NCBI GenBank assembly: GCA_947492235.1
Contig: CANLLZ010000001.1
Location: forward strand, 1,116,001-1,180,000
Direction of reading: 5' to 3'
DNA from: an uncultured Altererythrobacter sp.
GTDB lineage: Bacteria > Pseudomonadota > Alphaproteobacteria > Sphingomonadales > Sphingomonadaceae
Length of the DNA stretch: 64,000 bases
The position numbers were made by a program, and so were the translations under genes. A model generated the notes under the pieces. The model had not been told where the DNA came from, searched no databases, and saw only the letters and a program-made list of their open reading frames with translations. Positions 1 to 64,000 of this stretch are shown here, in pieces (the first letter of the stretch is position 1; every line of letters starts with the position of its first letter).

Positions 1-1719
1 CAAACGCGCAAAGCTGGAAAATTCGTCGACCATCGTGCGCAGCTGGCCGACTTGGCGCACGATGGTGTTGGTGAGTTCATCGAACAGGTCGCCATCCAGC
101 TCGATCTGGCGGCGATACCGGCGTTTCAGCCGTTCTGTCGCCAACTGAATTGGCGTCAGCGGGTTTTTGATTTCATGCGCAATCCGCCGCGCAACGTCGG
201 ACCATGCGGCCTGTCGCTGGTCGAGCAATTGCCGTGTGATGTCCTCGAATGTGATCACGAACCCGCCAGCAGCCGGCGCTACCTTCACAGCGAGTGTCAC
301 GATCTCCTCGCCCTTGTCGAAACTAACCACGCCCTGCCCAATTCCCGATTGCACCAGCGCGCTCATCTGCGGAGCCAGACTGTCGAGCGAAAGTCCCTCC
401 GCCGACTGGACGCCGCGCGGAAGCAGAAGCGACTGGGCAGAGCCGTTCATCAGCAGCACATTGCCAATTGGGTCGACAGATATGATCCCGGCCGTGATCG
501 ATTCCAGAAGGGCTTCCATGAAGCTGCGCCGGTCATCAAGCTGGAGGTTGGCCGCCTTCAGATCATCGGTCTGGGATTCGATCTGCGCTGTCATCCGGTT
601 GAATGCGCGGTTGAGCAGCCCGATTTCATCGGCACCCCTGCGGCCTTCTACGCGCAATGCGAAATTGCCTGCCCCCACCTGCCGAGCGGCTGCAACCAAA
701 TCGGTTAGCGGTTCCACCTGCCGGTCTGCGAAACGCAGCGCAAACCACACTGCGAGGCCAACGAGAAAGAGACTCACGAAGAAGAGCGCCAGATTAAAGC
801 GCAATTGCAATGCGCGCGCTCTGCTCGTCAGAACATCATACTGGGAGACAACCGAACTGGCCCGCTCCCACTGGCTGAACGACAAGGCCTGCGAGTTGCG
901 CGCATTGTAGAGATAGATGCCGCGCTCGGTATCGATAGGCGCAACGGCTTCGATCCGCGTAGCATCGGCAAACACGGCCACCGGCTCGTCATTGGCGAAC
1001 ATTTCCAATGCGAGCTGACCGCGCTCCGCCGGGTTCGAATCCTCGCGCAGATTGAATGCAGCTGCCGTGGTGAGCGAACCGTCAGGGAAGGCTTGGAGCA
1101 CCGCCGATTCGTTGATCTCGCGGCCCTGCATTTGGTAGCTGAAATCTTCGAGGAATTCGTTGTTGGTCAGGTCCAGACGGTCGGCACGCGAGAAATAGAA
1201 CCGCAGATCGCCAGCCATGGTGACGGTCTCGTTCGCCACTTCCAGCTGGTTCTGTTCATAATAGCCCCGCGCCAGCTCGTTCGCGTTTTCCATCAATCCG
1301 CGCGAATTGCCCGAGAACCAGAAATCGACTCCCGATTGAAACAGGACAGCGGCAAAGCCGGCCACCAGCAAAGTGGGTACTGCGGCGATCAACGAGAAAA
1401 GAAACACCAGTCTGACATGCAGACGCGCGGTGCTGCCAGCGGCACGTTTTAACGCTAGCCTGCGCCCGATCAGCACCAGCAAACCCATCGCGGGAATCAT
1501 CGTCCCGATCAGCAAGGTCGCGACCTGCTGGGTTGGGAGCAACTGCCCGTCCGGCGGCGCTCTGTCGAACGCCAGCCAGGTCGTGGCGATCATGGTGCCG
1601 AGCGCGGCGAGCGTTACCAGTTCGAGGACGAGGAAGAAATTCGCACGCCGCGAAGCAACCACGAACCGGCGCATCCAGCGCGGACTCCGATTGTCGGACG
1701 GGTTCATTGAAGCTTCCAT
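1..1719 (-). CDS. ntrY: Nitrogen regulation sensor histidine kinase NtrY (C-terminus cut by window edge)
   Basis: Membrane sensor kinase that phosphorylates NtrX in the alphaproteobacterial NtrYX system. The 573 visible codons begin with two hydrophobic segments (about residues 27-50 and 66-88), a third before the periplasmic stretch, then a HAMP/PAS region and the H-box [11 protein letters not shown] (His about residue 515), followed by the start of the dimerisation helix (FSSFARL). The ATPase domain lies beyond position 1. The start is ATG 1719; an in-frame ATG at 1707 is an alternative. The gene is downstream of ntrC with a 63-bp gap and is probably in the same dusB-ntrB-ntrC transcript; ntrX is expected outside the window. 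Confidence 0.93.
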   Translation of the reverse strand, partial: MEASMNPSDNRSPRWMRRFVVASRRANFFLVLELVTLAALGTMIATTWLAFDRAPPDGQLLPTQQVATLLIGTMIPAMGLLVLIGRRLALKRAAGSTARLHVRLVFLFSLIAAVPTLLVAGFAAVLFQSGVDFWFSGNSRGLMENANELARGYYEQNQLEVANETVTMAGDLRFYFSRADRLDLTNNEFLEDFSYQMQGREINESAVLQAFPDGSLTTAAAFNLREDSNPAERGQLALEMFANDEPVAVFADATRIEAVAPIDTERGIYLYNARNSQALSFSQWERASSVVSQYDVLTSRARALQLRFNLALFFVSLFLVGLAVWFALRFADRQVEPLTDLVAAARQVGAGNFALRVEGRRGADEIGLLNRAFNRMTAQIESQTDDLKAANLQLDDRRSFMEALLESITAGIISVDPIGNVLLMNGSAQSLLLPRGVQSAEGLSLDSLAPQMSALVQSGIGQGVVSFDKGEEIVTLAVKVAPAAGGFVITFEDITRQLLDQRQAAWSDVARRIAHEIKNPLTPIQLATERLKRRYRRQIELDGDLFDELTNTIVRQVGQLRTMVDEFSSFARL

Positions 1720-1782
1720 CGTTGCGCAGTTACAACAGTGGTGTGGCTTTTGCGCAAGTAGATATTTCCGAAAAGCGCTCAG

Positions 1783-3210
1783 TCAGCCGCGTGTAGTGAA
1801 CTGCTCGGCGTTTATGCCGAGATCGGTCAAACGCTTGCGCAGCGTGTTCCGATTGATGCCCAGCACGGCCGCGGCACGCAATTGGTTACCGCCTGTGCGC
1901 AGCAAAACTTCCTCGAACAGCGGCTTTTCAAACGCCGCCGTAGCCATCCGGTGCCATGCACCATCAGGCGGATTGGTCTGCGTGAGCCAATCTTGCACCG
2001 GGGCAGTCAGGTCGGCCCCGTCGCCCGAGCCCTCTCGCGCCGATTCGAACGCGCCACCACGCGCGACGATATCGTTCACGACATCGGCATCGATAACATC
2101 CTCGCGGGACATGATCGCAAGCCGGAATACCAGATTGCGCAATTCGCGGACGTTGCCGCGCCAGGGGAGCTTGGCCAACCCGGCAATTGCCTCTTCGGTC
2201 AATCCACGCCGAGGCAACCCTTCCTCTGCAGCCTGCGCCATAAAGTGCGTCGCCAGCATCCCGATATCCTCGCGCCGCTCGCGCAGTGGAGGCAACTCGA
2301 TCGGAACCACGGCGAGCCGGTAATATAGGTCTTCGCGAAAAGTCCCTGCTGCGATCATGGGAGCCAGATCGCGGTTGGTCGCGGTGACGATGCGCACGTC
2401 AATCGCCACGTCCTGTCGTCCACCGACCCGCCGAATGCGGCCCGATTGCAAGGCCCGCAATAGCCGGGTCTGTGCCTCTACCGGCATGTCGCCGATTTCA
2501 TCGAGAAACAACGTGCCCCCATTGGCTTGCTCGAATTTACCGATGGTCTGCGTGGCGGCTCCGGTGAATGCGCCGCGTTCGTGACCGAACAGTTCGCTCT
2601 CTATGAGATCATGGGGAATGGCGGCTGCATTGACTGCGACAAACGGCCCGGTCTTGCGGTGGCCCAGCTGGTGGATCGCCTCTGCGACCAGTTCCTTGCC
2701 CGTACCGCTTTCCCCGGTGACCAGCACTGTCAGATCGTTACGCAGAACGCGCGCGATCATGCGGAAGACGTCCTGCATTGCCACACTGCGTCCGACCAGC
2801 GGCATGCCGTCGCCCGCCTGCTCGCCAACCACAGCATCCGCCCCCGCGCCCGCTGCCTGGCGGACGGCGCGCACCAGTTCGTCGAGATCGAAGGGTTTGG
2901 GGAAATATTCAAAGGCTTCGTTTTCGCTGGCCCGAACGGCGGTATCCAGCGTGTTCTGGGCCGACAGGACGATGATTGGCAAAGTGGGATAGGATTGGCG
3001 CACTCTGCCAAGCGCCGACAGTCCATCGCCATCTTCCAGCATTACATCTGTGAGCATCGCCGCGTAGCTGTTCTTCGCCAACAGCTCGTCCCGCGCGGCG
3101 ATGGCGGCGCAGCGATCAACCTGATACCCTTCGGCCTCCAGCGCAGAGACGATGACGGTGGCGATACCGGCATCATCCTCGACCAATAGAATGCGCGTAT
3201 TGCCGGTCAT
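1783..3210 (-). CDS. ntrC: Nitrogen regulation response regulator NtrC (sigma-54 activator)
   Basis: Sigma-54-dependent transcription activator of nitrogen assimilation genes. The receiver domain (about 5-118) carries the phospho-acceptor D55 and conserved K105. The AAA+ domain has Walker A GESGTGKE (166-173), the sigma-54 contact loop GAFTGA (213-218) and Walker B TLFLDEIG. The C-terminal Fis-type helix-turn-helix ends near residue 470. The 475-residue length is normal for NtrC. Its ATG overlaps the ntrB stop by 4 bp (ATGA), indicating translational coupling with the cognate kinase. All key residues are present. Confidence 0.96.
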   Translation of the reverse strand: MTGNTRILLVEDDAGIATVIVSALEAEGYQVDRCAAIAARDELLAKNSYAAMLTDVMLEDGDGLSALGRVRQSYPTLPIIVLSAQNTLDTAVRASENEAFEYFPKPFDLDELVRAVRQAAGAGADAVVGEQAGDGMPLVGRSVAMQDVFRMIARVLRNDLTVLVTGESGTGKELVAEAIHQLGHRKTGPFVAVNAAAIPHDLIESELFGHERGAFTGAATQTIGKFEQANGGTLFLDEIGDMPVEAQTRLLRALQSGRIRRVGGRQDVAIDVRIVTATNRDLAPMIAAGTFREDLYYRLAVVPIELPPLRERREDIGMLATHFMAQAAEEGLPRRGLTEEAIAGLAKLPWRGNVRELRNLVFRLAIMSREDVIDADVVNDIVARGGAFESAREGSGDGADLTAPVQDWLTQTNPPDGAWHRMATAAFEKPLFEEVLLRTGGNQLRAAAVLGINRNTLRKRLTDLGINAEQFTTRG

Positions 3211-4295
3211 TTCGGTTCCTTCATTTCGGCAAGATGGACGCTGAACCGTGTGATTTCCGCCCGCCGGTCTCGCTCATGTGCAATCCGTCCATCCATATCG
3301 CGCACCAGCTTGCGAACGAGAGCCAAGCCGAGGCCCTGCCCTCCCTGCTTGGATGTCACAAAAGGCTCAAAAATCCGGTCTGCAATCGCGGGATCAATGC
3401 CGGGTCCATTATCGGTGATCGCCACTTCTATCGGCAGCGCGACCGAGCGTCCCCTGCCCCTTCGCAGGACATTCATCACCAGGCCTGTGACATAACGCGT
3501 GCGAATTTTGACAATCGGGTCTTCATTTTCCGAACATGCATCCCGTGCATTGCTCAGCAGATTGATCAGCACTTGTTGCAAGGCATCGCGGCTTGCCATC
3601 ACGAGAGGTAGGGACGGATCGAATTCTTCCTTGAACGTGACCGGCGGTGCGCCCTCGATCGAGCGCACGACCCCCAACGCATTGCGAATGGCTTCGTGCA
3701 AATTCACCGGCGTCAGCGGTTCTTCCTGCGTACTCCCCAGCGCTTGCATCCGGTCGATCATGCGGGCGATCCGGTCGACCTCTTCGGTAATCAGCGTCGC
3801 CAGCCCCCGCTCGCTTTCCGGCATTTTGCGCGCGAGCAATTGCCCTGCTCCGCGAATGGCCGCCAGCGGATTCTTGATCTCGTGCGCCAAAACGGCCGGA
3901 GCAGCGATACCGGCTGGGTCGGGATCGTCTTCCATGCTTGCCTGCCCGGCCTCGGATAAAGTCACCACACGCCATCCGTCAGACGCTGCCACAGGGGAAA
4001 GGGTCAAGTTTACCGTGAGCGTTGTATCGCCTCTTCCGAGTGGCAGGCCACGCGCCGTCAAACGGGCTTCAGGATCACGCAAGCGCGAAGCTATGCGCGT
4101 GTCCGACAGCGGCACGACGTCGGTGCAATTGCGCCCGATGATGCGCGCGGCGCCCATGCCCAGCAAGTCCTCTGCCGCCTGATTGGCTTGCCGAATGATA
4201 CCATCTCCGTCGATCAACAGGAATGCAAAGACCAGACCGGAGATTTGTGCGGCGGGATCGGGAATTCCTGCCTTACCCACAGGGCCGGTTGTCAC
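3207..4295 (-). CDS. ntrB: Nitrogen regulation sensor histidine kinase NtrB
   Basis: Cytoplasmic PII-responsive kinase/phosphatase for NtrC. An N-terminal PAS domain (about 15-115) is followed by the H-box [13 protein letters not shown] with His138, then a HATPase with an N-box ([11 protein letters not shown]), DNGPGI and GQGLGLAL. There are no membrane segments, as expected for NtrB. The start is GTG at 4295, which overlaps the dusB stop by 4 bp (GTGA), and the gene overlaps ntrC by 4 bp at its 3' end. The triple is one translationally coupled operon, the classical nifR3-ntrBC order. Confidence 0.95.
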
Positions 4296-5308
4296 GCCGC
4301 CCTGCGCCGCATGAATGGCATGTAGAACCTTTCGAGCTCGCCCAGCACCTGATCCGGATCATCGATGAAATTGACGTGGTTCCGGAACTCTGCCGAACCG
4401 TGCATTCCCTTCGTGTACCAGCCCAGATGTTTACGCGCGACTTTGGCCCCGACATCGCGGCCATACAGATCCAGCATGCCCTGATAATGCTCGATCACCG
4501 TCTCGTATTGTTCATCAAAGCTGGGGGTCGCGAGCAACTCGCCGGTCTTCCACCAATGCATTACCTGACCCAGCAACCACGGCTTTCCATAAGCCCCGCG
4601 ACCGATCATCAAGCCGTCGGCACCCGATTGCTCCAGAGCAGCGGCAGCATCGTCCACAGTGCAGATATCGCCATTGACGATCACCGGGATCGAGACCGCT
4701 TCCTTCACCTTGCGGATGAAAGACCAGTCGGCACTACCCTTGTACATCTGGTTGCGCGTGCGCCCGTGCACAGTGATCATCTTGACGCCGATATCTTCGG
4801 CAATTTTTGCAAGTTCCGGTGCGTTCAGGCTGGCGTGGTCCCACCCCATCCGCATCTTGACCGTCACGGGCACACTCACGGCCTTGACCGTCGATTCCAT
4901 CAGCTTGGTCGCCAAGGGCACTTCGCGCATCAACGCGCTGCCGGCCATGCCGTTGGTGACCTTGCGCACCGGACAGCCGAAATTGATGTCAATGATGGCC
5001 GCGCCGCGATCCTCGTTGAGTTTGGCCGCTTCGCCCATGCTAACAGGGTCGCAGCCGACCAGCTGCATCGATACCGGGTCTTCGGTCGCGTGCCATGCGG
5101 CCTTCTGGATGCTCTGCCGCGTGTCACGGATTGCCGCCTGACTCGCTATCATTTCCGTCACATTCAGCCCCGAGCCATAGCGCCGCACAAGCGTGCGGAA
5201 AGGCATGTCCGTCACCCCTGTCATCGGGGCGAGAACAACCGGCGTATCAATCGTTACCGGGCCGATCTGGATGGGCTTCGGAGAAACGGGAGGCTGGACA
5301 AGTGTCAT
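4292..5308 (-). CDS. dusB: tRNA-dihydrouridine synthase DusB
   Basis: FMN-dependent enzyme that reduces uridine to dihydrouridine in the tRNA D-loop. The N-terminal TIM barrel starts with [12 protein letters not shown]; the catalytic-Cys motif [10 protein letters not shown] and the phosphate-binding VNGDI and [13 protein letters not shown] segments are visible. The reading frame is open up to 5464, but the start at ATG 5308 (MTLVQPP) gives the family length of 338 residues and avoids running into ispDF. This is the nifR3 gene that precedes ntrBC in alphaproteobacteria; the spacing suggests it is the first gene of the operon. Confidence 0.94.
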
Positions 5309-5383
5309 GCTGTTTGAATTCTGCCTAAATATTGGGCAGTCACCTAGTGGATTGCGGACCATCCCGCAAGCGCGTAGCGGCGT

Positions 5384-6541
5384 TTGCGCATGACAGACAC
5401 GCCCGTCCTCCCCGCTTTTGCAGCTATTATTGTCGCCGCCGGACAAGGTCTTCGTGCGGGCCAACCTGTACCCAAGCAGTTCACCCTGTGGCGCGGCAAG
5501 CCAGTGCTACGCCATTCGGTCGAGCGGTTAGTTGCTGCCGGTGCCAGCGAAATCGTGGTGGCTATTCCCGAAGGTGCCGATGCGATTGCGGCAGAAGCGG
5601 TTGGCGGAGCCGGATCCGTGCGCTTTGTCACCGGCGGCGCAACACGGCAGCAATCGGTGGCCAAGGCCTTGGCCATGTTGAAAGACAGCGATCCCGAATA
5701 TGTGCTGATCCACGATGCTGCACGTCCGCTGGTTCCAGTGGATGTGGTTGCCCGGCTACTCAGCGCGCTCGCTGATCATCCGGGGGCCATCCCTACCCTG
5801 CCTGTGGTAGACAGTCTTGCCGTCTCTCAGGACGGAAAAATGGGGGGAAGCGCCGACCGCGACACACTCCGACGAGTGCAAACGCCGCAAGCCTTCCGCT
5901 TTGGCGCGATACTTCAGGCTCACGACGCTTGGGGCCAAGACACCCCGGCAGGGGACGACGCTCAGGTCCTTGCCGCCGATGGCGGCACAGTCGCTCTGGT
6001 CGAAGGCGATGAGTCGCTGCACAAATTGACTTTCGCGGAGGACTTTATGACGAACGCCCCGCCCGTCCGAACCGGTATGGGCTATGACGTCCATCGACTT
6101 TCCGAAGGCGAAGAACTCTGGCTGTGCGGGATCAAGATAGACCACTCGCACGGACTTGCCGGACATAGCGATGCCGATGTCGGGCTTCATGCCATTACCG
6201 ACGCCATTCTGGGCGCAGTTGCGAAAGGCGATATCGGGCAGCACTTCCCGCCCAGCGATCCCCAATGGGCAGGTGCTTCATCCGACCAGTTCCTCGCCCA
6301 TGCAGCGCAACTGGCGGCAGAGGCAGGCTATGAAGTGGGCAATATCGACCTGACCCTGATTTGCGAGGCACCCAAGATAGGCCCTCACCGCGAGGCAATG
6401 CAGGCTCGCATCGCCGCTATTCTGGGGACGGGTGTCAACCGGATCAGCGTCAAGGCAACCACTACCGAGCGGCTGGGCTTCACGGGCAGGGGCGAAGGCA
6501 TCGCCGCGCAGGCCGTTGCGACGATGGTTTCGGGGGCTTAA
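5384..6541 (+). CDS. ispDF: Bifunctional IspD/IspF: MEP cytidylyltransferase + MECDP synthase
   Basis: Catalyses two non-consecutive steps of the MEP isoprenoid pathway. The N-terminal half (about 1-220) is IspD, with the nucleotide-binding [10 protein letters not shown] and the HDAARPLV motif. The C-terminal half (about 225-385) is IspF, starting GMGYDVHRL with metal ligands Asp and His, then [10 protein letters not shown] and the [15 protein letters not shown] end. The fusion is normal in alphaproteobacteria. ATG 5384 and ATG 5390 are both possible starts; neither has a strong Shine-Dalgarno. Divergent from dusB. Confidence 0.95.
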
Positions 6542-6550
6542 AGCGGGATT

Positions 6551-7051
6551 ATGACCGATGCATTGCTCCCCCAGGATATTGATGACCTTGCCGAGAAGGT
6601 GATCGCTGCCAACCGTGACGCGAAACGCACCGTCGCTTTGGCGGAAAGCTGCACGGGGGGGCTGGTCGCCGCCGCCCTTACAGAGGTGCCGGGATCATCG
6701 GCGGTGCTGGACCGAGGCTTCGTGACCTATTCCAATGAAGCGAAGATGGAGATGCTGGGTGTCCCCAGCGACATCATCGAAACCTTTGGCGCAGTGTCCA
6801 TCGCATGCGTGTGGGCGATGGCGCAGGGCGCGCTGGAGAAAAGCGGAGCGGATGTCGCCGTGGCGATCAGCGGCGTGGCGGGCCCCGGAGGCGGGACTGT
6901 GACGAAGCCGGTGGGTACGGTCGTGTTCGCCCGCGCAATCCGGAATTCCGAAGGCGAGCCGGAAGGTGAGCTCAAGAAATTCGGGGATCTTGGCCGAGCA
7001 GAAATCCGCCGTCAGGCAACGCTTTGTGCGCTGGAATTGCTGCTGCCATAG
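6551..7051 (+). CDS. pncC: CinA-family nicotinamide-nucleotide amidohydrolase PncC
   Basis: Stand-alone CinA C-terminal domain of 166 residues, which deamidates NMN to nicotinate mononucleotide in pyridine nucleotide salvage. Diagnostic motifs are AESCTGG with the catalytic Ser, VTYSNEAK and AISGVAGPGGG followed by KPVGTV. It lies 9 bp after ispDF and is probably cotranscribed. Its last 40 bp overlap the end of the convergent coq10-like gene, an unusually long antisense overlap. The NMN deamidase assignment follows the family and was not tested. Confidence 0.88.
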   Translation: MTDALLPQDIDDLAEKVIAANRDAKRTVALAESCTGGLVAAALTEVPGSSAVLDRGFVTYSNEAKMEMLGVPSDIIETFGAVSIACVWAMAQGALEKSGADVAVAISGVAGPGGGTVTKPVGTVVFARAIRNSEGEPEGELKKFGDLGRAEIRRQATLCALELLLP

Positions 7052-7473
7052 AGGGCGTTGGCGCGCGTTTCGAAAGCTTCGACCATCCTACGAAAGGCCC
7101 GGTCGAAATACTGGCCCGCCAACCGTTCGAAGACCCGGTTCTTGAACGTGAATTCGACACAGAAATCGATCCGGCATCCACCTGCGGGCAAAGGCTCGAA
7201 CCCCCATGTGTTATCGAGATCGCGCAGCGGCCCGTCGACATAGTGCACACGCAGAAAATTGGGCCGGTCCTTCTCCACGCGGGAGGTAAAACTCTCCCGG
7301 ATCGCCTTGAAGCCCACCACCATGTCGGCAACCATCTCGGTCTCATTTTCCGACCGGACGCGGGTGGCAATGACCCAGGGCAGAAACTCGCGGTAACGGC
7401 CCACATCCGCGACCAGATCGAACATCTGCTCGCAGCTATAAGGCAGGTCGCGAGTCTCGCGGATACCCGGCAT
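7012..7473 (-). CDS. Coenzyme Q-binding protein Coq10 / RatA-like START-domain protein
   Basis: A 153-residue START/polyketide cyclase-like protein of the Coq10 family, proposed to bind and chaperone ubiquinone. The opening ETRDLPYSCEQMFDLVADV followed by YREFLPW, and the WGFEPLPAGGCRIDF and EFTFKN segments, are typical of the family. Its ATG shares one base with the lipA stop (TGATG), so it is coupled to lipA, a pairing common in Sphingomonadales. E. coli RatA belongs to the same fold, but in alphaproteobacteria the Coq10 role is the better guess. Confidence 0.85.
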   Translation of the reverse strand: MPGIRETRDLPYSCEQMFDLVADVGRYREFLPWVIATRVRSENETEMVADMVVGFKAIRESFTSRVEKDRPNFLRVHYVDGPLRDLDNTWGFEPLPAGGCRIDFCVEFTFKNRVFERLAGQYFDRAFRRMVEAFETRANALYGSSNSSAQSVA

Positions 7474-8414
7474 CAGCTGCGCTTTTTGGCCAGCTGTGCC
7501 TCCCGCGCGGCTTTCATCTCGGCAAAGTCATCGCCGGCATGATAGCTGGAACGCGTCAGCGGTGTGCTCGCAACCTGCAGGAAGCCCTTTGCACGGGCGA
7601 TTGCACCGAATGCGTTGAACGCCTTGGGCGTGACGAAGTCTTCGACCTTGGCGTGCTTGGGGGTCGGTTGAAGATACTGGCCCATGGTCATGAAATCGAT
7701 ATCGGCGCAGCGCATGTCGTCCATCACCTGATGCACTTCCAGGCGCTGCTCGCCCAGCCCCAGCATGATGCCCGACTTGGTGAAGATCATCGGGTCGTGC
7801 CCTTTCACTTCCTCCAGCAAACGCAGCGATGCGTAATAGCGCGCGCCGGGCCGAATGGTGGGATAGAGGCGCGGTACAGTCTCCAGATTGTGATTATAAA
7901 CGTCGGGTCCAACCTCGCAGATGGCCTCCACGGCGGCCCGCATTTTGCCGCGAAAATCGGGCGTCAGGATCTCGATTGTGGTGTTCGGGGTCTCGCGGCG
8001 CAGGGCCCTGATGACCTTCACGAATTGCGATGCACCGCCATCGGGTAGGTCATCGCGGTCGACGCTGGTGATGACAATGTGCTCCAGCCCCATCTTCGCC
8101 GCAGCAACCGCGGTATTTTCAGGCTCCATCGGATCGACAATGCGCGGCATGCCGGTCTTCACATTGCAGAACGCACAGGCGCGAGTGCAGACATCGCCGA
8201 GGATCATCACCGTCGCATGCTTTTTCGTCCAGCATTCGCCGATATTCGGGCAAGCCGCCTCTTCACAAACCGTGTTAAGATTGAGCTCACGCATCAATTT
8301 GCGGGTTTCGTGATAGCCCTTGCTGACCGGCGCTTTCACTCTGATCCAGTCAGGCTTGCGCTGCCGAACAGGCCGCTCTTCTTCGGGTGACGGTGCGTTC
8401 GAAAGATCGTTCAT
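7473..8414 (-). CDS. lipA: Lipoyl synthase LipA
   Basis: Radical SAM enzyme that inserts two sulfurs into octanoyl groups on E2/GcvH proteins. The auxiliary cluster motif [13 protein letters not shown] and the radical-SAM motif [10 protein letters not shown] (CxxxCxxC) are both intact, as is the C-terminal RSSYHA segment with the conserved serine. The frame is open to 8450, but ATG 8414 (MNDLSNAPS) gives a 313-residue protein matching family length. It forms a unit with the downstream coq10-like gene and supplies lipoate to the pyruvate dehydrogenase encoded at 28-30 kb. Confidence 0.96.
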
Positions 8415-8527
8415 GCCCGTGTATCTAGGGCGCATGGGGAGTGCCCGCAACTAAAGTGTGGGCAATGTGTAGGCGGCGTGGCCTACTGCGCTTGCCCCCC
8501 TGCCCACCACCATCTACCAAAGCACGT

Positions 8528-9511
8528 ATGGATGCTGCAGCCCTTCAGACGTTCACGTCGCCTGTCGTCTTGTTCTTTGTTCTGGGTCTCTTCGCGGCCT
8601 TTGCCCGGTCCGATCTCGCGATACCTGAGGCTCTGGCCAAGGGGATGTCGCTCTATCTGATGGCAGCCATCGGACTGAAGGGCGGCGTCGCGGTCTCGAA
8701 GTCGGGGCTGGATTCGACCATCGGGCTTGCCTTGCTAGCCGGCATCGCGGCGAGCTTCCTCATGCCCCTAATCGCCTTTGCTGTTCTGAAAGGTTTCGGG
8801 AAGCTGGACCGGCTCAATTCGGGCGCTGTCGCTGCTCATTACGGCTCCGTCAGCGTGGTCACATTTGTGACGGCTGTCGAAATTTACGAAGCCCAATCCA
8901 TGCCGCCCGGCGGCTTCATGGTCGCAGTGATGGCAGCCATGGAAACGCCCGCCATTCTCACAGGCTTGCTGCTCGCCAGAAGCGCCGCGAGCGGGGAAAA
9001 GCGACCCGCAGGCGAGATGTTTCACGAGGTCTTCTTCAATGCCTCTGTGGTCTTGCTGCTGGGCGCGTTCGCAATAGGCGCGGTTTCAGGTGCCAGCGGT
9101 TTCGAGGATGTCAGCCCCTTTTTCGAAGCCGGTTTCAAAGGCGTGCTTTGTCTCTTTCTGCTAGACATGGGCTTGATTGCCGCACGCCGTATCATGGATG
9201 CGAAATCGCTCACTTGGCGCTTGGCTGTTATCGCGATCGCCATCCCGCTGCTGAACGGTGTAATCGGAACATTTGCCGGTGCGGCAATCGGGCTGGATGT
9301 CGGCTCCACCGCGGCCCTGGGCGTCTTGTGCGGCAGCGCGAGTTACATTGCTGTGCCGGCCGCCATGCGTCTTGCCCTGCCAGAGGCTGATGCCGGGATA
9401 TATCTGACCATGTCGCTCAGCATCACCTTCCCGTTCAATATCCTGATCAACATCGGCCTGATCGGCGCCCTCGCCAACGCGCTCGTCGGCCCCGGAGGCA
9501 TGATGCTATGA
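8528..9511 (+). CDS. SbtA-like sodium-dependent bicarbonate transporter
   Basis: A 327-residue integral membrane protein with about ten hydrophobic segments, recognised as the SbtA/DUF897 family by its opening (FTSPVVLFFVLGLFAAF), the LYLMAAIGLKGGVAV motif and the C-terminal GSASYIAVPAAMRLALPEA repeat-like segment. Cyanobacterial members import bicarbonate with Na+. The start chosen is ATG 8528, because the upstream extension is arginine/proline-rich and unlike the family. Its stop overlaps the next gene, a PII-like protein, by 4 bp, matching the sbtA-sbtB arrangement. Transport specificity in this organism is inferred. Confidence 0.87.
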   Translation: MDAAALQTFTSPVVLFFVLGLFAAFARSDLAIPEALAKGMSLYLMAAIGLKGGVAVSKSGLDSTIGLALLAGIAASFLMPLIAFAVLKGFGKLDRLNSGAVAAHYGSVSVVTFVTAVEIYEAQSMPPGGFMVAVMAAMETPAILTGLLLARSAASGEKRPAGEMFHEVFFNASVVLLLGAFAIGAVSGASGFEDVSPFFEAGFKGVLCLFLLDMGLIAARRIMDAKSLTWRLAVIAIAIPLLNGVIGTFAGAAIGLDVGSTAALGVLCGSASYIAVPAAMRLALPEADAGIYLTMSLSITFPFNILINIGLIGALANALVGPGGMML

Positions 9512-9816
9512 TTGAAACCGTCATCCGGAAACGGATCGAAATACTGACCGATACGGCCCTTGTCCGCCGAATAACCAAAGCCATCGATGATGCAGGAATA
9601 ACCGGCTGGACGATCACGCCGGTGCAGTCCGGCAAAGGCAGAGATGGCCATTGGCGCGAGGAACGCGTTACCGGTTCCGACAAGGTTTTTGTTTTGACGA
9701 TTGCGCCTCAGGACAAAGCCATGGCGCTGGCAGAGGCCCTGGCCCCCAGCCTCTCTTCGCACGGTTTCCTGCTCACCATGTGGGATATCGAGGTGATCCG
9801 GGGCGAGCGTTTCTGA
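9508..9816 (+). CDS. SbtB-like PII-family regulator (DUF3240/P-II-like)
   Basis: A 102-residue protein with the PII ferredoxin-like pattern: an initial beta strand and helix (VIRKRIEILTDTALVRRITKAI), a short loop containing GKGRDGHWREE where PII proteins carry the T-loop, and a C-terminal strand WDIEVIRGERF. It overlaps the transporter stop by 4 bp (ATGA) and the carbonic anhydrase start by 1 bp (TGATG). In cyanobacteria SbtB binds adenine nucleotides and gates SbtA; the same role is inferred here from synteny. I do not see the C-terminal redox R-loop. Confidence 0.75.
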   Translation: MIETVIRKRIEILTDTALVRRITKAIDDAGITGWTITPVQSGKGRDGHWREERVTGSDKVFVLTIAPQDKAMALAEALAPSLSSHGFLLTMWDIEVIRGERF

Positions 9817-10457
9817 TGCCTGAATTTGCCGAACTGCTGCGCGGCTACCGCCGCTTTAGAGAGCACAGCTACCCACAACAACGCGCGCGGTATGACGAGC
9901 TGGTCGAGCAGGGCCAACACCCCAAGCTCATGGTCATCGGCTGCTCCGACAGCCGCGTCGATCCCGCGCAGATTTTCGATGTCGATCCGGGCGAAATATT
10001 TGTCGTCCGCAACGTTGCCGCGCTGGTGCCTCCGTTCGAAACCAATCCCGGCTATCACGGGGTATCGGCGGCCATAGAGTACGCTGTGCAGGTGTTGGAA
10101 GTGAAGCAGATCGTCGTCATGGGCCATGGTATGTGCGGCGGGTGCAAGGCGGCTCTGACCGGCGAAATGGACGGCAATCCCCCCGGAGAAGGCGGCTTTG
10201 TTGCCAACTGGATTTCGCTCCTGGCCGACGCGCGGGAGCCCGTTGCCGAGAAGTTCGGTACCAAGGGTCGGGAAGCGGAACGGGAAATGGAACTAGCGGC
10301 CGTGCGACTGAGCCTGCGCAACCTCCTCACCTTTCCGTGGGTAAAGGACAAGGTGGACCTTGGCGCGCTGAAATTGCGCGGGGCATTTTTCGCGATTTCA
10401 GAAGGCGTTCTGCATCACCTTGAGCAAGACGACGATGAATTTGTCGCTATCGAATGA
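9816..10457 (+). CDS. Beta-class carbonic anhydrase
   Basis: Zinc enzyme interconverting CO2 and bicarbonate. The ligands and catalytic dyad are all present: C43, D45 and R47 in GCSDSRVDP, and H104 and C107 in MGHGMCGGC. The 213-residue length is normal. Its ATG overlaps the stop of the PII-like gene by one base, so the three genes are translationally coupled and form an inorganic-carbon uptake and conversion unit. The frame extends upstream to 9651, but that extension overlaps the PII-like gene and is not family-like. Confidence 0.94.
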   Translation: MPEFAELLRGYRRFREHSYPQQRARYDELVEQGQHPKLMVIGCSDSRVDPAQIFDVDPGEIFVVRNVAALVPPFETNPGYHGVSAAIEYAVQVLEVKQIVVMGHGMCGGCKAALTGEMDGNPPGEGGFVANWISLLADAREPVAEKFGTKGREAEREMELAAVRLSLRNLLTFPWVKDKVDLGALKLRGAFFAISEGVLHHLEQDDDEFVAIE

Positions 10458-10493
10458 CTTGCCCAGCGCATCGCTCCCCGCCATGGACGCGGC

Positions 10494-11258
10494 ATGTCCG
10501 AACTTGATGCCAAGAATATCGCCCTTCTTATCGATGCCGATAACGTCAATCCCAAGGGGATCGACAGCGTCCTGACCGTTCTGGCCGAGCTGGGGCAGGT
10601 CAATATACGCCGCGCCTACGGCAACTGGGCGAAGGACGCGCTGAAGAAGTGGGGCGACATAACCAATCGTTATGGCATCCGCCCGCATCAGCAATTCGAT
10701 CTGACACGCGGCAAGAACGCAACCGATATGGCGATGAGCATTGATGCGGTTGACCTGCTCTATCAGGGCAAGGTCAACGGGTTCGGGATCATGAGCAGCG
10801 ACAGCGATTTCACGCCGCTGGTCACACGGCTGCGGCAGGACGGCCTGCCCGTCTATTGCTTTGGCGACAGCAAGACGCCCCAGGCTTTGAGGACCGCCTG
10901 CACCCGCTTTATCGACATAAACAAGCTGATGCAGGGGGACAAACGTTCGCAGTCGGGCAACAACCAAAAGTCTTCGCCCAAGAGGAGCGGTGACGGCGCT
11001 ATCGACGCCTCCGGCGTCAATGATGACGGGATCGAGGACGAGCTGATCGAACTGCTTGGCGAGGCTTGGAAAGCCTCCGACCGTGATGATGAAGGGTATG
11101 CGCGGCTTCAGCAGGTCGGGCAAATTGCCGGCAACCGCTCCAGCTTCGATGTGCGCAATTACGGCTTCAAGCAATTGTCTGAAATGGTGCGCTCGCTTGA
11201 CCGTTTCGACATCAAGCGCGGAGATGACGGACAGCTCTATGTCCGGCGCCTGCGATAG
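10494..11258 (+). CDS. NYN (PIN-like) domain protein with C-terminal LOTUS/OST-HTH domain
   Basis: The N-terminal NYN domain (about 8-150) has the acidic metal-binding pattern of PIN-like nucleases: LIDADNV (D14, D16), the TDMAMSIDAVDLLY helix and MSSDSDFTPL. A low-complexity linker (about 150-175) leads to a C-terminal winged-helix-like segment (about 178-254, ending DDGQLYVRRLR) typical of LOTUS/OST-HTH domains, which bind RNA. The family includes LabA-like and MARF1-like proteins; an RNase role is plausible but the substrate is unknown. It lies 36 bp after the carbonic anhydrase and may be cotranscribed. Confidence 0.82.
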   Translation: MSELDAKNIALLIDADNVNPKGIDSVLTVLAELGQVNIRRAYGNWAKDALKKWGDITNRYGIRPHQQFDLTRGKNATDMAMSIDAVDLLYQGKVNGFGIMSSDSDFTPLVTRLRQDGLPVYCFGDSKTPQALRTACTRFIDINKLMQGDKRSQSGNNQKSSPKRSGDGAIDASGVNDDGIEDELIELLGEAWKASDRDDEGYARLQQVGQIAGNRSSFDVRNYGFKQLSEMVRSLDRFDIKRGDDGQLYVRRLR

Positions 11259-11301
11259 GCTTGCGGTAAGCGCCATTTTTTCCCGGGCCAAGGGTGAGCC
11301 C

Positions 11302-11337
11302 AAAATAAAACGGCGCGGACCCACTGGACCCGCGCCG
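11302..11337 (-). terminator. Rho-independent terminator for the TPR-like gene
   Basis: An 8-bp GC stem (11311-11318 with 11330-11337, loop 11 nt) is followed on the minus strand by a T-rich tract (11302-11310). It sits 25 bp past the stop of the minus-strand gene at 11362 and between convergent genes, so it may also attenuate read-through from the plus strand. Confidence 0.75.
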
Positions 11338-11361
11338 CATTCATTCGGTTGAACTAGCTGG

Positions 11362-12687
11362 TTAAGTAACCGGCTGCTCATCAGCCGCTGGAGCTGCCGC
11401 TGTCGGTGTTGCGATGCTGTCCGCATACGCATCCCACAAGAGCGCAATGGCCTTCCGGTCACCTTGGACCTTGGCGAAAGTCGCCTTGGCTTCGGCTGTC
11501 TTGCCCTGATCCACCTGGGCGATGCCCAGACGCGTCAGTGCGCGCTGGGTATCCGTGCCTTCCTTGGCCAAGGCCATGGTGTAGAATTCTTCGGCCAACG
11601 CAGCTTCACCGTAATTCAGATAGGCATCACCGGTTGCCATGACCAGCGTCGGGCTGGCCCCGGCCTTTCGGGCGTCGGCAGCCAGCTTGGGCAATTCGCT
11701 GCGGTCAGCCGCGACACGCTTGCTGGCATTGCCGCGAACTTCGGCGACGTAGGGGTCGGTTCCATCGAGGCTGCCATCGGCTACACCCTCGGCGAGCACC
11801 GCCACTACTTCACCCGGCAAGCGGCGGAAATCGGCCGCGTCGACATAGTCGAAGTAATCACGCTGGTCGCGCAGCACATCCGCACGGCGGGCAAGGCGCA
11901 ACAGATCGAGCGTTTCCTGCGGCTGATACTGCAGCAGATTGCGCTGGATTGCGACCGCATCGCTCCAGGCGCTTTCGCTCGGGAACATGTTCACATACAT
12001 TATGCTGTAAAGAATGGCGTCGTTGGCCAAATTGGCCTGATAAGCCACCGAAAGCCCGCGCTTGATCCAGCCCTCATCGACTTCAAGACCTGCCGACTGA
12101 CGCGCATTGATCGCATTCCGCAGATAATTCAGGCCCTCAGCGTTACGACCCTCGTTGAAATAGGTTTCTGAAATCAGACCAGCGAGGCCATTGCTGTCCG
12201 CACCCGCCTCGATGGCCCGCTCCAGATACGTGCGGGACGCATTGTAATTCTGGAGATTGTACGACAGCTGGCCTGCGATGGTATTGTAGGAAGCAATCTT
12301 GTCGGCGCCGGTCTTGCCGCTTTCCAGCATCATCTTGACGCCTTCGAACTGCGTTGCCTGATCCTGCAACTGTGCACCGACATTGAAGTAGATGCCGCCG
12401 AGCACATACTTATCGTCAGCAGTCTGCGCCGCTGCCAGAACACCGGGCAGTGTGGCCTTGATCGCGCTGTAATCGGGCGCGTCGGCATTCAGGCTTGTTT
12501 CCAGCGGCTTGTACGCTGCGATGAAGCTGTCCGAATAGTCAGGCTTAGCTGCCTTTTCTTTCTTTTTCTTCTGAGCGTGCGCCGGTGCCTCAAGCGCGGT
12601 CACGCCGATGGCTGTGCCGCACATCAGCGCGATTGCGAGAGCGACATTAGCGCCCGGGCGGCGGGTATTACGAAGGGGTTTGAACAT
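11362..12687 (-). CDS. Exported tetratricopeptide-like repeat protein
   Basis: A 441-residue protein with a twin-Arg-containing N-terminus, a hydrophobic signal segment (VALAIALMCGTAIGVTAL) and a signal peptidase site after APAHA, then a Lys-rich patch. The mature part is helical with TPR-like units, for example YNLQNYNASRTYLERAIEAG, YFNEGRNAEGLNYLRNAI and EAALAEEFYTMAL. ATG 12687 is preferred over the upstream TTG because GGGAGAA sits at proper distance before it. No catalytic motif is visible. A periplasmic scaffolding or interaction role is the only safe inference. It is divergent from gyrA. Confidence 0.8.
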   Translation of the reverse strand: MFKPLRNTRRPGANVALAIALMCGTAIGVTALEAPAHAQKKKKEKAAKPDYSDSFIAAYKPLETSLNADAPDYSAIKATLPGVLAAAQTADDKYVLGGIYFNVGAQLQDQATQFEGVKMMLESGKTGADKIASYNTIAGQLSYNLQNYNASRTYLERAIEAGADSNGLAGLISETYFNEGRNAEGLNYLRNAINARQSAGLEVDEGWIKRGLSVAYQANLANDAILYSIMYVNMFPSESAWSDAVAIQRNLLQYQPQETLDLLRLARRADVLRDQRDYFDYVDAADFRRLPGEVVAVLAEGVADGSLDGTDPYVAEVRGNASKRVAADRSELPKLAADARKAGASPTLVMATGDAYLNYGEAALAEEFYTMALAKEGTDTQRALTRLGIAQVDQGKTAEAKATFAKVQGDRKAIALLWDAYADSIATPTAAAPAADEQPVT

Positions 12688-12932
12688 TCTATTTTCTCCC
12701 AAGAAATTCGGAAATCTGCACTCCGGCCAAGTAGCTGCTGCACGGAATCAAACGCGCGAGCAAGCCGGTGGTGCCGGATCGTTGAAAACACACTAGCGAC
12801 AGGGCGCTGAACAGCAATTGAATGACGCACTGCAACATAATCGCATACGGCGCTTCGCATATGTGGAAAACAACGGTCTGAGCCCCCATCTGACACGGGC
12901 GAAGGTAGCCCATCGGGCGCATCTCCACTACC

Positions 12933-12960
12933 TTGGAACGCATATAGGGCGGCATATTTT
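12933..12960 (+). promoter_or_regulatory. Candidate gyrA promoter
   Basis: TTGGAA (12933-12938) and TATTTT (12955-12960) separated by 16 bp, about 35 bp upstream of the gyrA start, in a 307-bp intergenic region (12688-12994) between divergent genes. It is a sequence match only. The rest of that region shows no gene. Confidence 0.3.
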
Positions 12961-12994
12961 CGTGCCCGCCCACAGCCATTCAGCGAGACCTTAG

Positions 12995-15787
12995 TTGAGC
13001 GACGAAATCGACACCCTCCCCGCCCCGCATCCTTTGGGCAATTTCGAACGCGTCGACATCGTCGACGAGATGAAGGAAAGCTATCTCGATTACGCCATGA
13101 GCGTGATCGTCAGCCGCGCGCTGCCGGACGTGCGCGACGGGCTTAAGCCGGTCCACCGCCGTATTCTTTACGCCAGTCAGGAAGGCGGTTTTGTCGCCGG
13201 TCGCCCCTACCGCAAAAGCGCCAAGATCGTCGGCGATGTGATGGGCAATTATCACCCGCACGGCGACAGCGCGATTTACGACGCATTGGCCCGGATGACG
13301 CAGGACTGGTCGCTGCGTGTTCCCCTGATCGATGGTCAAGGCAATTTCGGCAGCATGGACCCCGATCCGCCGGCCTCCATGCGCTATACCGAGGCGCGTC
13401 TGGCCAAGGTTGCCAATAGCTTGCTGGAGGATCTCGACAAAAACACCGTCGATTTCGCGGACAATTACGATGGCTCGCTGAAAGAACCGACCGTACTGCC
13501 TGCCCGCTTCCCCAATCTGCTGGTCAATGGCGCTGGCGGTATCGCGGTCGGCATGGCAACCAACATTCCGCCCCACAATCTGGGCGAGGTGATCGACGGC
13601 TGCTTCGCCTTCCTCGACAATCCGGCGATCACGTCGGAAGAGCTTGTCGAATACATCCCCGGTCCCGATTTCCCGACCGCTCCACTAATTCTGGGTCAAT
13701 CCGGTGCGAAGTCGGCCTATACCACTGGGCGCGGCTCCATTCTGATGCGTGCGCGGCACGAAATCGAGGAGCGCAGCGGGGACCGGCAGACGATCGTCCT
13801 CACATCGATCCCGTTCCAGGTGGGCAAGAACAACCTCGTCGAGAAGATCGCCGACGCCGCAAAGGAAAAGCGGATCGAAGGCGTGTCCGACATTCGCGAC
13901 GAATCCTCGCGCGAAGGCGTGCGGGTGGTCATTGAACTGAAGCGCGATGCTTCCGCCGATGTCGTTCTGAACCAGATCTGGCGTTACACCCCGGCACAGG
14001 CCAGCTTCCCGGCCAATATGCTGGCGATCCGTGGCGGGCGTCCGGAAACGCTGATGCTGCGGGAGATTATTCAGGCGTTTATTTCCTTCCGTGAGGAAGT
14101 GATTACCCGCCGGACCAAGTTCGAGCTGAACAAGGCCCGCGAAAGGGCGCATGTCTTGCTCGGCCTGGTGGTCGCAGTGTCCAATATGGATGAAGTCGTC
14201 GCCATGATCCGCGGCTCCTCCAACCCCAAGATCGCCCGCGAAAAACTGCGCGCGAAGGAATGGCCGATTGGCGAGATCGCCCAATATATTCGTCTGGTCG
14301 AAGCGATTGAGCCGGATGCCGAGCAGGAAGGCGGTACGTATCGTCTGTCCGAACGACAGGTAAAGGCCATCCTCGACCTGCGCCTCCACCGTCTGACCGC
14401 GCTGGGCCGCGATGAAATCGGCGACGAGCTGAAAGAGCTGTCGCTGGCCATCGAGGAATATCTCTCGATCCTCGCCGACCGGGTAAAGCTCTATCGCGTG
14501 CTGCGCGACGAGCTTCAGGAAATCCGCGATCAATACGCCACGCCGCGCATCAGCGAGATCGCGCCTGCATGGGATGGTCTGGATGATGAAGACCTAATCG
14601 AGCGCGACGAGATGGTCGTAACAGTGACGCATGACGGCTATATCAAGCGCACGCCGCTCTCGACCTTCCGCGCCCAGAATCGCGGCGGCAAGGGCCGCGC
14701 CGGCATGGCGACCAAGGAAGCCGATGCCGTGCGCGAGATGTTCGTCACCAGCACGCACAACCCGGTGCTGTTCTTCTCGACCCACGGCAAGGTCTATCGA
14801 CTGAAAGTCTGGAAGCTGCCCGAAGGCGGGCCAGCAACACGCGGACGGCCGATCATCAATCTGCTGCCAGCGCTGGATGAAGGCGAAACCATCGCCAATG
14901 TCCTGCCGCTTCCGGAAGACGAAGAAAGCTGGGGCGCTCTTAACGTCGTCTTCGCCACCGCGCTGGGCAATGTCCGCCGCAACAGCATGGACAGCTTCAC
15001 CAACATCCCGTCGAACGGCAAATTTGCCATGAAGTTCGAGGATGCGAGCAAAGACCGGCTGATCGGGGTCGCCTTGCTCGAAGCAGGCGACGACGTGCTG
15101 CTGGCCACCCGCATGGGCAAGGCCATCCGCTTCTCCGGCGAAGATGTGCGCGAATTCGTTTCTCGCACTTCCACCGGCGTGCGCGGCATGAAGTTCAAGG
15201 AGAACGATGACGAAGTGGTTTCGCTCTCCATCCTGCATGGCGGCACCGCTACTCCGGAAGAGCGCGACGCCTATCTGAAGCTCGCTCCATGGAAGGCCGA
15301 TGAGGACGCCGCGCCGCTTTCAGAAGACCACCAAACCATGGCCGATGAAGAGCAGTTCATCCTGACCGTTTGCGCCAATGGCTACGGCAAGATGTCCTCC
15401 GCCTACGAATATCGCCGCGCCGGGCGCGGCGGCATGGGCATCACCAATATCGACAACATCAAGCGCAACGGCCCTGTTGTCGCCAGCTTCACCGCCACCA
15501 AAGCGGATCAATTGCTGCTGGTGACCGATCAGGCCAAGCTGATCCGCATCGGGCTGGATAGCATGCGGGTTATCGGGCGCAGCTCGTCCGGAGTCCGGCT
15601 GTTCGATGTGTCGGACAAGGAGAAGGTCGTCAGCGCGGTCCGGATCGACGAGCAGGAAGCACCGGAGAACGAGGCTGAAGAGCTGATTACACAGGAACTG
15701 GTCGAAAAGCGCGGCGGCGAGGACGAGACCACTCCGAAGACGACGATGGACCGCGACAGCAATGAGGGCGAGCCACCGCCAGAGTAA
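12995..15787 (+). CDS. gyrA: DNA gyrase subunit A
   Basis: Type II topoisomerase subunit that cleaves and rejoins DNA. The N-terminal breakage domain contains the catalytic Tyr131 ([10 protein letters not shown]) and the quinolone region [10 protein letters not shown], with Ser92 and Asp96 in the wild-type state (equivalents of E. coli S83 and D87). The C-terminal beta-pinwheel carries the GyrA box [10 protein letters not shown], and the tail is acidic. At 930 residues it is slightly longer than E. coli GyrA, as usual in this group. The start is TTG 12995, directly after an in-frame TAG at 12992, so no earlier start is possible. Confidence 0.97.
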
Positions 15788-15797
15788 GGAGCGCGAC

Positions 15798-16637
15798 ATG
15801 GCCATAACGGTCGAGCCAAGCGGACAATCCTGCGGCGCACGGATCACGGGCGTCAATTTGGCGAGCGAGCTTGCTCCGTCCACCGTCGCGGCCATTCGCA
15901 AGGCATGGCTCGAACACCGCGTCGTGTCTTTCCCCGGGCAAACGCGCATGGATGACGATGCGTTAGAGCGCTTTACCGTGGCCATGGGCGGATTTGGCGA
16001 GGACCCGTTTTTCGACCCGATCCCCGGGCGCACGCATATCGCCGCCATCTTGCGTGAGGCCGACGAGCAATCGCCGCTGTTTGCCGAGAACTGGCATTCG
16101 GACTGGAGCTTTCTGCCCCGCCCCCCCGCGGGAACCTGCCTGCTGTCCATCGATATCCCGCCGGTGGGCGGCGACACGCTGTTCGCCAACCAGATCGCCG
16201 CGTTCAATGCCCTTCCCGATGATCGCAAGGCACAACTGCGTACGCTCACCGCTATACACAGCGCACGCGCTGCTTACGCGCCAGACGGAGCGTATGGCGA
16301 AAAGGACGAGGGCCGCAGCATGGCCATTCGCCCTGACCCAAGCGCCCGCGAAACATGCACCCACCCGTTGGTCCAGCGTCACCCTGAAACTGGCGAGGAA
16401 GCGCTGTTCAGTTGCTTTGGCTACATCATCGGGATCGAGGGCATGGCGGATGCCGAAGCTATTGCCCTGCTTACAGAGCTCTATCACTGGCAGTCACGCG
16501 AGGAGTTCGTTTATCGCCATCAATGGGAGCCGGACATGCTGATCCTGTGGGACAATCGGAGCGTTCTCCACCGCGCCACGGGAGGATATGAAGGCCACCG
16601 GCGCGAATTGCACCGGACCACCATTGCTGCGCATTAG
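15798..16637 (+). CDS. TauD/TfdA-family Fe(II)/2-oxoglutarate dioxygenase
   Basis: A 279-residue non-haem iron dioxygenase of the TauD family. The HxD iron ligands are in WHSDWSF; the third His and the 2-oxoglutarate-binding Arg are in the C-terminal LHRATGGYEGHRRELHR. It begins 11 bp after gyrA, with AAGGAG just upstream, so read-through from gyrA is possible. The substrate cannot be read from the sequence: taurine, sulfonates, alkyl sulfates and aryloxy acids are all used in the family, and no sulfonate transporter is nearby. Confidence 0.88.
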   Translation: MAITVEPSGQSCGARITGVNLASELAPSTVAAIRKAWLEHRVVSFPGQTRMDDDALERFTVAMGGFGEDPFFDPIPGRTHIAAILREADEQSPLFAENWHSDWSFLPRPPAGTCLLSIDIPPVGGDTLFANQIAAFNALPDDRKAQLRTLTAIHSARAAYAPDGAYGEKDEGRSMAIRPDPSARETCTHPLVQRHPETGEEALFSCFGYIIGIEGMADAEAIALLTELYHWQSREEFVYRHQWEPDMLILWDNRSVLHRATGGYEGHRRELHRTTIAAH

Positions 16638-17302
16638 TCGGCGGTGAAGCCCGGGTGCCTGAGCGTTTGCACCACCCCTGTCGCGATCAGGAACTGTCCT
16701 GCAAAGTAAATCGGCCAGACCAGCAGGTCGCCGAGCTGCTCCAGCTGAAGCGGCCCCATCCGTGCAAATATCAGCAGATCGGAAATCACAAAGAGGACTG
16801 CACCCAGACCGACACGGTAGCGGGGGAAAGCGCTCCACCATGCAGCGGCTGCCATCCCGCCCAGCGAGACGGCATAGAGCACGACGCTCCAGTCGAAGGT
16901 CAGGAACCAAGAGATAACCGGCGTGAGCACAAGCAACGCCAGACCTGCCAGTTTCTGACTGGCCACCGGGCTGGGTCTTGGATGCCGCAGATAGAGTGCA
17001 ATGGCCGCAACATGCGCAGCGAAAAAGGCAGCGCCTCCGATCAAGAAGTCGAGCTCTATGCCCATGTCCCCCACGGCGGACAGCGCCATCACCAATCCGA
17101 TCAGAAAACCGCTCACCCCTTGCGCACGCCACCAGCAATAGGCCGCAAGCGCTGCCGCGCCCGCACCCTTCAACAGGATCAGATAGGCCCCGCCAATCTG
17201 GCTGTCGGCGAGAAAATAATACGCCACCGCGGCCACAAGCGCCGTCAGTAGCCACGGTCTTTCATGGGCCAATGTGCGATTGGAAACGGGTAACTGGGCC
17301 AT
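16634..17302 (-). CDS. YhhN/lysoplasmalogenase-family membrane protein
   Basis: A 222-residue protein with about eight hydrophobic helices. Family features are [28 protein letters not shown] and SDLLIFAR, the paired acidic motifs of the TMEM86/YhhN family, whose animal members hydrolyse the vinyl-ether bond of lysoplasmalogens. ATG 17302 is chosen because the upstream extension is not hydrophobic or family-like. It overlaps the end of the convergent dioxygenase gene by 4 bp and diverges from trmFO. Enzyme activity in bacteria is plausible but unproven here. Confidence 0.82.
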
Positions 17303-17375
17303 AGTCTCTCTCGCTAGGGCTTGCAGGCGGGTATGGGCAAGACCTAGATGCCCGGCCGTAAGGATAGAGCTAACC

Positions 17376-18743
17376 ATGACACACGACATCCAGATTATCG
17401 GCGGCGGATTGGCCGGAAGCGAAGCCGCGTGGCAATTGGCGCGGCGGGGCTTCAAAGTGCGCCTCTCGGAAATGCGCGGGACGGGCGAGATGACCCCCGC
17501 TCACCAGACAGATGGCCTGGCGGAACTGGTGTGCAGCAACTCCTTCCGCTCCGACGATGACGAGAAAAATGCGGTCGGCCTGTTGCATCACGAAATGCGG
17601 CGACTGGATTCTCTGGTGATGCGGGCCGGAGAGGTAGCGCGCGTGCCCGCCGGGTCGGCAATGGCGGTGGACCGCGATGTATTTTCCGCCGAAGTGCAGA
17701 AGGTGCTGGAGGAACATCCGAATATCACCATCGTCCGCGAACGAGTGGATGCCCTCCCCGCCGATGGCCCGGCAATTGTCGCAACCGGCCCGCTGACCGC
17801 TGCTGCCTTGGCGCAAAGCATTGTCGGCGCGACCGGTCAGGAGCGGCTGGCCTTCTTCGATGCCATCGCGCCGATCGTGCATCATGACAGCATCAATATG
17901 GACGTATGCTGGGTGCAATCGCGGTGGGACAAAACCACCAGCGCCTCCAACCCCGAAGGCGATTACATCAATTGCCCGATGACGAAGGAGCAGTACCTCG
18001 CCTTTCACCAAGGGCTAATGGATGGCGAGAAGACGGAGTTCAAAGAGTGGGAAGAGGACACGCCGTATTTTGATGGCTGCATGCCGATCGAGGTTATGGC
18101 CGCACGCGGAGTCGAGACTTTGCGCTATGGCCCAATGAAAGGCGTCGGCCTCGATAATCCGCACGATACGTCGGAGGAATTTCCGCAGGGCAAATGGCCC
18201 TATGCAGTCGTCCAGCTGCGGCAGGACAACAAGCTGGGCACGCTGTGGAACATGGTCGGTTTCCAGACCAAGCTGAAATATGGCGCGCAGGTGGAGCTGT
18301 TCCGGACTATTCCGGGGCTTGAGAATGCCGAGTTTGCCCGACTGGGCGGGCTGCACCGCAACACGTTTTTGAATTCGCCGATGGTTCTGGACCGTCAGCT
18401 ACGGTTGAAGGGTATGGAGCGCATCCGCTTTGCCGGGCAGATCACCGGCTGTGAAGGTTATGTCGAAAGCTCTGCTGTCGGTCTGATGGCAGGTATGATG
18501 GCGGCTTCGGAGCTGGCGGGCGAAAAGTGGACCGCCCCGCCCCGCACCACGGCGCTCGGTGCTTTGCTGTCGCATATTACCGGCGATGCCGAGGCGGCGA
18601 CCTATCAGCCGATGAATATCAATTTCGGCCTCTTCCCGCCGCTCCACGAGGTGAAAAAGAAGCAGCGTAAAGAGGCCTACACTTCACGCGCAAAAGCCGA
18701 TTTGGGCGAGTGGCTTGCCGATTTGGAAACCGTGCCTGCCTAG
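17376..18743 (+). CDS. trmFO: Methylenetetrahydrofolate-tRNA (uracil-5-)-methyltransferase TrmFO
   Basis: Flavoenzyme making m5U54 in the tRNA T-loop with methylene-THF. The N-terminal FAD Rossmann motif [13 protein letters not shown] (about 6-18) is followed by family signatures [37 protein letters not shown] and the C-terminal [13 protein letters not shown]. The length of 455 is normal. ATG 17376 matches the family N-terminus; the longer frame to 17274 runs into the divergent gene. Confidence 0.96.
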
Positions 18744-18751
18744 CCTGACAA

Positions 18752-19219
18752 TCAGCACCGGCAAGCGGGCTTGGGCTTTCGTTTCGGGGCGGTTGTCGCA
18801 AACTCGGCTTGTGTCAGCTTTCGGTCGCCATTGGCATCAGCGCCGTCGAATTTCGTCGCCGTCGACACGGCCCATTCTTCGAAGGTCAGGAGGTTGTTGC
18901 CGTCCTTATCGAGCTTCTTGAACGCGCTGGTGCGGGTGGAAAGCATTTCGGACCGGGTAATGGACAGATCACGGTTGCGGTCATAGCGGAAGAACCTGCG
19001 TTGCTCGCGGCTTAGCTGGGTCGCCTCTGGCGGTGTCGGTCCGCGCAAATCGCCCGGATCGGTTTCGGGCAGCTCGGGCTCAGCCGGTTCCTCGGTGGCA
19101 ATCGACTCAGGCTCCGGCGGAGGCGCTGCCTCTTCCACCTGTGCCCTGCCCTGCCACCAGAACATCCCCACGCCCGCCAGCATCAATGCCAGCACGGCGC
19201 CCAATATCATTCGGTCCAT
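18752..19219 (-). CDS. Membrane-anchored or exported EF-hand calcium-binding protein
   Basis: A 155-residue protein with an N-terminal hydrophobic helix (LGAVLALMLAGVGMFWW), an acidic proline-rich linker and three EF-hand-like loops: DRNRDLSITRSE, DKDGNNLLTFEE and DANGDRKLTQAE, each with acidic or Asn residues at the canonical positions. The C-terminus is basic with a Cys-Arg-Cys end. It is a calcium-responsive periplasmic protein by inference. It is convergent with trmFO with a gap of 8 bp. Confidence 0.85.
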   Translation of the reverse strand: MDRMILGAVLALMLAGVGMFWWQGRAQVEEAAPPPEPESIATEEPAEPELPETDPGDLRGPTPPEATQLSREQRRFFRYDRNRDLSITRSEMLSTRTSAFKKLDKDGNNLLTFEEWAVSTATKFDGADANGDRKLTQAEFATTAPKRKPKPACRC

Positions 19220-19240
19220 CGCTTCCCCTTGTCCCTGTCC

Positions 19241-19888
19241 TCACCTCCCGATTAGGCCAGTTCGCACAGCAAGGGCAAGGCTGGGCAGCCCGTCCAGCAT
19301 GGGGCGCTTTTTCGATGCAGCGCGCCGACCAAGATTGCCGAGCACTGCAAATGGTCGCAGAGAACGCGGGAGGCGGACAGGCTGGTCAATTGAGACTGAG
19401 TTCAGCGGCAGCTCAAAGCCTCTGCCCAAAAGATCGCCCCATGTGAACTGCACCGCTGATGCAGCAAGGGCGCCGTCATCCGGCGATACCCCGACAACGC
19501 TCGCCAACGCGTCCCATGAAGCAGCACGGCCCGCAGCAAAACGCTCCGCCCCCTGCGCATCCAATTCTTCGCCAGCCACCAACTCTTCCCAGCCATCCAC
19601 CAGTGCGCCAAGTTGTGTCGCTGCGCTGCCCCATTGTTCCAACCGGGCCAGAAGCGGCTCACCCGTAGGCCATTCGTCAGGTGCCTGCGCGAAACGGTCC
19701 CGCCACCAAGCAAGCTTCATTTGCGCGATAATCGGCTCGCTCGCCTCGCGCACAGCCCGCCCGAGCCGCGCATCGAGAGCGAACAGCGCAGCGAACAAAT
19801 GAAACTCTTGGGTGCGCGCAGAGCCTAAGGCGACCCGGTACACCGGCGGCAAACTGGCAAGAGAAGTGTCATCCACATTGTCGGCCAT
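19241..19888 (-). CDS. Squalene/phytoene synthase-like protein (short, NDUFAF6-like)
   Basis: A 215-residue helical protein related to the trans-isoprenyl diphosphate synthase fold: EFHLFAALFALDARLGRAV followed by IIAQMKLAWWRDRF is the degenerate first motif seen in NDUFAF6-like proteins. The DxxxD metal motifs needed for squalene or phytoene synthesis are not evident, and it is shorter than true synthases (about 280-300), so catalysis is doubtful. Mitochondrial NDUFAF6 assists complex I assembly; a similar role here would be inference. Confidence 0.72.
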   Translation of the reverse strand: MADNVDDTSLASLPPVYRVALGSARTQEFHLFAALFALDARLGRAVREASEPIIAQMKLAWWRDRFAQAPDEWPTGEPLLARLEQWGSAATQLGALVDGWEELVAGEELDAQGAERFAAGRAASWDALASVVGVSPDDGALAASAVQFTWGDLLGRGFELPLNSVSIDQPVRLPRSLRPFAVLGNLGRRAASKKRPMLDGLPSLALAVRTGLIGR

Positions 19889-20011
19889 CGCACAATCCTG
19901 ACCTCATTCGAAAGCTGAAATTGCACCTTAACTGTCTACTTACAAATCACGGGTATTAAGGCGCGGGACAATGAACACATTCGCCGATCTTGCATTCTGA
20001 AGGCACCGAAG

Positions 20012-21610
20012 ATGAAACGAATCCAGCACCTTATCTCGGCAATCCGGCGCTCACGTACCGGCAATGCTGCCACCCTGCTCGCACTGGGTCTGCCCATGCT
20101 TGTGGGCGGAACGGGCTTCGCTGTGGATACTGCACAATGGTATTTGTGGAAGCGCGAGCTGCAATACGCCGCCGATCAGGCCGCAATCGCTGGCGCGTGG
20201 GCACGGTCGGATACCGGATCAAGCAGTGCCTATGCCGCGCGGGCGGACAAGGAATTCAACGCCAATTTGGACATCACGTCGGATTTCGCCGCCACGCCTG
20301 TAGTGGGACTGGCTGATTGGGACGGGGAAACCGACGCCAGCGTTACTGTGGAAGTGACCGCATCCCGGCAGCTGCCCTTCTCCAGCTTCCTGACCAACGA
20401 AGCGGCCACGATCCGCGTCCGCGCTCAGGCCGCTGTCGTTCCCGGTGAAGATTTCTTCACTTGCATGCTGGCCGTCGACCCAAGCGCCAGCGGCGCCTTT
20501 GAGCTGGGCGGGAACACCTCGGGCAACGCCCCTTGCGGATTCGGTGCGATTTCCAACAGCGGCACCGCAATGGTGAAGAACGGTAATCCCAGCGCCTGGG
20601 CCGGACAGCTGATCTCCAATGGCGGGATCGAAGACGGGTATGACGCTAACGGCGAGATCTTCGCAAATGTCGGAAGCCTGTCCGACCCGTTCGCTGGCAT
20701 CACGCCGCCAAGCGACACCACTTCGCGGACTTATTCCTGCCCCACAGCAACGGGCGGCAGCAGCACGGCAACGGCCACAGTGACAACCGTAACGTACTAC
20801 GATTATCAGTACTATATCGGTAAGAATCCGTCGCAAGCGACCTATGACGCTGGCTATGCCGGGCCAAATTCCGACTATACGACCAGTGCGGGACCGGTCA
20901 CTGAAACAGTTGCGGTTGGTACGACAAATGGCGCAAGCACGACGCAAAGCCCGAGCTCGTTCAACAAGAAAGATCTCAACCTAGTCGGAGGCTCCGGCAA
21001 TAAGAAGGTCTACGAATGGCTGCAGCAGACGATCACCAAGACCTACAGCAATGTAACGACCACAACGACCGGCGGTAGCGACGGGATCGCTCGGCCGGAA
21101 CCGGGCACTTACGGTGATATCAACATCGCCTGCACGACCGAATTCCAGCCTGGCGTATACACAATCACCGGTGAACTGGACTTCGGCCAGAACCAGGTCG
21201 TGACAGGCAGCGATGTCCTGTTCGTCATCACTGGCAGCGGAAGGTCCTCGATCAACAGCAAATCGGAAATCAACCTGAGCGGGATTACCGACAACACCTT
21301 GCAGACAGTCTACGGCCTTAGCGCTGCCGACGCGGCCGAACTGGCGGGTATGATCATTTTCGACCCCGAAAGCACCGACGAGTTCAAGGTCAATGGCGGC
21401 GCCGACATGGTGTTGAATGGCAACATCTACATGCCGAAACGCAAAGTGACCTTCAACGGCAACTCTGCGCTGTCGGGCGTATGCCTTCAGGTTGTGGCCG
21501 GGACGATCAAAATGACCGGCTCCAATACGGTCAACGCGTTTTGCGTGCCTACCATCGCGAACCCCATTCCTGCCGGCACTCGCCGCACATCGGTCAGGCT
21601 AGTTGGATGA
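20012..21610 (+). CDS. TadG-like pilus-associated protein with prepilin-type N-terminus
   Basis: A 532-residue protein with an N-terminal hydrophobic helix (NAATLLALGLPMLVGGTGFAVD) and the continuation TAQWYLWKRELQYAADQAAIAGA, the pattern of the TadE/TadG-like N-terminal family. The remainder is Thr/Ser/Gly-rich and beta-like, with a filamentous-repeat look around 400-520 (polar, Asn-rich). There is no von Willebrand motif. It is the first gene of a seven-gene run; its stop overlaps the next start by 4 bp. The function is inferred as a surface or pilus-associated component. Confidence 0.75.
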   Translation: MKRIQHLISAIRRSRTGNAATLLALGLPMLVGGTGFAVDTAQWYLWKRELQYAADQAAIAGAWARSDTGSSSAYAARADKEFNANLDITSDFAATPVVGLADWDGETDASVTVEVTASRQLPFSSFLTNEAATIRVRAQAAVVPGEDFFTCMLAVDPSASGAFELGGNTSGNAPCGFGAISNSGTAMVKNGNPSAWAGQLISNGGIEDGYDANGEIFANVGSLSDPFAGITPPSDTTSRTYSCPTATGGSSTATATVTTVTYYDYQYYIGKNPSQATYDAGYAGPNSDYTTSAGPVTETVAVGTTNGASTTQSPSSFNKKDLNLVGGSGNKKVYEWLQQTITKTYSNVTTTTTGGSDGIARPEPGTYGDINIACTTEFQPGVYTITGELDFGQNQVVTGSDVLFVITGSGRSSINSKSEINLSGITDNTLQTVYGLSAADAAELAGMIIFDPESTDEFKVNGGADMVLNGNIYMPKRKVTFNGNSALSGVCLQVVAGTIKMTGSNTVNAFCVPTIANPIPAGTRRTSVRLVG

Positions 21611-22068
21611 TCCGGCATTTGCACAAAACACTGGCAATCTCGTCGGATACACGGGGCAGCATGGTGGTGGAATCCGCCTTTGTCATCCCGATCCTGCTCA
21701 TCATGAGTCTGGGCGGTTTTGAAGTCAGCAGCATCGTGGCGCGGCACAGCGAAATGCGCTCGGCGGCATCGGAAGCCGTGGCGCTGGTGCTGTCGACAGA
21801 ACCCGAACAGGGCGATGATTTCAGCACAATCGAAGATATCGTCGAAGCGTCGACCGGACTGGCCGATGCCGACGTCACATTGGTTGAAAACTATCGCTGC
21901 GGAAACGCCGACGATCTTACGGACGATATGGCTGATTGCGGGTCGAGCGATGTGATCTCCACCTTTGTCGTGATCACTATGAGCGATACTTACTCGCCGA
22001 TCTGGACCGAATTCGGCGTTGGCAAGGACATTGAAGTGGCCGTGGACCGCACGGTGCAGATCGGGTGA
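21607..22068 (+). CDS. TadE-like pseudopilin
   Basis: A 153-residue protein with a TadE-type N-terminus: a short basic leader, then SMVVESAFVIPILLIMSLGGFEVSSIV, with the conserved Glu at the start of the hydrophobic helix. The soluble part has two cysteines that could form a disulfide. ATG 21607 is chosen because it overlaps the previous stop (ATGA); the frame extends further upstream only as a shadow. The gene overlaps the next one by 4 bp (GTGA). Confidence 0.78.
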   Translation: MIRHLHKTLAISSDTRGSMVVESAFVIPILLIMSLGGFEVSSIVARHSEMRSAASEAVALVLSTEPEQGDDFSTIEDIVEASTGLADADVTLVENYRCGNADDLTDDMADCGSSDVISTFVVITMSDTYSPIWTEFGVGKDIEVAVDRTVQIG

Positions 22069-22514
22069 GCAGGATGGTGACATTTGCGCGCCGGCTGCAA
22101 CGCTGCGATCGCGGCGGTATGCTGATCGAATTCGCCCTGATCGGCCCGGTGGTCATCGGATTGATGCTTGGCGTGCTCCAGGTTGGCGTGGCGCTGCAGA
22201 ACTATAACGCGGTCCGCAGTGCGGCTGCAGACGCGGCGCGCTACGCCGTGGTCCAGTATCAGGCCGGCAACACGCCGAGCGACGCGCAGATTGAAACTGA
22301 AGCGGAAAGCATTGCAACCAGCTCTCCCTACTTCCTGAAGAGCGACCGGCTGGTGCTGGATGTGGATCAAGAGGCGACCCAATCGATTGCCGGTGCGATC
22401 GAAATGACGATTTCGGCCACCTACACGCCGGAACTGATCCTGCCCTTTTTCAGTTGGAAAGCGCCTGCGATGACCTATGAGCGCCCGATCTTCGTGCTCG
22501 ATCCCACCCCGTAA
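22065..22514 (+). CDS. TadE-like pseudopilin
   Basis: A 149-residue protein with the canonical TadE helix GMLIEFALIGPVVIGLMLGVLQVGVAL followed by the NYNAVRSAAADAARYAV segment. The start is GTG 22065, overlapping the previous stop (GTGA); an ATG at 22074 is an alternative. The short C-terminal domain ends in a hydrophobic strand. It is the third gene of the coupled set 20012-22514, after which a 72-bp gap precedes the first vWA gene. Confidence 0.82.
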   Translation: MSRMVTFARRLQRCDRGGMLIEFALIGPVVIGLMLGVLQVGVALQNYNAVRSAAADAARYAVVQYQAGNTPSDAQIETEAESIATSSPYFLKSDRLVLDVDQEATQSIAGAIEMTISATYTPELILPFFSWKAPAMTYERPIFVLDPTP

Positions 22515-22526
22515 TTCGATGAGGGC

Positions 22527-22540
22527 TTAATTTCTTAACC
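22527..22540 (+). promoter_or_regulatory. Shared upstream motif (YTAA-N4-TTAACC), copy 1
   Basis: TTAATTTCTTAACC ends 47 bp before the GTG of the first vWA gene. A matching motif lies at exactly the same distance before the second vWA gene (24545-24558). TTAACC resembles a CtrA half-site, but the spacing (N4) is not the usual N7, so the regulator is unknown. Confidence 0.4.
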
Positions 22541-22586
22541 CTCTTCTTGAACGTAGTAGTCAGTCGCAGTGACTTAATGGGAAGCC

Positions 22587-24491
22587 GTGAGCAACCCAAA
22601 CCATCATGCCTCGACCTTCCTGTCGCGCCTGCTGCAAGACCGCTCGGGCAACACGCTCGCGCTGGTCGCTGCGGCCACCGCGCCGCTCGTGGCCGTTGTA
22701 GGGAGCGCAGTCGATATTGGCCGCGGCTATGTCACCGAGAGCCGCCTGCAGCAGGCCTGCGATGCGGGCGTGCTTGGTGCGCGGAAGAAGCTGGGTTCGG
22801 ACCTGCCGCCCAGCGGCGCTGTTCTTGGACAAGTCAAAAATGTCGGAAACGAGTTGTTCGATCTGAACTTCCCTGAAGGTCGGTACGACTCGAAGGACCG
22901 TTCCTTCGTCATGACCCTCGAGGAAGATTTTGCAATCTCCGGGCAGGCGAGCGCGACACTGCCGACGACCATCATGGGCATTTTCGGTAAGCAGGAGATT
23001 CCCGTCGCCGTAACGTGCCAATCGCGCATGAACTTCACCAATCTCGACATCATGATGGTGCTCGATGTCACAGGTTCTATGCGCCACACCAACGCTGGCG
23101 ATAGCGCATCACGGATCGACACAATGCGGTCGGTCATCAAGGGCTTCCACAGCAATGTCGAGGCATCAAAAGCGCCCGATACCCGCGTTCGCTATGGCTT
23201 TGTGCCGTATGCAACCAACGTTAATGTCGGTGGACTGCTGCAGAACAATTGGGTGGCCCAGCAATGGACCTATCAATCCCGCGAATCCGCGCCGGATGTC
23301 GTAACCGTTTCGAATGGCGCATCGATCCTCAACAAGACGGAAGTTAGCGGAACCGACTCTGATTGGTATGAGACAAGCAATTACCCCGCCACTCCAGTGC
23401 CCGGCACAACAGATGAATTGTATTGTGCAACCGAGGCACCTGAAGACACTTATACCAAAACGGTAACCGTTACGGGCACACGGTCGGAACCCTTTGCCGG
23501 ACCGCCAGCGGGCACGCAAACATTCGATGATCGCACGATTGTCGAGGAGGGCTCAAAATTTAGAGTCTCGATGTCTGGCACTACCTGCAGAATCGAGCAA
23601 AGAGACTACTCAGCATATACCTATACCGACACGTATTGGGTCCGCCCGTACGAGTTCACAACCGCTCAGTGGACTTACAAGCCTTTGTCTCTCGATGTTT
23701 CCGACTGGCGTGCCACGATGGATACCTGCATCGAGGAGCGCGATACGTATGAGATAACCGACTATGACAATGTCGATCTGACCCGTGCGCTGGATCTGGA
23801 CATTGATCTTGTCCCAACCCCCGGCAACACGGCGACGCAGTGGCGGCCACAGAACCGTGATGCCACATATTCCAGGCGGTTTTATGAGCACGGAACCGGC
23901 GAGTTAAATCCCGAAGAATTCACTACTGCTCACACCTTCGCCCGTACGGGCAATTGGTGGATGTCCGACTGTCCCGCCCCTGCGCAGCAGCTCGCCGAGA
24001 TGGATGCATCTGCGGTCGATAGCTATCTCGCAACTCTGGCACCCGAGGGCGCAACCTATCACGATATCGGCATGATCTGGGGCGCGCGTTTGCTCTCACC
24101 GGATGGTCTGTTTGCCACCGAAAATGCCGACGAATCCGCGAACAAGCCGACCACGCGGCATCTGATCTTCCTTACCGACGGGCAGACCGAAGCGTATGAT
24201 CTCGCATACGGTGCCTATGGCGTGGAGCCACTTGACCGGAGGCGGTGGGATCCAGCGACTTCGACCCTTACGCTTCAGGAAACCGTCGAGGAGCGATTCA
24301 AATTCGCTTGCGACGAGATCAAGAAGAAGAACACGACGGTGTGGGTCATCGCGTTTGCCACGGCGGTAAACTCGGCAATGACCGAATGCGCAGGCGAAGG
24401 GCACTATTTCGAAGCCAACAGCGCTTCGCAGCTGACCGATGCCTTCTCGTCGATTGCACGGTCGATGGGTGACCTGAGGGTGAGCAAATAG
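22587..24491 (+). CDS. TadG-like von Willebrand factor A protein (paralogue A)
   Basis: A 634-residue protein. The N-terminus has the TadG-type helix NTLALVAAATAPLVAVVGSAVD and the VTESRLQQACDAGVLGARKK segment. A vWA domain follows with MIDAS DVTGSM (D160-S164), interrupted by a long Thr/Tyr/Asp-rich insert (about 220-430), then the rest of the domain with FLTDGQTEAYD and a C-terminal AGEGHYFEANSASQLTDAFSSIA. The start is GTG 22587. Adhesion or pilus assembly is inferred. It is a tandem duplicate of the gene at 24605, near-identical at both ends but divergent in the insert. Confidence 0.85.
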   Translation: MSNPNHHASTFLSRLLQDRSGNTLALVAAATAPLVAVVGSAVDIGRGYVTESRLQQACDAGVLGARKKLGSDLPPSGAVLGQVKNVGNELFDLNFPEGRYDSKDRSFVMTLEEDFAISGQASATLPTTIMGIFGKQEIPVAVTCQSRMNFTNLDIMMVLDVTGSMRHTNAGDSASRIDTMRSVIKGFHSNVEASKAPDTRVRYGFVPYATNVNVGGLLQNNWVAQQWTYQSRESAPDVVTVSNGASILNKTEVSGTDSDWYETSNYPATPVPGTTDELYCATEAPEDTYTKTVTVTGTRSEPFAGPPAGTQTFDDRTIVEEGSKFRVSMSGTTCRIEQRDYSAYTYTDTYWVRPYEFTTAQWTYKPLSLDVSDWRATMDTCIEERDTYEITDYDNVDLTRALDLDIDLVPTPGNTATQWRPQNRDATYSRRFYEHGTGELNPEEFTTAHTFARTGNWWMSDCPAPAQQLAEMDASAVDSYLATLAPEGATYHDIGMIWGARLLSPDGLFATENADESANKPTTRHLIFLTDGQTEAYDLAYGAYGVEPLDRRRWDPATSTLTLQETVEERFKFACDEIKKKNTTVWVIAFATAVNSAMTECAGEGHYFEANSASQLTDAFSSIARSMGDLRVSK

Positions 24492-24492
24492 G

Positions 24493-24512
24493 CCGGGTCA
24501 TCGCTCACCCGG
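24493..24512 (+). other. Hairpin after the first vWA gene
   Basis: A perfect 6-bp stem (24493-24498 with 24507-24512, 8-nt loop) lies immediately after the stop codon. No T-run follows, so it may be a weak terminator or a processing site rather than a full rho-independent terminator. Confidence 0.35.
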
Positions 24513-24544
24513 ACATCCCCCTCGATGGGTTGCAATGCAAAAGG

Positions 24545-24558
24545 CTAAGAAATTAACC
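24545..24558 (+). promoter_or_regulatory. Shared upstream motif (YTAA-N4-TTAACC), copy 2
   Basis: CTAAGAAATTAACC ends 47 bp before the GTG at 24605, the same distance as copy 1 before paralogue A. The conservation in otherwise dissimilar leader DNA suggests a promoter or operator element duplicated with the gene. Confidence 0.4.
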
Positions 24559-24604
24559 ACGCCCGTAGACATATCTCTTACGTCTGCAGGGTAACACTCC
24601 CTGC

Positions 24605-26551
24605 GTGACACACTGTAACTCCCCTCGATCGACCTTCCTGTCGCAACTGCTGCACGACCGTTCGGGCAACACGCTCGCACTGGTTGCTGCGGCCACCGCT
24701 CCACTTGTCGCCGTTGTGGGAAGTGCAGTCGATATCGGCCGCGGATATGTGACCGAAAGCCGCTTGCAACAGGCCTGTGATGCCGGCGTTCTTGGCGCGC
24801 GGAAGAAGCTGGGATCGGATCTACCTCCCAGCGGTTTTGTCCTCGGCGAAGTAAAAAAAGTCGGAAACGAGCTGTTCGACCTCAATTTTCCCGAAGGCCG
24901 GTACAGCACGGAAGACCGTTCCTTCGTGATGACACTGGAGGAAGATTTCGCAATTTCGGGTCAGGCCAGCGCGACGCTGCCGACCACGATCATGGGCATT
25001 TTCGGTAAGCAGGAAATGCCCATCGCCGTCACCTGCCAATCGCGCATGAACTTCACCAATCTCGACATCATGATGGTGCTCGACGTGACCGGCTCAATGC
25101 GTCTCACCAATCCCGGGGACTCGCTCTCGCGCATCGATTCGATGCGTGCGGTCATCAAGGGATTCCACGCGGATATTGAGTCAGCGAAAGCGCCCGACAC
25201 GCGCGTGCGATACGGCTTCGTTCCTTATGCAACCAACGTGAATGTCGGCGGCCTGCTCAAGAACAATTGGGTAGTCAACGATTGGACCTACCAGACCCGG
25301 GAACTGGATGCCACGAACACGACAGTTGGTACCAGAACCTATGACACCAACTGGGTATATGAGTCCGGGACACGCAGCGACTGGACCGCCGTATCTACAT
25401 ACGCAGCCACTTTCTATCCAGGAACGCCGGGCACGCCCGGGACCGGCGATGAAGGCGGTAGTGGCGGCACGAGCGACTCCTACAGGTGCGAGGGATCAGA
25501 ACCGGCTTATGCCGTAGACGTCACAGACACGCTTTTAGGCGAGTCATCCGAGCCCTTCGCAGGTCCTCCGGCCGGTACGCGGGAAATCGATCACATGCGA
25601 CGTTGGCATAACGGCACGCGCTATCGCACCATCAGGGATGGCAGCACGTGTACTGTCGAGCGCCAGGTCGACGACAATTATGTTCAGACCTTTGATCGCA
25701 TCACCGATCCAAGCGAAAGCAGCTCCACCGATTGGCGTTACACACCGATTGCGCGGGACGTCGATGATTGGAGAACCGAGACATTCGGTTGCATGGAAGA
25801 AATCGATACCGTCCAGATTGCGGACTACGACAATGTCGATCTGGCACAAGCGCTTGATCTGAACATCGATCACGTCCCCGGTTCGTCAAACGCCGGCAAA
25901 TGGCGCCCGATGTATCACGATATCATCTACGCACGCTCGCTCAACAATAGCGGCGTGGGGAGCTTCACGCCTGCCGAAGTGATCACCACGAGTACCTACG
26001 CAAAGACTGGTAATTGGTGGATGTCGAATTGTCCGGCCTCGGCGGTCAATCTGAACGAGATGGATGCGACCACCATCGCAACCTATCTTGACACCTTGAA
26101 CCCCGAAGGCGCGACCTATCACGACATCGGAATGCTGTGGGGTGCGCGGCTTTTGTCCCCCGACGGTCTCTTTGCCTCCGAAAACGCGGATGAATCGGCC
26201 AACAAGCCGACGACGCGCCACCTTATCTTTCTGACTGATGGTCAGACGGAAGCATATGATGTGGCCTACGGGGCTTACGGTCTCGAACCTCTCGACCGTC
26301 GGCGGTGGGATCCTGACACGAGCACGTTGACGCTCAACGAGGTTGTCGAGGCTCGCTTCTCGTTTGCGTGCAACGAGATCAAGAAAAAGAACACGACCGT
26401 GTGGGTGATCGCGTTCGGAACCGATGCCAATACCGCCATGACCGAGTGCGCTGGCGAAGGGCGCTATTTCGAAGCCAGCAATGCTTCGCAGTTGACCGAG
26501 GCCTTCGATAGCATCGCACGGTCGATGGGTGACCTGAGGGTGAGCAAATGA
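24605..26551 (+). CDS. TadG-like von Willebrand factor A protein (paralogue B)
   Basis: A 648-residue paralogue of the upstream gene with the same order: TadG-type N-terminal helix, vWA MIDAS DVTGSM, a long variable insert (here with a Gly/Thr/Pro-rich stretch), FLTDGQTEAYD and an identical last DNA block (the final about 33 bp match paralogue A). The start is GTG 24605. A 6-bp stem (24586-24591 with 24599-24604) abuts the start codon and would cover the G-rich upstream sequence. Its stop overlaps the next TadE gene by 4 bp. Confidence 0.85.
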   Translation: MTHCNSPRSTFLSQLLHDRSGNTLALVAAATAPLVAVVGSAVDIGRGYVTESRLQQACDAGVLGARKKLGSDLPPSGFVLGEVKKVGNELFDLNFPEGRYSTEDRSFVMTLEEDFAISGQASATLPTTIMGIFGKQEMPIAVTCQSRMNFTNLDIMMVLDVTGSMRLTNPGDSLSRIDSMRAVIKGFHADIESAKAPDTRVRYGFVPYATNVNVGGLLKNNWVVNDWTYQTRELDATNTTVGTRTYDTNWVYESGTRSDWTAVSTYAATFYPGTPGTPGTGDEGGSGGTSDSYRCEGSEPAYAVDVTDTLLGESSEPFAGPPAGTREIDHMRRWHNGTRYRTIRDGSTCTVERQVDDNYVQTFDRITDPSESSSTDWRYTPIARDVDDWRTETFGCMEEIDTVQIADYDNVDLAQALDLNIDHVPGSSNAGKWRPMYHDIIYARSLNNSGVGSFTPAEVITTSTYAKTGNWWMSNCPASAVNLNEMDATTIATYLDTLNPEGATYHDIGMLWGARLLSPDGLFASENADESANKPTTRHLIFLTDGQTEAYDVAYGAYGLEPLDRRRWDPDTSTLTLNEVVEARFSFACNEIKKKNTTVWVIAFGTDANTAMTECAGEGRYFEASNASQLTEAFDSIARSMGDLRVSK

Positions 26552-27135
26552 CGCAAATGTCTCAACCTGATCTTGTTGCCGACCAAAGCGGCGCGACCAT
26601 TGTCGAATTCGCGCTGGTGGTGCCGGTGCTGATGACGCTGCTGCTCGGTCTGTTCGACGTGAGCTACAATATGTACGCCAATGCCATTCTGGAAGGCGCC
26701 ATGCAGGAGGCCGGCCGCAATTCGACTATCGAGGATGCGGATACGGGGACAATCGACGCCCAGGTCACCCAGCAGGTGCGGCGGGCTGTCGGTAGCGCCA
26801 ACGTAACCTTTGCGCGCACCTCCTACGCCGAATTCTCCGATGTCTCGCAGCCGGAAGATTATACCGACGTCAACGGCGACGGAACCTGCAATGATGGCGA
26901 ACCGTTCGAGGACGCCAATGGGAATGGTGCCTACGATCTGGATCGCGGCGCGGCCGGACAGGGCGGTGCGCGCAATGCGGTTGTCCTGACGGCCACCATG
27001 ACGTTCGACCGCTTTTTCCCGATCGATGCGTTCACCAGCCTCCCGGAGAAATACACCGCATCGTCCTCCACGGTGCTGCGCAATCAGCCTTACGACATCA
27101 ACGAAAATCCGCCGGCGACGGAGAATTGCATATGA
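26548..27135 (+). CDS. TadE-like pseudopilin with a calcium-loop insertion
   Basis: A 195-residue protein with a classical TadE helix GATIVEFALVVPVLMTLLLGLFDV (Glu20). In the soluble part, residues 107-132 contain two consecutive calcium-loop-like sequences: DVNGDGTCNDGE (D107, N109, D111, E118) and DANGNGAYDLD (D122, N124, N126). This is the EF-hand/dockerin type of spacing, rare in TadE proteins. It is coupled to paralogue B by a 4-bp overlap and to the next gene by another 4-bp overlap. Calcium-dependent folding of a minor pilin is inferred. Confidence 0.82.
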   Translation: MTQMSQPDLVADQSGATIVEFALVVPVLMTLLLGLFDVSYNMYANAILEGAMQEAGRNSTIEDADTGTIDAQVTQQVRRAVGSANVTFARTSYAEFSDVSQPEDYTDVNGDGTCNDGEPFEDANGNGAYDLDRGAAGQGGARNAVVLTATMTFDRFFPIDAFTSLPEKYTASSSTVLRNQPYDINENPPATENCI

Positions 27136-27860
27136 GCCGCATCGGCAGAAAACTTCGCACCATGCTGCGTGATACGAGCGGCGTTGCGATGACCGAGTTT
27201 GCATTGGCCGCTCCGTTCATGATCGGCATCGGGCTGTTCGGCATGGAAACCGCCTACCTCACGATCGTACATATGAAGGTAAATCAGGCCGCCATTCACG
27301 TGGCCGATAATGCCTCTCGCATCGGTGACGTGTCCTCGCTGGATAACCGGGCCATTTACGAGTCCGATTTGAACGATCTGATGGTTGGCGTCGACCTGCA
27401 GGTCGGCAATCTGGACATCTTCGAGCATGGACGGATCATCATTTCCAGCCTGGAGACAGACCCGGACGCACCCACCAAGCAATGGATCCATTGGCAGCGG
27501 TGCCAAGGGAAGCTCGGCTGGGCATCCACCTATGGCCAGGAAGGCGACAAAGGCGGTTCATTCAAAGGGATGGGACCGAAGAACGAGAAGGTTGCGGCGC
27601 AGGAAGGCGACGCGGTGATGTTCGTAGAAATCAGCTACCAATATCAGCCCTTGTTCTCCGATTCTCTGGTCGGAGATTCGATGATCTTCGCGCATTCAGC
27701 CTTTACCGTTCGTGCAGACCGCGACCTCACGCAAATTTACCAGCGCGATCCGGCTTCCCCCGATCCGGTTGCTTCATGCGCCACCTATACGAACCTCGAT
27801 GGGGAAGTAGGCGGCGGAATGATCAATGCCCCCGGCAGCCAGGACGGACCGGGCACCTAA
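27132..27860 (+). CDS. TadE-like pseudopilin, longer form
   Basis: A 242-residue protein with the TadE-type helix GVAMTEFALAAPFMIGIGLFGMETAYL and a soluble domain with two cysteines (in WQRCQGK and VASCATY) that could pair. ATG 27132 gives a 4-bp overlap with the previous stop; a TTG at 27126 in frame is less likely. It is the last gene of the island and is followed by the convergent pdhB after 50 bp. Confidence 0.78.
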   Translation: MSRIGRKLRTMLRDTSGVAMTEFALAAPFMIGIGLFGMETAYLTIVHMKVNQAAIHVADNASRIGDVSSLDNRAIYESDLNDLMVGVDLQVGNLDIFEHGRIIISSLETDPDAPTKQWIHWQRCQGKLGWASTYGQEGDKGGSFKGMGPKNEKVAAQEGDAVMFVEISYQYQPLFSDSLVGDSMIFAHSAFTVRADRDLTQIYQRDPASPDPVASCATYTNLDGEVGGGMINAPGSQDGPGT

Positions 27861-27910
27861 AGGGACGCAATGTGCTGACGGGGGAGCGGAATAACCGACC
27901 CTGCAGCAGA

Positions 27911-29308
27911 TCAGTCCTTGTAACACACCTGCTTGGCTGCGCTGACGATGCGCGCGCTGTCCAATAGCGCCAGCTTTTCCAGATTGGCCGCATAGGGCAG
28001 CGGAACATCCTCGTTAGTTACGCGCAGTACCGGCGCATCCAGATCGTCAAAGCCCTCTTCCATGCAAATGGCGATAATCTCGCTGGCGATGGAGCAGGTC
28101 GGCCAGCCTTCCTCCGCCACGATCAAGCGGTTGGTTTTCTTCAGGCTTTCCAGAACGGTGTGCTTGTCCAGCGGGCGCAAGGTGCGAAGGTCGATCACCT
28201 CGGCATCGATCCCCTCGCCTGCCAGTTCTTCGGCTGCTTCCAGCGCGAGACCCACGGCGATCGAGTAGGAAACGATGGTGACATCGCTACCTTCGCGCAT
28301 GATCCGCGCCTGACCGATCGGCAGGACGTAATCGTCCAGATCGGGCACGTCGAAGCTGCGGCCATAGACCAGCTCGTTTTCCAGAAACACGACCGGATCC
28401 TCGGTTCGGATCGCGGCCTTCATCAGGCCTTTTGAGTCCGCCGCATCGTAGGGCGCAATGACGATCAGACCCGGAACGCTGGCGTACCACGGGCCGTAAT
28501 TCTGGCTGTGCTGCGCCCCCACCCGGCTGGCAGCACCGTTGGGGCCACGGAAGACCACCGGACAGCGCATCTGGCCGCCCGACATGTAGTTGGTCTTCGC
28601 CGCCGAGTTCACGATGTGGTCGATCGCCTGCATCGCGAAGTTGAAAGTCATGAATTCTACAACCGGGCGCAAACCGCCCATCGCTGCGCCTGTCCCGATC
28701 CCGGCAAAACCGTATTCGGTAATCGGCGTATCGATCACCCGTTTGTCACCGAATTCGTCGAGCAGGCCCTGTGTGACCTTGTAAGCACCCTGATACTCGG
28801 CAACTTCCTCGCCCATCACGAATACGCGGTCATCGCGGCGCATTTCCTCGGCCATCGCATCGCGCAATGCTTCGCGCACACTGGTCGAGGTCATCGACGT
28901 GCCTTCGGGAATGGCAGGGTCGGCGACAGGTGCGCGTTCCAGCTTTGCAGGCTTCGTCAATTCGGCTTCGGACGGCTCGCGGCCAACATCCTTGCCCTCG
29001 CCCGGTACGTCGTCCTTGGCCTCAGCAGCTGCCGGTTCGGTTGCGCTTGTCTCGCCAGCGTCCTCGCCATCACCCAGCAGCATGGCAATGACGGCTCCGA
29101 CCGCGACGTTCTCGGTGCCCTCTTCGACCAGGATCTTACCCAGCGTGCCCTCGTCGACCGCTTCGAATTCCATCGTTGCCTTGTCGGTTTCGATCTCGGC
29201 GATAATGTCGCCAATCGCGATCTCGTCACCTTCGGCCTTCAGCCATTTCGCGAGCGTGCCCTCCTCCATCGTCGGAGAAAGCGCGGGCATTTTCAGTTCA
29301 ATCGCCAT
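27911..29308 (-). CDS. pdhB: Pyruvate dehydrogenase E1 beta subunit with N-terminal lipoyl domain
   Basis: The 465-residue E1 beta subunit of the pyruvate dehydrogenase complex. Residues 1-80 form a lipoyl domain ([11 protein letters not shown], lipoylated Lys in [10 protein letters not shown]), followed by an acidic Ala-rich linker and the transketolase-like E1 beta fold ([18 protein letters not shown] through to [10 protein letters not shown]). The lipoyl fusion on E1 beta is typical of alphaproteobacteria. The ATG shares one base with the stop (TAA) of the small ORF upstream, and its Shine-Dalgarno lies inside a 32-bp inverted repeat. Confidence 0.96.
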
Positions 29309-29580
29309 TAGACCAACCCTCCCCGGTTCGAGCATGCCGAGACGGAGCCGATTTTGTTCGGCTGCAAGGATTGAGGAGTGCGCAAAGTAGATCCTTTGGA
29401 AGCGACGATAGACGCCGCAGATGAGCAAAATCGGCCCGCCGCTTCGCGGTCGCGCAGCAGCGCCCGCTGATCCGCGTCGCGGCGATTGCACGGGCCTACT
29501 GGCCCGCGCTGCACACCGCTTCTTGACAGCGAACGCTGCTGCACGATCTCGGCGTGTTCGAACCGGGGAGGGTTGGTCAT
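29308..29580 (-). CDS. Unrecognised 90-codon ORF fitted between pdhA and pdhB
   Basis: The ORF begins at an ATG sharing one base with the pdhA stop (TGATG), preceded by GGAGGAG, and ends with TAA sharing one base with the pdhB ATG. It is basic, Ser/Arg-rich and cysteine-containing, with no recognisable domain and poor protein-like character, so it could be a coupling leader rather than a functional protein. Both ends lie in the arms of a 32-bp inverted repeat. Nothing similar comes to mind in other pdh operons. Confidence 0.4.
29311..29578. repeat. 32-bp inverted repeat bracketing 204 bp between pdhA and pdhB
   Basis: Arms 29311-29342 and 29547-29578 are reverse complements over 32 bp with two mismatches (positions 22 and 25 of the arm), the outer 21 bp being perfect. 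On the minus-strand mRNA they would form a long hairpin that places the pdhB Shine-Dalgarno-like GGGGAGGG in its 3' arm. A MITE-like origin is also possible, although clear target duplications are not visible. Confidence 0.85.
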
Positions 29581-30668
29581 CAATACTCCTCCACCAGAAC
29601 ATCGGTGTAGAGTTCGACCGGATCCGGCTCGGGCGAGTTCTCCGCAAAGTCCGCCGATTCCGACACGCGCGCCCGGATCGCCTTGTCGATGGCTTTCAAT
29701 TCGTCCTCGGTCTTGCCATTTTCGAGCAACACCTTCTTCAACGCTTCGATGGGATCGTGACGGTCCTTCTGGTCCTGCACTTCTTCGCGCGTGCGATATT
29801 TCGCAGGATCGGACATCGAGTGCCCGCGATACCGGTAGGTGTTAAGCTCCATCAGAACCGGGCCATTGCCGTCACGCACATGCTTGAACGCAACCTCGGC
29901 AGCGGCGCGTACTTCCAACACGTCCATGCCGTTCACATCCATGCCGGGAATACGAAACGCCGTGCCGCGCCGGTGGAAACGCGTTTCCGCCGAGCTGCGC
30001 GCGCTCGCCGTGCCCATGGCGTACTGGTTGTCCTCGACCACGAAGACGATTGGCAGGTTCCACAAGGCCGCCATGTTAAAGGTCTCGTAGACCTGACCTT
30101 GGTTGGCAGCACCGTCGCCGAAATAAGCGAGGCACAGCCCGCCGTCGCCGCGATATTTGTGGGCCATGGCGAGGCCTCCGCCGAGCGACACCTGCGCACC
30201 GACAATGCCGTGCCCGCCGTAGAACTTATGCTCCGTGCTGAACATGTGCATGGAGCCACCCTTGCCCTTGGATATGCCGGCCTGCCGCCCGGTCAGTTCG
30301 GCCATGATGACGTTGGGATCGATGCCGTAGGCCAGCATGTGCCCATGATCGCGGTAACCGGTAATCACGCTGTCCTTGTCCCCGTCGAGCGCAGACTGGA
30401 GGCCGATGGCAACCGCTTCCTGCCCGATATAGAGGTGGCAGAACCCGCCGATCAGGCCGAGGCCGTAAAGCTGCCCTGCCCGCTCTTCGAATCGGCGAAT
30501 AAGGAGCATCTGCTCATAGAATTCGAGCATCTGCTCTTCGCTCGCATCGAAGCGCTTGTTCTTCTCGAACGCGGCCTGCAGGCTGTGCAGGGCGAAGTCC
30601 TCGTCTTCCTGCGCGGCAGGTTTTGCAGGGGTCTTGCGGGCTTTCGATGGCTTGGCCAAGCGCGTCAT
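29580..30668 (-). CDS. pdhA: Pyruvate dehydrogenase E1 alpha subunit
   Basis: The 362-residue ThDP-binding E1 alpha subunit. The ThDP motif [17 protein letters not shown] and the loop [14 protein letters not shown] (with the serines phosphorylated in the mitochondrial enzyme) are intact, together with [11 protein letters not shown] and [11 protein letters not shown]. The N-terminus is a Lys/Pro-rich extension. ATG 30668 follows GAGG. It lies downstream of ftsB, as usual in Sphingomonadales, and upstream of pdhB with a 271-bp spacer containing the inverted repeat. Confidence 0.97.
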
Positions 30669-30795
30669 TCCTCTTCCATTGCAGGCCGCGACACAGTCGC
30701 AGCGCGAGTTGGCGTCTATTGGCCCAACCCGTCAGTCTTCGCAATGTTTCCGAATAGGAATTCACCCGGCGCCGTAGCGGCCAGCAGGCGTTGCC

Positions 30796-31116
30796 TCAGC
30801 CCTCGGGCTCCAGCGTCAGAACGATCTCGTCCGGGTGCACGACATGCATGTTCTTGCGCAGCAATTCGCCGACCATATCGGGATCGGCGCGGTCGGGGTG
30901 AAGCGCATCGACCCGCCCCTTCATTTCGGAGCGCTTGGCCTCAAGAACGGCAATCTGGCTCTTGCGCTGCTCCAGCAGGCTGGCCTGCTCGCCCCACGCG
31001 AGCAGCCCGCTCGGCCCCAGCAAGGCAAGACCGGTCAGCACGAGCAAGGATACCAGTGCGATGCCCTGCACCGCCTGCTCCCGCCGTGAAACCAATTTGT
31101 GCCCGCTATGCGTCAT
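30796..31116 (-). CDS. ftsB: Septum formation initiator FtsB/DivIC-family protein
   Basis: A 106-residue bitopic protein: a basic N-terminus, a TM helix (QGIALVSLLVLTGLALLGPSG), a coiled coil (EQASLLEQRKSQIAVLEAKRSEMKGRV) and the family tail with D-x-VGELLRKNMHVVHPDEIVL. It acts in the divisome with FtsL/FtsQ. ATG 31116 (MTHSGHK) is preferred; the longer frame adds only 12 unlikely residues. Its location next to pdhA is the typical context of this group. Confidence 0.88.
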   Translation of the reverse strand: MTHSGHKLVSRREQAVQGIALVSLLVLTGLALLGPSGLLAWGEQASLLEQRKSQIAVLEAKRSEMKGRVDALHPDRADPDMVGELLRKNMHVVHPDEIVLTLEPEG

Positions 31117-31196
31117 ACAAGTGTAAGAATCACAGTTAACGCCTGTATTCAAGCGCTAATTTTCGCTTTTTCTGCAAGCGATTCAAACCATTGGAT

Positions 31197-32357
31197 TTAA
31201 TATGAGCGGGGTAGGCCCAGAACATGCTCCGACAGGTAGCTGAGGATGAGATTGGTGGAGATCGGCGCAACGGTATAGAGCCGTGCTTCGCGGAACTTGC
31301 GCTCCACGTCATACTCCTCGGCGAAGCCGAAACCGCCATAGGTCTGCACGCACATATCTGCTGCGGCCCAGCTGGCTTCGGAGGCGAGCATCTTGGCCAT
31401 ATTAGCCTCCTCCCCCGCATTGCCGCCTTGATCGTAAACTTCGGCGGCATGATACACCATCAGCTCCGCCGCGCGCATCTGGGCGTAGCACCGCGCGATG
31501 GGGAACTGGATGCCCTGGTTCTGGCCGATCGGACGACCGAACACCTGCCGCTCCTTGGCATACTCGCTGGCCTTTTCGATGAACCACTTGGCGTCGCCGA
31601 TGCACTCTGCCGCGATCAGCACGCGCTCTGCATTCATGCCGGAAAGGATATAGCGGAAGCCCTTTCCTTCCTCTCCGATCAGCGCGGATTTCGGGATGCG
31701 CAGATCATCGAAGAACACTTCACAGGATGAGTGATTCATCATTGTACGGATCGGCTTGATGGTCATGCCGCCCGATTTCTGCGCCTCCTGCATGTCGACC
31801 AGAAACAGCGACAGGCCTTCGGTTTTCTTGGCGCTCTCGCCCTTGGGCGTGGTGCGCGCCAGCAGCATCATCAGGTCGGAATGCTCCGCCCGGCTGGTCC
31901 AGATTTTCTGGCCGTTGATGACATACTCATCGCCATCGGGCTCGGCAAAAGTGCGCAGCGACAGCGTATCGGTACCGCTGGTTGGTTCGGAAACACCGAA
32001 GGCCTGCAAACGCAGCGTGCCGTCAGCAATTTTGGGCAGATAATGGCTCTTCTGATCCTCGCTGCCATAACGCAGCAGCGTGTTCATCACATACATTTGC
32101 GCATGGGCTGCGCCGCCATTGGAACCCGATGCCTGGATTTCCTCCATGATGACCGCTGCTGCATCGAGCTTTAGTCCACTGCCGCCATATTCCTCCGGGA
32201 TCAGCGCAGCGAGAAACCCTGCCTTGGTTAGAGCATCGACAAATTCGGACGGGTAAGCCCGGTCGCGATCCTTGTCGCGCCAGTATTCGCCGGGGAACTC
32301 ATCGCATAGCGCCCGCACAGCGCGGCGAATCTCGGCCAGGTCTTCACGTTCTTGCAT
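31197..32357 (-). CDS. Acyl-CoA dehydrogenase (IVD/LCAD-type active-site layout)
   Basis: A 386-residue flavoprotein oxidising acyl-CoA esters. Family motifs include FGVSEPTSGTDT, YVINGQKIWTSRAEHSD and QTYGGFGFAEEYDVERKFREARL. At the MCAD catalytic-Glu position the usual YEGT motif is YTVA, so that base is absent. A Glu occurs instead in SGMNAERVLIA, the position of the base in isovaleryl- and long-chain enzymes. A branched-chain or atypical substrate is therefore likely, but cannot be named. Divergent from hppD. Confidence 0.9.
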   Translation of the reverse strand: MQEREDLAEIRRAVRALCDEFPGEYWRDKDRDRAYPSEFVDALTKAGFLAALIPEEYGGSGLKLDAAAVIMEEIQASGSNGGAAHAQMYVMNTLLRYGSEDQKSHYLPKIADGTLRLQAFGVSEPTSGTDTLSLRTFAEPDGDEYVINGQKIWTSRAEHSDLMMLLARTTPKGESAKKTEGLSLFLVDMQEAQKSGGMTIKPIRTMMNHSSCEVFFDDLRIPKSALIGEEGKGFRYILSGMNAERVLIAAECIGDAKWFIEKASEYAKERQVFGRPIGQNQGIQFPIARCYAQMRAAELMVYHAAEVYDQGGNAGEEANMAKMLASEASWAAADMCVQTYGGFGFAEEYDVERKFREARLYTVAPISTNLILSYLSEHVLGLPRSY

Positions 32358-32469
32358 GCTTACTCCATTGCTTCGGCGAGCGTCTTGGCGCGCGCCGCAC
32401 GCTCAATCAACCAATGGAACCGCTAGGGGGCCCGTGCGCTTTACAATTGACACAATTTACGGTTATATA

Positions 32470-32483
32470 GTTTCTATTGAAAC
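32470..32483. promoter_or_regulatory. Palindrome in the hppD upstream region
   Basis: A perfect GTTTC-N4-GAAAC palindrome lies 33 bp before the hppD start, and a TTGACA sits upstream at 32447-32452. It resembles an operator for a regulator of tyrosine catabolism, but no match to a known site is claimed. The AT-rich leader contrasts with the surrounding coding DNA. Confidence 0.35.
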
Positions 32484-32516
32484 CAGTTTGACGCCTCGAG
32501 CTTAGAGAGACACTCC

Positions 32517-33623
32517 ATGACCGACCTGTTCGAAAACCCCGCCGGCCTCGATGGATTCGAGTTCGTCGAATTCTGCGCTCCGGAGAAGGGCCAGCTTGAG
32601 CCGGTCTTCACAGCCATGGGCTTTTCGCAAGTCGCCTCGCACCGCAGCAAGGACGTGCACCTATGGCGGCAGGGCAACATCAACCTCATCGCCAATTACG
32701 AACCGCGCAGCGCCGCATGGTATTTCGCCCGCGAACACGGCCCTTCCGCCTGCGGTATGGGCTTCCGCGTCAAAGACGCAGCGAAGGCGTATGATCATCT
32801 GATCGCAAAAGGCGCAGAGCCGGTCGCCAACGAACCTGGCCCGATGGAGCTGCGTATTCCCGCCATTCGCGGGATTGGCGGCGCGATCGTTTATTTGATC
32901 GACCGCTATGCCGATGAAGGCGAAGACGGTCTGTCAATCTACGACATCGATTTCGAATATCTGCCCGGCGTGGAAAAACATCCCGAAGGCGCAGGCTTCG
33001 ACATTATCGATCACCTGACCCACAACGTTTACAACGGACGGATGGCCTATTGGGCGGACTATTACGAAACGCTGTTCAATTTCCGCGAGATCCGCTTCTT
33101 CGACATCAAGGGCGAATATACCGGCCTGACCTCGAAAGCGCTGACCGCGCCCGACGGCAAGATCAAGATCCCGCTCAACGAAGAGGGCGAGGGCGGCAAG
33201 GGCCAGATCGAAGAGTTCCTGAAGGAGTTCAACGGCGAAGGCATCCAGCACATCGCGCTGATTTGTGACGATCTGGTAGCCGCGTGGGACCGCCTGAAAA
33301 GTTTCGGCGTGCCCTTCATGACCGCCCCGCCCGCCACTTATTACGAAATGCTGGATGAGCGCCTGCCCGGCCACGGCGAAGACGCCGAGGCGCTGAAAAT
33401 GCGCGGCATCCTGATGGATGGGACCACAGAGGGCGGCCAGCCCAGACTGCTGCTGCAGATCTTTGCCGAGGCCCAAGTTGGCCCGGTGTTCTTCGAGTTC
33501 ATCCAACGCAAGGGCGATGATGGCTTTGGCGAGGGCAACTTCAAGGCCCTGTTCGAGAGCATGGAGCGCGACCAGATCAATCGCGGTGCGCTGAAGGTGG
33601 AAGAGGCCGAACCCGCTGAGTAA
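32517..33623 (+). CDS. hppD: 4-hydroxyphenylpyruvate dioxygenase
   Basis: A 368-residue Fe(II) enzyme converting 4-hydroxyphenylpyruvate to homogentisate in tyrosine degradation. The iron ligands H166 ([11 protein letters not shown]), H245 (GIQHIAL) and E327 ([11 protein letters not shown]) are all present, as is the C-terminal [15 protein letters not shown] signature. Two tandem VOC-fold halves make up the protein. The next gene also encodes a VOC protein, separated by a REP-like pair. Homogentisate dioxygenase and fumarylacetoacetase genes are not in the window. Confidence 0.96.
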
Positions 33624-33640
33624 TCCGTGCCCAAGTCCCG

Positions 33641-33733
33641 TGCGTGCTGAACCTGTCCAAGCACTGCTCTCAATTTGAGAACAACGGACCAAGAATAAGC
33701 AGCCCTTCGACAGGCTCAGGGCGAACGGTGTGA
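33641..33733. repeat. REP-like inverted pair (BIME-type) between hppD and the VOC gene
   Basis: Two related units face each other: 33641-33667 (core GTGCTGAACCTGTCCAAGCAC, degenerate) and 33701-33733 (core CCCTTCGACAGGCTCAGGG). Each is a small imperfect palindrome. They resemble the REP-type repeats widely dispersed between genes in sphingomonads; this statement is from memory and not from a search. Confidence 0.65.
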
Positions 33734-33743
33734 AAGACTGACC

Positions 33744-34313
33744 ATGAGCGAACATCCGGTAAAACTCGGCGGCGTCCATCACGCGGCCTATCGCTGCAAG
33801 GATGCCAAGGAGACTGTCGAGTGGTATTCCAAGGTCCTTGGCATGGAATACACCTCTGCGTTTTCAGAGGACCACGTGCCGTCCACCGGCGAGTACGATC
33901 CGTATATGCACGTCTTTCTCGATGCGGGTAACGGCAACATCCTCGCCTTTTTCGAACTGCCCAACCAGAAGGAAATGGGGCGCGACGAGAACACGCCTGC
34001 ATGGGTCCAGCATCTGGCTTTTCGTGTCGGCAGCCTCGACGAATTGCTGAGCGCCAAAGAGCATATCGAAGGCCTCGGCATCGACGTTCTCGGCCCGACG
34101 CATCACGGTATTTTCAAATCGATCTATTTCTTCGACCCCAATGGCCATCGCGTAGAGCTGGCGGCCGATATCGGGACCGACGAGCAGTATGCCGAGCTGA
34201 AGCGCGTCGCCATGCCGATGCTCGACGAATGGAGCGAGACGAAGAAGGCTCCACAGCACGCCGCATGGCTGCACGAAATCGCTCGCGAGGAACACGCCAA
34301 GGCAGCTGATTGA
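33744..34313 (+). CDS. VOC-family (glyoxalase/extradiol dioxygenase-like) protein
   Basis: A 189-residue protein of the vicinal oxygen chelate fold. Likely metal-binding residues are His in GVHHAAYRC, His in WVQHLAFRV and Glu in GHRVELAAD. It is one VOC unit with an extra helical C-terminus (EWSETKKAPQHAAWLHEIAREEH). The position after hppD suggests an aromatic-acid catabolic role, for example an extradiol dioxygenase or a glyoxalase, but the substrate cannot be read. Confidence 0.8.
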   Translation: MSEHPVKLGGVHHAAYRCKDAKETVEWYSKVLGMEYTSAFSEDHVPSTGEYDPYMHVFLDAGNGNILAFFELPNQKEMGRDENTPAWVQHLAFRVGSLDELLSAKEHIEGLGIDVLGPTHHGIFKSIYFFDPNGHRVELAADIGTDEQYAELKRVAMPMLDEWSETKKAPQHAAWLHEIAREEHAKAAD

Positions 34314-34376
34314 TCCGGAAGCGGAACTTCCCGGCCCGCTGATGCGTTTCGCGCATCAAACAGGCCAAGGATTTTC

Positions 34377-35306
34377 ATGACTTCTTCGACGACAACCACA
34401 GCACCCGGTGAAGCTTTCGACCGGACGGTCAACACAGTCGGCACATTACAAGACACACTCGTGGGTATGGCGGAGGGCTTTATCGCCGCCCTTCCCAATC
34501 TCGCAATCGGTGTGGTCGTCCTCATCATCACCTGGCTGGTGGCGAAATTTGCCGTGCGCATTGCCGACCGGATCACTGGCAAGACCGATATCCGGCCCAG
34601 CCTGAAAAACCTGATCGACACACTCGTGAAACTGGGCATCTGGCTGGTTGGTCTGATGGCGGCGCTGGTCGTCATGATGCCCGGCTTTACCCCCGCCAGC
34701 GTGATCGCCGGTCTTGGCATTGGCGCCGTTGCGATTGGCTTCGCCTTTCAGGATATTTTCGAGAACTTCCTCGCTGGCGTCCTCATCATGCTGCGCGAGA
34801 AAATGCGCATCGGCGATGTGATCGAATGCGAGGGCATCTCCGGCAAGGTCGAACATATCACCCTGCGCGAAACCTATGTCCGCAAGCTGTCGGGCGAGGT
34901 CACGCTGGTGCCCAATTCGATGCTTTTCAAGAACCCGGTTCAGATTCTGACCGACGAGACCCAGCGTCGCCACGAGATCATGGCGGGGGTGTCCTATGAC
35001 ACCGATCTCGACCATGCAGCGAAGGTGATCCGATCCTCGGTCGAAAGCTGCGAGGCGGTCGATACCGACAAGGGCATCGACATTTTCGCCAACGAATTCG
35101 GCGACAGCTCGGTCAATTTCAAAGTGCGCTGGTGGAGCGGTTCCAAACCGCGCGACATGTGGGAATCGACCGACCAGGTGGTGCGCGCGATCAAACGCGG
35201 GCTGGACGATGCGGGCATCGAAATTCCGTTCCCCTATATCACGCACACCTTCAAGGAGCGCGTGCCAATGGGCAGCGAACCGGGCGAACCGAGCACGGGC
35301 AGCTAG
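34377..35306 (+). CDS. Small-conductance mechanosensitive channel (MscS family)
   Basis: A 309-residue channel with three N-terminal hydrophobic helices: LPNLAIGVVVLIITWLVAKF, LGIWLVGLMAALVVMM and the glycine/alanine-rich pore helix VIAGLGIGAVAIGFAFQDIFENFLAGVLIM. The soluble domain starts RIGDVIECEGISGKVEHI, the signature of MscS, and carries LVPNSMLFKNPV. It acts as a turgor-release valve. It lies 63 bp after the VOC gene and may be an independent unit. Confidence 0.93.
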   Translation: MTSSTTTTAPGEAFDRTVNTVGTLQDTLVGMAEGFIAALPNLAIGVVVLIITWLVAKFAVRIADRITGKTDIRPSLKNLIDTLVKLGIWLVGLMAALVVMMPGFTPASVIAGLGIGAVAIGFAFQDIFENFLAGVLIMLREKMRIGDVIECEGISGKVEHITLRETYVRKLSGEVTLVPNSMLFKNPVQILTDETQRRHEIMAGVSYDTDLDHAAKVIRSSVESCEAVDTDKGIDIFANEFGDSSVNFKVRWWSGSKPRDMWESTDQVVRAIKRGLDDAGIEIPFPYITHTFKERVPMGSEPGEPSTGS

Positions 35307-35339
35307 TATTCGGGCGCCGGTTGCGGCACTCGGCTTGGC

Positions 35340-36563
35340 ATGTCCGTTTCCGATCAGCACGCGCCAGAGGCCTCCCAGCCCCAGGGCCTCTCGCGCCGGA
35401 GCGAGTTCGCGCTTGCCGCAATTACCGGCGCGACGGTGGCCAACGCCTATTATATCCACCCGATCATCGCGGATATCGGCCCGGATTTCGGAGCGGGCGC
35501 GGCGCAGATAGGGCTCGTTCCCGCCGCCAACCAGATTGCACTGGCGCTGGGTATCTTTCTGCTCCTCCCGCTGGGTGACCGGTATCCTGCCCGGCAGCTG
35601 TCGCTTGTCCTCTCCGCAGCGCAGGCGGCATCGCTGTTTCTTATGGCATGGGCCGAGAGTTTCGCGCTCTTTGTGGCCGGCTCCACCCTGCTCGGCTTCT
35701 TCACCATCGTGCCCTATCTGATGCCGTCCTATGCCTCGAAGCGCGTGTCGCCCGACAAACTCGGCAGCGTCACCGCCACGCTGACGGCAGGCATTATTGT
35801 CGGCATTCTGATTGCCCGTGTGGGTGCCGGGATTATCGCCGAGTATGTCGACTGGCGGGTGGTGTATTGGATTGCCGGTGCCATCATGATCGGCGTGACA
35901 TTGGCTGTTCCGCTGTTTCTGGAACCGCGACGCGCCCCGCCCGATCCGGCGAAGCGCCAGCCCTATTGGTCGCTCGTTTTCTCCACCCTCACCCTGATGC
36001 GCGAATACCCGCTGGTGATCCGCTCGGGCATCATTCAGGCGCTCAATTTCGGGATATTCCTATCCGTCTGGCTCGCCCTCGCCTTTCACCTCACCAGCGA
36101 TGCGATGGGCTACGGCACGGATACGGTCGGCTATCTGGCGGGAATTTCGGTGGTCAGCATCTTCGCAACGCCGGCACTGGGCCGCTGGGCCGACCGTGTG
36201 GGAGCCTACAAAGCACGCTTCTGGCTCGCCGTGGCGCAGGCAGCGGGTATCGCCCTGCTCTGGCCGCTGGGAGACAGTTTATGGCTGCTCCTGATACCCT
36301 TAAGCGTCATGAACCTTGTCGGGCCGTCGGTCGATGTCACCGGACGCATGACGTTTCTCGCGCTCGATGCGGACATCCGCACGCGGCTGATGACCGGCTA
36401 CATCATCCTGATGTTCACCGGCGCAGGGATTGCCAGCTGGGCCGCGCCGGTGTCCTACGAGCTCGCCGGATGGGGCGGAACGGCCATGCTGGTTGGCGCG
36501 ATGTCGCTGGGCATTGTTGCGCTCAGCTGGACCGGAATGCGCGGGACAAGCGGCGCGGATTAG
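35340..36563 (+). CDS. Major facilitator superfamily transporter
   Basis: A 407-residue protein with twelve hydrophobic segments. The loop 2/3 motif LGDRYPARQLS is the MFS signature, and the loop 8/9 equivalent GRWADRVGAYKARF is also present. The closest general match is the DHA-type 12-TM exporters, but the substrate is unknown. The start follows the mscS stop by 33 bp; the end overlaps the convergent DUF1499 gene by 4 bp. Confidence 0.88.
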   Translation: MSVSDQHAPEASQPQGLSRRSEFALAAITGATVANAYYIHPIIADIGPDFGAGAAQIGLVPAANQIALALGIFLLLPLGDRYPARQLSLVLSAAQAASLFLMAWAESFALFVAGSTLLGFFTIVPYLMPSYASKRVSPDKLGSVTATLTAGIIVGILIARVGAGIIAEYVDWRVVYWIAGAIMIGVTLAVPLFLEPRRAPPDPAKRQPYWSLVFSTLTLMREYPLVIRSGIIQALNFGIFLSVWLALAFHLTSDAMGYGTDTVGYLAGISVVSIFATPALGRWADRVGAYKARFWLAVAQAAGIALLWPLGDSLWLLLIPLSVMNLVGPSVDVTGRMTFLALDADIRTRLMTGYIILMFTGAGIASWAAPVSYELAGWGGTAMLVGAMSLGIVALSWTGMRGTSGAD

Positions 36564-37300
36564 CCCGCTTGCAGATCGGCGAGGAAAGCGCGGATCCGTT
36601 TCGCGTTCTCGCCCAGATCGCTCACTCCGACACGGCTAACAGAACGCATGTCTACGCGTGTGCCGCCCTCTTCCAGCGCAACAGCCTGAACCACGACGAT
36701 GTCTTCGAACTTGATCCACGAAGCGTAGGAGACCGCTTCCAGCCTGCCCTCTTCCGGCGCTGCGGCGGCAATCGTCCAGCCCCTGTCGGCGGCCAGTTGT
36801 TCGGCCTTGGCAATCACGTCTGCGGGCGTGGCATCCACCACAATGCCATCGAGATCGGGATATCCCTCGACATGCATTTCTTTCCATTTCTCGACCGTAT
36901 CGACGCCGCGCAGATTGTCCTCCGGGATCGACAGCTCGGTGAAAGCGGGCGGAGAATCGAGATCGGTGGTGATGTCATGGATAGCAGGCACCTGCGAAGC
37001 GGGGCTCATCGCCAATGTAGCCGCTCCGAACGCGCCGCCGCCAATCAGGACTGCGCCCAACGCTTTCTTCGCCGCAGGCCATCCGGTGCGCCAGTTCATA
37101 ATCAGGGCAATGACGCCGACCAGAGCAGCGACACCCGCAACGGGCACCATATAGAGAAAGGACATGAAACCGGGCAACTTGCCCACCAGATCATACCGCG
37201 CGAGGGTCATACCGATAAACGCGACCAGCACCGCAGCGATGGCCAGCACAAAGGCAAAGGCACTGATCCGCCGGGTCCAAGGGTGATTGCCGTTTGTCAT
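36560..37300 (-). CDS. DUF1499-family membrane protein
   Basis: A 246-residue protein with three N-terminal hydrophobic helices (about 12-31, 48-68 and 80-98) and a soluble C-terminal DUF1499 domain, recognised by IHDITTDLDSPPAF and the VSRVGVSDLGENAKRIRAFL end. ATG 37300 is preceded by AGGAG and is preferred over an upstream TTG. The function is unknown. It sits immediately downstream of tRNA-Arg, the two genes 20 bp apart. Confidence 0.83.
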   Translation of the reverse strand: MTNGNHPWTRRISAFAFVLAIAAVLVAFIGMTLARYDLVGKLPGFMSFLYMVPVAGVAALVGVIALIMNWRTGWPAAKKALGAVLIGGGAFGAATLAMSPASQVPAIHDITTDLDSPPAFTELSIPEDNLRGVDTVEKWKEMHVEGYPDLDGIVVDATPADVIAKAEQLAADRGWTIAAAAPEEGRLEAVSYASWIKFEDIVVVQAVALEEGGTRVDMRSVSRVGVSDLGENAKRIRAFLADLQAG

Positions 37301-37320
37301 GATAGTCTCCTGCCCCAAAC

Positions 37321-37397
37321 TGGTGTCCCCGAGAGGATTCGAACCTCCGGCCCCCGGATTAGGAATCCGATGCTCTATCCAACTGAGCTACGGGGAC
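37321..37397 (-). tRNA. tRNA-Arg (anticodon CCT)
   Basis: On the minus strand the 77 nt fold as a complete cloverleaf: a 7-bp acceptor stem GTCCCCG/CGGGGAC, D arm GCTC/GAGC, anticodon loop TTCCTAA with CCT at 34-36, T arm GGAGG with TTCGAAT, and encoded CCA. It reads AGG codons as Arg. No integrase or duplicated 3' end is seen nearby, so there is no sign of an island at this site. Confidence 0.97.
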
Positions 37398-37462
37398 TGA
37401 AGCACCGCCATTAGGGCGCAGCGCGTTTGCTGGCAATCGCGCAAGTGTGGGCCGCTGCGATG

Positions 37463-37939
37463 CTAATTCGCTTCGTCTGGCGGGACCACCGGAACCAGCA
37501 ACGGGGCAATCCCGATGCCCTCATCGACCAGCCCTTCCACTTCCTTCTTGGTCGCGCGGCCATGGATCAACGCCTCGTCGCGCTCGCCATAGTGCATTTC
37601 GCGCGATTGCTTGGCGAAATCCTCGCCCACCCAGGTGCTGTCCTTGATCGACTCGGCCTGCGCTTTTGCAAGCGCGGTCATTGCTGCCTTGATCTTCTCC
37701 GGCAGCTTACCGCCTTCGACCGGTTCTGGCGTGTTCGTTTGCGTGTCAGACTTTGCCACTTGCTGCCGGTTGCCTTTGGCTCCAACTGCGGGCGCCATGG
37801 GTGCCTTTGCAACGTCCTTCGATCCGCAATGCGGGCATTGGACCAGACCACGCTCGCACTGATCGGTGTAGTCGCTGCTGGAGCGGAACCACACTTCGAA
37901 CCGATGCGCATTATCGCAGGCGAGGTCGTAAACGATCAT
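37463..37939 (-). CDS. DUF1178-family zinc-ribbon-like protein
   Basis: A 158-residue protein of the DUF1178 family: MIVYDLACDNAHRFEVWFRSS, then a CxxC-type zinc-binding pair CPHCGS, a variable Pro/Glu linker and the conserved DEALIHGRATKKEVEGLVDEGIGIAPLLVP end. The role is unknown. Its ATG overlaps the stop of the nitrilase-family gene by 4 bp, as is common across alphaproteobacteria, together with grxC. Confidence 0.9.
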   Translation of the reverse strand: MIVYDLACDNAHRFEVWFRSSSDYTDQCERGLVQCPHCGSKDVAKAPMAPAVGAKGNRQQVAKSDTQTNTPEPVEGGKLPEKIKAAMTALAKAQAESIKDSTWVGEDFAKQSREMHYGERDEALIHGRATKKEVEGLVDEGIGIAPLLVPVVPPDEAN

Positions 37940-38778
37940 GGTCTGGATGTAGCAACGGGGCGTCGGTTCGCAAGGCTGGGCACTTGCGCCCGCACCTGCG
38001 CAATCCGCTCCGGATCGATCTCCGCAAAGCCGAGCCTGGGCCCTTCCCCGCCGAGATCAATGAGCACCTCGCCCCACGGATCTACAACCAGCGAATGCCC
38101 GTAGGTCTCGCGTCCGTCAGCATGTTTGCCAACTTGCGCGGCCCCCACGACATAGGCGCTGGCTTCGATGGCCCGCGCACGTTGCATCACATGCCAATGC
38201 GCCTTGCCCGTCGGCACGGTGAAGGCGGCGGGTATCGCGATAATGTCGCACAGCGCCCGGCCCAGCTCCTCGAACAATGCCGGGAAGCGAATATCGTAGC
38301 AAACCGTCAGCCCCAGTGTGCCCGCAGGCGTAGAAGCAACGGCAATATCGGAACCCGCCTGATAGGCATTGGATTCGCGCCAGCTTTCCCCGCTCGCCAG
38401 ATCGACATCGAACATGTGCATCTTGTCATAGCGCGCCGCGATCTTGCCCGCATCGTCGATCAGCAGCGAACGGTTGACCCACAATCCGTCCTGCTCGCCT
38501 TTCAAAGCGAGCGAACCGATGGCGATCCAGATGCCGTGGCGGGCCGCCGCTTCACGGGCGCTCGCTAATGTAGGATCGTCGGCTTCGGCGACGATGGATG
38601 CGGCTGCCCGTTTCCGGTCACGGTCCAACAGGCCCGTCATCTCCGGGGTGAACAGCATAGCCGCCCCTTCGCCCGCTGCCTGCTCGACCTGACTGGTCAA
38701 CTCGGCGGCATTGGCAGCCGGATCGATACCGGTCTGCATCTGGGCAACCGCGATACGGGTCGGGGCCGACTGCTCCAT
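37936..38778 (-). CDS. Nitrilase-superfamily carbon-nitrogen hydrolase (Nit1/deaminated glutathione amidase-like)
   Basis: A 280-residue amidase with the catalytic triad E46 (LFTPEMTG), K119 (RYDKMHMFD) and C160 (LTVCYDIRFP). The RYDKMHMFD and TVPTGKAHWHVMQRARAIE segments match the Nit1/YafV-like group that hydrolyses deaminated glutathione. The grxC neighbour, overlapping by 1 bp, fits a thiol-metabolism context. Substrate assignment is by family. Confidence 0.9.
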   Translation of the reverse strand: MEQSAPTRIAVAQMQTGIDPAANAAELTSQVEQAAGEGAAMLFTPEMTGLLDRDRKRAAASIVAEADDPTLASAREAAARHGIWIAIGSLALKGEQDGLWVNRSLLIDDAGKIAARYDKMHMFDVDLASGESWRESNAYQAGSDIAVASTPAGTLGLTVCYDIRFPALFEELGRALCDIIAIPAAFTVPTGKAHWHVMQRARAIEASAYVVGAAQVGKHADGRETYGHSLVVDPWGEVLIDLGGEGPRLGFAEIDPERIAQVRAQVPSLANRRPVATSRP

Positions 38779-39041
38779 CAGCCAGCCAGCAGGGCGTCGA
38801 GCTTGCCCTCGCGCTCCAGCGCGGCCAATTCGTCCGAACCGCCGACATGCGTATCACCGACAAAAATCTGCGGAACGGTGCGTGCGCCCGGTGCGCGTGC
38901 TTGCATTTCATCCCGCTTGGGTCCGCCCATGGTGATGTCGAATTCCTCATACGCCACCCCCTTTTCATCCAGCAGGCGTTTCGCGCGGAAGCAGTATCCG
39001 CAGCCAAACTTGGTGTAGATATCAACCTTGGGCGTTGTCAT
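38778..39041 (-). CDS. grxC: Glutaredoxin 3 (GrxC)
   Basis: An 87-residue glutaredoxin with active site CGYC, TVPQIFVG (cis-Pro) and VGGSDELAAL for glutathione binding, which reduces protein disulfides with glutathione. Two in-frame ATGs are close (39047 and 39041); 39041 is preferred because AAAAGG is then at 8 nt. The stop overlaps the downstream amidase start by 1 bp, so the three genes grxC, amidase and DUF1178 form one operon. Confidence 0.95.
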   Translation of the reverse strand: MTTPKVDIYTKFGCGYCFRAKRLLDEKGVAYEEFDITMGGPKRDEMQARAPGARTVPQIFVGDTHVGGSDELAALEREGKLDALLAG

Positions 39042-39071
39042 ATTCATTGCCTTTTCAATCGTTTGGCAGGT

Positions 39072-39101
39072 CTTGAAACCTGCGTTTGCAAACCCATATA
39101 T
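39072..39101 (+). promoter_or_regulatory. Sigma-32 (RpoH) heat-shock promoter of hsp20
   Basis: CTTGAAA (39072-39078) and CCCATATAT (39093-39101) separated by 14 bp match the RpoH consensus closely. Transcription would start near 39108, giving a leader of about 95 nt before the hsp20 ATG. Confidence 0.75.
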
Positions 39102-39144
39102 TTGCCACCGGGCGGTGCCACAACGGGCCGCTTGTTTATCGTAA

Positions 39145-39197
39145 CGGATGCCGCGCCTAGCGGGTCCGGTAAATCATTCGAATTGCTCACAGGAGAG
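39145..39197 (+). ncRNA. ROSE-like RNA thermometer in the hsp20 5' leader
   Basis: Two hairpins lie in the leader. The first (39145-39168) has stems CGGA/TCCG and CCGC/GCGG. The second (39183-39197) pairs TTGCTC with GAGAG across an ACAG loop with a bulged G, covering the Shine-Dalgarno AGGAG. The UUGCU motif opposite the ribosome site is the hallmark of ROSE elements in alphaproteobacterial small heat-shock genes. The folding was done by eye. Confidence 0.55.
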
Positions 39198-39202
39198 TTT
39201 GT

Positions 39203-39688
39203 ATGTCACGTTTTGATTTCACCCCCTATCGCCGCAGCACCGTCGGTTTTGACCGGCTGTTCGATGTTCTGGAAAACCAGCACCGTGCCGGCGGGGGCGA
39301 CAATTACCCCCCTTTCAATATCGAGAAGCGCGGCGATGACGATTATCGCATCACACTGGCGATTGCCGGTTTCCGCTCCGAAGATCTCGACATTACCGCT
39401 CAGCAGAACCTGCTGACCGTGATCGGCCGTAAGCGCGAAGACAATCCCGAAGGCGAAATGCTGCATGTCGGCATTGCCAATCGCGGGTTCGAGCGCCGGT
39501 TTGAACTGGCCGACTATGTTCGGGTCCAGAGCGCCGATCTGGCCGATGGCCTGCTGACGGTCGATCTGGTGCGCGAAGTGCCGGAAGCGATGAAGCCGAA
39601 GAAGATTGCCGTGAACGGCCAGCCCTCGCTGTCGATTGTCGATAGCGAAGATGGCGAGAAAGACGGCCGCGCAACCGACGCCGCCTGA
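39203..39688 (+). CDS. Small heat-shock protein, Hsp20/IbpA family
   Basis: A 161-residue ATP-independent holdase. The alpha-crystallin domain spans about 35-125: NYPPFNIEKRGDDDYRITLAIAGF, GFERRFELADYVRVQSADLADGLLTVDLVREVPEAMKPKKI. The N-terminus (FDFTPYRRSTVGFDRLFDVLE) is of the IbpA class. ATG 39203 follows AGGAGAG at 5-6 nt. Expression is predicted to be heat-induced at transcription and translation through the upstream elements, and a hairpin follows the gene. Confidence 0.95.
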   Translation: MSRFDFTPYRRSTVGFDRLFDVLENQHRAGGGDNYPPFNIEKRGDDDYRITLAIAGFRSEDLDITAQQNLLTVIGRKREDNPEGEMLHVGIANRGFERRFELADYVRVQSADLADGLLTVDLVREVPEAMKPKKIAVNGQPSLSIVDSEDGEKDGRATDAA

Positions 39689-39712
39689 TCCGGCAACCTT
39701 CTGCTGAAATGT

Positions 39713-39750
39713 TTGGCCCGCCCCGCTCAGTCAGCGGTGGTGGGCCAATT
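39713..39750 (+). terminator. Hairpin terminator after hsp20
   Basis: The outer stem TTGGCCC/GGGCCAA (39713-39719 with 39742-39748) and an inner stem around CGCT/AGCG give a long hairpin 25 bp after the hsp20 stop, followed by a short T stretch. The T-run is weak, so it may be bidirectional or partial. Confidence 0.55.
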
Positions 39751-39793
39751 TGTGTGCGCTGACCGCCAAAGAAGATCGCGCCAGATACAGTAA

Positions 39794-39878
39794 GGGGCAG
39801 ACTCCGGGATGGGAGTCTGCCCCGCGGCGCAATGCCGCCCTATCGAATTCTGGCCATCCGGGTCGCAGAAGATGGCCA
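39794..39878. ncRNA. Candidate structured RNA between hsp20 and pyrG
   Basis: Within the 336-bp gene-free stretch 39689-40024, three consecutive hairpins occur: a perfect 12-bp stem (39794-39805 with 39812-39823, 6-nt loop), a 5-bp GCGGC/GCCGC stem (39824-39828 with 39834-39838), and TGGCCAT/ATGGCCA (39851-39857 with 39872-39878). There is no T-run after the first, so it is not a simple terminator. I recognise no known RNA family. Beyond 39878 I see nothing clear. Confidence 0.35.
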
Positions 39879-40024
39879 ACGTCCGACAAGCTCTAATTCT
39901 GGTGAGGAAGCGTCCCTGTCATCCCTCGCTCAGCGCTGGCCCTACGAACCTCCACTGATTGCAAAGGTAACTACATGAAAGGATGTGTCGCGGTATTGTA
40001 TGGACGCGACATTCTCAAAAAAAG

Positions 40025-41659
<1,635 letters not shown>

Positions 41660-41752
41660 GGGAGGAAAGCCTTAAGCGCCTGCGTGGATTCGGGGCAAGC
41701 GAAATGGGGCGAGCCTCGCAGGCTCATCCACATTAATTTGGGAATGAGTGGT

Positions 41753-42145
41753 TTATTCGGTCGCGCCGGCCAGCGGATCGTCGGATGCCGCCGGAGCCGC
41801 GTCTGCTGCAGCAGCCGCATCCCCATCTGCAGTGCCCGCGTCGACCGCGCCGCCCGCGGCCAGTGGATCTTCGTTCGCGGTAACGGTGCGGTCCAGCGTC
41901 GATTCGATTTCGTCACCGCCCGACAGGTCGACCGCCAATGCGGCCAGCGCAATCGAGAGGACCACGAACAGAATGGCCAGAATGCGCGTCGTGCGTGTCA
42001 GGAAGTCAGCTGCACCGCGTGCGCTCATCATACCGCCGGGCGATCCGCCAATACCAAGCCCGCCCCCTTCGGAACGCTGCATGAGGATCACCCCGACAAG
42101 GGCTGCGGCCACGATGGCCTGAACGACGGTCAGAAAGAGAAACAT
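41753..42145 (-). CDS. secG: Preprotein translocase subunit SecG
   Basis: A 130-residue two-TM protein: FLFLTVVQAIVAAALVGVILMQ, the conserved cytoplasmic loop RSEGGGLGIGGSPGGMMSARG, and ILAILFVVLSIALAALAVDL. A long acidic/Ala tail follows, as in other sphingomonads. It stimulates SecYEG export. ATG 42145 is preferred over a GTG at 42157 by distance from AAAGG. It lies between tpiA and pyrG on the same strand. Confidence 0.93.
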   Translation of the reverse strand: MFLFLTVVQAIVAAALVGVILMQRSEGGGLGIGGSPGGMMSARGAADFLTRTTRILAILFVVLSIALAALAVDLSGGDEIESTLDRTVTANEDPLAAGGAVDAGTADGDAAAAADAAPAASDDPLAGATE

Positions 42146-42290
42146 GGAATAGTGCACCTTTACCGGCGAAGTGCCGTGCGTAGGCAGCGCATTTAGGCGC
42201 TGGGGGGCCGTAAGCCAAGGGGGCTTGGTCGAAGACGGGCGGAAGACAGATTTGCGGGCAGAGCTTTGGCGCCCCGCCCGCCGATCCGGA

Positions 42291-43055
42291 TTACTGCTCC
42301 TCGATCTCGCCGGCGGCCAGAGCGATGTTCATGAAGCTGTCCGCAGAAAGGCTGGCTCCACCCACAAGCGCTCCACCAACATGCGGCACTGCGAGGATTT
42401 CGCGGGCATTCTCCGGCTTGACCGATCCGCCATACAAGATGCGCATCCCATCAGCCGCTTCCTCGCCGAAGCGGGCTTTCAGAAACGCGTAGATCGCGCC
42501 GTGCATCGCCTCGATATCCTCGACGGTAGCAACCCGTCCGGTGCCGATTGCCCAGATGGGCTCGTAAGCGACGGTCAGACGCTCGCCGGCATCGTCCAGC
42601 TTTTCGGGCAAGGACGCACGCAGCTGATCGAGAACATATTTCTCCGCATCGCCGGCAACCCGCACATCTTCCGGCTCACCGCAGCAGATGATGGCATTGA
42701 TCCCGGCATTCAGCGCGGCGTGCAGCTTGGCCAGCACCATCGCGCTGTCTTCGCCGTGGTTTTGCCGCCGCTCGCTGTGGCCCAGAATGACGAATTTCGC
42801 CCCGGCATCCGAAACCATAGTGGCCGAGATATCGCCGGTATGGGCGCCATCTTCACCCGGGTGGCAATCCTGCGCTCCGACACCGATTTGCTCGGCCTCT
42901 TTATGCACCGCGTGGATCAGCGTGAATGGCGGTGCAACGGCGACCTCCACCTTCATATAACGCTGCGCGGCACGGTCGATCGTGCGCGCTTCCGACAGCA
43001 TTGCGCGGGTGCCGTTCATCTTCCAGTTCCCGACGATATAGGGTCGGTTGCTCAT
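42291..43055 (-). CDS. tpiA: Triosephosphate isomerase
   Basis: A 254-residue glycolytic TIM barrel interconverting DHAP and glyceraldehyde 3-phosphate. The N-terminal VGNWKMNGT with catalytic Lys, the electrophilic His in FVILGHSERR, the catalytic base in VAYEPIWAIGTG, and the phosphate-binding ILYGGSVKPENA and GALVGGASL are all intact. It is first of the tpiA-secG-pyrG set and divergent from ppiD. Confidence 0.97.
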   Translation of the reverse strand: MSNRPYIVGNWKMNGTRAMLSEARTIDRAAQRYMKVEVAVAPPFTLIHAVHKEAEQIGVGAQDCHPGEDGAHTGDISATMVSDAGAKFVILGHSERRQNHGEDSAMVLAKLHAALNAGINAIICCGEPEDVRVAGDAEKYVLDQLRASLPEKLDDAGERLTVAYEPIWAIGTGRVATVEDIEAMHGAIYAFLKARFGEEAADGMRILYGGSVKPENAREILAVPHVGGALVGGASLSADSFMNIALAAGEIEEQ

Positions 43056-43251
43056 GGGAATATCCTGATAAAACTTTGTCTACCGCCTCTTAGACGGTGG
43101 GGGGACCGGTCCGCTAGCCGAGCGGGCGCGATAGGTCAAAACCCTTTCCGACCTGTTGCGGCAAGGTCGCAGCCCCTATAGAGGCTGGCGCAACACACCG
43201 GTTCTGCATGCAGGGCCAGCCTCCACTGTCTATCCCCGGATTACCGCCCAG

Positions 43252-45186
43252 ATGATCACTGCTTTCCAACGATTTTTTAAGTCCAAGATCGGTCTTGGCC
43301 TGACCATGGCGTTCCTGCTGCTGATCGGTGTAGCGTTTGCCAGCATGGATGTTTCGTCCACAGGTTCGCTCGGCGGTCTGTCTGGCGAAAGCAATGTGGC
43401 GGTTGTTGGCGATGAAAAAGTGAGCGCGCTGGATTTGAGCCAGGCGGCCACCAATGCGCTGGATCAGGTGCGGCAGAACAATCCCACCATCTCCATGCCC
43501 GCCTTCATCGCGGAAGGCGGTCTGGAAAATGTGCTCGACACGGTGCTGGACCGGACGGCAATCGCCGAATTTGGCCGCAAATACGGCCTGCGCGCCGGCG
43601 ACAATCTGGTGAACAGCGAAATCCGCCGCATTCCGGCATTTCGCGGGCCGGACGGGAATTTCAGTGAAGACGCCTATCGCGGGGCTCTGCAGCAGCAGGG
43701 GCTGAGCGATGTCGGCGTGCGGGACGATCTGGCGCAAGGCTTGCTCGCCCAGCAGGTGATGGTGCCCGTCGCCTTCGGGACCCAGCTGCCCGACAAGCTG
43801 ACGAGCCGCTATGCCGCCCTCTTCAAGGAGCGGCGCACAGGGACGTTGGGCCTGTTGCCCAGTGCTCTTTTCGCCCCAGAAGAAGACGCTACGGACGCGC
43901 AGCTGAAGGAATATTACGACGCCAATCGCAGCGACTATATCCGCCCCGAGCGGCGGGTGCTGCGCTACGCGACATTCGGGCTGGATGCGCTGGGCGACCG
44001 CGCGGAGCCGACCGAAGAAGAGCTGCGCGCACGCTATGCGGAGAACAGCTCGGTCTACGCGGCCAGCGAGGACCGGACATTCACGCAGGTTATCGTGCCC
44101 ACGCAGCAGGCTGCCAATGCCATTCGCAACCGGGTCAATGCCGGCGGCACTCTGGCCGCCGCCGCCCGCGAGGCCGGGCTGGATACCGCGCAGATCGGAC
44201 CGGTGTCGCGCGGTGATTTTGCCCGCCAGACCTCGCCTGCTGTGGCTCAGGCCTCGTTCGAGACTGCCAATGGCGAAATCGCCGAACCAGCGCGCAGCGG
44301 CCTTGGCTGGCATGTCGTGCAAGTCAACAACATCACCAGCGTGGGGGGCCGCAGCTTCGAGCAGGCACGCGGAGAAATTCTCGAGAGCCTGCGCACCGAA
44401 AAACGGCGCCGGGTGATCAACGAGATGGCCGCATCATTCGAAGAGCGGCTGGCCGATGGCGAGTCGCTGGGCGATGTCACCGACGAGCTGGACGTCGAAA
44501 TCACGACCACGCAGCCCGTCACGGCCGCCGGTCTGGTCTACGGCACGCGCGACCAGCAGGTGGCCGAGATACTGCGCCCAGTGCTCGCAACCGCTTTCCA
44601 GATGGAAGAAGGCGAACCGCAATTGGCCGAGGCCGTGCCGGGTGAAACCTTCCTGCTGTTCGAAACAAGCACCATCACGCCGTCCGCCACCGCGCCTCTC
44701 GCGGAGATCGAGAACGAGGTGAAAGCGGCCTGGAAAATGTCGCGCGGCTCTATTGCGGCAAAGGCGGCGGCCGACCGTATCCTGGAAAGGATAGAAGGCG
44801 GAACCACTCCAGCAGCCGCTTTCGCAGCCGAGGAAGTCAGCCTCCCCCGCCCCGATCCAATCAACATTACCCGCGAGGAATTGCTGCAAAGCGGCCAGCG
44901 GGTCATTCCGCCTCTGGCACTGTTCTTCTCCATGGCCGAGGGATCGACCAAGCGGCTGGAAGCAGAGAATGACGCGGGCTGGTTTATTGTCGGACTGGAT
45001 GACATTGAGGCCGGTCTGATCGCCAGCGACGATCCGCTGTTCGCGCAGGCAAAGGCGCAATTTTCGCAGACACTGGGCAGCGAATACACCGCCCAGTTTA
45101 TTGCGGCGGTCCGCACCGATGTCGGCGTGGAGACCAATGACGAGGCTGTGGCCGCATTGCGCCGCCAGCTTCTCGGCAACAATTAG
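43252..45186 (+). CDS. ppiD: PpiD-like membrane-anchored peptidyl-prolyl isomerase (SurA_N/parvulin)
   Basis: A 644-residue periplasmic folding factor anchored by one N-terminal TM helix (KIGLGLTMAFLLLIGVAFASMDV). A SurA/PpiD-type chaperone region precedes a parvulin domain (about 250-365, EDRTFTQVIVPTQQAANAI to GLGWHVVQVNNITSVGGRSFEQAR), and a second degenerate repeat follows. ATG 43252 matches the family start. It is immediately upstream of trpE (15 bp), a typical alphaproteobacterial arrangement. Confidence 0.9.
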   Translation: MITAFQRFFKSKIGLGLTMAFLLLIGVAFASMDVSSTGSLGGLSGESNVAVVGDEKVSALDLSQAATNALDQVRQNNPTISMPAFIAEGGLENVLDTVLDRTAIAEFGRKYGLRAGDNLVNSEIRRIPAFRGPDGNFSEDAYRGALQQQGLSDVGVRDDLAQGLLAQQVMVPVAFGTQLPDKLTSRYAALFKERRTGTLGLLPSALFAPEEDATDAQLKEYYDANRSDYIRPERRVLRYATFGLDALGDRAEPTEEELRARYAENSSVYAASEDRTFTQVIVPTQQAANAIRNRVNAGGTLAAAAREAGLDTAQIGPVSRGDFARQTSPAVAQASFETANGEIAEPARSGLGWHVVQVNNITSVGGRSFEQARGEILESLRTEKRRRVINEMAASFEERLADGESLGDVTDELDVEITTTQPVTAAGLVYGTRDQQVAEILRPVLATAFQMEEGEPQLAEAVPGETFLLFETSTITPSATAPLAEIENEVKAAWKMSRGSIAAKAAADRILERIEGGTTPAAAFAAEEVSLPRPDPINITREELLQSGQRVIPPLALFFSMAEGSTKRLEAENDAGWFIVGLDDIEAGLIASDDPLFAQAKAQFSQTLGSEYTAQFIAAVRTDVGVETNDEAVAALRRQLLGNN

Positions 45187-45201
45187 AGCGCCAACAGGGC
45201 T

Positions 45202-46716
45202 GTGACGCCTGCCGGCATCTCCAACGCAGAGAATGCGCGCGCCTTGCTGGAGAACGGCAAGGCCGCGCTGGTGTGGCGCGAATTGGTGGCGGACACCGAA
45301 ACGCCGGTCGGCGCAGCGCTCAAGTTGATGGAGCCGGGACGCGGGGATTTCCTGCTGGAATCGGTCGAAGGCGGCGAAGTGCGCGGGCGCTACAGCCTGT
45401 TGGGGATCGATCCCGATCTGGTGTTCCGCTCCGATACGGACGGGGCCGCGATCAATCGCCAATGGCAGCGCGACAGGCTGGCGTTCGAGCCTGACACAAG
45501 CAAACCGACCGATGCCTTGCGCGCGCTGATCGATAGCAGCCGCATCGACGTGCCCGAAGGCCTGCCGCCCGCGCTGGCCTGCGTGGTCGGTTACTTCTCC
45601 TACGAGACAATCGGGATGGTCGAGGATGTTCCGCGTGCCGGAGCACCGGGCCTTGGCCTGCCCGACATGGTCTTCACCCGCCCCACCCTGTTGCTGGTGT
45701 TTGATTCCCTGTCCGACCGGCTGTTCTGCATCGCGCCACTCTGGCCATCGGCGGCCGCGCCCGATGCCACGCTGGAACAGGCGGGCGAGCGGATCGACGA
45801 GGCATTGCGGAAGTTGGGCGAAGCGGTGCCATCCAGCGCCAAGCTCAGCGATTTGCCCGAAATGGAACCAGTCCACGCTATGGCTGGCGATGACTACGCG
45901 GCGATGGTTGCGCAGGCGAAGGACTACATCGTTGCGGGCGACATCTTTCAGGTCGTGCTGTCCCAGCGCTTCTCCTGCCCCTTCCCGCTGCCTCCTTTGG
46001 CGCTTTACCGCGCATTGCGCCGGGTAAATCCCTCGCCCTTCCTTTACCTGCTGGATCTGCCCGGATTTGCCGTCGTCGGCTCCAGCCCCGAGATCCTCGT
46101 CCGCTTGCGCGAAAACGAAGTCACCATCCGCCCGATTGCCGGGACACGGCCGCGCGGAGCAACGCGAAACGAAGACGAAGCCAATGAGCGCAGCCTGCTG
46201 GCCGACCCGAAAGAACGCGCAGAACATCTGATGCTGCTCGATCTGGGCCGGAATGATGTGGGCCGGGTGGCGAAGCGCGGCAGCGTGACCGTCACAGACA
46301 GTTTCACGGTCGAACGTTATAGCCATGTAATGCACATCGTCAGCAACGTCACAGGGCAGCTCGATCCCGAGCGGGACGCACTGGATGCCCTCTTCGCAGG
46401 CTTCCCCGCAGGCACCGTCAGCGGCGCGCCAAAGGTGCGGGCATGCGAAATTATCGCCGAATTGGAGAATGATGCACGCGGCCCTTATGCGGGCGGGGTC
46501 GGTTACTTTGCGCCCGATGGCAGCTTCGACAGCTGCATCGTCCTGCGCACCGCTGTGGTGAAGGACGGCACGATGCATGTGCAAGCCGGCGCGGGAATAG
46601 TTGCAGACAGCGATCCCGCCTCCGAACAGCGCGAATGCGAGGCCAAGGCAGGTGCCTTGTTCGCCGCCGCTCGTGAGGCGGCGCGGGTCGCGAGCGAGCC
46701 GGGGTTTGGGCAATGA
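45202..46716 (+). CDS. trpE: Anthranilate synthase component I
   Basis: A 504-residue enzyme making anthranilate from chorismate. The N-terminal LLESVEGGEVRGRYSLLG contains the LLES tryptophan-feedback site. The chorismate-binding part has IAGTRPRGATRNEDEANE, LLDLGRNDVGRVA, FPAGTVSGAPKVRACEII and VQAGAGIVADSDPASE. The start is GTG 45202. Its stop overlaps the next gene, an unusual glycosidase-like lipoprotein, by 4 bp (ATGA). Confidence 0.97.
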   Translation: MTPAGISNAENARALLENGKAALVWRELVADTETPVGAALKLMEPGRGDFLLESVEGGEVRGRYSLLGIDPDLVFRSDTDGAAINRQWQRDRLAFEPDTSKPTDALRALIDSSRIDVPEGLPPALACVVGYFSYETIGMVEDVPRAGAPGLGLPDMVFTRPTLLLVFDSLSDRLFCIAPLWPSAAAPDATLEQAGERIDEALRKLGEAVPSSAKLSDLPEMEPVHAMAGDDYAAMVAQAKDYIVAGDIFQVVLSQRFSCPFPLPPLALYRALRRVNPSPFLYLLDLPGFAVVGSSPEILVRLRENEVTIRPIAGTRPRGATRNEDEANERSLLADPKERAEHLMLLDLGRNDVGRVAKRGSVTVTDSFTVERYSHVMHIVSNVTGQLDPERDALDALFAGFPAGTVSGAPKVRACEIIAELENDARGPYAGGVGYFAPDGSFDSCIVLRTAVVKDGTMHVQAGAGIVADSDPASEQRECEAKAGALFAAAREAARVASEPGFGQ

Positions 46717-47573
46717 GGAAGCGCGCAACATCAACCGTCGCTGTAGTTCTTGCGCTCGTCCTCTCGGCATGCGGCGACCAAACCGAAGGCGAGCCGGTCA
46801 CCCGCACCGAAATCGGCTCCGGCGTCAACACCGCGCAGGCAGCGAATGACGAGGTAGACGCTCCTGCAGCGCCAGAAGCAACTCCCGATTCTGACCCCGC
46901 GTCGCCATGCCAGCGGGTCGCCTATAAAGGCGCAACCCTGACGCATTGTATTGCCGATCCAAAGAACCACCGCGTCACGATGGTTCTAGGTCCAAAGGGC
47001 GCATATTTTCGCTCGTTCTCGGCCCTGTCCTCGGCCCGGGGAGGCAGTGCGCAGCCGGTCGCCTTTGCGGTCAATGGCGGCATGTTCGACGAAGCTGGCG
47101 CGCCCGTGGGTTACTACGTCGAAAACGGCGAACGGCGGCGCGAACTGAACCGCGCGGACGGCCCCGGCAATTTCCATATGAAGCCTAACGGGGTCTTCTA
47201 CGGCACCGACACTGCATGGCGCGTGCGGACAACCGAAGATTTCTACGCCAAGGTCAGCGACCGGCCCCGCTTCGGGACGCAATCGGGCCCGATGCTGCTG
47301 ATCGACGGGCAGATGCATCCGGAATTTCAGGAGGATGGCCCGTCGAAAATGGTGCGCAACGGCGTCGGCGTCGATCCGCAGGGCCGCGCGCATTTTGTCC
47401 AGTCCAATGGGGGGATCAGCTTCGGGCTGTTTGCGGCATTTTTCCGCGATGTCGCGCAGACACCCAATGCGCTGTATCTCGATGGCAATGTCTCGGCCCT
47501 TTGGGTCCCGGCCGAGAACCGAATGGACGCAACCGTGCCTTTAGGCCCCTTGATCGTGGTCGAGAAACGGTAG
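46713..47573 (+). CDS. Phosphodiester glycosidase-family (NAGPA/DUF2233) lipoprotein
   Basis: A 286-residue lipoprotein: signal peptide with lipobox LSAC (Cys about residue 20), an acidic Pro/Ala/Asp linker, then the phosphodiester-glycosidase domain with [66 protein letters not shown] and [11 protein letters not shown]. The enzyme family cleaves sugar-phosphodiester or peptidoglycan-linked bonds. It is wedged between trpE and trpG with a 4-bp overlap to trpE, so it is translated with the tryptophan operon. Confidence 0.85.
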
Positions 47574-47586
47574 AGGCGCGGCAAGC

Positions 47587-48186
47587 ATGATCCTGGTCAT
47601 CGACAATTACGACAGCTTCACCTTCAATCTGGTCCATTATTTGATGGAGCTGGGCGCAGATGTGCGGGTTGAGCGGAACGATGCCCTATCCGCCAAAGAA
47701 GCCATGGCTTTAGGCTCAAAAGGCGTGCTGATCTCACCCGGCCCCTGCACGCCTTCGGAAGCGGGCATCAGTCTCGACATGGTGGCTGCCTGTGCCGATG
47801 CGGCATTGCCGCTGCTGGGCGTCTGTCTGGGCCACCAATCCATCGGTCAGCATTTTGGCGGGCGCGTTGTGCGCGGCGGCTTGATGCACGGAAAGACCAG
47901 CGCTGTGGACCATGCCGGAACCGGCGTATTCAGCGGTCTGCCCACCCCCTTTACCGCCACCCGCTATCACTCGCTGGTCGTGGAAGACGTTCCGAGCGCG
48001 CTGCAGGTCAACGCAACTAGTGAAACGCCCGGTCTCGATGGCACCAGCGTCATGGGCTTCCGCCATCAAGACCTCCCCATTCACGGCGTGCAATTCCATC
48101 CCGAGAGCATTGCGACCGAGCACGGCCATGACCTGCTCGCCAACTTCATGAAACTGTGCGGCCTGACGCCGGAGGAACGCCCATGA
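47587..48186 (+). CDS. trpG: Anthranilate synthase component II (glutamine amidotransferase)
   Basis: A 199-residue class I amidotransferase that supplies ammonia to TrpE. The triad Cys is in [12 protein letters not shown], and His/Glu in [14 protein letters not shown]. The opening [18 protein letters not shown] is the TrpG/PabA signature; a shared amphibolic TrpG/PabA role is possible, but the operon position supports TrpG. It overlaps trpD by 4 bp (ATGA) and follows the lipoprotein gene by 13 bp. Confidence 0.96.
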
Positions 48187-49175
48187 CATCCCTTCCCGAT
48201 CCCGCACTGCAATTGGACGAGGAAGAGGCCGAGAAGGTCTTCGGCCAGATCCTCGATGGCGATGTGCCCGAGGACAATATCGAGGCCTACCTCACCGGTA
48301 TGACCGAGCGCAGCGAAACCTCGGACGAAATCGCCGGAGCTGCGCGTGCCCTGCGTGCGCGCCTGATCCCGATCTCTGCGCCCGAAAACGCGGTGGATTG
48401 CTGCGGCACGGGCGGTGACGGGCATCATACGCTGAACGTCTCGACCGCCGTCAGCTTGGTGGTCGCGGCATGCGGCGTGCCGGTGGCAAAACACGGCAAC
48501 CGTGCGGCCAGCAGCAAGGCTGGGGCAGCCGATACGCTGGAGGCGCTGGGCCTCGACATGGAAGCCGCCGGGCGCACGGCGGAAAAAACGCTGGCGGAAC
48601 TCGGTATCTGCTTCCTGTTCGCCAAAAACCACCATCCCGCGATGGGCCGCATCCAGCCCATCCGGCTGCGCATCGGCAAGCGTACGATCTTTAATCTGAT
48701 GGGCCCGCTGTCGAACCCTGCGCGGGTGAAGCGCCAGCTGATCGGGATTGCACGGCCGGGCTATGTGCCGATCTATGCAGGCGCCAAGGCACGGCTGGGC
48801 ACAGAGCGCACGATGATTGTTTCGGGCGATGAAGGCCTGGATGAACTCAGCCTCGCAGGTGGAAACGAGATTGCCGATGTCATGGGCAACCGCTTCGACA
48901 TGCGCCGCGCGGACGCCTCGTTTGTGGGTCTGCCCCACGCCCCTATCGAGGCAATCCGTGGCGGGGATGCCGAGCACAACGCTGCTGCGCTCAAAGCTCT
49001 GCTGCGCGGTACACCCGGCCCCTACCGCGATGCGGTGATTTTCAATGCGGCGGCGACCCTGCTGGTTGCGGGAGTGTCGGAGGATTGGGAAGAAGCCGCA
49101 GCGATGGCCGCGCGCGTGCTCGATGAAGGGGATGCGCGCAAGCTGCTGGTCCGCTGGATCGACATGGCGGTTTAG
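48183..49175 (+). CDS. trpD: Anthranilate phosphoribosyltransferase
   Basis: A 330-residue enzyme joining anthranilate with PRPP. Signatures are [18 protein letters not shown] (PRPP/anthranilate loop), [21 protein letters not shown] and [22 protein letters not shown] 48183 overlaps the trpG stop by 4 bp. The active-site glycine loops are intact. Confidence 0.97.
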
Positions 49176-49186
49176 GCGCGCACGCA

Positions 49187-49975
49187 ATGAACAAACTCGA
49201 CGAGATTTGCGCCACCAAGCGCACCGAAGTGACTGCTCGGAAATCGGCGACCACCCTTGCCTTGCTGTCCGAGCAGGCGGGCACGCAATCGCCGCCACGC
49301 GGGTTCGAACAGGCCTTGCGCCGCGCCTCTGCAACCGGTTTCGGCCTTATCGCCGAGATCAAGAAAGCCTCCCCCTCCAAGGGCCTGATCCGCGCGGATT
49401 TCCGTCCCGCCGACCATGCACGCGATTATCAGGCAGGCGGTGCGGCGTGTCTGTCTGTCCTGACCGATGCCCCCTATTTTCAGGGCCATGAAGATTATCT
49501 GGTCGCCGCCCGTTCCGGTTGCGATCTGCCCGTATTGCGCAAGGATTTCATGGTCGATCCGTGGCAATGTGCAGAGGCACGCGCGATGGGTGCGGATGCA
49601 ATCCTGATTATCGTGGCGGCTCTCTCGGACACCCAGATGACCGAGATTGAAAGCGCCGCTCTCGAGCATGATATGGACGTGCTGGTCGAGGTGCATGACG
49701 AGGCCGAGATGGAACGCGCCCACGCGCTGCGTTCGCGCCTCATCGGGGTAAACAACCGCGATCTGAGGACTTTCACCACCAGTCTGGAAACCACCGAGCG
49801 GCTCGCCGGTCTGGCACCGGAAGGCGCCTTGCTGGTCGGCGAGAGCGGCATTGCCCGCCACGCCGATTGCATTCGCCTCTCGAACTGCGGCGTGCGCACT
49901 TTCCTGGTTGGCGAGAGCCTGATGCGCGCGGCCGATGTCGCGGCCGCGACCCGTGCTTTGCTGACTGGCAAATGA
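49187..49975 (+). CDS. trpC: Indole-3-glycerol phosphate synthase
   Basis: A 262-residue TIM-barrel enzyme closing the indole ring. Motifs [18 protein letters not shown] (catalytic Lys), [23 protein letters not shown] and [12 protein letters not shown] are intact. It is monofunctional here (not fused to TrpF), 11 bp after trpD. trpF, trpB and trpA are not in this window, as usual for alphaproteobacteria with a split pathway. Confidence 0.97.
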
Positions 49976-50017
49976 GACGGCTGTGCTGACCCGCCTCGAT
50001 ATGCCAGACACTACCCC

Positions 50018-50491
50018 ATGACAGACCTCACCCATCTCGACGCCGCCGGGAAAGCCCGAATGGTGGATGTCGGCTCAAAGGCCGAAACGGCGCGCCGCGC
50101 GGTCGCGGAAGGGTTCATTTCCATGAGCGCCGAGGCCCTCACCGCGATCCGCGAAGGCACTATGCCCAAGGGTGATGTGCTGGCAGCTGCGCGCATCGCG
50201 GGCATCATGGCGGCCAAGAAAACCGGCGAACTGATCCCGTTGTGTCATCCACTAGCTCTCGATGCAGTGAGCGTGGATTGCACGGTCGAGGATACCGGCG
50301 TGCGTGTGACGGCAACCGCTTCTTTGACGGGCAAGACCGGCATCGAGATGGAAGCCCTGACCGCGACAAGCGTCGCCCTGCTGACCGTCTACGACATGGC
50401 CAAGGCGCTCGATAAGGGCATGGTCATCAGCGGGGTGCGACTGTTGGCCAAATCCGGCGGTAAATCGGGCGACTGGCACGCCGATAGCTAA
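50018..50491 (+). CDS. moaC: Cyclic pyranopterin monophosphate synthase MoaC
   Basis: A 157-residue enzyme of molybdopterin synthesis. It carries [12 protein letters not shown] at the N-terminus, [22 protein letters not shown] with the catalytic residues, and [28 protein letters not shown]. It follows trpC after 42 bp. In related genomes moeA frequently sits between moaC and lexA; here lexA follows directly with 154 bp of regulatory DNA. Confidence 0.96.
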
Positions 50492-50559
50492 CGATCCCTG
50501 CGAGGGACGAAATCAGGAACGCCTGTTCCAGCCTTTCCCCTCCAGAATGGCTGTATTGC

Positions 50560-50588
50560 TTGACTTTAGAAATTCTGTTCCGTAATCG
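50560..50588 (+). promoter_or_regulatory. Candidate lexA promoter
   Basis: TTGACT (50560-50565) with a 17-bp spacer to TAATCG (50583-50588). The -10 region overlaps the SOS boxes, as expected for LexA autorepression. Confidence 0.45.
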
Positions 50589-50602
50589 TTCCGCATTCGT
50601 TC
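50577..50602 (+). promoter_or_regulatory. Double SOS (LexA) box, GTTC-N7-GTTC-N7-GTTC
   Basis: Three GTTC units at 50577-50580, 50588-50591 and 50599-50602, spaced by 7 bp each, make two overlapping alphaproteobacterial LexA boxes (GTTC-N7-GTTC). They lie over the -10 region of the presumed lexA promoter, supporting autoregulation. Confidence 0.85.
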
Positions 50603-50645
50603 GCCGTCCGGTGCGCGAAGTCTGAATGGTAATGGAGGCTTGCCG

Positions 50646-51338
50646 ATGCTCACGGCGAAGCAGCATGAACTGATCCAGTTTATCCAGCAGCGACTGGAAG
50701 AGACAGGGATTTCGCCCTCGTTCGAGGAAATGAAGGAAGCGCTCGATTTGAAAAGCAAATCGGGCGTGCACCGACTGATTTCTGCTCTGGAAGAGCGCGG
50801 GTTTATCCGCCGCCTGCCCAATCGCGCGCGGGCGCTGGAGGTAATCCGGCAGCCGGAAGACGCGGTGCCGGGAGCGGTCAAGAAGCCGCAAGCGGCCAAT
50901 GACCTTGTGGGTGCGCGAACGTCCGCACCGACCGCCGCGCCGCAGCCTGCGAATGATGTGATCGAGATCCCGCTGCATGGCCGGATTGCAGCAGGCGCTC
51001 CAATCGAAGCGCTGGAAGACTATCAGAGCTTGCCGGTCCCGGCGGCGCTGCTTGGCCCTGGCGATCATTACGCATTGGAGGTTTCCGGCGACTCGATGAT
51101 CGAGGCAGGCATTTTCGACGGCGATTTTGCGCTTATCCGCCGGACCAACACGGCACGCGACGGAGAGATCGTGGTGGCGCTGGTGAACAACGAAGAAGCC
51201 ACGCTGAAATATCTCCATCGTGACAGCGGCAATGTCCGGCTGGATCCGGCCAATGCCGCCTACGAGGCGCAGGTCTACGCGCCGGCCCAAGTCGAGGTTC
51301 AGGGCAAGCTCGCAGGATTGCTCCGGCGCTATCATTAA
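50646..51338 (+). CDS. lexA: LexA SOS repressor
   Basis: A 230-residue repressor and self-cleaving protease. The N-terminal winged helix is [33 protein letters not shown]. The cleavage site Ala116-Gly117 lies in HGRIAAGAP, and the catalytic dyad is Ser150 ([11 protein letters not shown]) and Lys188 (TLKYLH). ATG 50646 has GGAGG at 8 nt; an upstream TTG (50640) would be too close. A strong terminator follows at 51366. Confidence 0.97.
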
Positions 51339-51365
51339 GCCCATCTGGCAGTAGTCAGATTGCAT

Positions 51366-51404
51366 CCGGCCAGTGGTTTTAGGACCACTGGCCGGATTTG
51401 TTTT
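51366..51404 (+). terminator. Rho-independent terminator of lexA
   Basis: A perfect 12-bp GC-rich stem (51366-51377 with 51384-51395, 6-nt loop) is followed by ATTTGTTTT. It lies 28 bp after the lexA stop, before the convergent comEC. Confidence 0.9.
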
Positions 51405-51426
51405 CATGACAGAGAATTGTGCCAGT

Positions 51427-53637
51427 TTACCTTGGGTTTCCGCCCCCAAAGCTATCGGTTCGCCCGCGCCACCAGCCATGCTGTCCTTGGGTGTCCGCCA
51501 CTCGGGTGATCGTCTCGTCTGCGAGAACAATCGCCAGACCGCCGCTCTCGCTCAGAGTCCGCCGATCAGCCTTCAGCCAGCGCGGCAGACACGATCTCGG
51601 CAGATAACGATCCGCCACCACGATATCTGCGCGCTCGCAGGCAGCGGAAAGGGCGCGCTCGCTCACCAGATCGCGGCTGCGGGCCATCAGGACCTGCCAT
51701 TTGCGCCCGCCCCGCTCGATCGCGATGACGCAGAAGTCGCGCGAACATTCGGCCCCTTCCCATTCGGCTAGCGGCACAACATCGCCTGACGTGCCGGCCA
51801 TCTCCTGCAAATTCTCTCGCGCATAGTCCGACCGGCTTTCCCGCAGCATCAGCAATCGCCGATCCTCGCCCGCAATGCCGACATGACGCCCGTCATCCGA
51901 AATCAAAATATCGGGAACGGGCGTGGCGATCATCATGGCCGTCCCGATAGCCGCCGGGACCAGCCCCAATGCCCGCTTGCGTCCCTTCCACAAGGCCAGC
52001 CACAAGCCGCCAGTCACAAACATGGCGAAGGTAGCGTAGGACATTTGCGGCAACAGCTTCACCGCACCGGGCTGCGCCGAAGTCCAATGGGCAATATCAA
52101 GGAGCTGATCGAGGGAGAATTCCGCCAGCCACCAGGCCGGTTTGCCCAGGCCCACCAGATCGAGCATCAGAGCAAGGGCGATCAGCGGCATCGAAACAAA
52201 CGTCACCAGCGGGATCGCCACCACATTGGCGAAGGCACCGTAGACCCCCGCCCTATGGAAGTGGAACAACACGATGGGCATCAGGGCGAACTCGATGACC
52301 AACCCCGTGACCAGCAGCATCGTCCCGCGCCTTGCCGTCCGGGCAAACCAGCTTTCTTCCCGCGCCGCCAGAAACTCCTTCACCGGCTCGCAATTGTGCA
52401 AAGCGACGATCGCCAGCACTGCGGAAAAGCTCATCTGGAAACTGGGACCGGCCAGCGATTCCGGCCACAGGAACAGCACGAATGCCGCAGCCAATGCGAC
52501 CATCCGCAGCGACAAAGCCTGCCTTCCCAGAGCCAGCGCACCCAGCACCAGCAAGGCCGCCGCGCAGCTTCGCACCGTGGGCACCTCCGCGCCCGTCAGC
52601 AAGGTATAGCCTATGCCCGCCAGCGCCCCGATCCCCGCCGCGACAACCGGCAGCCGCACCCTCAGGGCCAGCCAAGGCCAGAGCGCCAGCAGCTTGATCG
52701 CCAGAAAATACGCGCCCGCGATCACTGCGCTCACATGAAGCCCGCTGATCGAGAGCAAATGCGTCAGCCCGGAGTCCCGCATTGCCTCCTCGTCCCGCTC
52801 TGCGATTGCCCCCCGGTCCCCGCTGGCAAAAGCCGCTGCGATGGTTCCTTCAGAGCCCGAAACATTGGCGCGAACATGGGCCGACAAGATGCGCTGCAAC
52901 GCGCTGATCGGGTCCGAATTCGGCGGAGCGGGACTGACCAGATCGACCGGCCCGACCACCGATCCCGTCCCGGCCAATCCCATAAACCAGGCGGTGCGGG
53001 CAAAGTCATACGCGCCGGGCACCATGGGCGGCGCAGGGGGCATCAAACGGGCGCGCAGCCGCACCACTGCGCCCTCGATATAGGTATCCCGCGCGTCCTC
53101 GGCGTCCAGATTGACGCGAACCTTGCGCGCCTGCCCCGTCTCCGCATCGCGCATCGCCAGCACAAGTCTGATCCGATCACGCGAGGGCTGGTCTTCGCGG
53201 TCGAGAATTTGTCCGTTGAACTGGATGACGCGCGGGTATTCGAATGCCTCTGCGCCGACCACAGCCGACCGGCTCCAAATAAGGCCCACACCCAGCGCGA
53301 AAGCCAAACCCAAACCGATGCTCGCCATGCCGAGCCGGATGCGCTGTTCCTGCGTGGTCCAATGCCACCCGGTCAGGGCGACGAGCAGGCCTCCACCTAT
53401 CGCCGCAGTCCACTGCCACGGCGCATCGAGCACGAACCATGCAGCGACCCCTGCGGCCAGCGCCACCGCCAGCCACGGTGCGCGCTCGAACCCGGCATCC
53501 TCCAGTCCGTTCTCGAGCATGTCGCCCACGCTGGACAAGCGCCAACGCCCCTGCCAAGGCCTGTGCTGCAATGCAGCATCGCCCGGCACGGCTTCTCCGC
53601 TTCCCAGCGGAACTTCGGTTGCCCCACCCGATGCCAT
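51427..53637 (-). CDS. ComEC/Rec2-family DNA uptake channel protein
   Basis: A 736-residue protein with N-terminal TM segments, a periplasmic OB-like region (YPRVIQFNGQILDREDQ), a competence core with SGLTHLLSISGLHVSAVIAGAYF and PSFQMSFSAVLAIVAL, many TM helices, and a C-terminal metallo-lactamase-like region that looks degenerate, with few ligands visible. ATG 53637 gives a clean start and avoids overlap with gltX; the frame is open to 53676. No other competence genes are in the window, and natural transformation in this organism is not established. Confidence 0.87.
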   Translation of the reverse strand: MASGGATEVPLGSGEAVPGDAALQHRPWQGRWRLSSVGDMLENGLEDAGFERAPWLAVALAAGVAAWFVLDAPWQWTAAIGGGLLVALTGWHWTTQEQRIRLGMASIGLGLAFALGVGLIWSRSAVVGAEAFEYPRVIQFNGQILDREDQPSRDRIRLVLAMRDAETGQARKVRVNLDAEDARDTYIEGAVVRLRARLMPPAPPMVPGAYDFARTAWFMGLAGTGSVVGPVDLVSPAPPNSDPISALQRILSAHVRANVSGSEGTIAAAFASGDRGAIAERDEEAMRDSGLTHLLSISGLHVSAVIAGAYFLAIKLLALWPWLALRVRLPVVAAGIGALAGIGYTLLTGAEVPTVRSCAAALLVLGALALGRQALSLRMVALAAAFVLFLWPESLAGPSFQMSFSAVLAIVALHNCEPVKEFLAAREESWFARTARRGTMLLVTGLVIEFALMPIVLFHFHRAGVYGAFANVVAIPLVTFVSMPLIALALMLDLVGLGKPAWWLAEFSLDQLLDIAHWTSAQPGAVKLLPQMSYATFAMFVTGGLWLALWKGRKRALGLVPAAIGTAMMIATPVPDILISDDGRHVGIAGEDRRLLMLRESRSDYARENLQEMAGTSGDVVPLAEWEGAECSRDFCVIAIERGGRKWQVLMARSRDLVSERALSAACERADIVVADRYLPRSCLPRWLKADRRTLSESGGLAIVLADETITRVADTQGQHGWWRGRTDSFGGGNPR

Positions 53638-53669
53638 CAGATGTGAACTAGAAAAGGAAGCTGCCCCCG

Positions 53670-55100
53670 ATGGCAAGCGAAAGCGACCATATGACCAGCG
53701 GCAAGAAAGAAGGAGTGGTCACGCGTTTCGCGCCCTCCCCCACCGGTTATCTCCATCTGGGCGGAGCGCGCACGGCCCTGTTCAACTGGCTGTTCGCCCG
53801 CCACCACGGTGGGAAAGCCCTGCTGCGGATCGAAGACACCGACGCCAAGCGCTCGACCCAGGATGCCATCGACAAGATTCTCGAAGGGCTCGATTGGCTG
53901 GGTCTCGATTATGACGAGGAACCCGTATTCCAGTCACAGCGCGCCGACCGTCACCGCGAAGTGGCGCTGGCCCTGCTGGAATCGGGCAATGCCTACAAAT
54001 GTTTCGCGACGCCCGAAGAACTGGAAACAATGCGGGCGGAGCAGCGCGCGGCCAAGCAGCCAATGCGCTATGATGGCCGCTGGCGTGACCGCGATCCGTC
54101 CGAAGCGCCCGAAGGCACGCCCTATGTCGTCCGCCTCAAAACGCCGGCCGAAGGCGAAACGGTCATCCAGGACGCTGTTCAGGGCGAGGTCCGCGTGGCC
54201 AATGCCGAAATCGACGATTACGTTCTCCTGCGCGCAGATGGCTCGCCGACCTACATGCTCGCCGTGGTGGTGGACGACCATGACATGGGCTGCACCCACA
54301 TCATTCGCGGCGACGATCACCTGAACAACGCCTTCCGCCAATTGCCGATCATCCACGCGATGGGCTGGGACGCGCCGGTCTATGCCCACGTTCCGCTGAT
54401 CCACGGGGCCGACGGCGCAAAACTGTCGAAACGCCACGGCGCGGTGGGCGTAGAGGCGTATCGCGACGAGCTAGGCGTTTTGCCGGAAGCCCTGTTCAAT
54501 TACCTCCTCCGTCTCGGTTGGGGCCATGGGGATCAGGAAGAGTTTACCAGGGAGCAGGCGATTGCCCTGTTCGATATCGACGCGGTGGGCAAAAGCGCCT
54601 CGCGCTTTGACACAAAGAAGCTGCTCAACCTCAATGGGCACCATATCCGCGAGGCCGACAATGGCCGGCTCGCGCAATTGGTGGCAGACGAGCTGGGCGC
54701 AGAGGCCGATGTCGCGCTGCTGGAGCAGGCAATGGACGTGCTGAAGCCGCGGGCCAAAGACATCCACGAGTTGAGCGATGGCGCACGGTTCCTGTTCGCC
54801 AAACGCCCGCTGGAAATGACCGAGAAGGCGGCCAAACTGCTCGATGAGGATGGCCGCGCAAGATTATGTCAGGTTTCAGAGGCTTTGAAGGCGGAAAATA
54901 ACTGGACAATCGAGGCCCTCGAAGCCACTACCAAAGCGCTTGCAGAGCGCCTGGAACTGGGGCTCGGCAAATTGGCGCAGCCCATGCGCGCGGCGCTGAC
55001 GGGGACGACCACGTCCCCCGGAATTTTCGACGTACTCGTCCTGCTCGGCAGAGAGGAGTCGCTGGCGCGGATCGACGCACAGGCGACGCCAAACGGCTGA
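53670..55100 (+). CDS. gltX: Glutamyl-tRNA synthetase
   Basis: A 476-residue class I synthetase. The HIGH-type motif is [19 protein letters not shown] and the KMSKS-type motif is GAKLSKRHG. Others are [39 protein letters not shown] and [15 protein letters not shown] 53670 (or ATG 53691 in the same frame) is possible; the former is preceded by AAGGAAG. It is divergent from comEC and followed by gltA. No second gltX copy is seen here. Confidence 0.97.
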
Positions 55101-55139
55101 AACAGCGGACGCAAAGAGATTTTTGAAGGAGAAACGCGG

Positions 55140-56426
55140 GTGGCGGACAATACGGCAACACTGGACGTTGGTGGCAATGCACACGACTATGCAGTCCTGA
55201 AGGGCAGCGTGGGGCCGGATGTCATCGATATCCGCAAACTCTACGGCCAGACTGGCGCGTTCACCTTCGATCCCGGGTACAAATCCACGGCGAGCTGCGA
55301 GAGCGCGCTGACCTATATCGACGGCAATGAAGGCGTCCTGCTGCATCGCGGCTATCCCATCGGCCAGCTGGCGGAACATTCCAGCTTCATGGAAGTCAGC
55401 CATCTGCTGCTGAACGGCGAGCTTCCCTCGCAGGAAGAGCTCGACGACTTCACCTACACCATCACCCGCCACACGATGCTGCATGACCAGCTGCGCCAGT
55501 TCTATCAGGGCTTCCGCCGCGATGCCCACCCGATGGCCATCATGTGCGGCGTGGTTGGCGCGCTGTCTGCGTTCTATCACGACAGTACGGACATCTCCGA
55601 TCCGGAACATCGCAAGATCAGCAGCCATCGCCTGATCGCCAAGATGCCGACAATTGCGGCTGCCGCTTACAAGTATTCGGTCGGTCAGCCCATGATGCAG
55701 CCGGATAATTCGCTGAGCTACACCGGCAATTTCCTGCGCATGACCTTCGGTGTTCCGGCAGAGGAATATGAAGTCCAGCCCGCGATCGAACGTGCGATGG
55801 ACCGGATCTTCATCCTGCATGCCGATCACGAGCAGAACGCGTCGACATCGACCGTGCGTCTTGCCGGTTCGTCTGGCGCCAATCCGTTCGCGTGTATCGC
55901 AGCGGGCATTGCCTGCCTGTGGGGCCCCGCGCATGGCGGCGCCAACGAAGCCGCGCTCAACATGCTTCAGGAAATCGGCACGCCGGACAAGATCCCGCAT
56001 TATATCGAGCGTGCAAAAGACAAGAACGATCCGTTCCGTCTGATGGGCTTCGGCCACCGCGTGTACAAAAACTACGATCCGCGGGCGACCGTCATGCAGC
56101 AGACACTGCGTGAAGTTTTCGAGGCGCTGAACGTGACCGATCCGGTGTTTGAAGTGGCCCTGAAGCTTGAAGAAATTGCTCTGAACGACGATTACTTCAA
56201 GGAGAAGAAGCTCTTCCCGAATGTCGATTTCTATTCCGGCATCATCCTCAATGCGATCGGCTTCCCGACGACCATGTTCACCGCATTGTTCGCGCTCGCG
56301 CGGACCGTGGGCTGGGTCGCGCAGTGGAACGAGATGATCTCTGATCCCGGGCAGGTCATCGGCCGTCCGCGCCAGCTCTACACCGGCCCGACACAGCGTG
56401 ACTACGTTCCGGTTGGCGAGCGCTAA
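55140..56426 (+). CDS. gltA: Citrate synthase (type II)
   Basis: A 428-residue TCA-cycle enzyme condensing oxaloacetate and acetyl-CoA. The N-terminal beta domain ([28 protein letters not shown]) and catalytic His/Asp residues in [29 protein letters not shown] and [17 protein letters not shown] are intact. The start is GTG 55140 with GGAGAAACGC upstream. It sits 40 bp after gltX, a pairing usual for this lineage. Confidence 0.97.
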
Positions 56427-56441
56427 GGACGTCTGAGAGAC

Positions 56442-56648
56442 ATGCGTGTGCCGCGCTTCCTCTTGCAGGTGGCCGGTGTCACGCTGTTGCTGACGGGTGC
56501 CTGGTGGGTTCTACAGGCGGCTGGGCTCGTCGGTGATCCGTCGACCAGCTTTATAGCCGGTAATCGTAACTTTTTGGCTATCGGCGGGCTGACCGGCCTC
56601 GCGGGAATTGCCTGTCTTGCCCTGCTTAGGCGCAGCGGCAAGCGCTAG
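56442..56648 (+). CDS. Small two-TM membrane protein
   Basis: A 68-residue protein with two hydrophobic helices (LLQVAGVTLLLTGAWWVLQAAGL and FLAIGGLTGLAGIACLALL) and a basic C-terminus. It starts 16 bp after gltA with GGACG-type sequence nearby, so it is probably cotranscribed. Its function is not recognisable, but the codon pattern and hydrophobicity support a real gene. It overlaps the convergent kinase gene by 4 bp. Confidence 0.6.
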   Translation: MRVPRFLLQVAGVTLLLTGAWWVLQAAGLVGDPSTSFIAGNRNFLAIGGLTGLAGIACLALLRRSGKR

Positions 56649-58030
56649 GATTTGGGGTTGAGAGGCAGGGTCAGCGTGAAGCGCGCGCCCTCCCCTTCGG
56701 CGGTCTGGACAGACAAATCGCCGCCCATGGCCTCTGCCAGTCGCCGCGAGATGTGCAGGCCAAGGCCCGATCCGCCATCACCGCTCCGGCCGAGGCGTTC
56801 AAACTTGTCGAACACGCGCTTTGCTTCGTCGGGCGTCATGCCCGGCCCGCTGTCGGTGACACTGATCGTTGCAGAGCCTTGCCGGGCTCCGGTTTCGATC
56901 AGAACCGTCGTCCCCGGCGGCGCGTAATTGATCGCATTGCCGATGAGGTTCAGCAGAATTTGCAGGACGCGGCGAAATTCGCCGGTGGCAGGGTGCTTTG
57001 CCGTGTCAGAAGGCAGCACCAGATCGATCTGCTTCTCGCGGGCCCGCATCCCGAGAATGCCGGTTGCCTGACGGGCAACTTCGATCAGGTCGATGGCATC
57101 GGGCGCAGTAGTGAACCCCTCGGATTCGACAATCTCCAGATCCGCCAGATCATCGACCAGTGCCAGCAAGTGCTGCCCAGCTGTGGCAATATCGGCCGCG
57201 TAATTGCTGTATTCGTCGGCCAGCGGCCCCGCGAGACGTGCGCGAATGGTTTCGGCGTTGGCGATGATGCGCGAAATCGGCTGACGCAGAACCGGGCCCA
57301 ACTCGCCCGACAAGCCATCCTTCGGTTCGGGAGTGGCAGCTGGGATATGCTGAATGTCGTCCATCGCCGGCAAGGGTTCGTCGGCGATCAGTAGCAGCTC
57401 GAACCCTTCGCTGCCGGGGTCAGTTCGGCCCAGCGGCAGAAGACGCGTGGTGAAATGCCGGCCACTGCGCTCGACCCGCGCCCGTGCGCCATCCAGCAGC
57501 CGCCAATGGAGCGGTTGCTGATGCTCGACCCCTTCCAGCTCGACAAACTCGGTCCACAGGGTCCCCTGCCCCTCATTCATCGCCGCAATGACCGCTTCCA
57601 GATCGCGCGCCTCGCCAACCGCGTGGATCACTGCCTGGGATTTATCGAGCCGGACAATCGCATCCGCAGTCGCGCGGTCGCACGCATTGCGGCGCAATTC
57701 GTCCGATTCCGGATTGGTGCTGGCAGCGGCCTTGCGCCAGTTCGCCAATGAGATGAGACATCCCTGACCGCTACGATCCGGGCTGGCCTCGGCCCAAGTT
57801 CGGATATGGGTTTCGCCATCAAATGCGCGGATTTCGCGGGCGAGCCGCGCTTTGAAGCGCCGGGTTTTCGAAACCAGCTCGCGCAGTTCAGGCACGGCAA
57901 TCACACCGGGCAGATCACCACCGCAGCGCGTTTGCAGGCTGGCCAAGGTCTCATCGGCAAAAACAAGCCGGTCATCGGCATCGGTCCGCCCGTGGACAGA
58001 GGCCGCGCTGGTCGTCTGCGCCCCGGTCAT
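56645..58030 (-). CDS. Histidine kinase-like protein lacking the phospho-acceptor His
   Basis: A 461-residue soluble protein with a PAS-like N-terminus (about 15-230) and a transmitter-type C-terminus. In the dimerisation helix the SHELRTPL-type box is GPVLRQPIS (245-253), with Pro246 at the His position. The HATPase domain is intact: the N-box LLNLIGNAINYAPPG, DSGPGM, and GSGLGLHI. It could bind ATP without autophosphorylating. Its start overlaps the upstream gene's stop by 4 bp, and it ends the four-gene operon 60610-56645. There is no response regulator in the window cluster. Confidence 0.85.
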   Translation of the reverse strand: MTGAQTTSAASVHGRTDADDRLVFADETLASLQTRCGGDLPGVIAVPELRELVSKTRRFKARLAREIRAFDGETHIRTWAEASPDRSGQGCLISLANWRKAAASTNPESDELRRNACDRATADAIVRLDKSQAVIHAVGEARDLEAVIAAMNEGQGTLWTEFVELEGVEHQQPLHWRLLDGARARVERSGRHFTTRLLPLGRTDPGSEGFELLLIADEPLPAMDDIQHIPAATPEPKDGLSGELGPVLRQPISRIIANAETIRARLAGPLADEYSNYAADIATAGQHLLALVDDLADLEIVESEGFTTAPDAIDLIEVARQATGILGMRAREKQIDLVLPSDTAKHPATGEFRRVLQILLNLIGNAINYAPPGTTVLIETGARQGSATISVTDSGPGMTPDEAKRVFDKFERLGRSGDGGSGLGLHISRRLAEAMGGDLSVQTAEGEGARFTLTLPLNPKS

Positions 58031-59061
58031 CGGGCAGGACCGAGAAGAGCCCGCGCGCGGTCGGGCGTGATGGAGTCGAAATGATCCGGCAGCTCGATAT
58101 CGGGGTGCAGATAATGGAACTGCTCTTCGATCGATGTCACCTTCAGGGCTGCGCCACGCAGCGAGAGCGCCAGGCGGGCCATCTGCCGGTCATTAGTGAG
58201 GATCGCAGCGTCCTCACGGGAAATGCCGGCGGTTTGGGCCAAGGCCGAAAGGAAAATCGACGCCCCGGCATGAGGCAACGAAAGGCAGCTGACTGCTCCG
58301 CTGGCTGAACCGCGCCCGATCGCTTCCATCAATTGCCGGATCAGGGACAGCCGCGCGCGATCCTCGTACATAAGGCTCCTTTGCGCCGCACTTATCTGCG
58401 CCACAATGTGAGCCTCGGTGACTTGTGTCTGCGCGCGCCAGCATTGCATCGCATGCTCTGCCAGGCTCGTGGGAAGCTCCCCCAGCGGTAGCTCCATCCG
58501 CCGTTGCTGCTGCATGAAACGGGCCTGCGCTGCCAGAGTAGCCATCGCCGCACTCGCGGTCTTGCTATCCTTGTCGGCAACCATGGACTGCATCAGCGGG
58601 GTGAGCACAGGGTCGATATTGCTGCGCCTTTGCAACCGCTCTGCCAGCTGGAATTCGATCGCAAGCGAATGGCAGTGCTGGAGAAATGCCTGATCGCCCG
58701 CAATGGCCTGAGCGAGCATTGCAATTCTCTCGTCAGCGCCGTCCTGGGTTTCTGACGCGGCATCCGCCTCGTCTTCGTCGTCTTCCGCCTCGGACACCGC
58801 CGGGACCGGCAGGTGCGCCGTTTCGATATCGATGAGTTGGCGGGCAACATTGCCAAGCATCCCGCGCACGCGCGCAACCATTTCATCGCTGAACAGCGAG
58901 TGATCGCTGCTGACGACCAGATGGCCGAGAATGGGCCCAACGGTACCGAGACTGGCATCGCCATAGGCGAGCTCGGCGCGCATCACGTCCTCGACAGGGG
59001 ACGCGGACGCGGCATATTCCGACCCGGAAGGTGCAAACGGTTCACTCATAGATTCCCGCAT
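58027..59061 (-). CDS. Unrecognised helical protein of the His-less kinase operon
   Basis: A 344-residue mostly helical soluble protein with an acidic patch around residues 92-110 (EAEDDEDEADAASE). No catalytic motif and no signal peptide are visible. It loosely recalls the DUF2336 group, but I cannot confirm that. ATG 59061 is used; ATG 59049 with GGGAA before it is a fair alternative. It overlaps the kinase-like gene by 4 bp, so the products probably act together. Confidence 0.7.
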   Translation of the reverse strand: MRESMSEPFAPSGSEYAASASPVEDVMRAELAYGDASLGTVGPILGHLVVSSDHSLFSDEMVARVRGMLGNVARQLIDIETAHLPVPAVSEAEDDEDEADAASETQDGADERIAMLAQAIAGDQAFLQHCHSLAIEFQLAERLQRRSNIDPVLTPLMQSMVADKDSKTASAAMATLAAQARFMQQQRRMELPLGELPTSLAEHAMQCWRAQTQVTEAHIVAQISAAQRSLMYEDRARLSLIRQLMEAIGRGSASGAVSCLSLPHAGASIFLSALAQTAGISREDAAILTNDRQMARLALSLRGAALKVTSIEEQFHYLHPDIELPDHFDSITPDRARALLGPAR

Positions 59062-59073
59062 AGCCCGCTATGG

Positions 59074-60246
59074 TTAAGACCGCGTTATGCGCCGCAAACG
59101 CCGCAATTCCAAGGCGATGGCCCCCAAGGCTGCCGCTGTTGCCAAGCCTGTTGCCAACCACCACAGCCCGATTGCGCCAAGGGCCGCGATCCCCAGCCAC
59201 AGGAACACGCCGGATGTCAGGCCTTCCAGATCGCTCACCCGTGTGCGCCTCGAAAGCCAGCTTGCCCCCAAGGCGGTGGCAGCGCCAAAAATCGCCGGAA
59301 CCGCCCCGCTCTCAGGCGCAAGCGCAAGGCCAAGCGCACCCGCTGCTGCCGCTTCGGGCACCAAAGCGACCATTCCTGTCCATTTCGAATGGGCGCCGCC
59401 CGAAAGGCGCAGCGGATCTTCCAGCTGGCGAAGCAATTGGGCGACCGAGCAAGCCAGCATCGCGAGGGCCAGCACGGCAATCGTGATTGCAGACCGTTCA
59501 AACCAAAGGACAATCATCGCCGCCAGGACCAACACAGAAGCTGCTGCGGTAGGAACAGTATCGGGCCAATTCTTCCATGCGAGAGCCTCCGCAATCGGCT
59601 GGACCACCCGGCCGCTGATCGCCTTGCCCGGCGAATTGGCTCTCGGCAAAACCCCCGTTTCAGACTGGCCTATCAGCCAGGCCCCGCTCTCTATCGCGGT
59701 TTCCGGTAGGGGCTTCTCGGCGACACCGGCACTCCGGGCAATCCGCGGCAAAGCGCTCAGCAATTCGCAGTCCGCCCCGAGGGGTTCGATCTGGGCCGCA
59801 AGGGCACCCGGCATGCGCAGCGCCCCACCCCACGCGGTGTGGAGATCGAGCCGTTCCAATCCCTTGGCCGCATCACTTTCCGCCGGGACCGTCGCCAGCC
59901 CCTGCGTGCCGAGCAAATCCTCGAGCAGCCGCGCGTCCGATGTCAGAACGCCCGGTGCAAGCAACAAAAGCTCTGCCTCCTCACCGACCAGAGACGGCAA
60001 TTGCTGCGGGCGCGTGAGCAGGTGAAACCGCATGCCCTGCGCTTCCGCCAGATGCTGCGCGGCCAGCGCGTCATTATCCGAAGGAGAATGAGCGAGCAGG
60101 ATCAGGCTTTTGCAACCCAGTGCCAGCGCAAGGTCAACCTGCCGCACAATCAGGGGGGTAGAAGCAAAACGCGCACGATTGACACAAGGCACAGTCCCTT
60201 GATCGTCAAGCGCCAGCAAGGCGATTACATCACGGCCCGGTTCCAT
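59074..60246 (-). CDS. Nucleotidyltransferase-like (GT-A-like) N-terminus with C-terminal membrane helices
   Basis: A 390-residue protein. The first half looks like the nucleotidyltransferase fold (VIRQVDLALALGCKSLILLAH, then AWGGALRMPGALAAQIEPL) but lacks the usual AAGxGxR signature, so catalysis is doubtful. The second half has about five hydrophobic helices (VPTAAASVLVLAAMIVLW to LGAIGLWWLATGLATAAAL), a layout reminiscent of CDP-alcohol transferase fusions. The ATG at 60246 is tentative; a TTG at 60297 would add 17 residues. It lies between the HPt-like and the helical gene. Confidence 0.6.
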   Translation of the reverse strand: MEPGRDVIALLALDDQGTVPCVNRARFASTPLIVRQVDLALALGCKSLILLAHSPSDNDALAAQHLAEAQGMRFHLLTRPQQLPSLVGEEAELLLLAPGVLTSDARLLEDLLGTQGLATVPAESDAAKGLERLDLHTAWGGALRMPGALAAQIEPLGADCELLSALPRIARSAGVAEKPLPETAIESGAWLIGQSETGVLPRANSPGKAISGRVVQPIAEALAWKNWPDTVPTAAASVLVLAAMIVLWFERSAITIAVLALAMLACSVAQLLRQLEDPLRLSGGAHSKWTGMVALVPEAAAAGALGLALAPESGAVPAIFGAATALGASWLSRRTRVSDLEGLTSGVFLWLGIAALGAIGLWWLATGLATAAALGAIALELRRLRRITRS

Positions 60247-60304
60247 GGGCTCCGCGATAATCCCGACACTGCCCGCTGCCAAGCAGCGTTGCGGCAAAAC
60301 CGCT

Positions 60305-60610
60305 TTAGCTGTCGAAATCTTTGAGGAATGTGTCCAGTCGCCGCAAAGTCACGGGATCGCCCGGCGCGCATTCAATGGCTTCTTCGGCCAGCACCATCAG
60401 GGGTTCGGCGTGGAAGCTGGCGGCGAGGCCCTTGATACGCTGGGCTGCAATCAGCCAGTTCCCGTCACAGCGCGCGCGTCGCAGCAGATCGATCTGCTGT
60501 GCAACGCTTTCGCGGAACGCCTTGCGTAGCTCGGCGTGCAGCGCAGCGTCTTCACCAGCGGCTGCAGCCAAAGTTGCTGAAAAAGGGGCGTTTTCAAATG
60601 CCATGACCAT
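60305..60610 (-). CDS. HPt-like helical protein lacking the phospho-acceptor His
   Basis: A 101-residue four-helix-type protein. The segment AAQRIKGLAASFHAEPLMVLAEEAI matches the HPt core pattern AHxLKG-x-A-x(2-4)-G, with Gln57 at the position of the phospho-acceptor His. ATG 60610 or ATG 60604 may be the start. It is the first gene of the minus-strand unit containing the His-less kinase-like gene. A binding role without phosphotransfer is inferred. It is divergent from the coiled-coil gene by 65 bp. Confidence 0.65.
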   Translation of the reverse strand: MVMAFENAPFSATLAAAAGEDAALHAELRKAFRESVAQQIDLLRRARCDGNWLIAAQRIKGLAASFHAEPLMVLAEEAIECAPGDPVTLRRLDTFLKDFDS

Positions 60611-60675
60611 TGCCCATAGGTTTCAATGGTTAAGACAGGGTTTCCTGACCCATTAATTATGGTAAATGCGCGGGC

Positions 60676-63318
60676 ATGAGCGGGGGTCAACATATCCGGG
60701 CCATTGGGTCCGAGCCGGACGATACCGAGGCGCAGGACGCCAAGGATATTGCCCTTCCAACACCTGAAGCAGACGGGGATGGCGATAGCTATCCCGCTGC
60801 CGAGGATGAGTGGGAGGAGGATAGCTATCGTCCAACGCGCTCCGGCCTGACATGGATATGGCCGACACTAGCCTTACTCACCGTGGCCGGCTGGACCGCT
60901 TTTTTCGGCTGGACGCACCGGGCGGAAATTCTGACAGGGGCCAGTGCGCAGCAATGGATCGACTGGATCGGCGACTGGGCGTTGCCTGTCTTGCTGGTAA
61001 TCGGCCTGTGGCTCATCGTCATGCGCAGCAGCACCCGAGAGGCGAACCGCTTTGCCGATGCTGCCAATGCGCTTTCGAGTGAATCCGCTCAGCTGGAAGA
61101 GCGACTGGTGACCGTGAACCGCGAACTCAGCCTCGCGCGCGAGTTCCTCTCGGCCGAAACGCGGGAGCTGGAAACGCTGGGCCGGGTTGCGGGGACGCGT
61201 ATCAATGAGCATGCGGATCGTCTCCAGACCCTGATTGGTGAGAACCACCAGACGGTGGAGCAAATCGGCAGTGTCAGCGAAACGGCGCTGGTCAATATGG
61301 ACCGCCTGCGCGACGAACTGCCGGTGATCGCCAATTCCGCTCGCGATACCTCCAATCAGATTGGTGCAGCGGGCGAGGATGCCAGTGCGCAGCTGGAGAA
61401 GCTGATCAGCGGGTTTGAACGGCTCAACGTGTTCGGGCAGGCCAGCGAACGGCAAGTCGCTTCGCTCAGCGAACGGATCGATGCAGCCCTCGCCCAGTTC
61501 GAGACGCAGGCCAGCCATATGGGTGATGTAACAGAGCAGCGCTTCGCCACATTGCGCGAAACCAGCGACGCATTCCGCAGCGAGATGGACAGCCGCGAAG
61601 TCGAAACGCTGGCGGCTATGCGCCGCCGGATGGACAGTCTCGGCGAGGAAATTGCCGCCGCCAGCGCGCAGCTGGGTGAAGCCGAAGAAACCGCACTCGA
61701 TACTATGCGCGAACGGCTGGCCGGCCTCGCCGATGAAAGCCAGTCGGTTTCAGCTGGCCTGCGCGCCGCAGAAGCGGAAGCCGGCGAAAGCTGGTCGCGT
61801 CAGGCTGCCGCTTTGCGCGCACGTCTGGGTGAGGCGATCGAGGAAATCCAGGCGCTGGATGCGCAGGCGCTCGAAAGCGCCTCGGCGAAACTGGCCGAAT
61901 TGCATGCCGAGGCCGAGCGCGTCGATGCGGCGATGATCGACCGTGATGCGGCGTTTACAGAACGCCTTACGACGCGCGATGAGCATGTGGCGGCCTCGCA
62001 GGATGCCGCAATCACGGCCATGACCGACAGGCTCAATACGCTGGATGAAAACCTGAACCAGCGCCGTGCCCGGCAGGATGCCGCCGCTGCGGCTATGCGT
62101 GAAGCTGCCGAGGCAAGTATTGCCCAGATCGAAGCGCTGGCTGCCCGGTCCGAAGAATTGGCGGCGCGGGCGGAGGGCGCGCACGAACGCCTCGAAGCCA
62201 GCGGTACCGCTGTCGCCGCCCGGCTCGCCAATGCGCGCGAGGATGCGGACAATCTGGCTCCGGCAATCGAGGACCTGACCGAGGGAAGCGTGCGCCTGCT
62301 CGAACTCATTCAGGCAGGATCGGAGCACAGCCGTGAGATTCTCCCAACGTCTCTGGAAGAAGCCGAACGCCGCCTTGTCGCCACGCACGAAGCGGGTGAA
62401 GCACTGCAGGCGCTGCTCGACAGCACTGGCGAGCGGTCCCGCAGCATTTCCGATTACGTGCTTGCCGCACGCGAGGAAACCGACAAGGTCGACGCCAATC
62501 TGACATCGCTGGACCAGCGACTGGGCGCAATGCGCGGCAACTTTACGCGCGAGCTGGAGGCCTTGCGCGAAACACTGGCCGATCTGGAAAAAGATGGCGA
62601 TGCGGCCGGCGAACGCACAGCAACGGCCCTGCGCACTGCAATCAGCGAGCTCGACACAAAGGCGCGCGATGCGCTCTCGCTGGCGGACACCGAAAGCGAG
62701 AGACGCCTCGACCTTATCACCAACCGGATTGGCAAGAAAACCGCGCAGGCCATCGACACAGCGATCAGCGACCAATCGAGCCGAAGCATCGCGGCGCTGG
62801 ACCAAGCCTCTGCCAAGGCTGCCGAAACAGCGCGGCAGGCGGCGATCCAGCTGCGCGACCAGCTCTCCATGGTGAACGAGCTTGCCGGCAATCTGGAGAA
62901 CCGCGTTGCGCTGGCGCGCGAGCGTGCGGAAGAGCAGGTCGATAATGACTTCGCGCGGCGCGTTGCGTTGATCACCGAAGCGCTCAATTCGAACTCGATC
63001 GATATTGCCAAGGCCCTGTCGACCGATGTGACCGATATGGCGTGGGCATCCTATCTGCGCGGGGATCGGGGCATCTTCACCCGCCGTGCCGTCAATCTGG
63101 TGGGCAATACCGAAGCCCGCGATGTGGCCGAATTGTACGACAGCGATCCCGATTTTCAGGATCACGTCAGCCGCTACATCCACGACTTCGAGGCAATGCT
63201 GCGCACGATGCTGTCCACCCGCGACGGCAATGCGCTGGGCGTCACCCTGCTCAGTTCGGATATGGGCAAGCTCTACGTGGTGCTCGCGCAGGCCATCGAG
63301 CGGCTGCGCGAGGATTAA
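60676..63318 (+). CDS. Two-TM, large coiled-coil protein (TipN-like architecture)
   Basis: An 880-residue protein: an acidic N-terminus (1-55), two hydrophobic helices (about 59-79 and 100-117), then about 600 residues of Ala/Glu/Arg-rich heptads (coiled coil), and a short ordered C-terminus (about 790-880) with ALNSNSIDIAKALSTDVTDMAWASYLRGDRGIFTRRAVNLV and DFEAMLRTML. Caulobacter TipN, a new-pole marker, is 888 residues with two N-terminal TMs and a coiled coil, so the architecture is similar, but homology is not shown. It is divergent from the His-less HPt/kinase unit. Confidence 0.75.
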   Translation: MSGGQHIRAIGSEPDDTEAQDAKDIALPTPEADGDGDSYPAAEDEWEEDSYRPTRSGLTWIWPTLALLTVAGWTAFFGWTHRAEILTGASAQQWIDWIGDWALPVLLVIGLWLIVMRSSTREANRFADAANALSSESAQLEERLVTVNRELSLAREFLSAETRELETLGRVAGTRINEHADRLQTLIGENHQTVEQIGSVSETALVNMDRLRDELPVIANSARDTSNQIGAAGEDASAQLEKLISGFERLNVFGQASERQVASLSERIDAALAQFETQASHMGDVTEQRFATLRETSDAFRSEMDSREVETLAAMRRRMDSLGEEIAAASAQLGEAEETALDTMRERLAGLADESQSVSAGLRAAEAEAGESWSRQAAALRARLGEAIEEIQALDAQALESASAKLAELHAEAERVDAAMIDRDAAFTERLTTRDEHVAASQDAAITAMTDRLNTLDENLNQRRARQDAAAAAMREAAEASIAQIEALAARSEELAARAEGAHERLEASGTAVAARLANAREDADNLAPAIEDLTEGSVRLLELIQAGSEHSREILPTSLEEAERRLVATHEAGEALQALLDSTGERSRSISDYVLAAREETDKVDANLTSLDQRLGAMRGNFTRELEALRETLADLEKDGDAAGERTATALRTAISELDTKARDALSLADTESERRLDLITNRIGKKTAQAIDTAISDQSSRSIAALDQASAKAAETARQAAIQLRDQLSMVNELAGNLENRVALARERAEEQVDNDFARRVALITEALNSNSIDIAKALSTDVTDMAWASYLRGDRGIFTRRAVNLVGNTEARDVAELYDSDPDFQDHVSRYIHDFEAMLRTMLSTRDGNALGVTLLSSDMGKLYVVLAQAIERLRED

Positions 63319-63614
63319 CTCGCTGGCTCGTCCTCGAGCACCAGATGCCCCGGCCGTTCGAAGATATCGAACACTTCAACGCCGACCCAGCCATTGACGT
63401 AATTGAGCACCCACAGCGCCGTGAGAACGGCTGAAAGAATGGTTGCTCTGAGGACAATCTTCCCCGGGCGGAAATTGGCCGGTGCACTCTCGGCCTGACC
63501 CGGCACGTTCTCCAGCCCCAACTCTTCGGACGTTTTCACGCCGAAAGGCAGCATGATGAAGGCGCACATCACCCAGAACAGGAAATAGATCGCCAATATC
63601 GAGGTGATCGCCAT
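63315..63614 (-). CDS. DUF1467-family membrane protein
   Basis: A 99-residue protein with two TM helices (ILAIYFLFWVMCAFIMLPFGV and KIVLRATILSAVLTALWVLNYV) and the PFGVKT-x-EE motif of DUF1467. It is adjacent to rnj, which is the common context of the family in alphaproteobacteria. The function is unknown. It overlaps the end of the coiled-coil gene by 4 bp. Confidence 0.85.
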   Translation of the reverse strand: MAITSILAIYFLFWVMCAFIMLPFGVKTSEELGLENVPGQAESAPANFRPGKIVLRATILSAVLTALWVLNYVNGWVGVEVFDIFERPGHLVLEDEPAS

Positions 63615-63619
63615 CGTGC

Positions 63620-64000
63620 CTATCCTGCGAGATCGATCACACGGACCTGCGGTTTCTTGCCTGACCAGCGAGTCGCCGCCCGCCTTGCGGCAAGCCGGGC
63701 GGTCTCGAGCCGGTCGGTGGCTGGTCCGCGTTTCTTCTTGCCTGCCGCGCCGAGTGCTTTCACAACATCGGCCTCGGCCTCAGCGATGAAGTCATCATGA
63801 TCCTCGTCCAGAGGCAAGCCAACGCTCTCGATTGTGACCTTGTTGCCCGGCCCCAGAATAACCACGACCACGCCATTATGCGCCAGCCTGCGCCGCATCA
63901 CGATGCTCTCGCCATCGGCGGGCACGATGATGTCGCCATCCAGCACCAGACGCCCCGCCTCGATCTGCGCGATGACGCCCGGCGTGCCCGGTGCGAGGCG
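63620..64000 (-). CDS. rnj: Ribonuclease J, C-terminal part (5' end beyond the window)
   Basis: The visible 126 codons read from the right edge: RLAPGTPGVIAQIEAGRLVLDGD, IIVPADGESIVMRRRLAHNG, VVILGPGNKVTIESVGLPLD and a basic end (KKKRGPATDRLETARLAARRAATRWSGKKPQ). These are the C-terminal domain of RNase J, a 5'-to-3' exo/endoribonuclease of mRNA and rRNA processing. The metallo-beta-lactamase and beta-CASP domains lie outside. It stops 6 bp before the DUF1467 gene. Confidence 0.85.
   Translation of the reverse strand, partial: RLAPGTPGVIAQIEAGRLVLDGDIIVPADGESIVMRRRLAHNGVVVVILGPGNKVTIESVGLPLDEDHDDFIAEAEADVVKALGAAGKKKRGPATDRLETARLAARRAATRWSGKKPQVRVIDLAG

Follow-up and report, generated by a model that had tools for sequence, protein, structure and literature searches.

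Surface sensing, sensitivity to phages and the killing of prey have recently been linked to tip proteins of Tad pili, according to the available sections of PMC12607857 and PMC12075869, which together with those of PMC8179133 are the source of the comparisons made here. In CpaL of Caulobacter crescentus (PMC12607857), a pilin-like module precedes a vWA domain interrupted by a beta-rich insert that has no strong structural match; the MIDAS residues are D160, T162 and S164, then a T and a D, and the gene is not part of the main pilus cluster. In Streptococcus sanguinis, PilB (PMC8179133) combines a pilin module with a vWA/MIDAS module and was modelled at the pilus tip. In the TadEFG/Kil systems (PMC12075869), Tad pili are customised by tip complexes of minor pilins with variable exposed domains, TadG acting as a backbone with a modular domain, and one genome may carry paralogous tips. 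Here we analyse a window (the whole stretch of 64,000 nucleotides) in which two tandem open reading frames on the same strand, A and B, were found at the positions given by the original prediction, with only Tad and TadE genes (Pfam) as neighbours. They were compared with genes of the two congeners of the window genome, G001 and G002, of two genomes of another genus, G063 and G282, and of further relatives. The features of the locus are as follows.

20012..21610, + strand: Tad1, a Tad-family pseudopilin-like protein (Pfam Tad, 1.3e-10)
21607..22068, + strand: TadE1, TadE-like (Pfam TadE, 1.6e-6); frame listed from 21481, start probably at 21607
22065..22514, + strand: TadE2, TadE-like (Pfam TadE, 1.2e-11)
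22587..24491, + strand: gene A, likely TadG/CpaL-like minor pilin of 634 residues with a split vWA domain (reading frame, Pfam, model, PDB matches)
22587..23228, + strand: N-terminal scaffold of A, with pilin helix, first part of vWA and MIDAS D160-x-T162-x-S164 (90% amino acid identity to B)
23016..23065, + strand: longest DNA run identical between A and B, 50 bp, possibly a short conversion tract (marginal significance)
23289..23741, + strand: insert core of A, residues 235-385, of another lineage and grouping with G063 and G282 (breakpoint scan, tree)
24042..24491, + strand: C-terminal scaffold of A, with second part of vWA and MIDAS T490 and D531 (87% amino acid identity to B)
24456..24488, + strand: identical A-B run of 33 bp at the 3' end (run analysis)
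24605..26551, + strand: gene B, paralogue of A, 648 residues; its insert groups with the same-site gene of both congeners
25307..25804, + strand: insert core of B, counterpart of A 235-385 (alignments; groups with G001 and G002)
26548..27135, + strand: TadE3, TadE-like (Pfam TadE, 7.6e-13)
27126..27860, + strand: TadE4, TadE-like (Pfam TadE, 2.9e-4; 21.4 bits, below the cut-off of 22.9, and 23 bits, above it, in a genome-wide search)

Both A and B exceeded the cut-off of Pfam Tad (PF13400; E 1.3e-8 for A), and Pfam VWA scored 23.7 bits on A, just under its cut-off of 23.8. A model of A built from 48 sequences (pLDDT 88, low at residues 1-40; 92 in a second model) shows a helix at residues 22-69 followed by strands, and the strands at 226-370, between the two vWA halves, form a predicted beta-rich insert splitting the vWA domain. 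The MIDAS residues D160, T162, S164, T490 and D531, the first three bearing the same numbers as in CpaL, are present in 102 of 102 aligned genes. Solved structures matching the model include PilB, Mfa5 and SpaC, with vWA matches at Z 16-18; the top-ranked is PilB (7ba2, Z 18.2 over 272 residues, rmsd 7.8; 7b7p, Z 18.1 over 209 residues, rmsd 3.6), whose Z exceeds that of unrelated vWA domains, TFIIH and ANTXR2 among them, by just 1-2, many others reaching Z 16-17. On these models, the PilB match is one of vWA fold and not of family membership. The top analogues reported for CpaL in PMC12607857, namely PilB, SpaC, Mfa5 and RrgA, are also among the best 16 matches of the A model. No Foldseek match reached E 0.001, and neither did any PDB match of the insert folded alone (from 64 of the 67 listed inserts; best Z 4.3), which does not prove a new fold. 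Given the modelled pilin helix and a vWA domain interrupted by a beta-rich insert, A and B are likely TadG/CpaL-like minor pilins; the middle, predicted to be an exposed region, is plausibly exposed.

The locus also departs from the described systems. A and B are two tandem copies amid Tad/TadE genes, and the likeness to CpaL is one of residue numbers as printed in the available sections of PMC12607857, which make no mention for CpaL of the exchange of inserts between lineages observed here. The type IV pilus of PilB differs in class and comes from another phylum, and the available sections of PMC8179133 mention no recombining insert. Diversity in the TadEFG/Kil systems lies between complexes, whereas here the insert is replaced inside one protein, and recombination is mentioned in the available part of PMC12075869 for strain construction. 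No title or abstract opening describing exchange of such inserts was found in a literature search whose coverage excluded most subscription-journal papers. Like the CpaL gene, A and B are set apart: the Flp pilin genes of the same genome sit elsewhere, away from the A/B cluster, so that assembly of A and B into a pilus is putative.

The prediction of conserved ends and a different middle was borne out, divergence between A and B being non-uniform along the genes: in a codon alignment, amino acid identity is 90% over residues 12-214, 40% over A215-370, 53% over A371-485 and 87% over A486-634. The breakpoint scan placed the strongest departure at A 235-385, with A386-485 intermediate. The near-identity announced for the first 215 residues or so holds from residue 12 to 214, the first ~10 residues being different, and it holds for the proteins but not for the DNA, with third-position identity of only 0.59 (N) and 0.51 (C) and dS (NG86) of 0.91 at the N end and 1.59 at the C end; in the middle, dS is saturated and dN/dS between A and B is uninformative. 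As for the identical blocks expected at the 3' end, the 33 bp run is there, but such blocks are short, and the N part holds the longest of them, near a third run of 26 bp (22971-22996). Their clustering beyond chance is marginal: for the longest run of synonymously identical codons, p is 0.057 and 0.056 in the two ends and 0.028 over the whole gene, and for the number of such runs it is 0.011 (N) and 0.16 (C). Synonymous identity between A and B is 0.58 at the N end and 0.52 at the C end, as compared to 0.46-0.63 for the flank genes trmFO, PdhA, HPPD and ACAD between the window genome and its two congeners. The ends are thus as diverged at synonymous sites as flank genes between species and were not freshly converted; purifying selection explains their identity at the protein level.

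The histories of ends and insert were compared by AU tests on trees of 27 of 68 genes, for clades picked once the trees had been seen, by the breakpoint scan (18 of 68) and by a repeat with the 40 of 72 genes nearest to A at the ends. In the N segment A and B are sisters (support 100/94), and both {B,G001,G002} without A (p 0.005) and {A,G063,G282} (p 1e-4) were rejected. The middle yielded {A,G063,G282} (100/99) and {B,G001,G002} (99/95), with A+B rejected (p 0.002). In the C segment {A,G063,G282} was rejected again (p 0.001); support for A+B is weak there (85/42) and {B,G001,G002} was rejected only at p 0.034. The 40-gene repeat, contrasting ends and insert core, recovered {A,G063,G282} in the insert (100/99) and rejected A+B there (p 0.0008), and the boundary at A235-385 was reached in 0 of 5000 permutations. 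Since its ends group with B and its insert with G063 and G282, gene A is a mosaic whose ends and insert have different histories, and recombination between gene versions is real. In a flank-gene tree (a quick tree with SH-aLRT support only), the window falls beside G001 and G002, and its grouping with G063 and G282 was rejected, which makes the insert the foreign part of A. The branch leading to the insert of A is long (0.91), and this insert shares no more than 45-46% identity with its nearest relatives. A close plasmid donor was not found among 72,556 plasmid records, 27 of which match, all below 60% identity. Joint import of the insert with Tad1-TadE1-TadE2 was considered and is not supported, the nearest relative of Tad1 among the compared loci being G182 (58%), not G063 or G282.

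We consider it probable that A and B are tandem tip-type minor pilins with a conserved scaffold and an insert exchanged by recombination, the insert of A stemming from another lineage than that of B. Both would belong to a Tad (Flp, type IVc) pilus and combine an N-terminal pilin module with a vWA domain that has an intact MIDAS metal site and is split by a cysteine-bearing, beta-rich insert. Purifying selection would keep the pilin/vWA scaffold, while homologous recombination, acting through the conserved scaffold that flanks the insert on both sides, would swap the insert for a divergent version found in another strain or genus. A and B would thereby share scaffold ancestry within their lineage and carry inserts from two old lineages, that of B being the version of the congeners and that of A a version common to the two genomes of another genus. 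We infer that A and B may be expressed and located at the pilus tip; the insert would presumably make contact with surfaces, cells or phages, and two versions of it could thereby widen or vary these contacts.

The mosaic may have arisen by two routes. Either B was duplicated and the copy then took up a foreign insert, or A is an older or imported copy in which sequence from B later replaced the ends. In the latter case, A and B would be an older pair, or A would have been imported whole, with the ends homogenised by conversion from B and the middles left different; we regard this as a credible alternative, if somewhat less than probable. It agrees with A and B being sisters at the ends and not in the insert, and with the short identical runs of 50, 33 and 26 bp and their marginal clustering. 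The leader of B, and not that of A, resembles those of G001 (23 nt, 83%) and G002 (19 nt, 89%) at the same offset, so that both congeners may have lost an old block made up of Tad1-TadE1-TadE2-A. Moreover, ends disagree with flank genes in three relatives: G063 has its flanks with a Pontixanthobacter-like clade also holding G282 and its ends with the window's genus; G028 has its flanks beside Aurantiacibacter (support 94), its insert with A. sediminis and its ends with the window's group; and L084 has flanks and insert with L104 and ends with L062. Flanks side with the insert in these cases and it is the ends that appear moved, indicating that ends and insert recombine both ways. On the other hand, the copies of two other tandem pairs (G090 and N. 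lentum) are not sisters at the ends, and synonymous identity of the A-B ends does not exceed the between-species level of flank genes, which makes any conversion old or piecemeal. The gene conversion originally proposed for the ends therefore stands as far as recombination between versions goes, is not supported as a recent event, and in an old or piecemeal form remains one of the two routes.

Replacement of the insert as a block, as the preferred reading of insert exchange implies, was observed in close pairs elsewhere. L192 and L193 share 93-100% identity in 250-bp windows over 8 kb, except for 70-82% over L192 2501-3500, within the TadG gene; the TadE genes on either side of this diverged block of ~1 kb are unaffected. 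L192 is a match to a MAG contig, where a chimeric assembly is conceivable; the pair P. aerophilus Ery1 and C41 bears strain names. Among 104 distinct genes, seven close pairs were counted (nine before two self-pairs were dropped, L173 and L174 being the window's own genes again), and synonymous identity is lower in the insert in four of the seven (three independent cases, p at most 0.0005), the remaining three giving no strong jump (p 0.02, 0.64 and 0.94). Where the insert was replaced, the jump affects synonymous and other sites alike, which is the signature of import. Conflicts between ends and insert recur in more distant relatives: groupings made by the ends were rejected by the insert for G282 with four Pontixanthobacter-type genes (99/92, p 0.003), L045 with L048 and L057 (99/95, p 0.005) and L062 with L084 (98/93, p 3e-15), although L084+L104, the insert's grouping, was not rejected by the ends (p 0.12).

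The original prediction had invoked diversifying selection on the middle; its form acting by point changes on an exposed loop, in one of two recent duplicates, is unlikely. The insert is indeed the least conserved part across the family (mean identity per window of 0.24-0.42 over A221-380 and 0.43-0.81 over A21-220, 1500 sampled pairs), its branch in A is long, and for some of the more distant pairs among those listed dN/dS in the insert reaches 1.0-1.2, though with dS close to saturation. But A+B is rejected as a sister pair in the insert, synonymous sites jump with the others in a sharp block, and in the six closest of the listed pairs (N-end dS up to 0.51, listed pairs drawn from 194) dN/dS ranges from 0.04 to 0.20 for the insert core and from 0.05 to 0.23 elsewhere in the middle. 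Selection keeping different imported versions of the insert is possible. Still less likely is a plain constraint profile, the whole family having conserved ends and a fast middle without recombination: congener genes do have the same shape (G001 and G002 share 0.73/0.48/0.53/0.69 along the segments), but A and B are closer than B and G002 at the ends (0.90 versus 0.76) and less alike in the insert (0.40 versus 0.61), the topologies conflict with support, and a block of 70-82% identity between otherwise near-identical genomes is impossible from rate alone. Antigenic-variation systems with silent donor cassettes have conserved arms and a variable centre. Such a system, of which the available part of PMC11946796 describes one example, would resemble the present genes, but cassettes in the same genome are highly improbable, a profile search of that genome finding the A and B inserts only (E below 0.01) and a B-insert search adding one 45-residue match (E 0.024).

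More tentatively, and with some doubt, we suggest that the vWA inserts in the Tad tip proteins of Erythrobacteraceae and related bacteria could be plug-in specificity modules traded across genera, with the conserved pilin/vWA arms as recombination targets and tandem duplicates giving one cell two tip specificities, probably under pressure from phages that use pili or from changing surfaces. If inserts are replaced by recombination, tip specificity would evolve by module exchange and not by slow drift, and the exchanged block would point to the region to test for binding. The L192/L193 pair, compared over 8 kb and differing in one block, offers a natural experiment that is already at hand.

Segment phylogenies placed the parts of gene A (22587-24491), which stands in tandem with B (24605-26551), in conflicting positions. 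Trees of 27 genes, built for one segment at a time, paired A with B as sisters in the N segment (support 100/94) and, with weak support, in the C segment (85/42), whereas in the middle A grouped with G063 and G282, genomes of another genus (100/99), and B with congeners G002 and G001 (99/95). The A and B grouping was rejected in the middle (p 0.002) and that of A with G063 and G282 in the N (p 1e-4) and C (p 0.001) segments. By site-likelihood scan the foreign part of A spans residues 235-385, and 40-gene trees repeated the conflict between ends and insert for A. In a quick flank-gene tree the window clustered with G001 and G002; its grouping with G063 and G282 was rejected. On these alignments A is evidently a mosaic.

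Third-position GC in A is lower in the insert core (23262-23741; 0.58) than in the ends (0.72 and 0.70), and in B it is 0.63 in the insert core and 0.68 and 0.71 in the ends; these are raw values, and the low figure in A is compatible with a foreign origin. The leaders of the G001 and G002 gene have 19-23 nt in common with the B leader and at most 8 nt with the A leader. The B leader (24492-24604) carries a short AT-rich stretch common to the G001/G002 leaders at equal distance from the start, possibly a promoter or regulator site. The G063 gene (locus L149) has an in-frame stop within the insert (~6420) and may be broken or contain a sequencing error. Tandem same-strand pairs also occur at L151 (G090) and L086 (Novosphingobium lentum), where the copies are non-sisters at the ends in trees; at L157, L159 and L154 the gene has a second, more distant paralogue (~31-37% identity) as its neighbour in the opposite direction, accompanied by separate TadE genes.

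The original prediction of near-identical ends around a diverged middle held for protein (90% identity over residues 12-214 and 87% over 486-634, against 40% over 215-370 and 53% over 371-485) but not for DNA, which is much less alike: third-position identity at the ends is 0.59 and 0.51, and the three longest stretches of identity measure 50, 33 and 26 bp. For the gene conversion proposed at the ends, a fresh event is not supported: their synonymous identity (0.58 and 0.52) resembles the values for trmFO, PdhA, HPPD and ACAD when this genome is compared with G001 or G002 (0.46-0.63). The common ancestry of the ends thus dates back about as far as the genus, and their protein identity reflects constraint, not recent conversion. 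The trmFO name is backed by search results, unlike PdhA, PdhB, FtsB, ACAD and HPPD, which are our own presumptive labels.

The clearest insert replacement among the cases found appears to be that between loci L193 (G059) and L192 (G200), whose alignment covers 8 kb with an overall identity of 95.1%. In 250-bp windows they are 93-100% identical except at L192 2501-3500 (70-82%), a block inside the TadG gene (1847-3781 by match to B) that leaves the TadE genes on either side unaffected. NG86 dS was 0.14 in the N segment, 1.47 and 1.62 in the middle and 0.16 in the C segment, with middle dN/dS of 0.12 and 0.07. The L192 gene was merged with that of L043 (a MAG record, Erythrobacter sp. 34-65-8), as the two are identical over the last 900 bases. 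Synonymous identity fell significantly in the insert in four of the seven close pairs among 102 genes, representing three independent cases (L153/L043; L102/L056; L074 versus L072 and L078), and did not in the other three (p 0.02, 0.64 and 0.94).

In A and in the close pairs the insert is what moves. Where end and insert trees conflict at greater depth, the flank tree sometimes stands against the ends: it is the gene ends that disagree with it at L149 (G063), L035 (G028) and L084, where the ends look as if they had moved. Recombination accordingly separates scaffold and insert both ways, acting across conserved scaffold DNA. A may have arisen by duplication followed by import, or may have arrived and then undergone end conversion; its ends were possibly overwritten by B. 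Exchange of such inserts was not found described in the literature searched (titles and abstract openings, mostly without subscription journals).

A model of A built from 48 sequences (mean pLDDT 88) shows a long helix and pilin-like strands, together with a vWA domain that long beta strands (226-370) break up. Foldseek alone gave no match to it at E 0.001 or better; the top rows of a second structural comparison were S. sanguinis PilB (Z 18.2), Mfa5 and SpaC, followed by unrelated vWA domains (Z 16-17). The insert modelled alone (pLDDT 92) had no clear match among PDB structures. MIDAS (metal-site) residues occur in 102/102 genes, as do five of eight conserved cysteines; two more occur in 101/102 and C334 in 81/102. 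CpaL, as described in PMC12607857, has the same layout, and its insert likewise lacks strong structural relatives. A and B are a real, informative feature, of a protein kind already known. The insert presumably points outward at a Tad-pilus tip. Deletion of cpaL is reported to reduce sensitivity to a pilus phage and to change surface sensing (PMC12607857), and tip variability is proposed for Tad pili in general (PMC12075869), which makes surfaces, other cells or phages candidate partners of the insert.

The genes concerned are:

20012-27860, + strand: Tad1, TadE1, TadE2, A, B, TadE3 and TadE4, seven consecutive Tad/TadE-type genes (ORFs, Pfam)
18752-19219: small EF-hand protein, adjoining trmFO and kept in relatives

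On one side the cluster is bordered by trmFO, the EF-hand protein and a squalene/phytoene-synthase-like protein, and on the other by pyruvate-dehydrogenase-like genes. This location is common to 14/14 relatives compared; the Tad1-TadE1-TadE2 block is present there in six and absent in eight. G001 and G002 have one gene each at the site, without this block, and each a further distant copy elsewhere (~36-41%). Flp pilin genes sit apart from it (contig 1, 833 kb), and contig 2 carries a further group consisting of one Tad gene and two TadE genes. TadE3 and TadE4 (26548-27860) and the synthase-like protein (19241-19888) are only 46-61% identical to congeners, while trmFO, PdhA, HPPD and ACAD are 85-98% identical; the tad cluster is fast evolving. 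The EF-hand protein gave a weak match to the lanmodulin model, far below the model cut-off.
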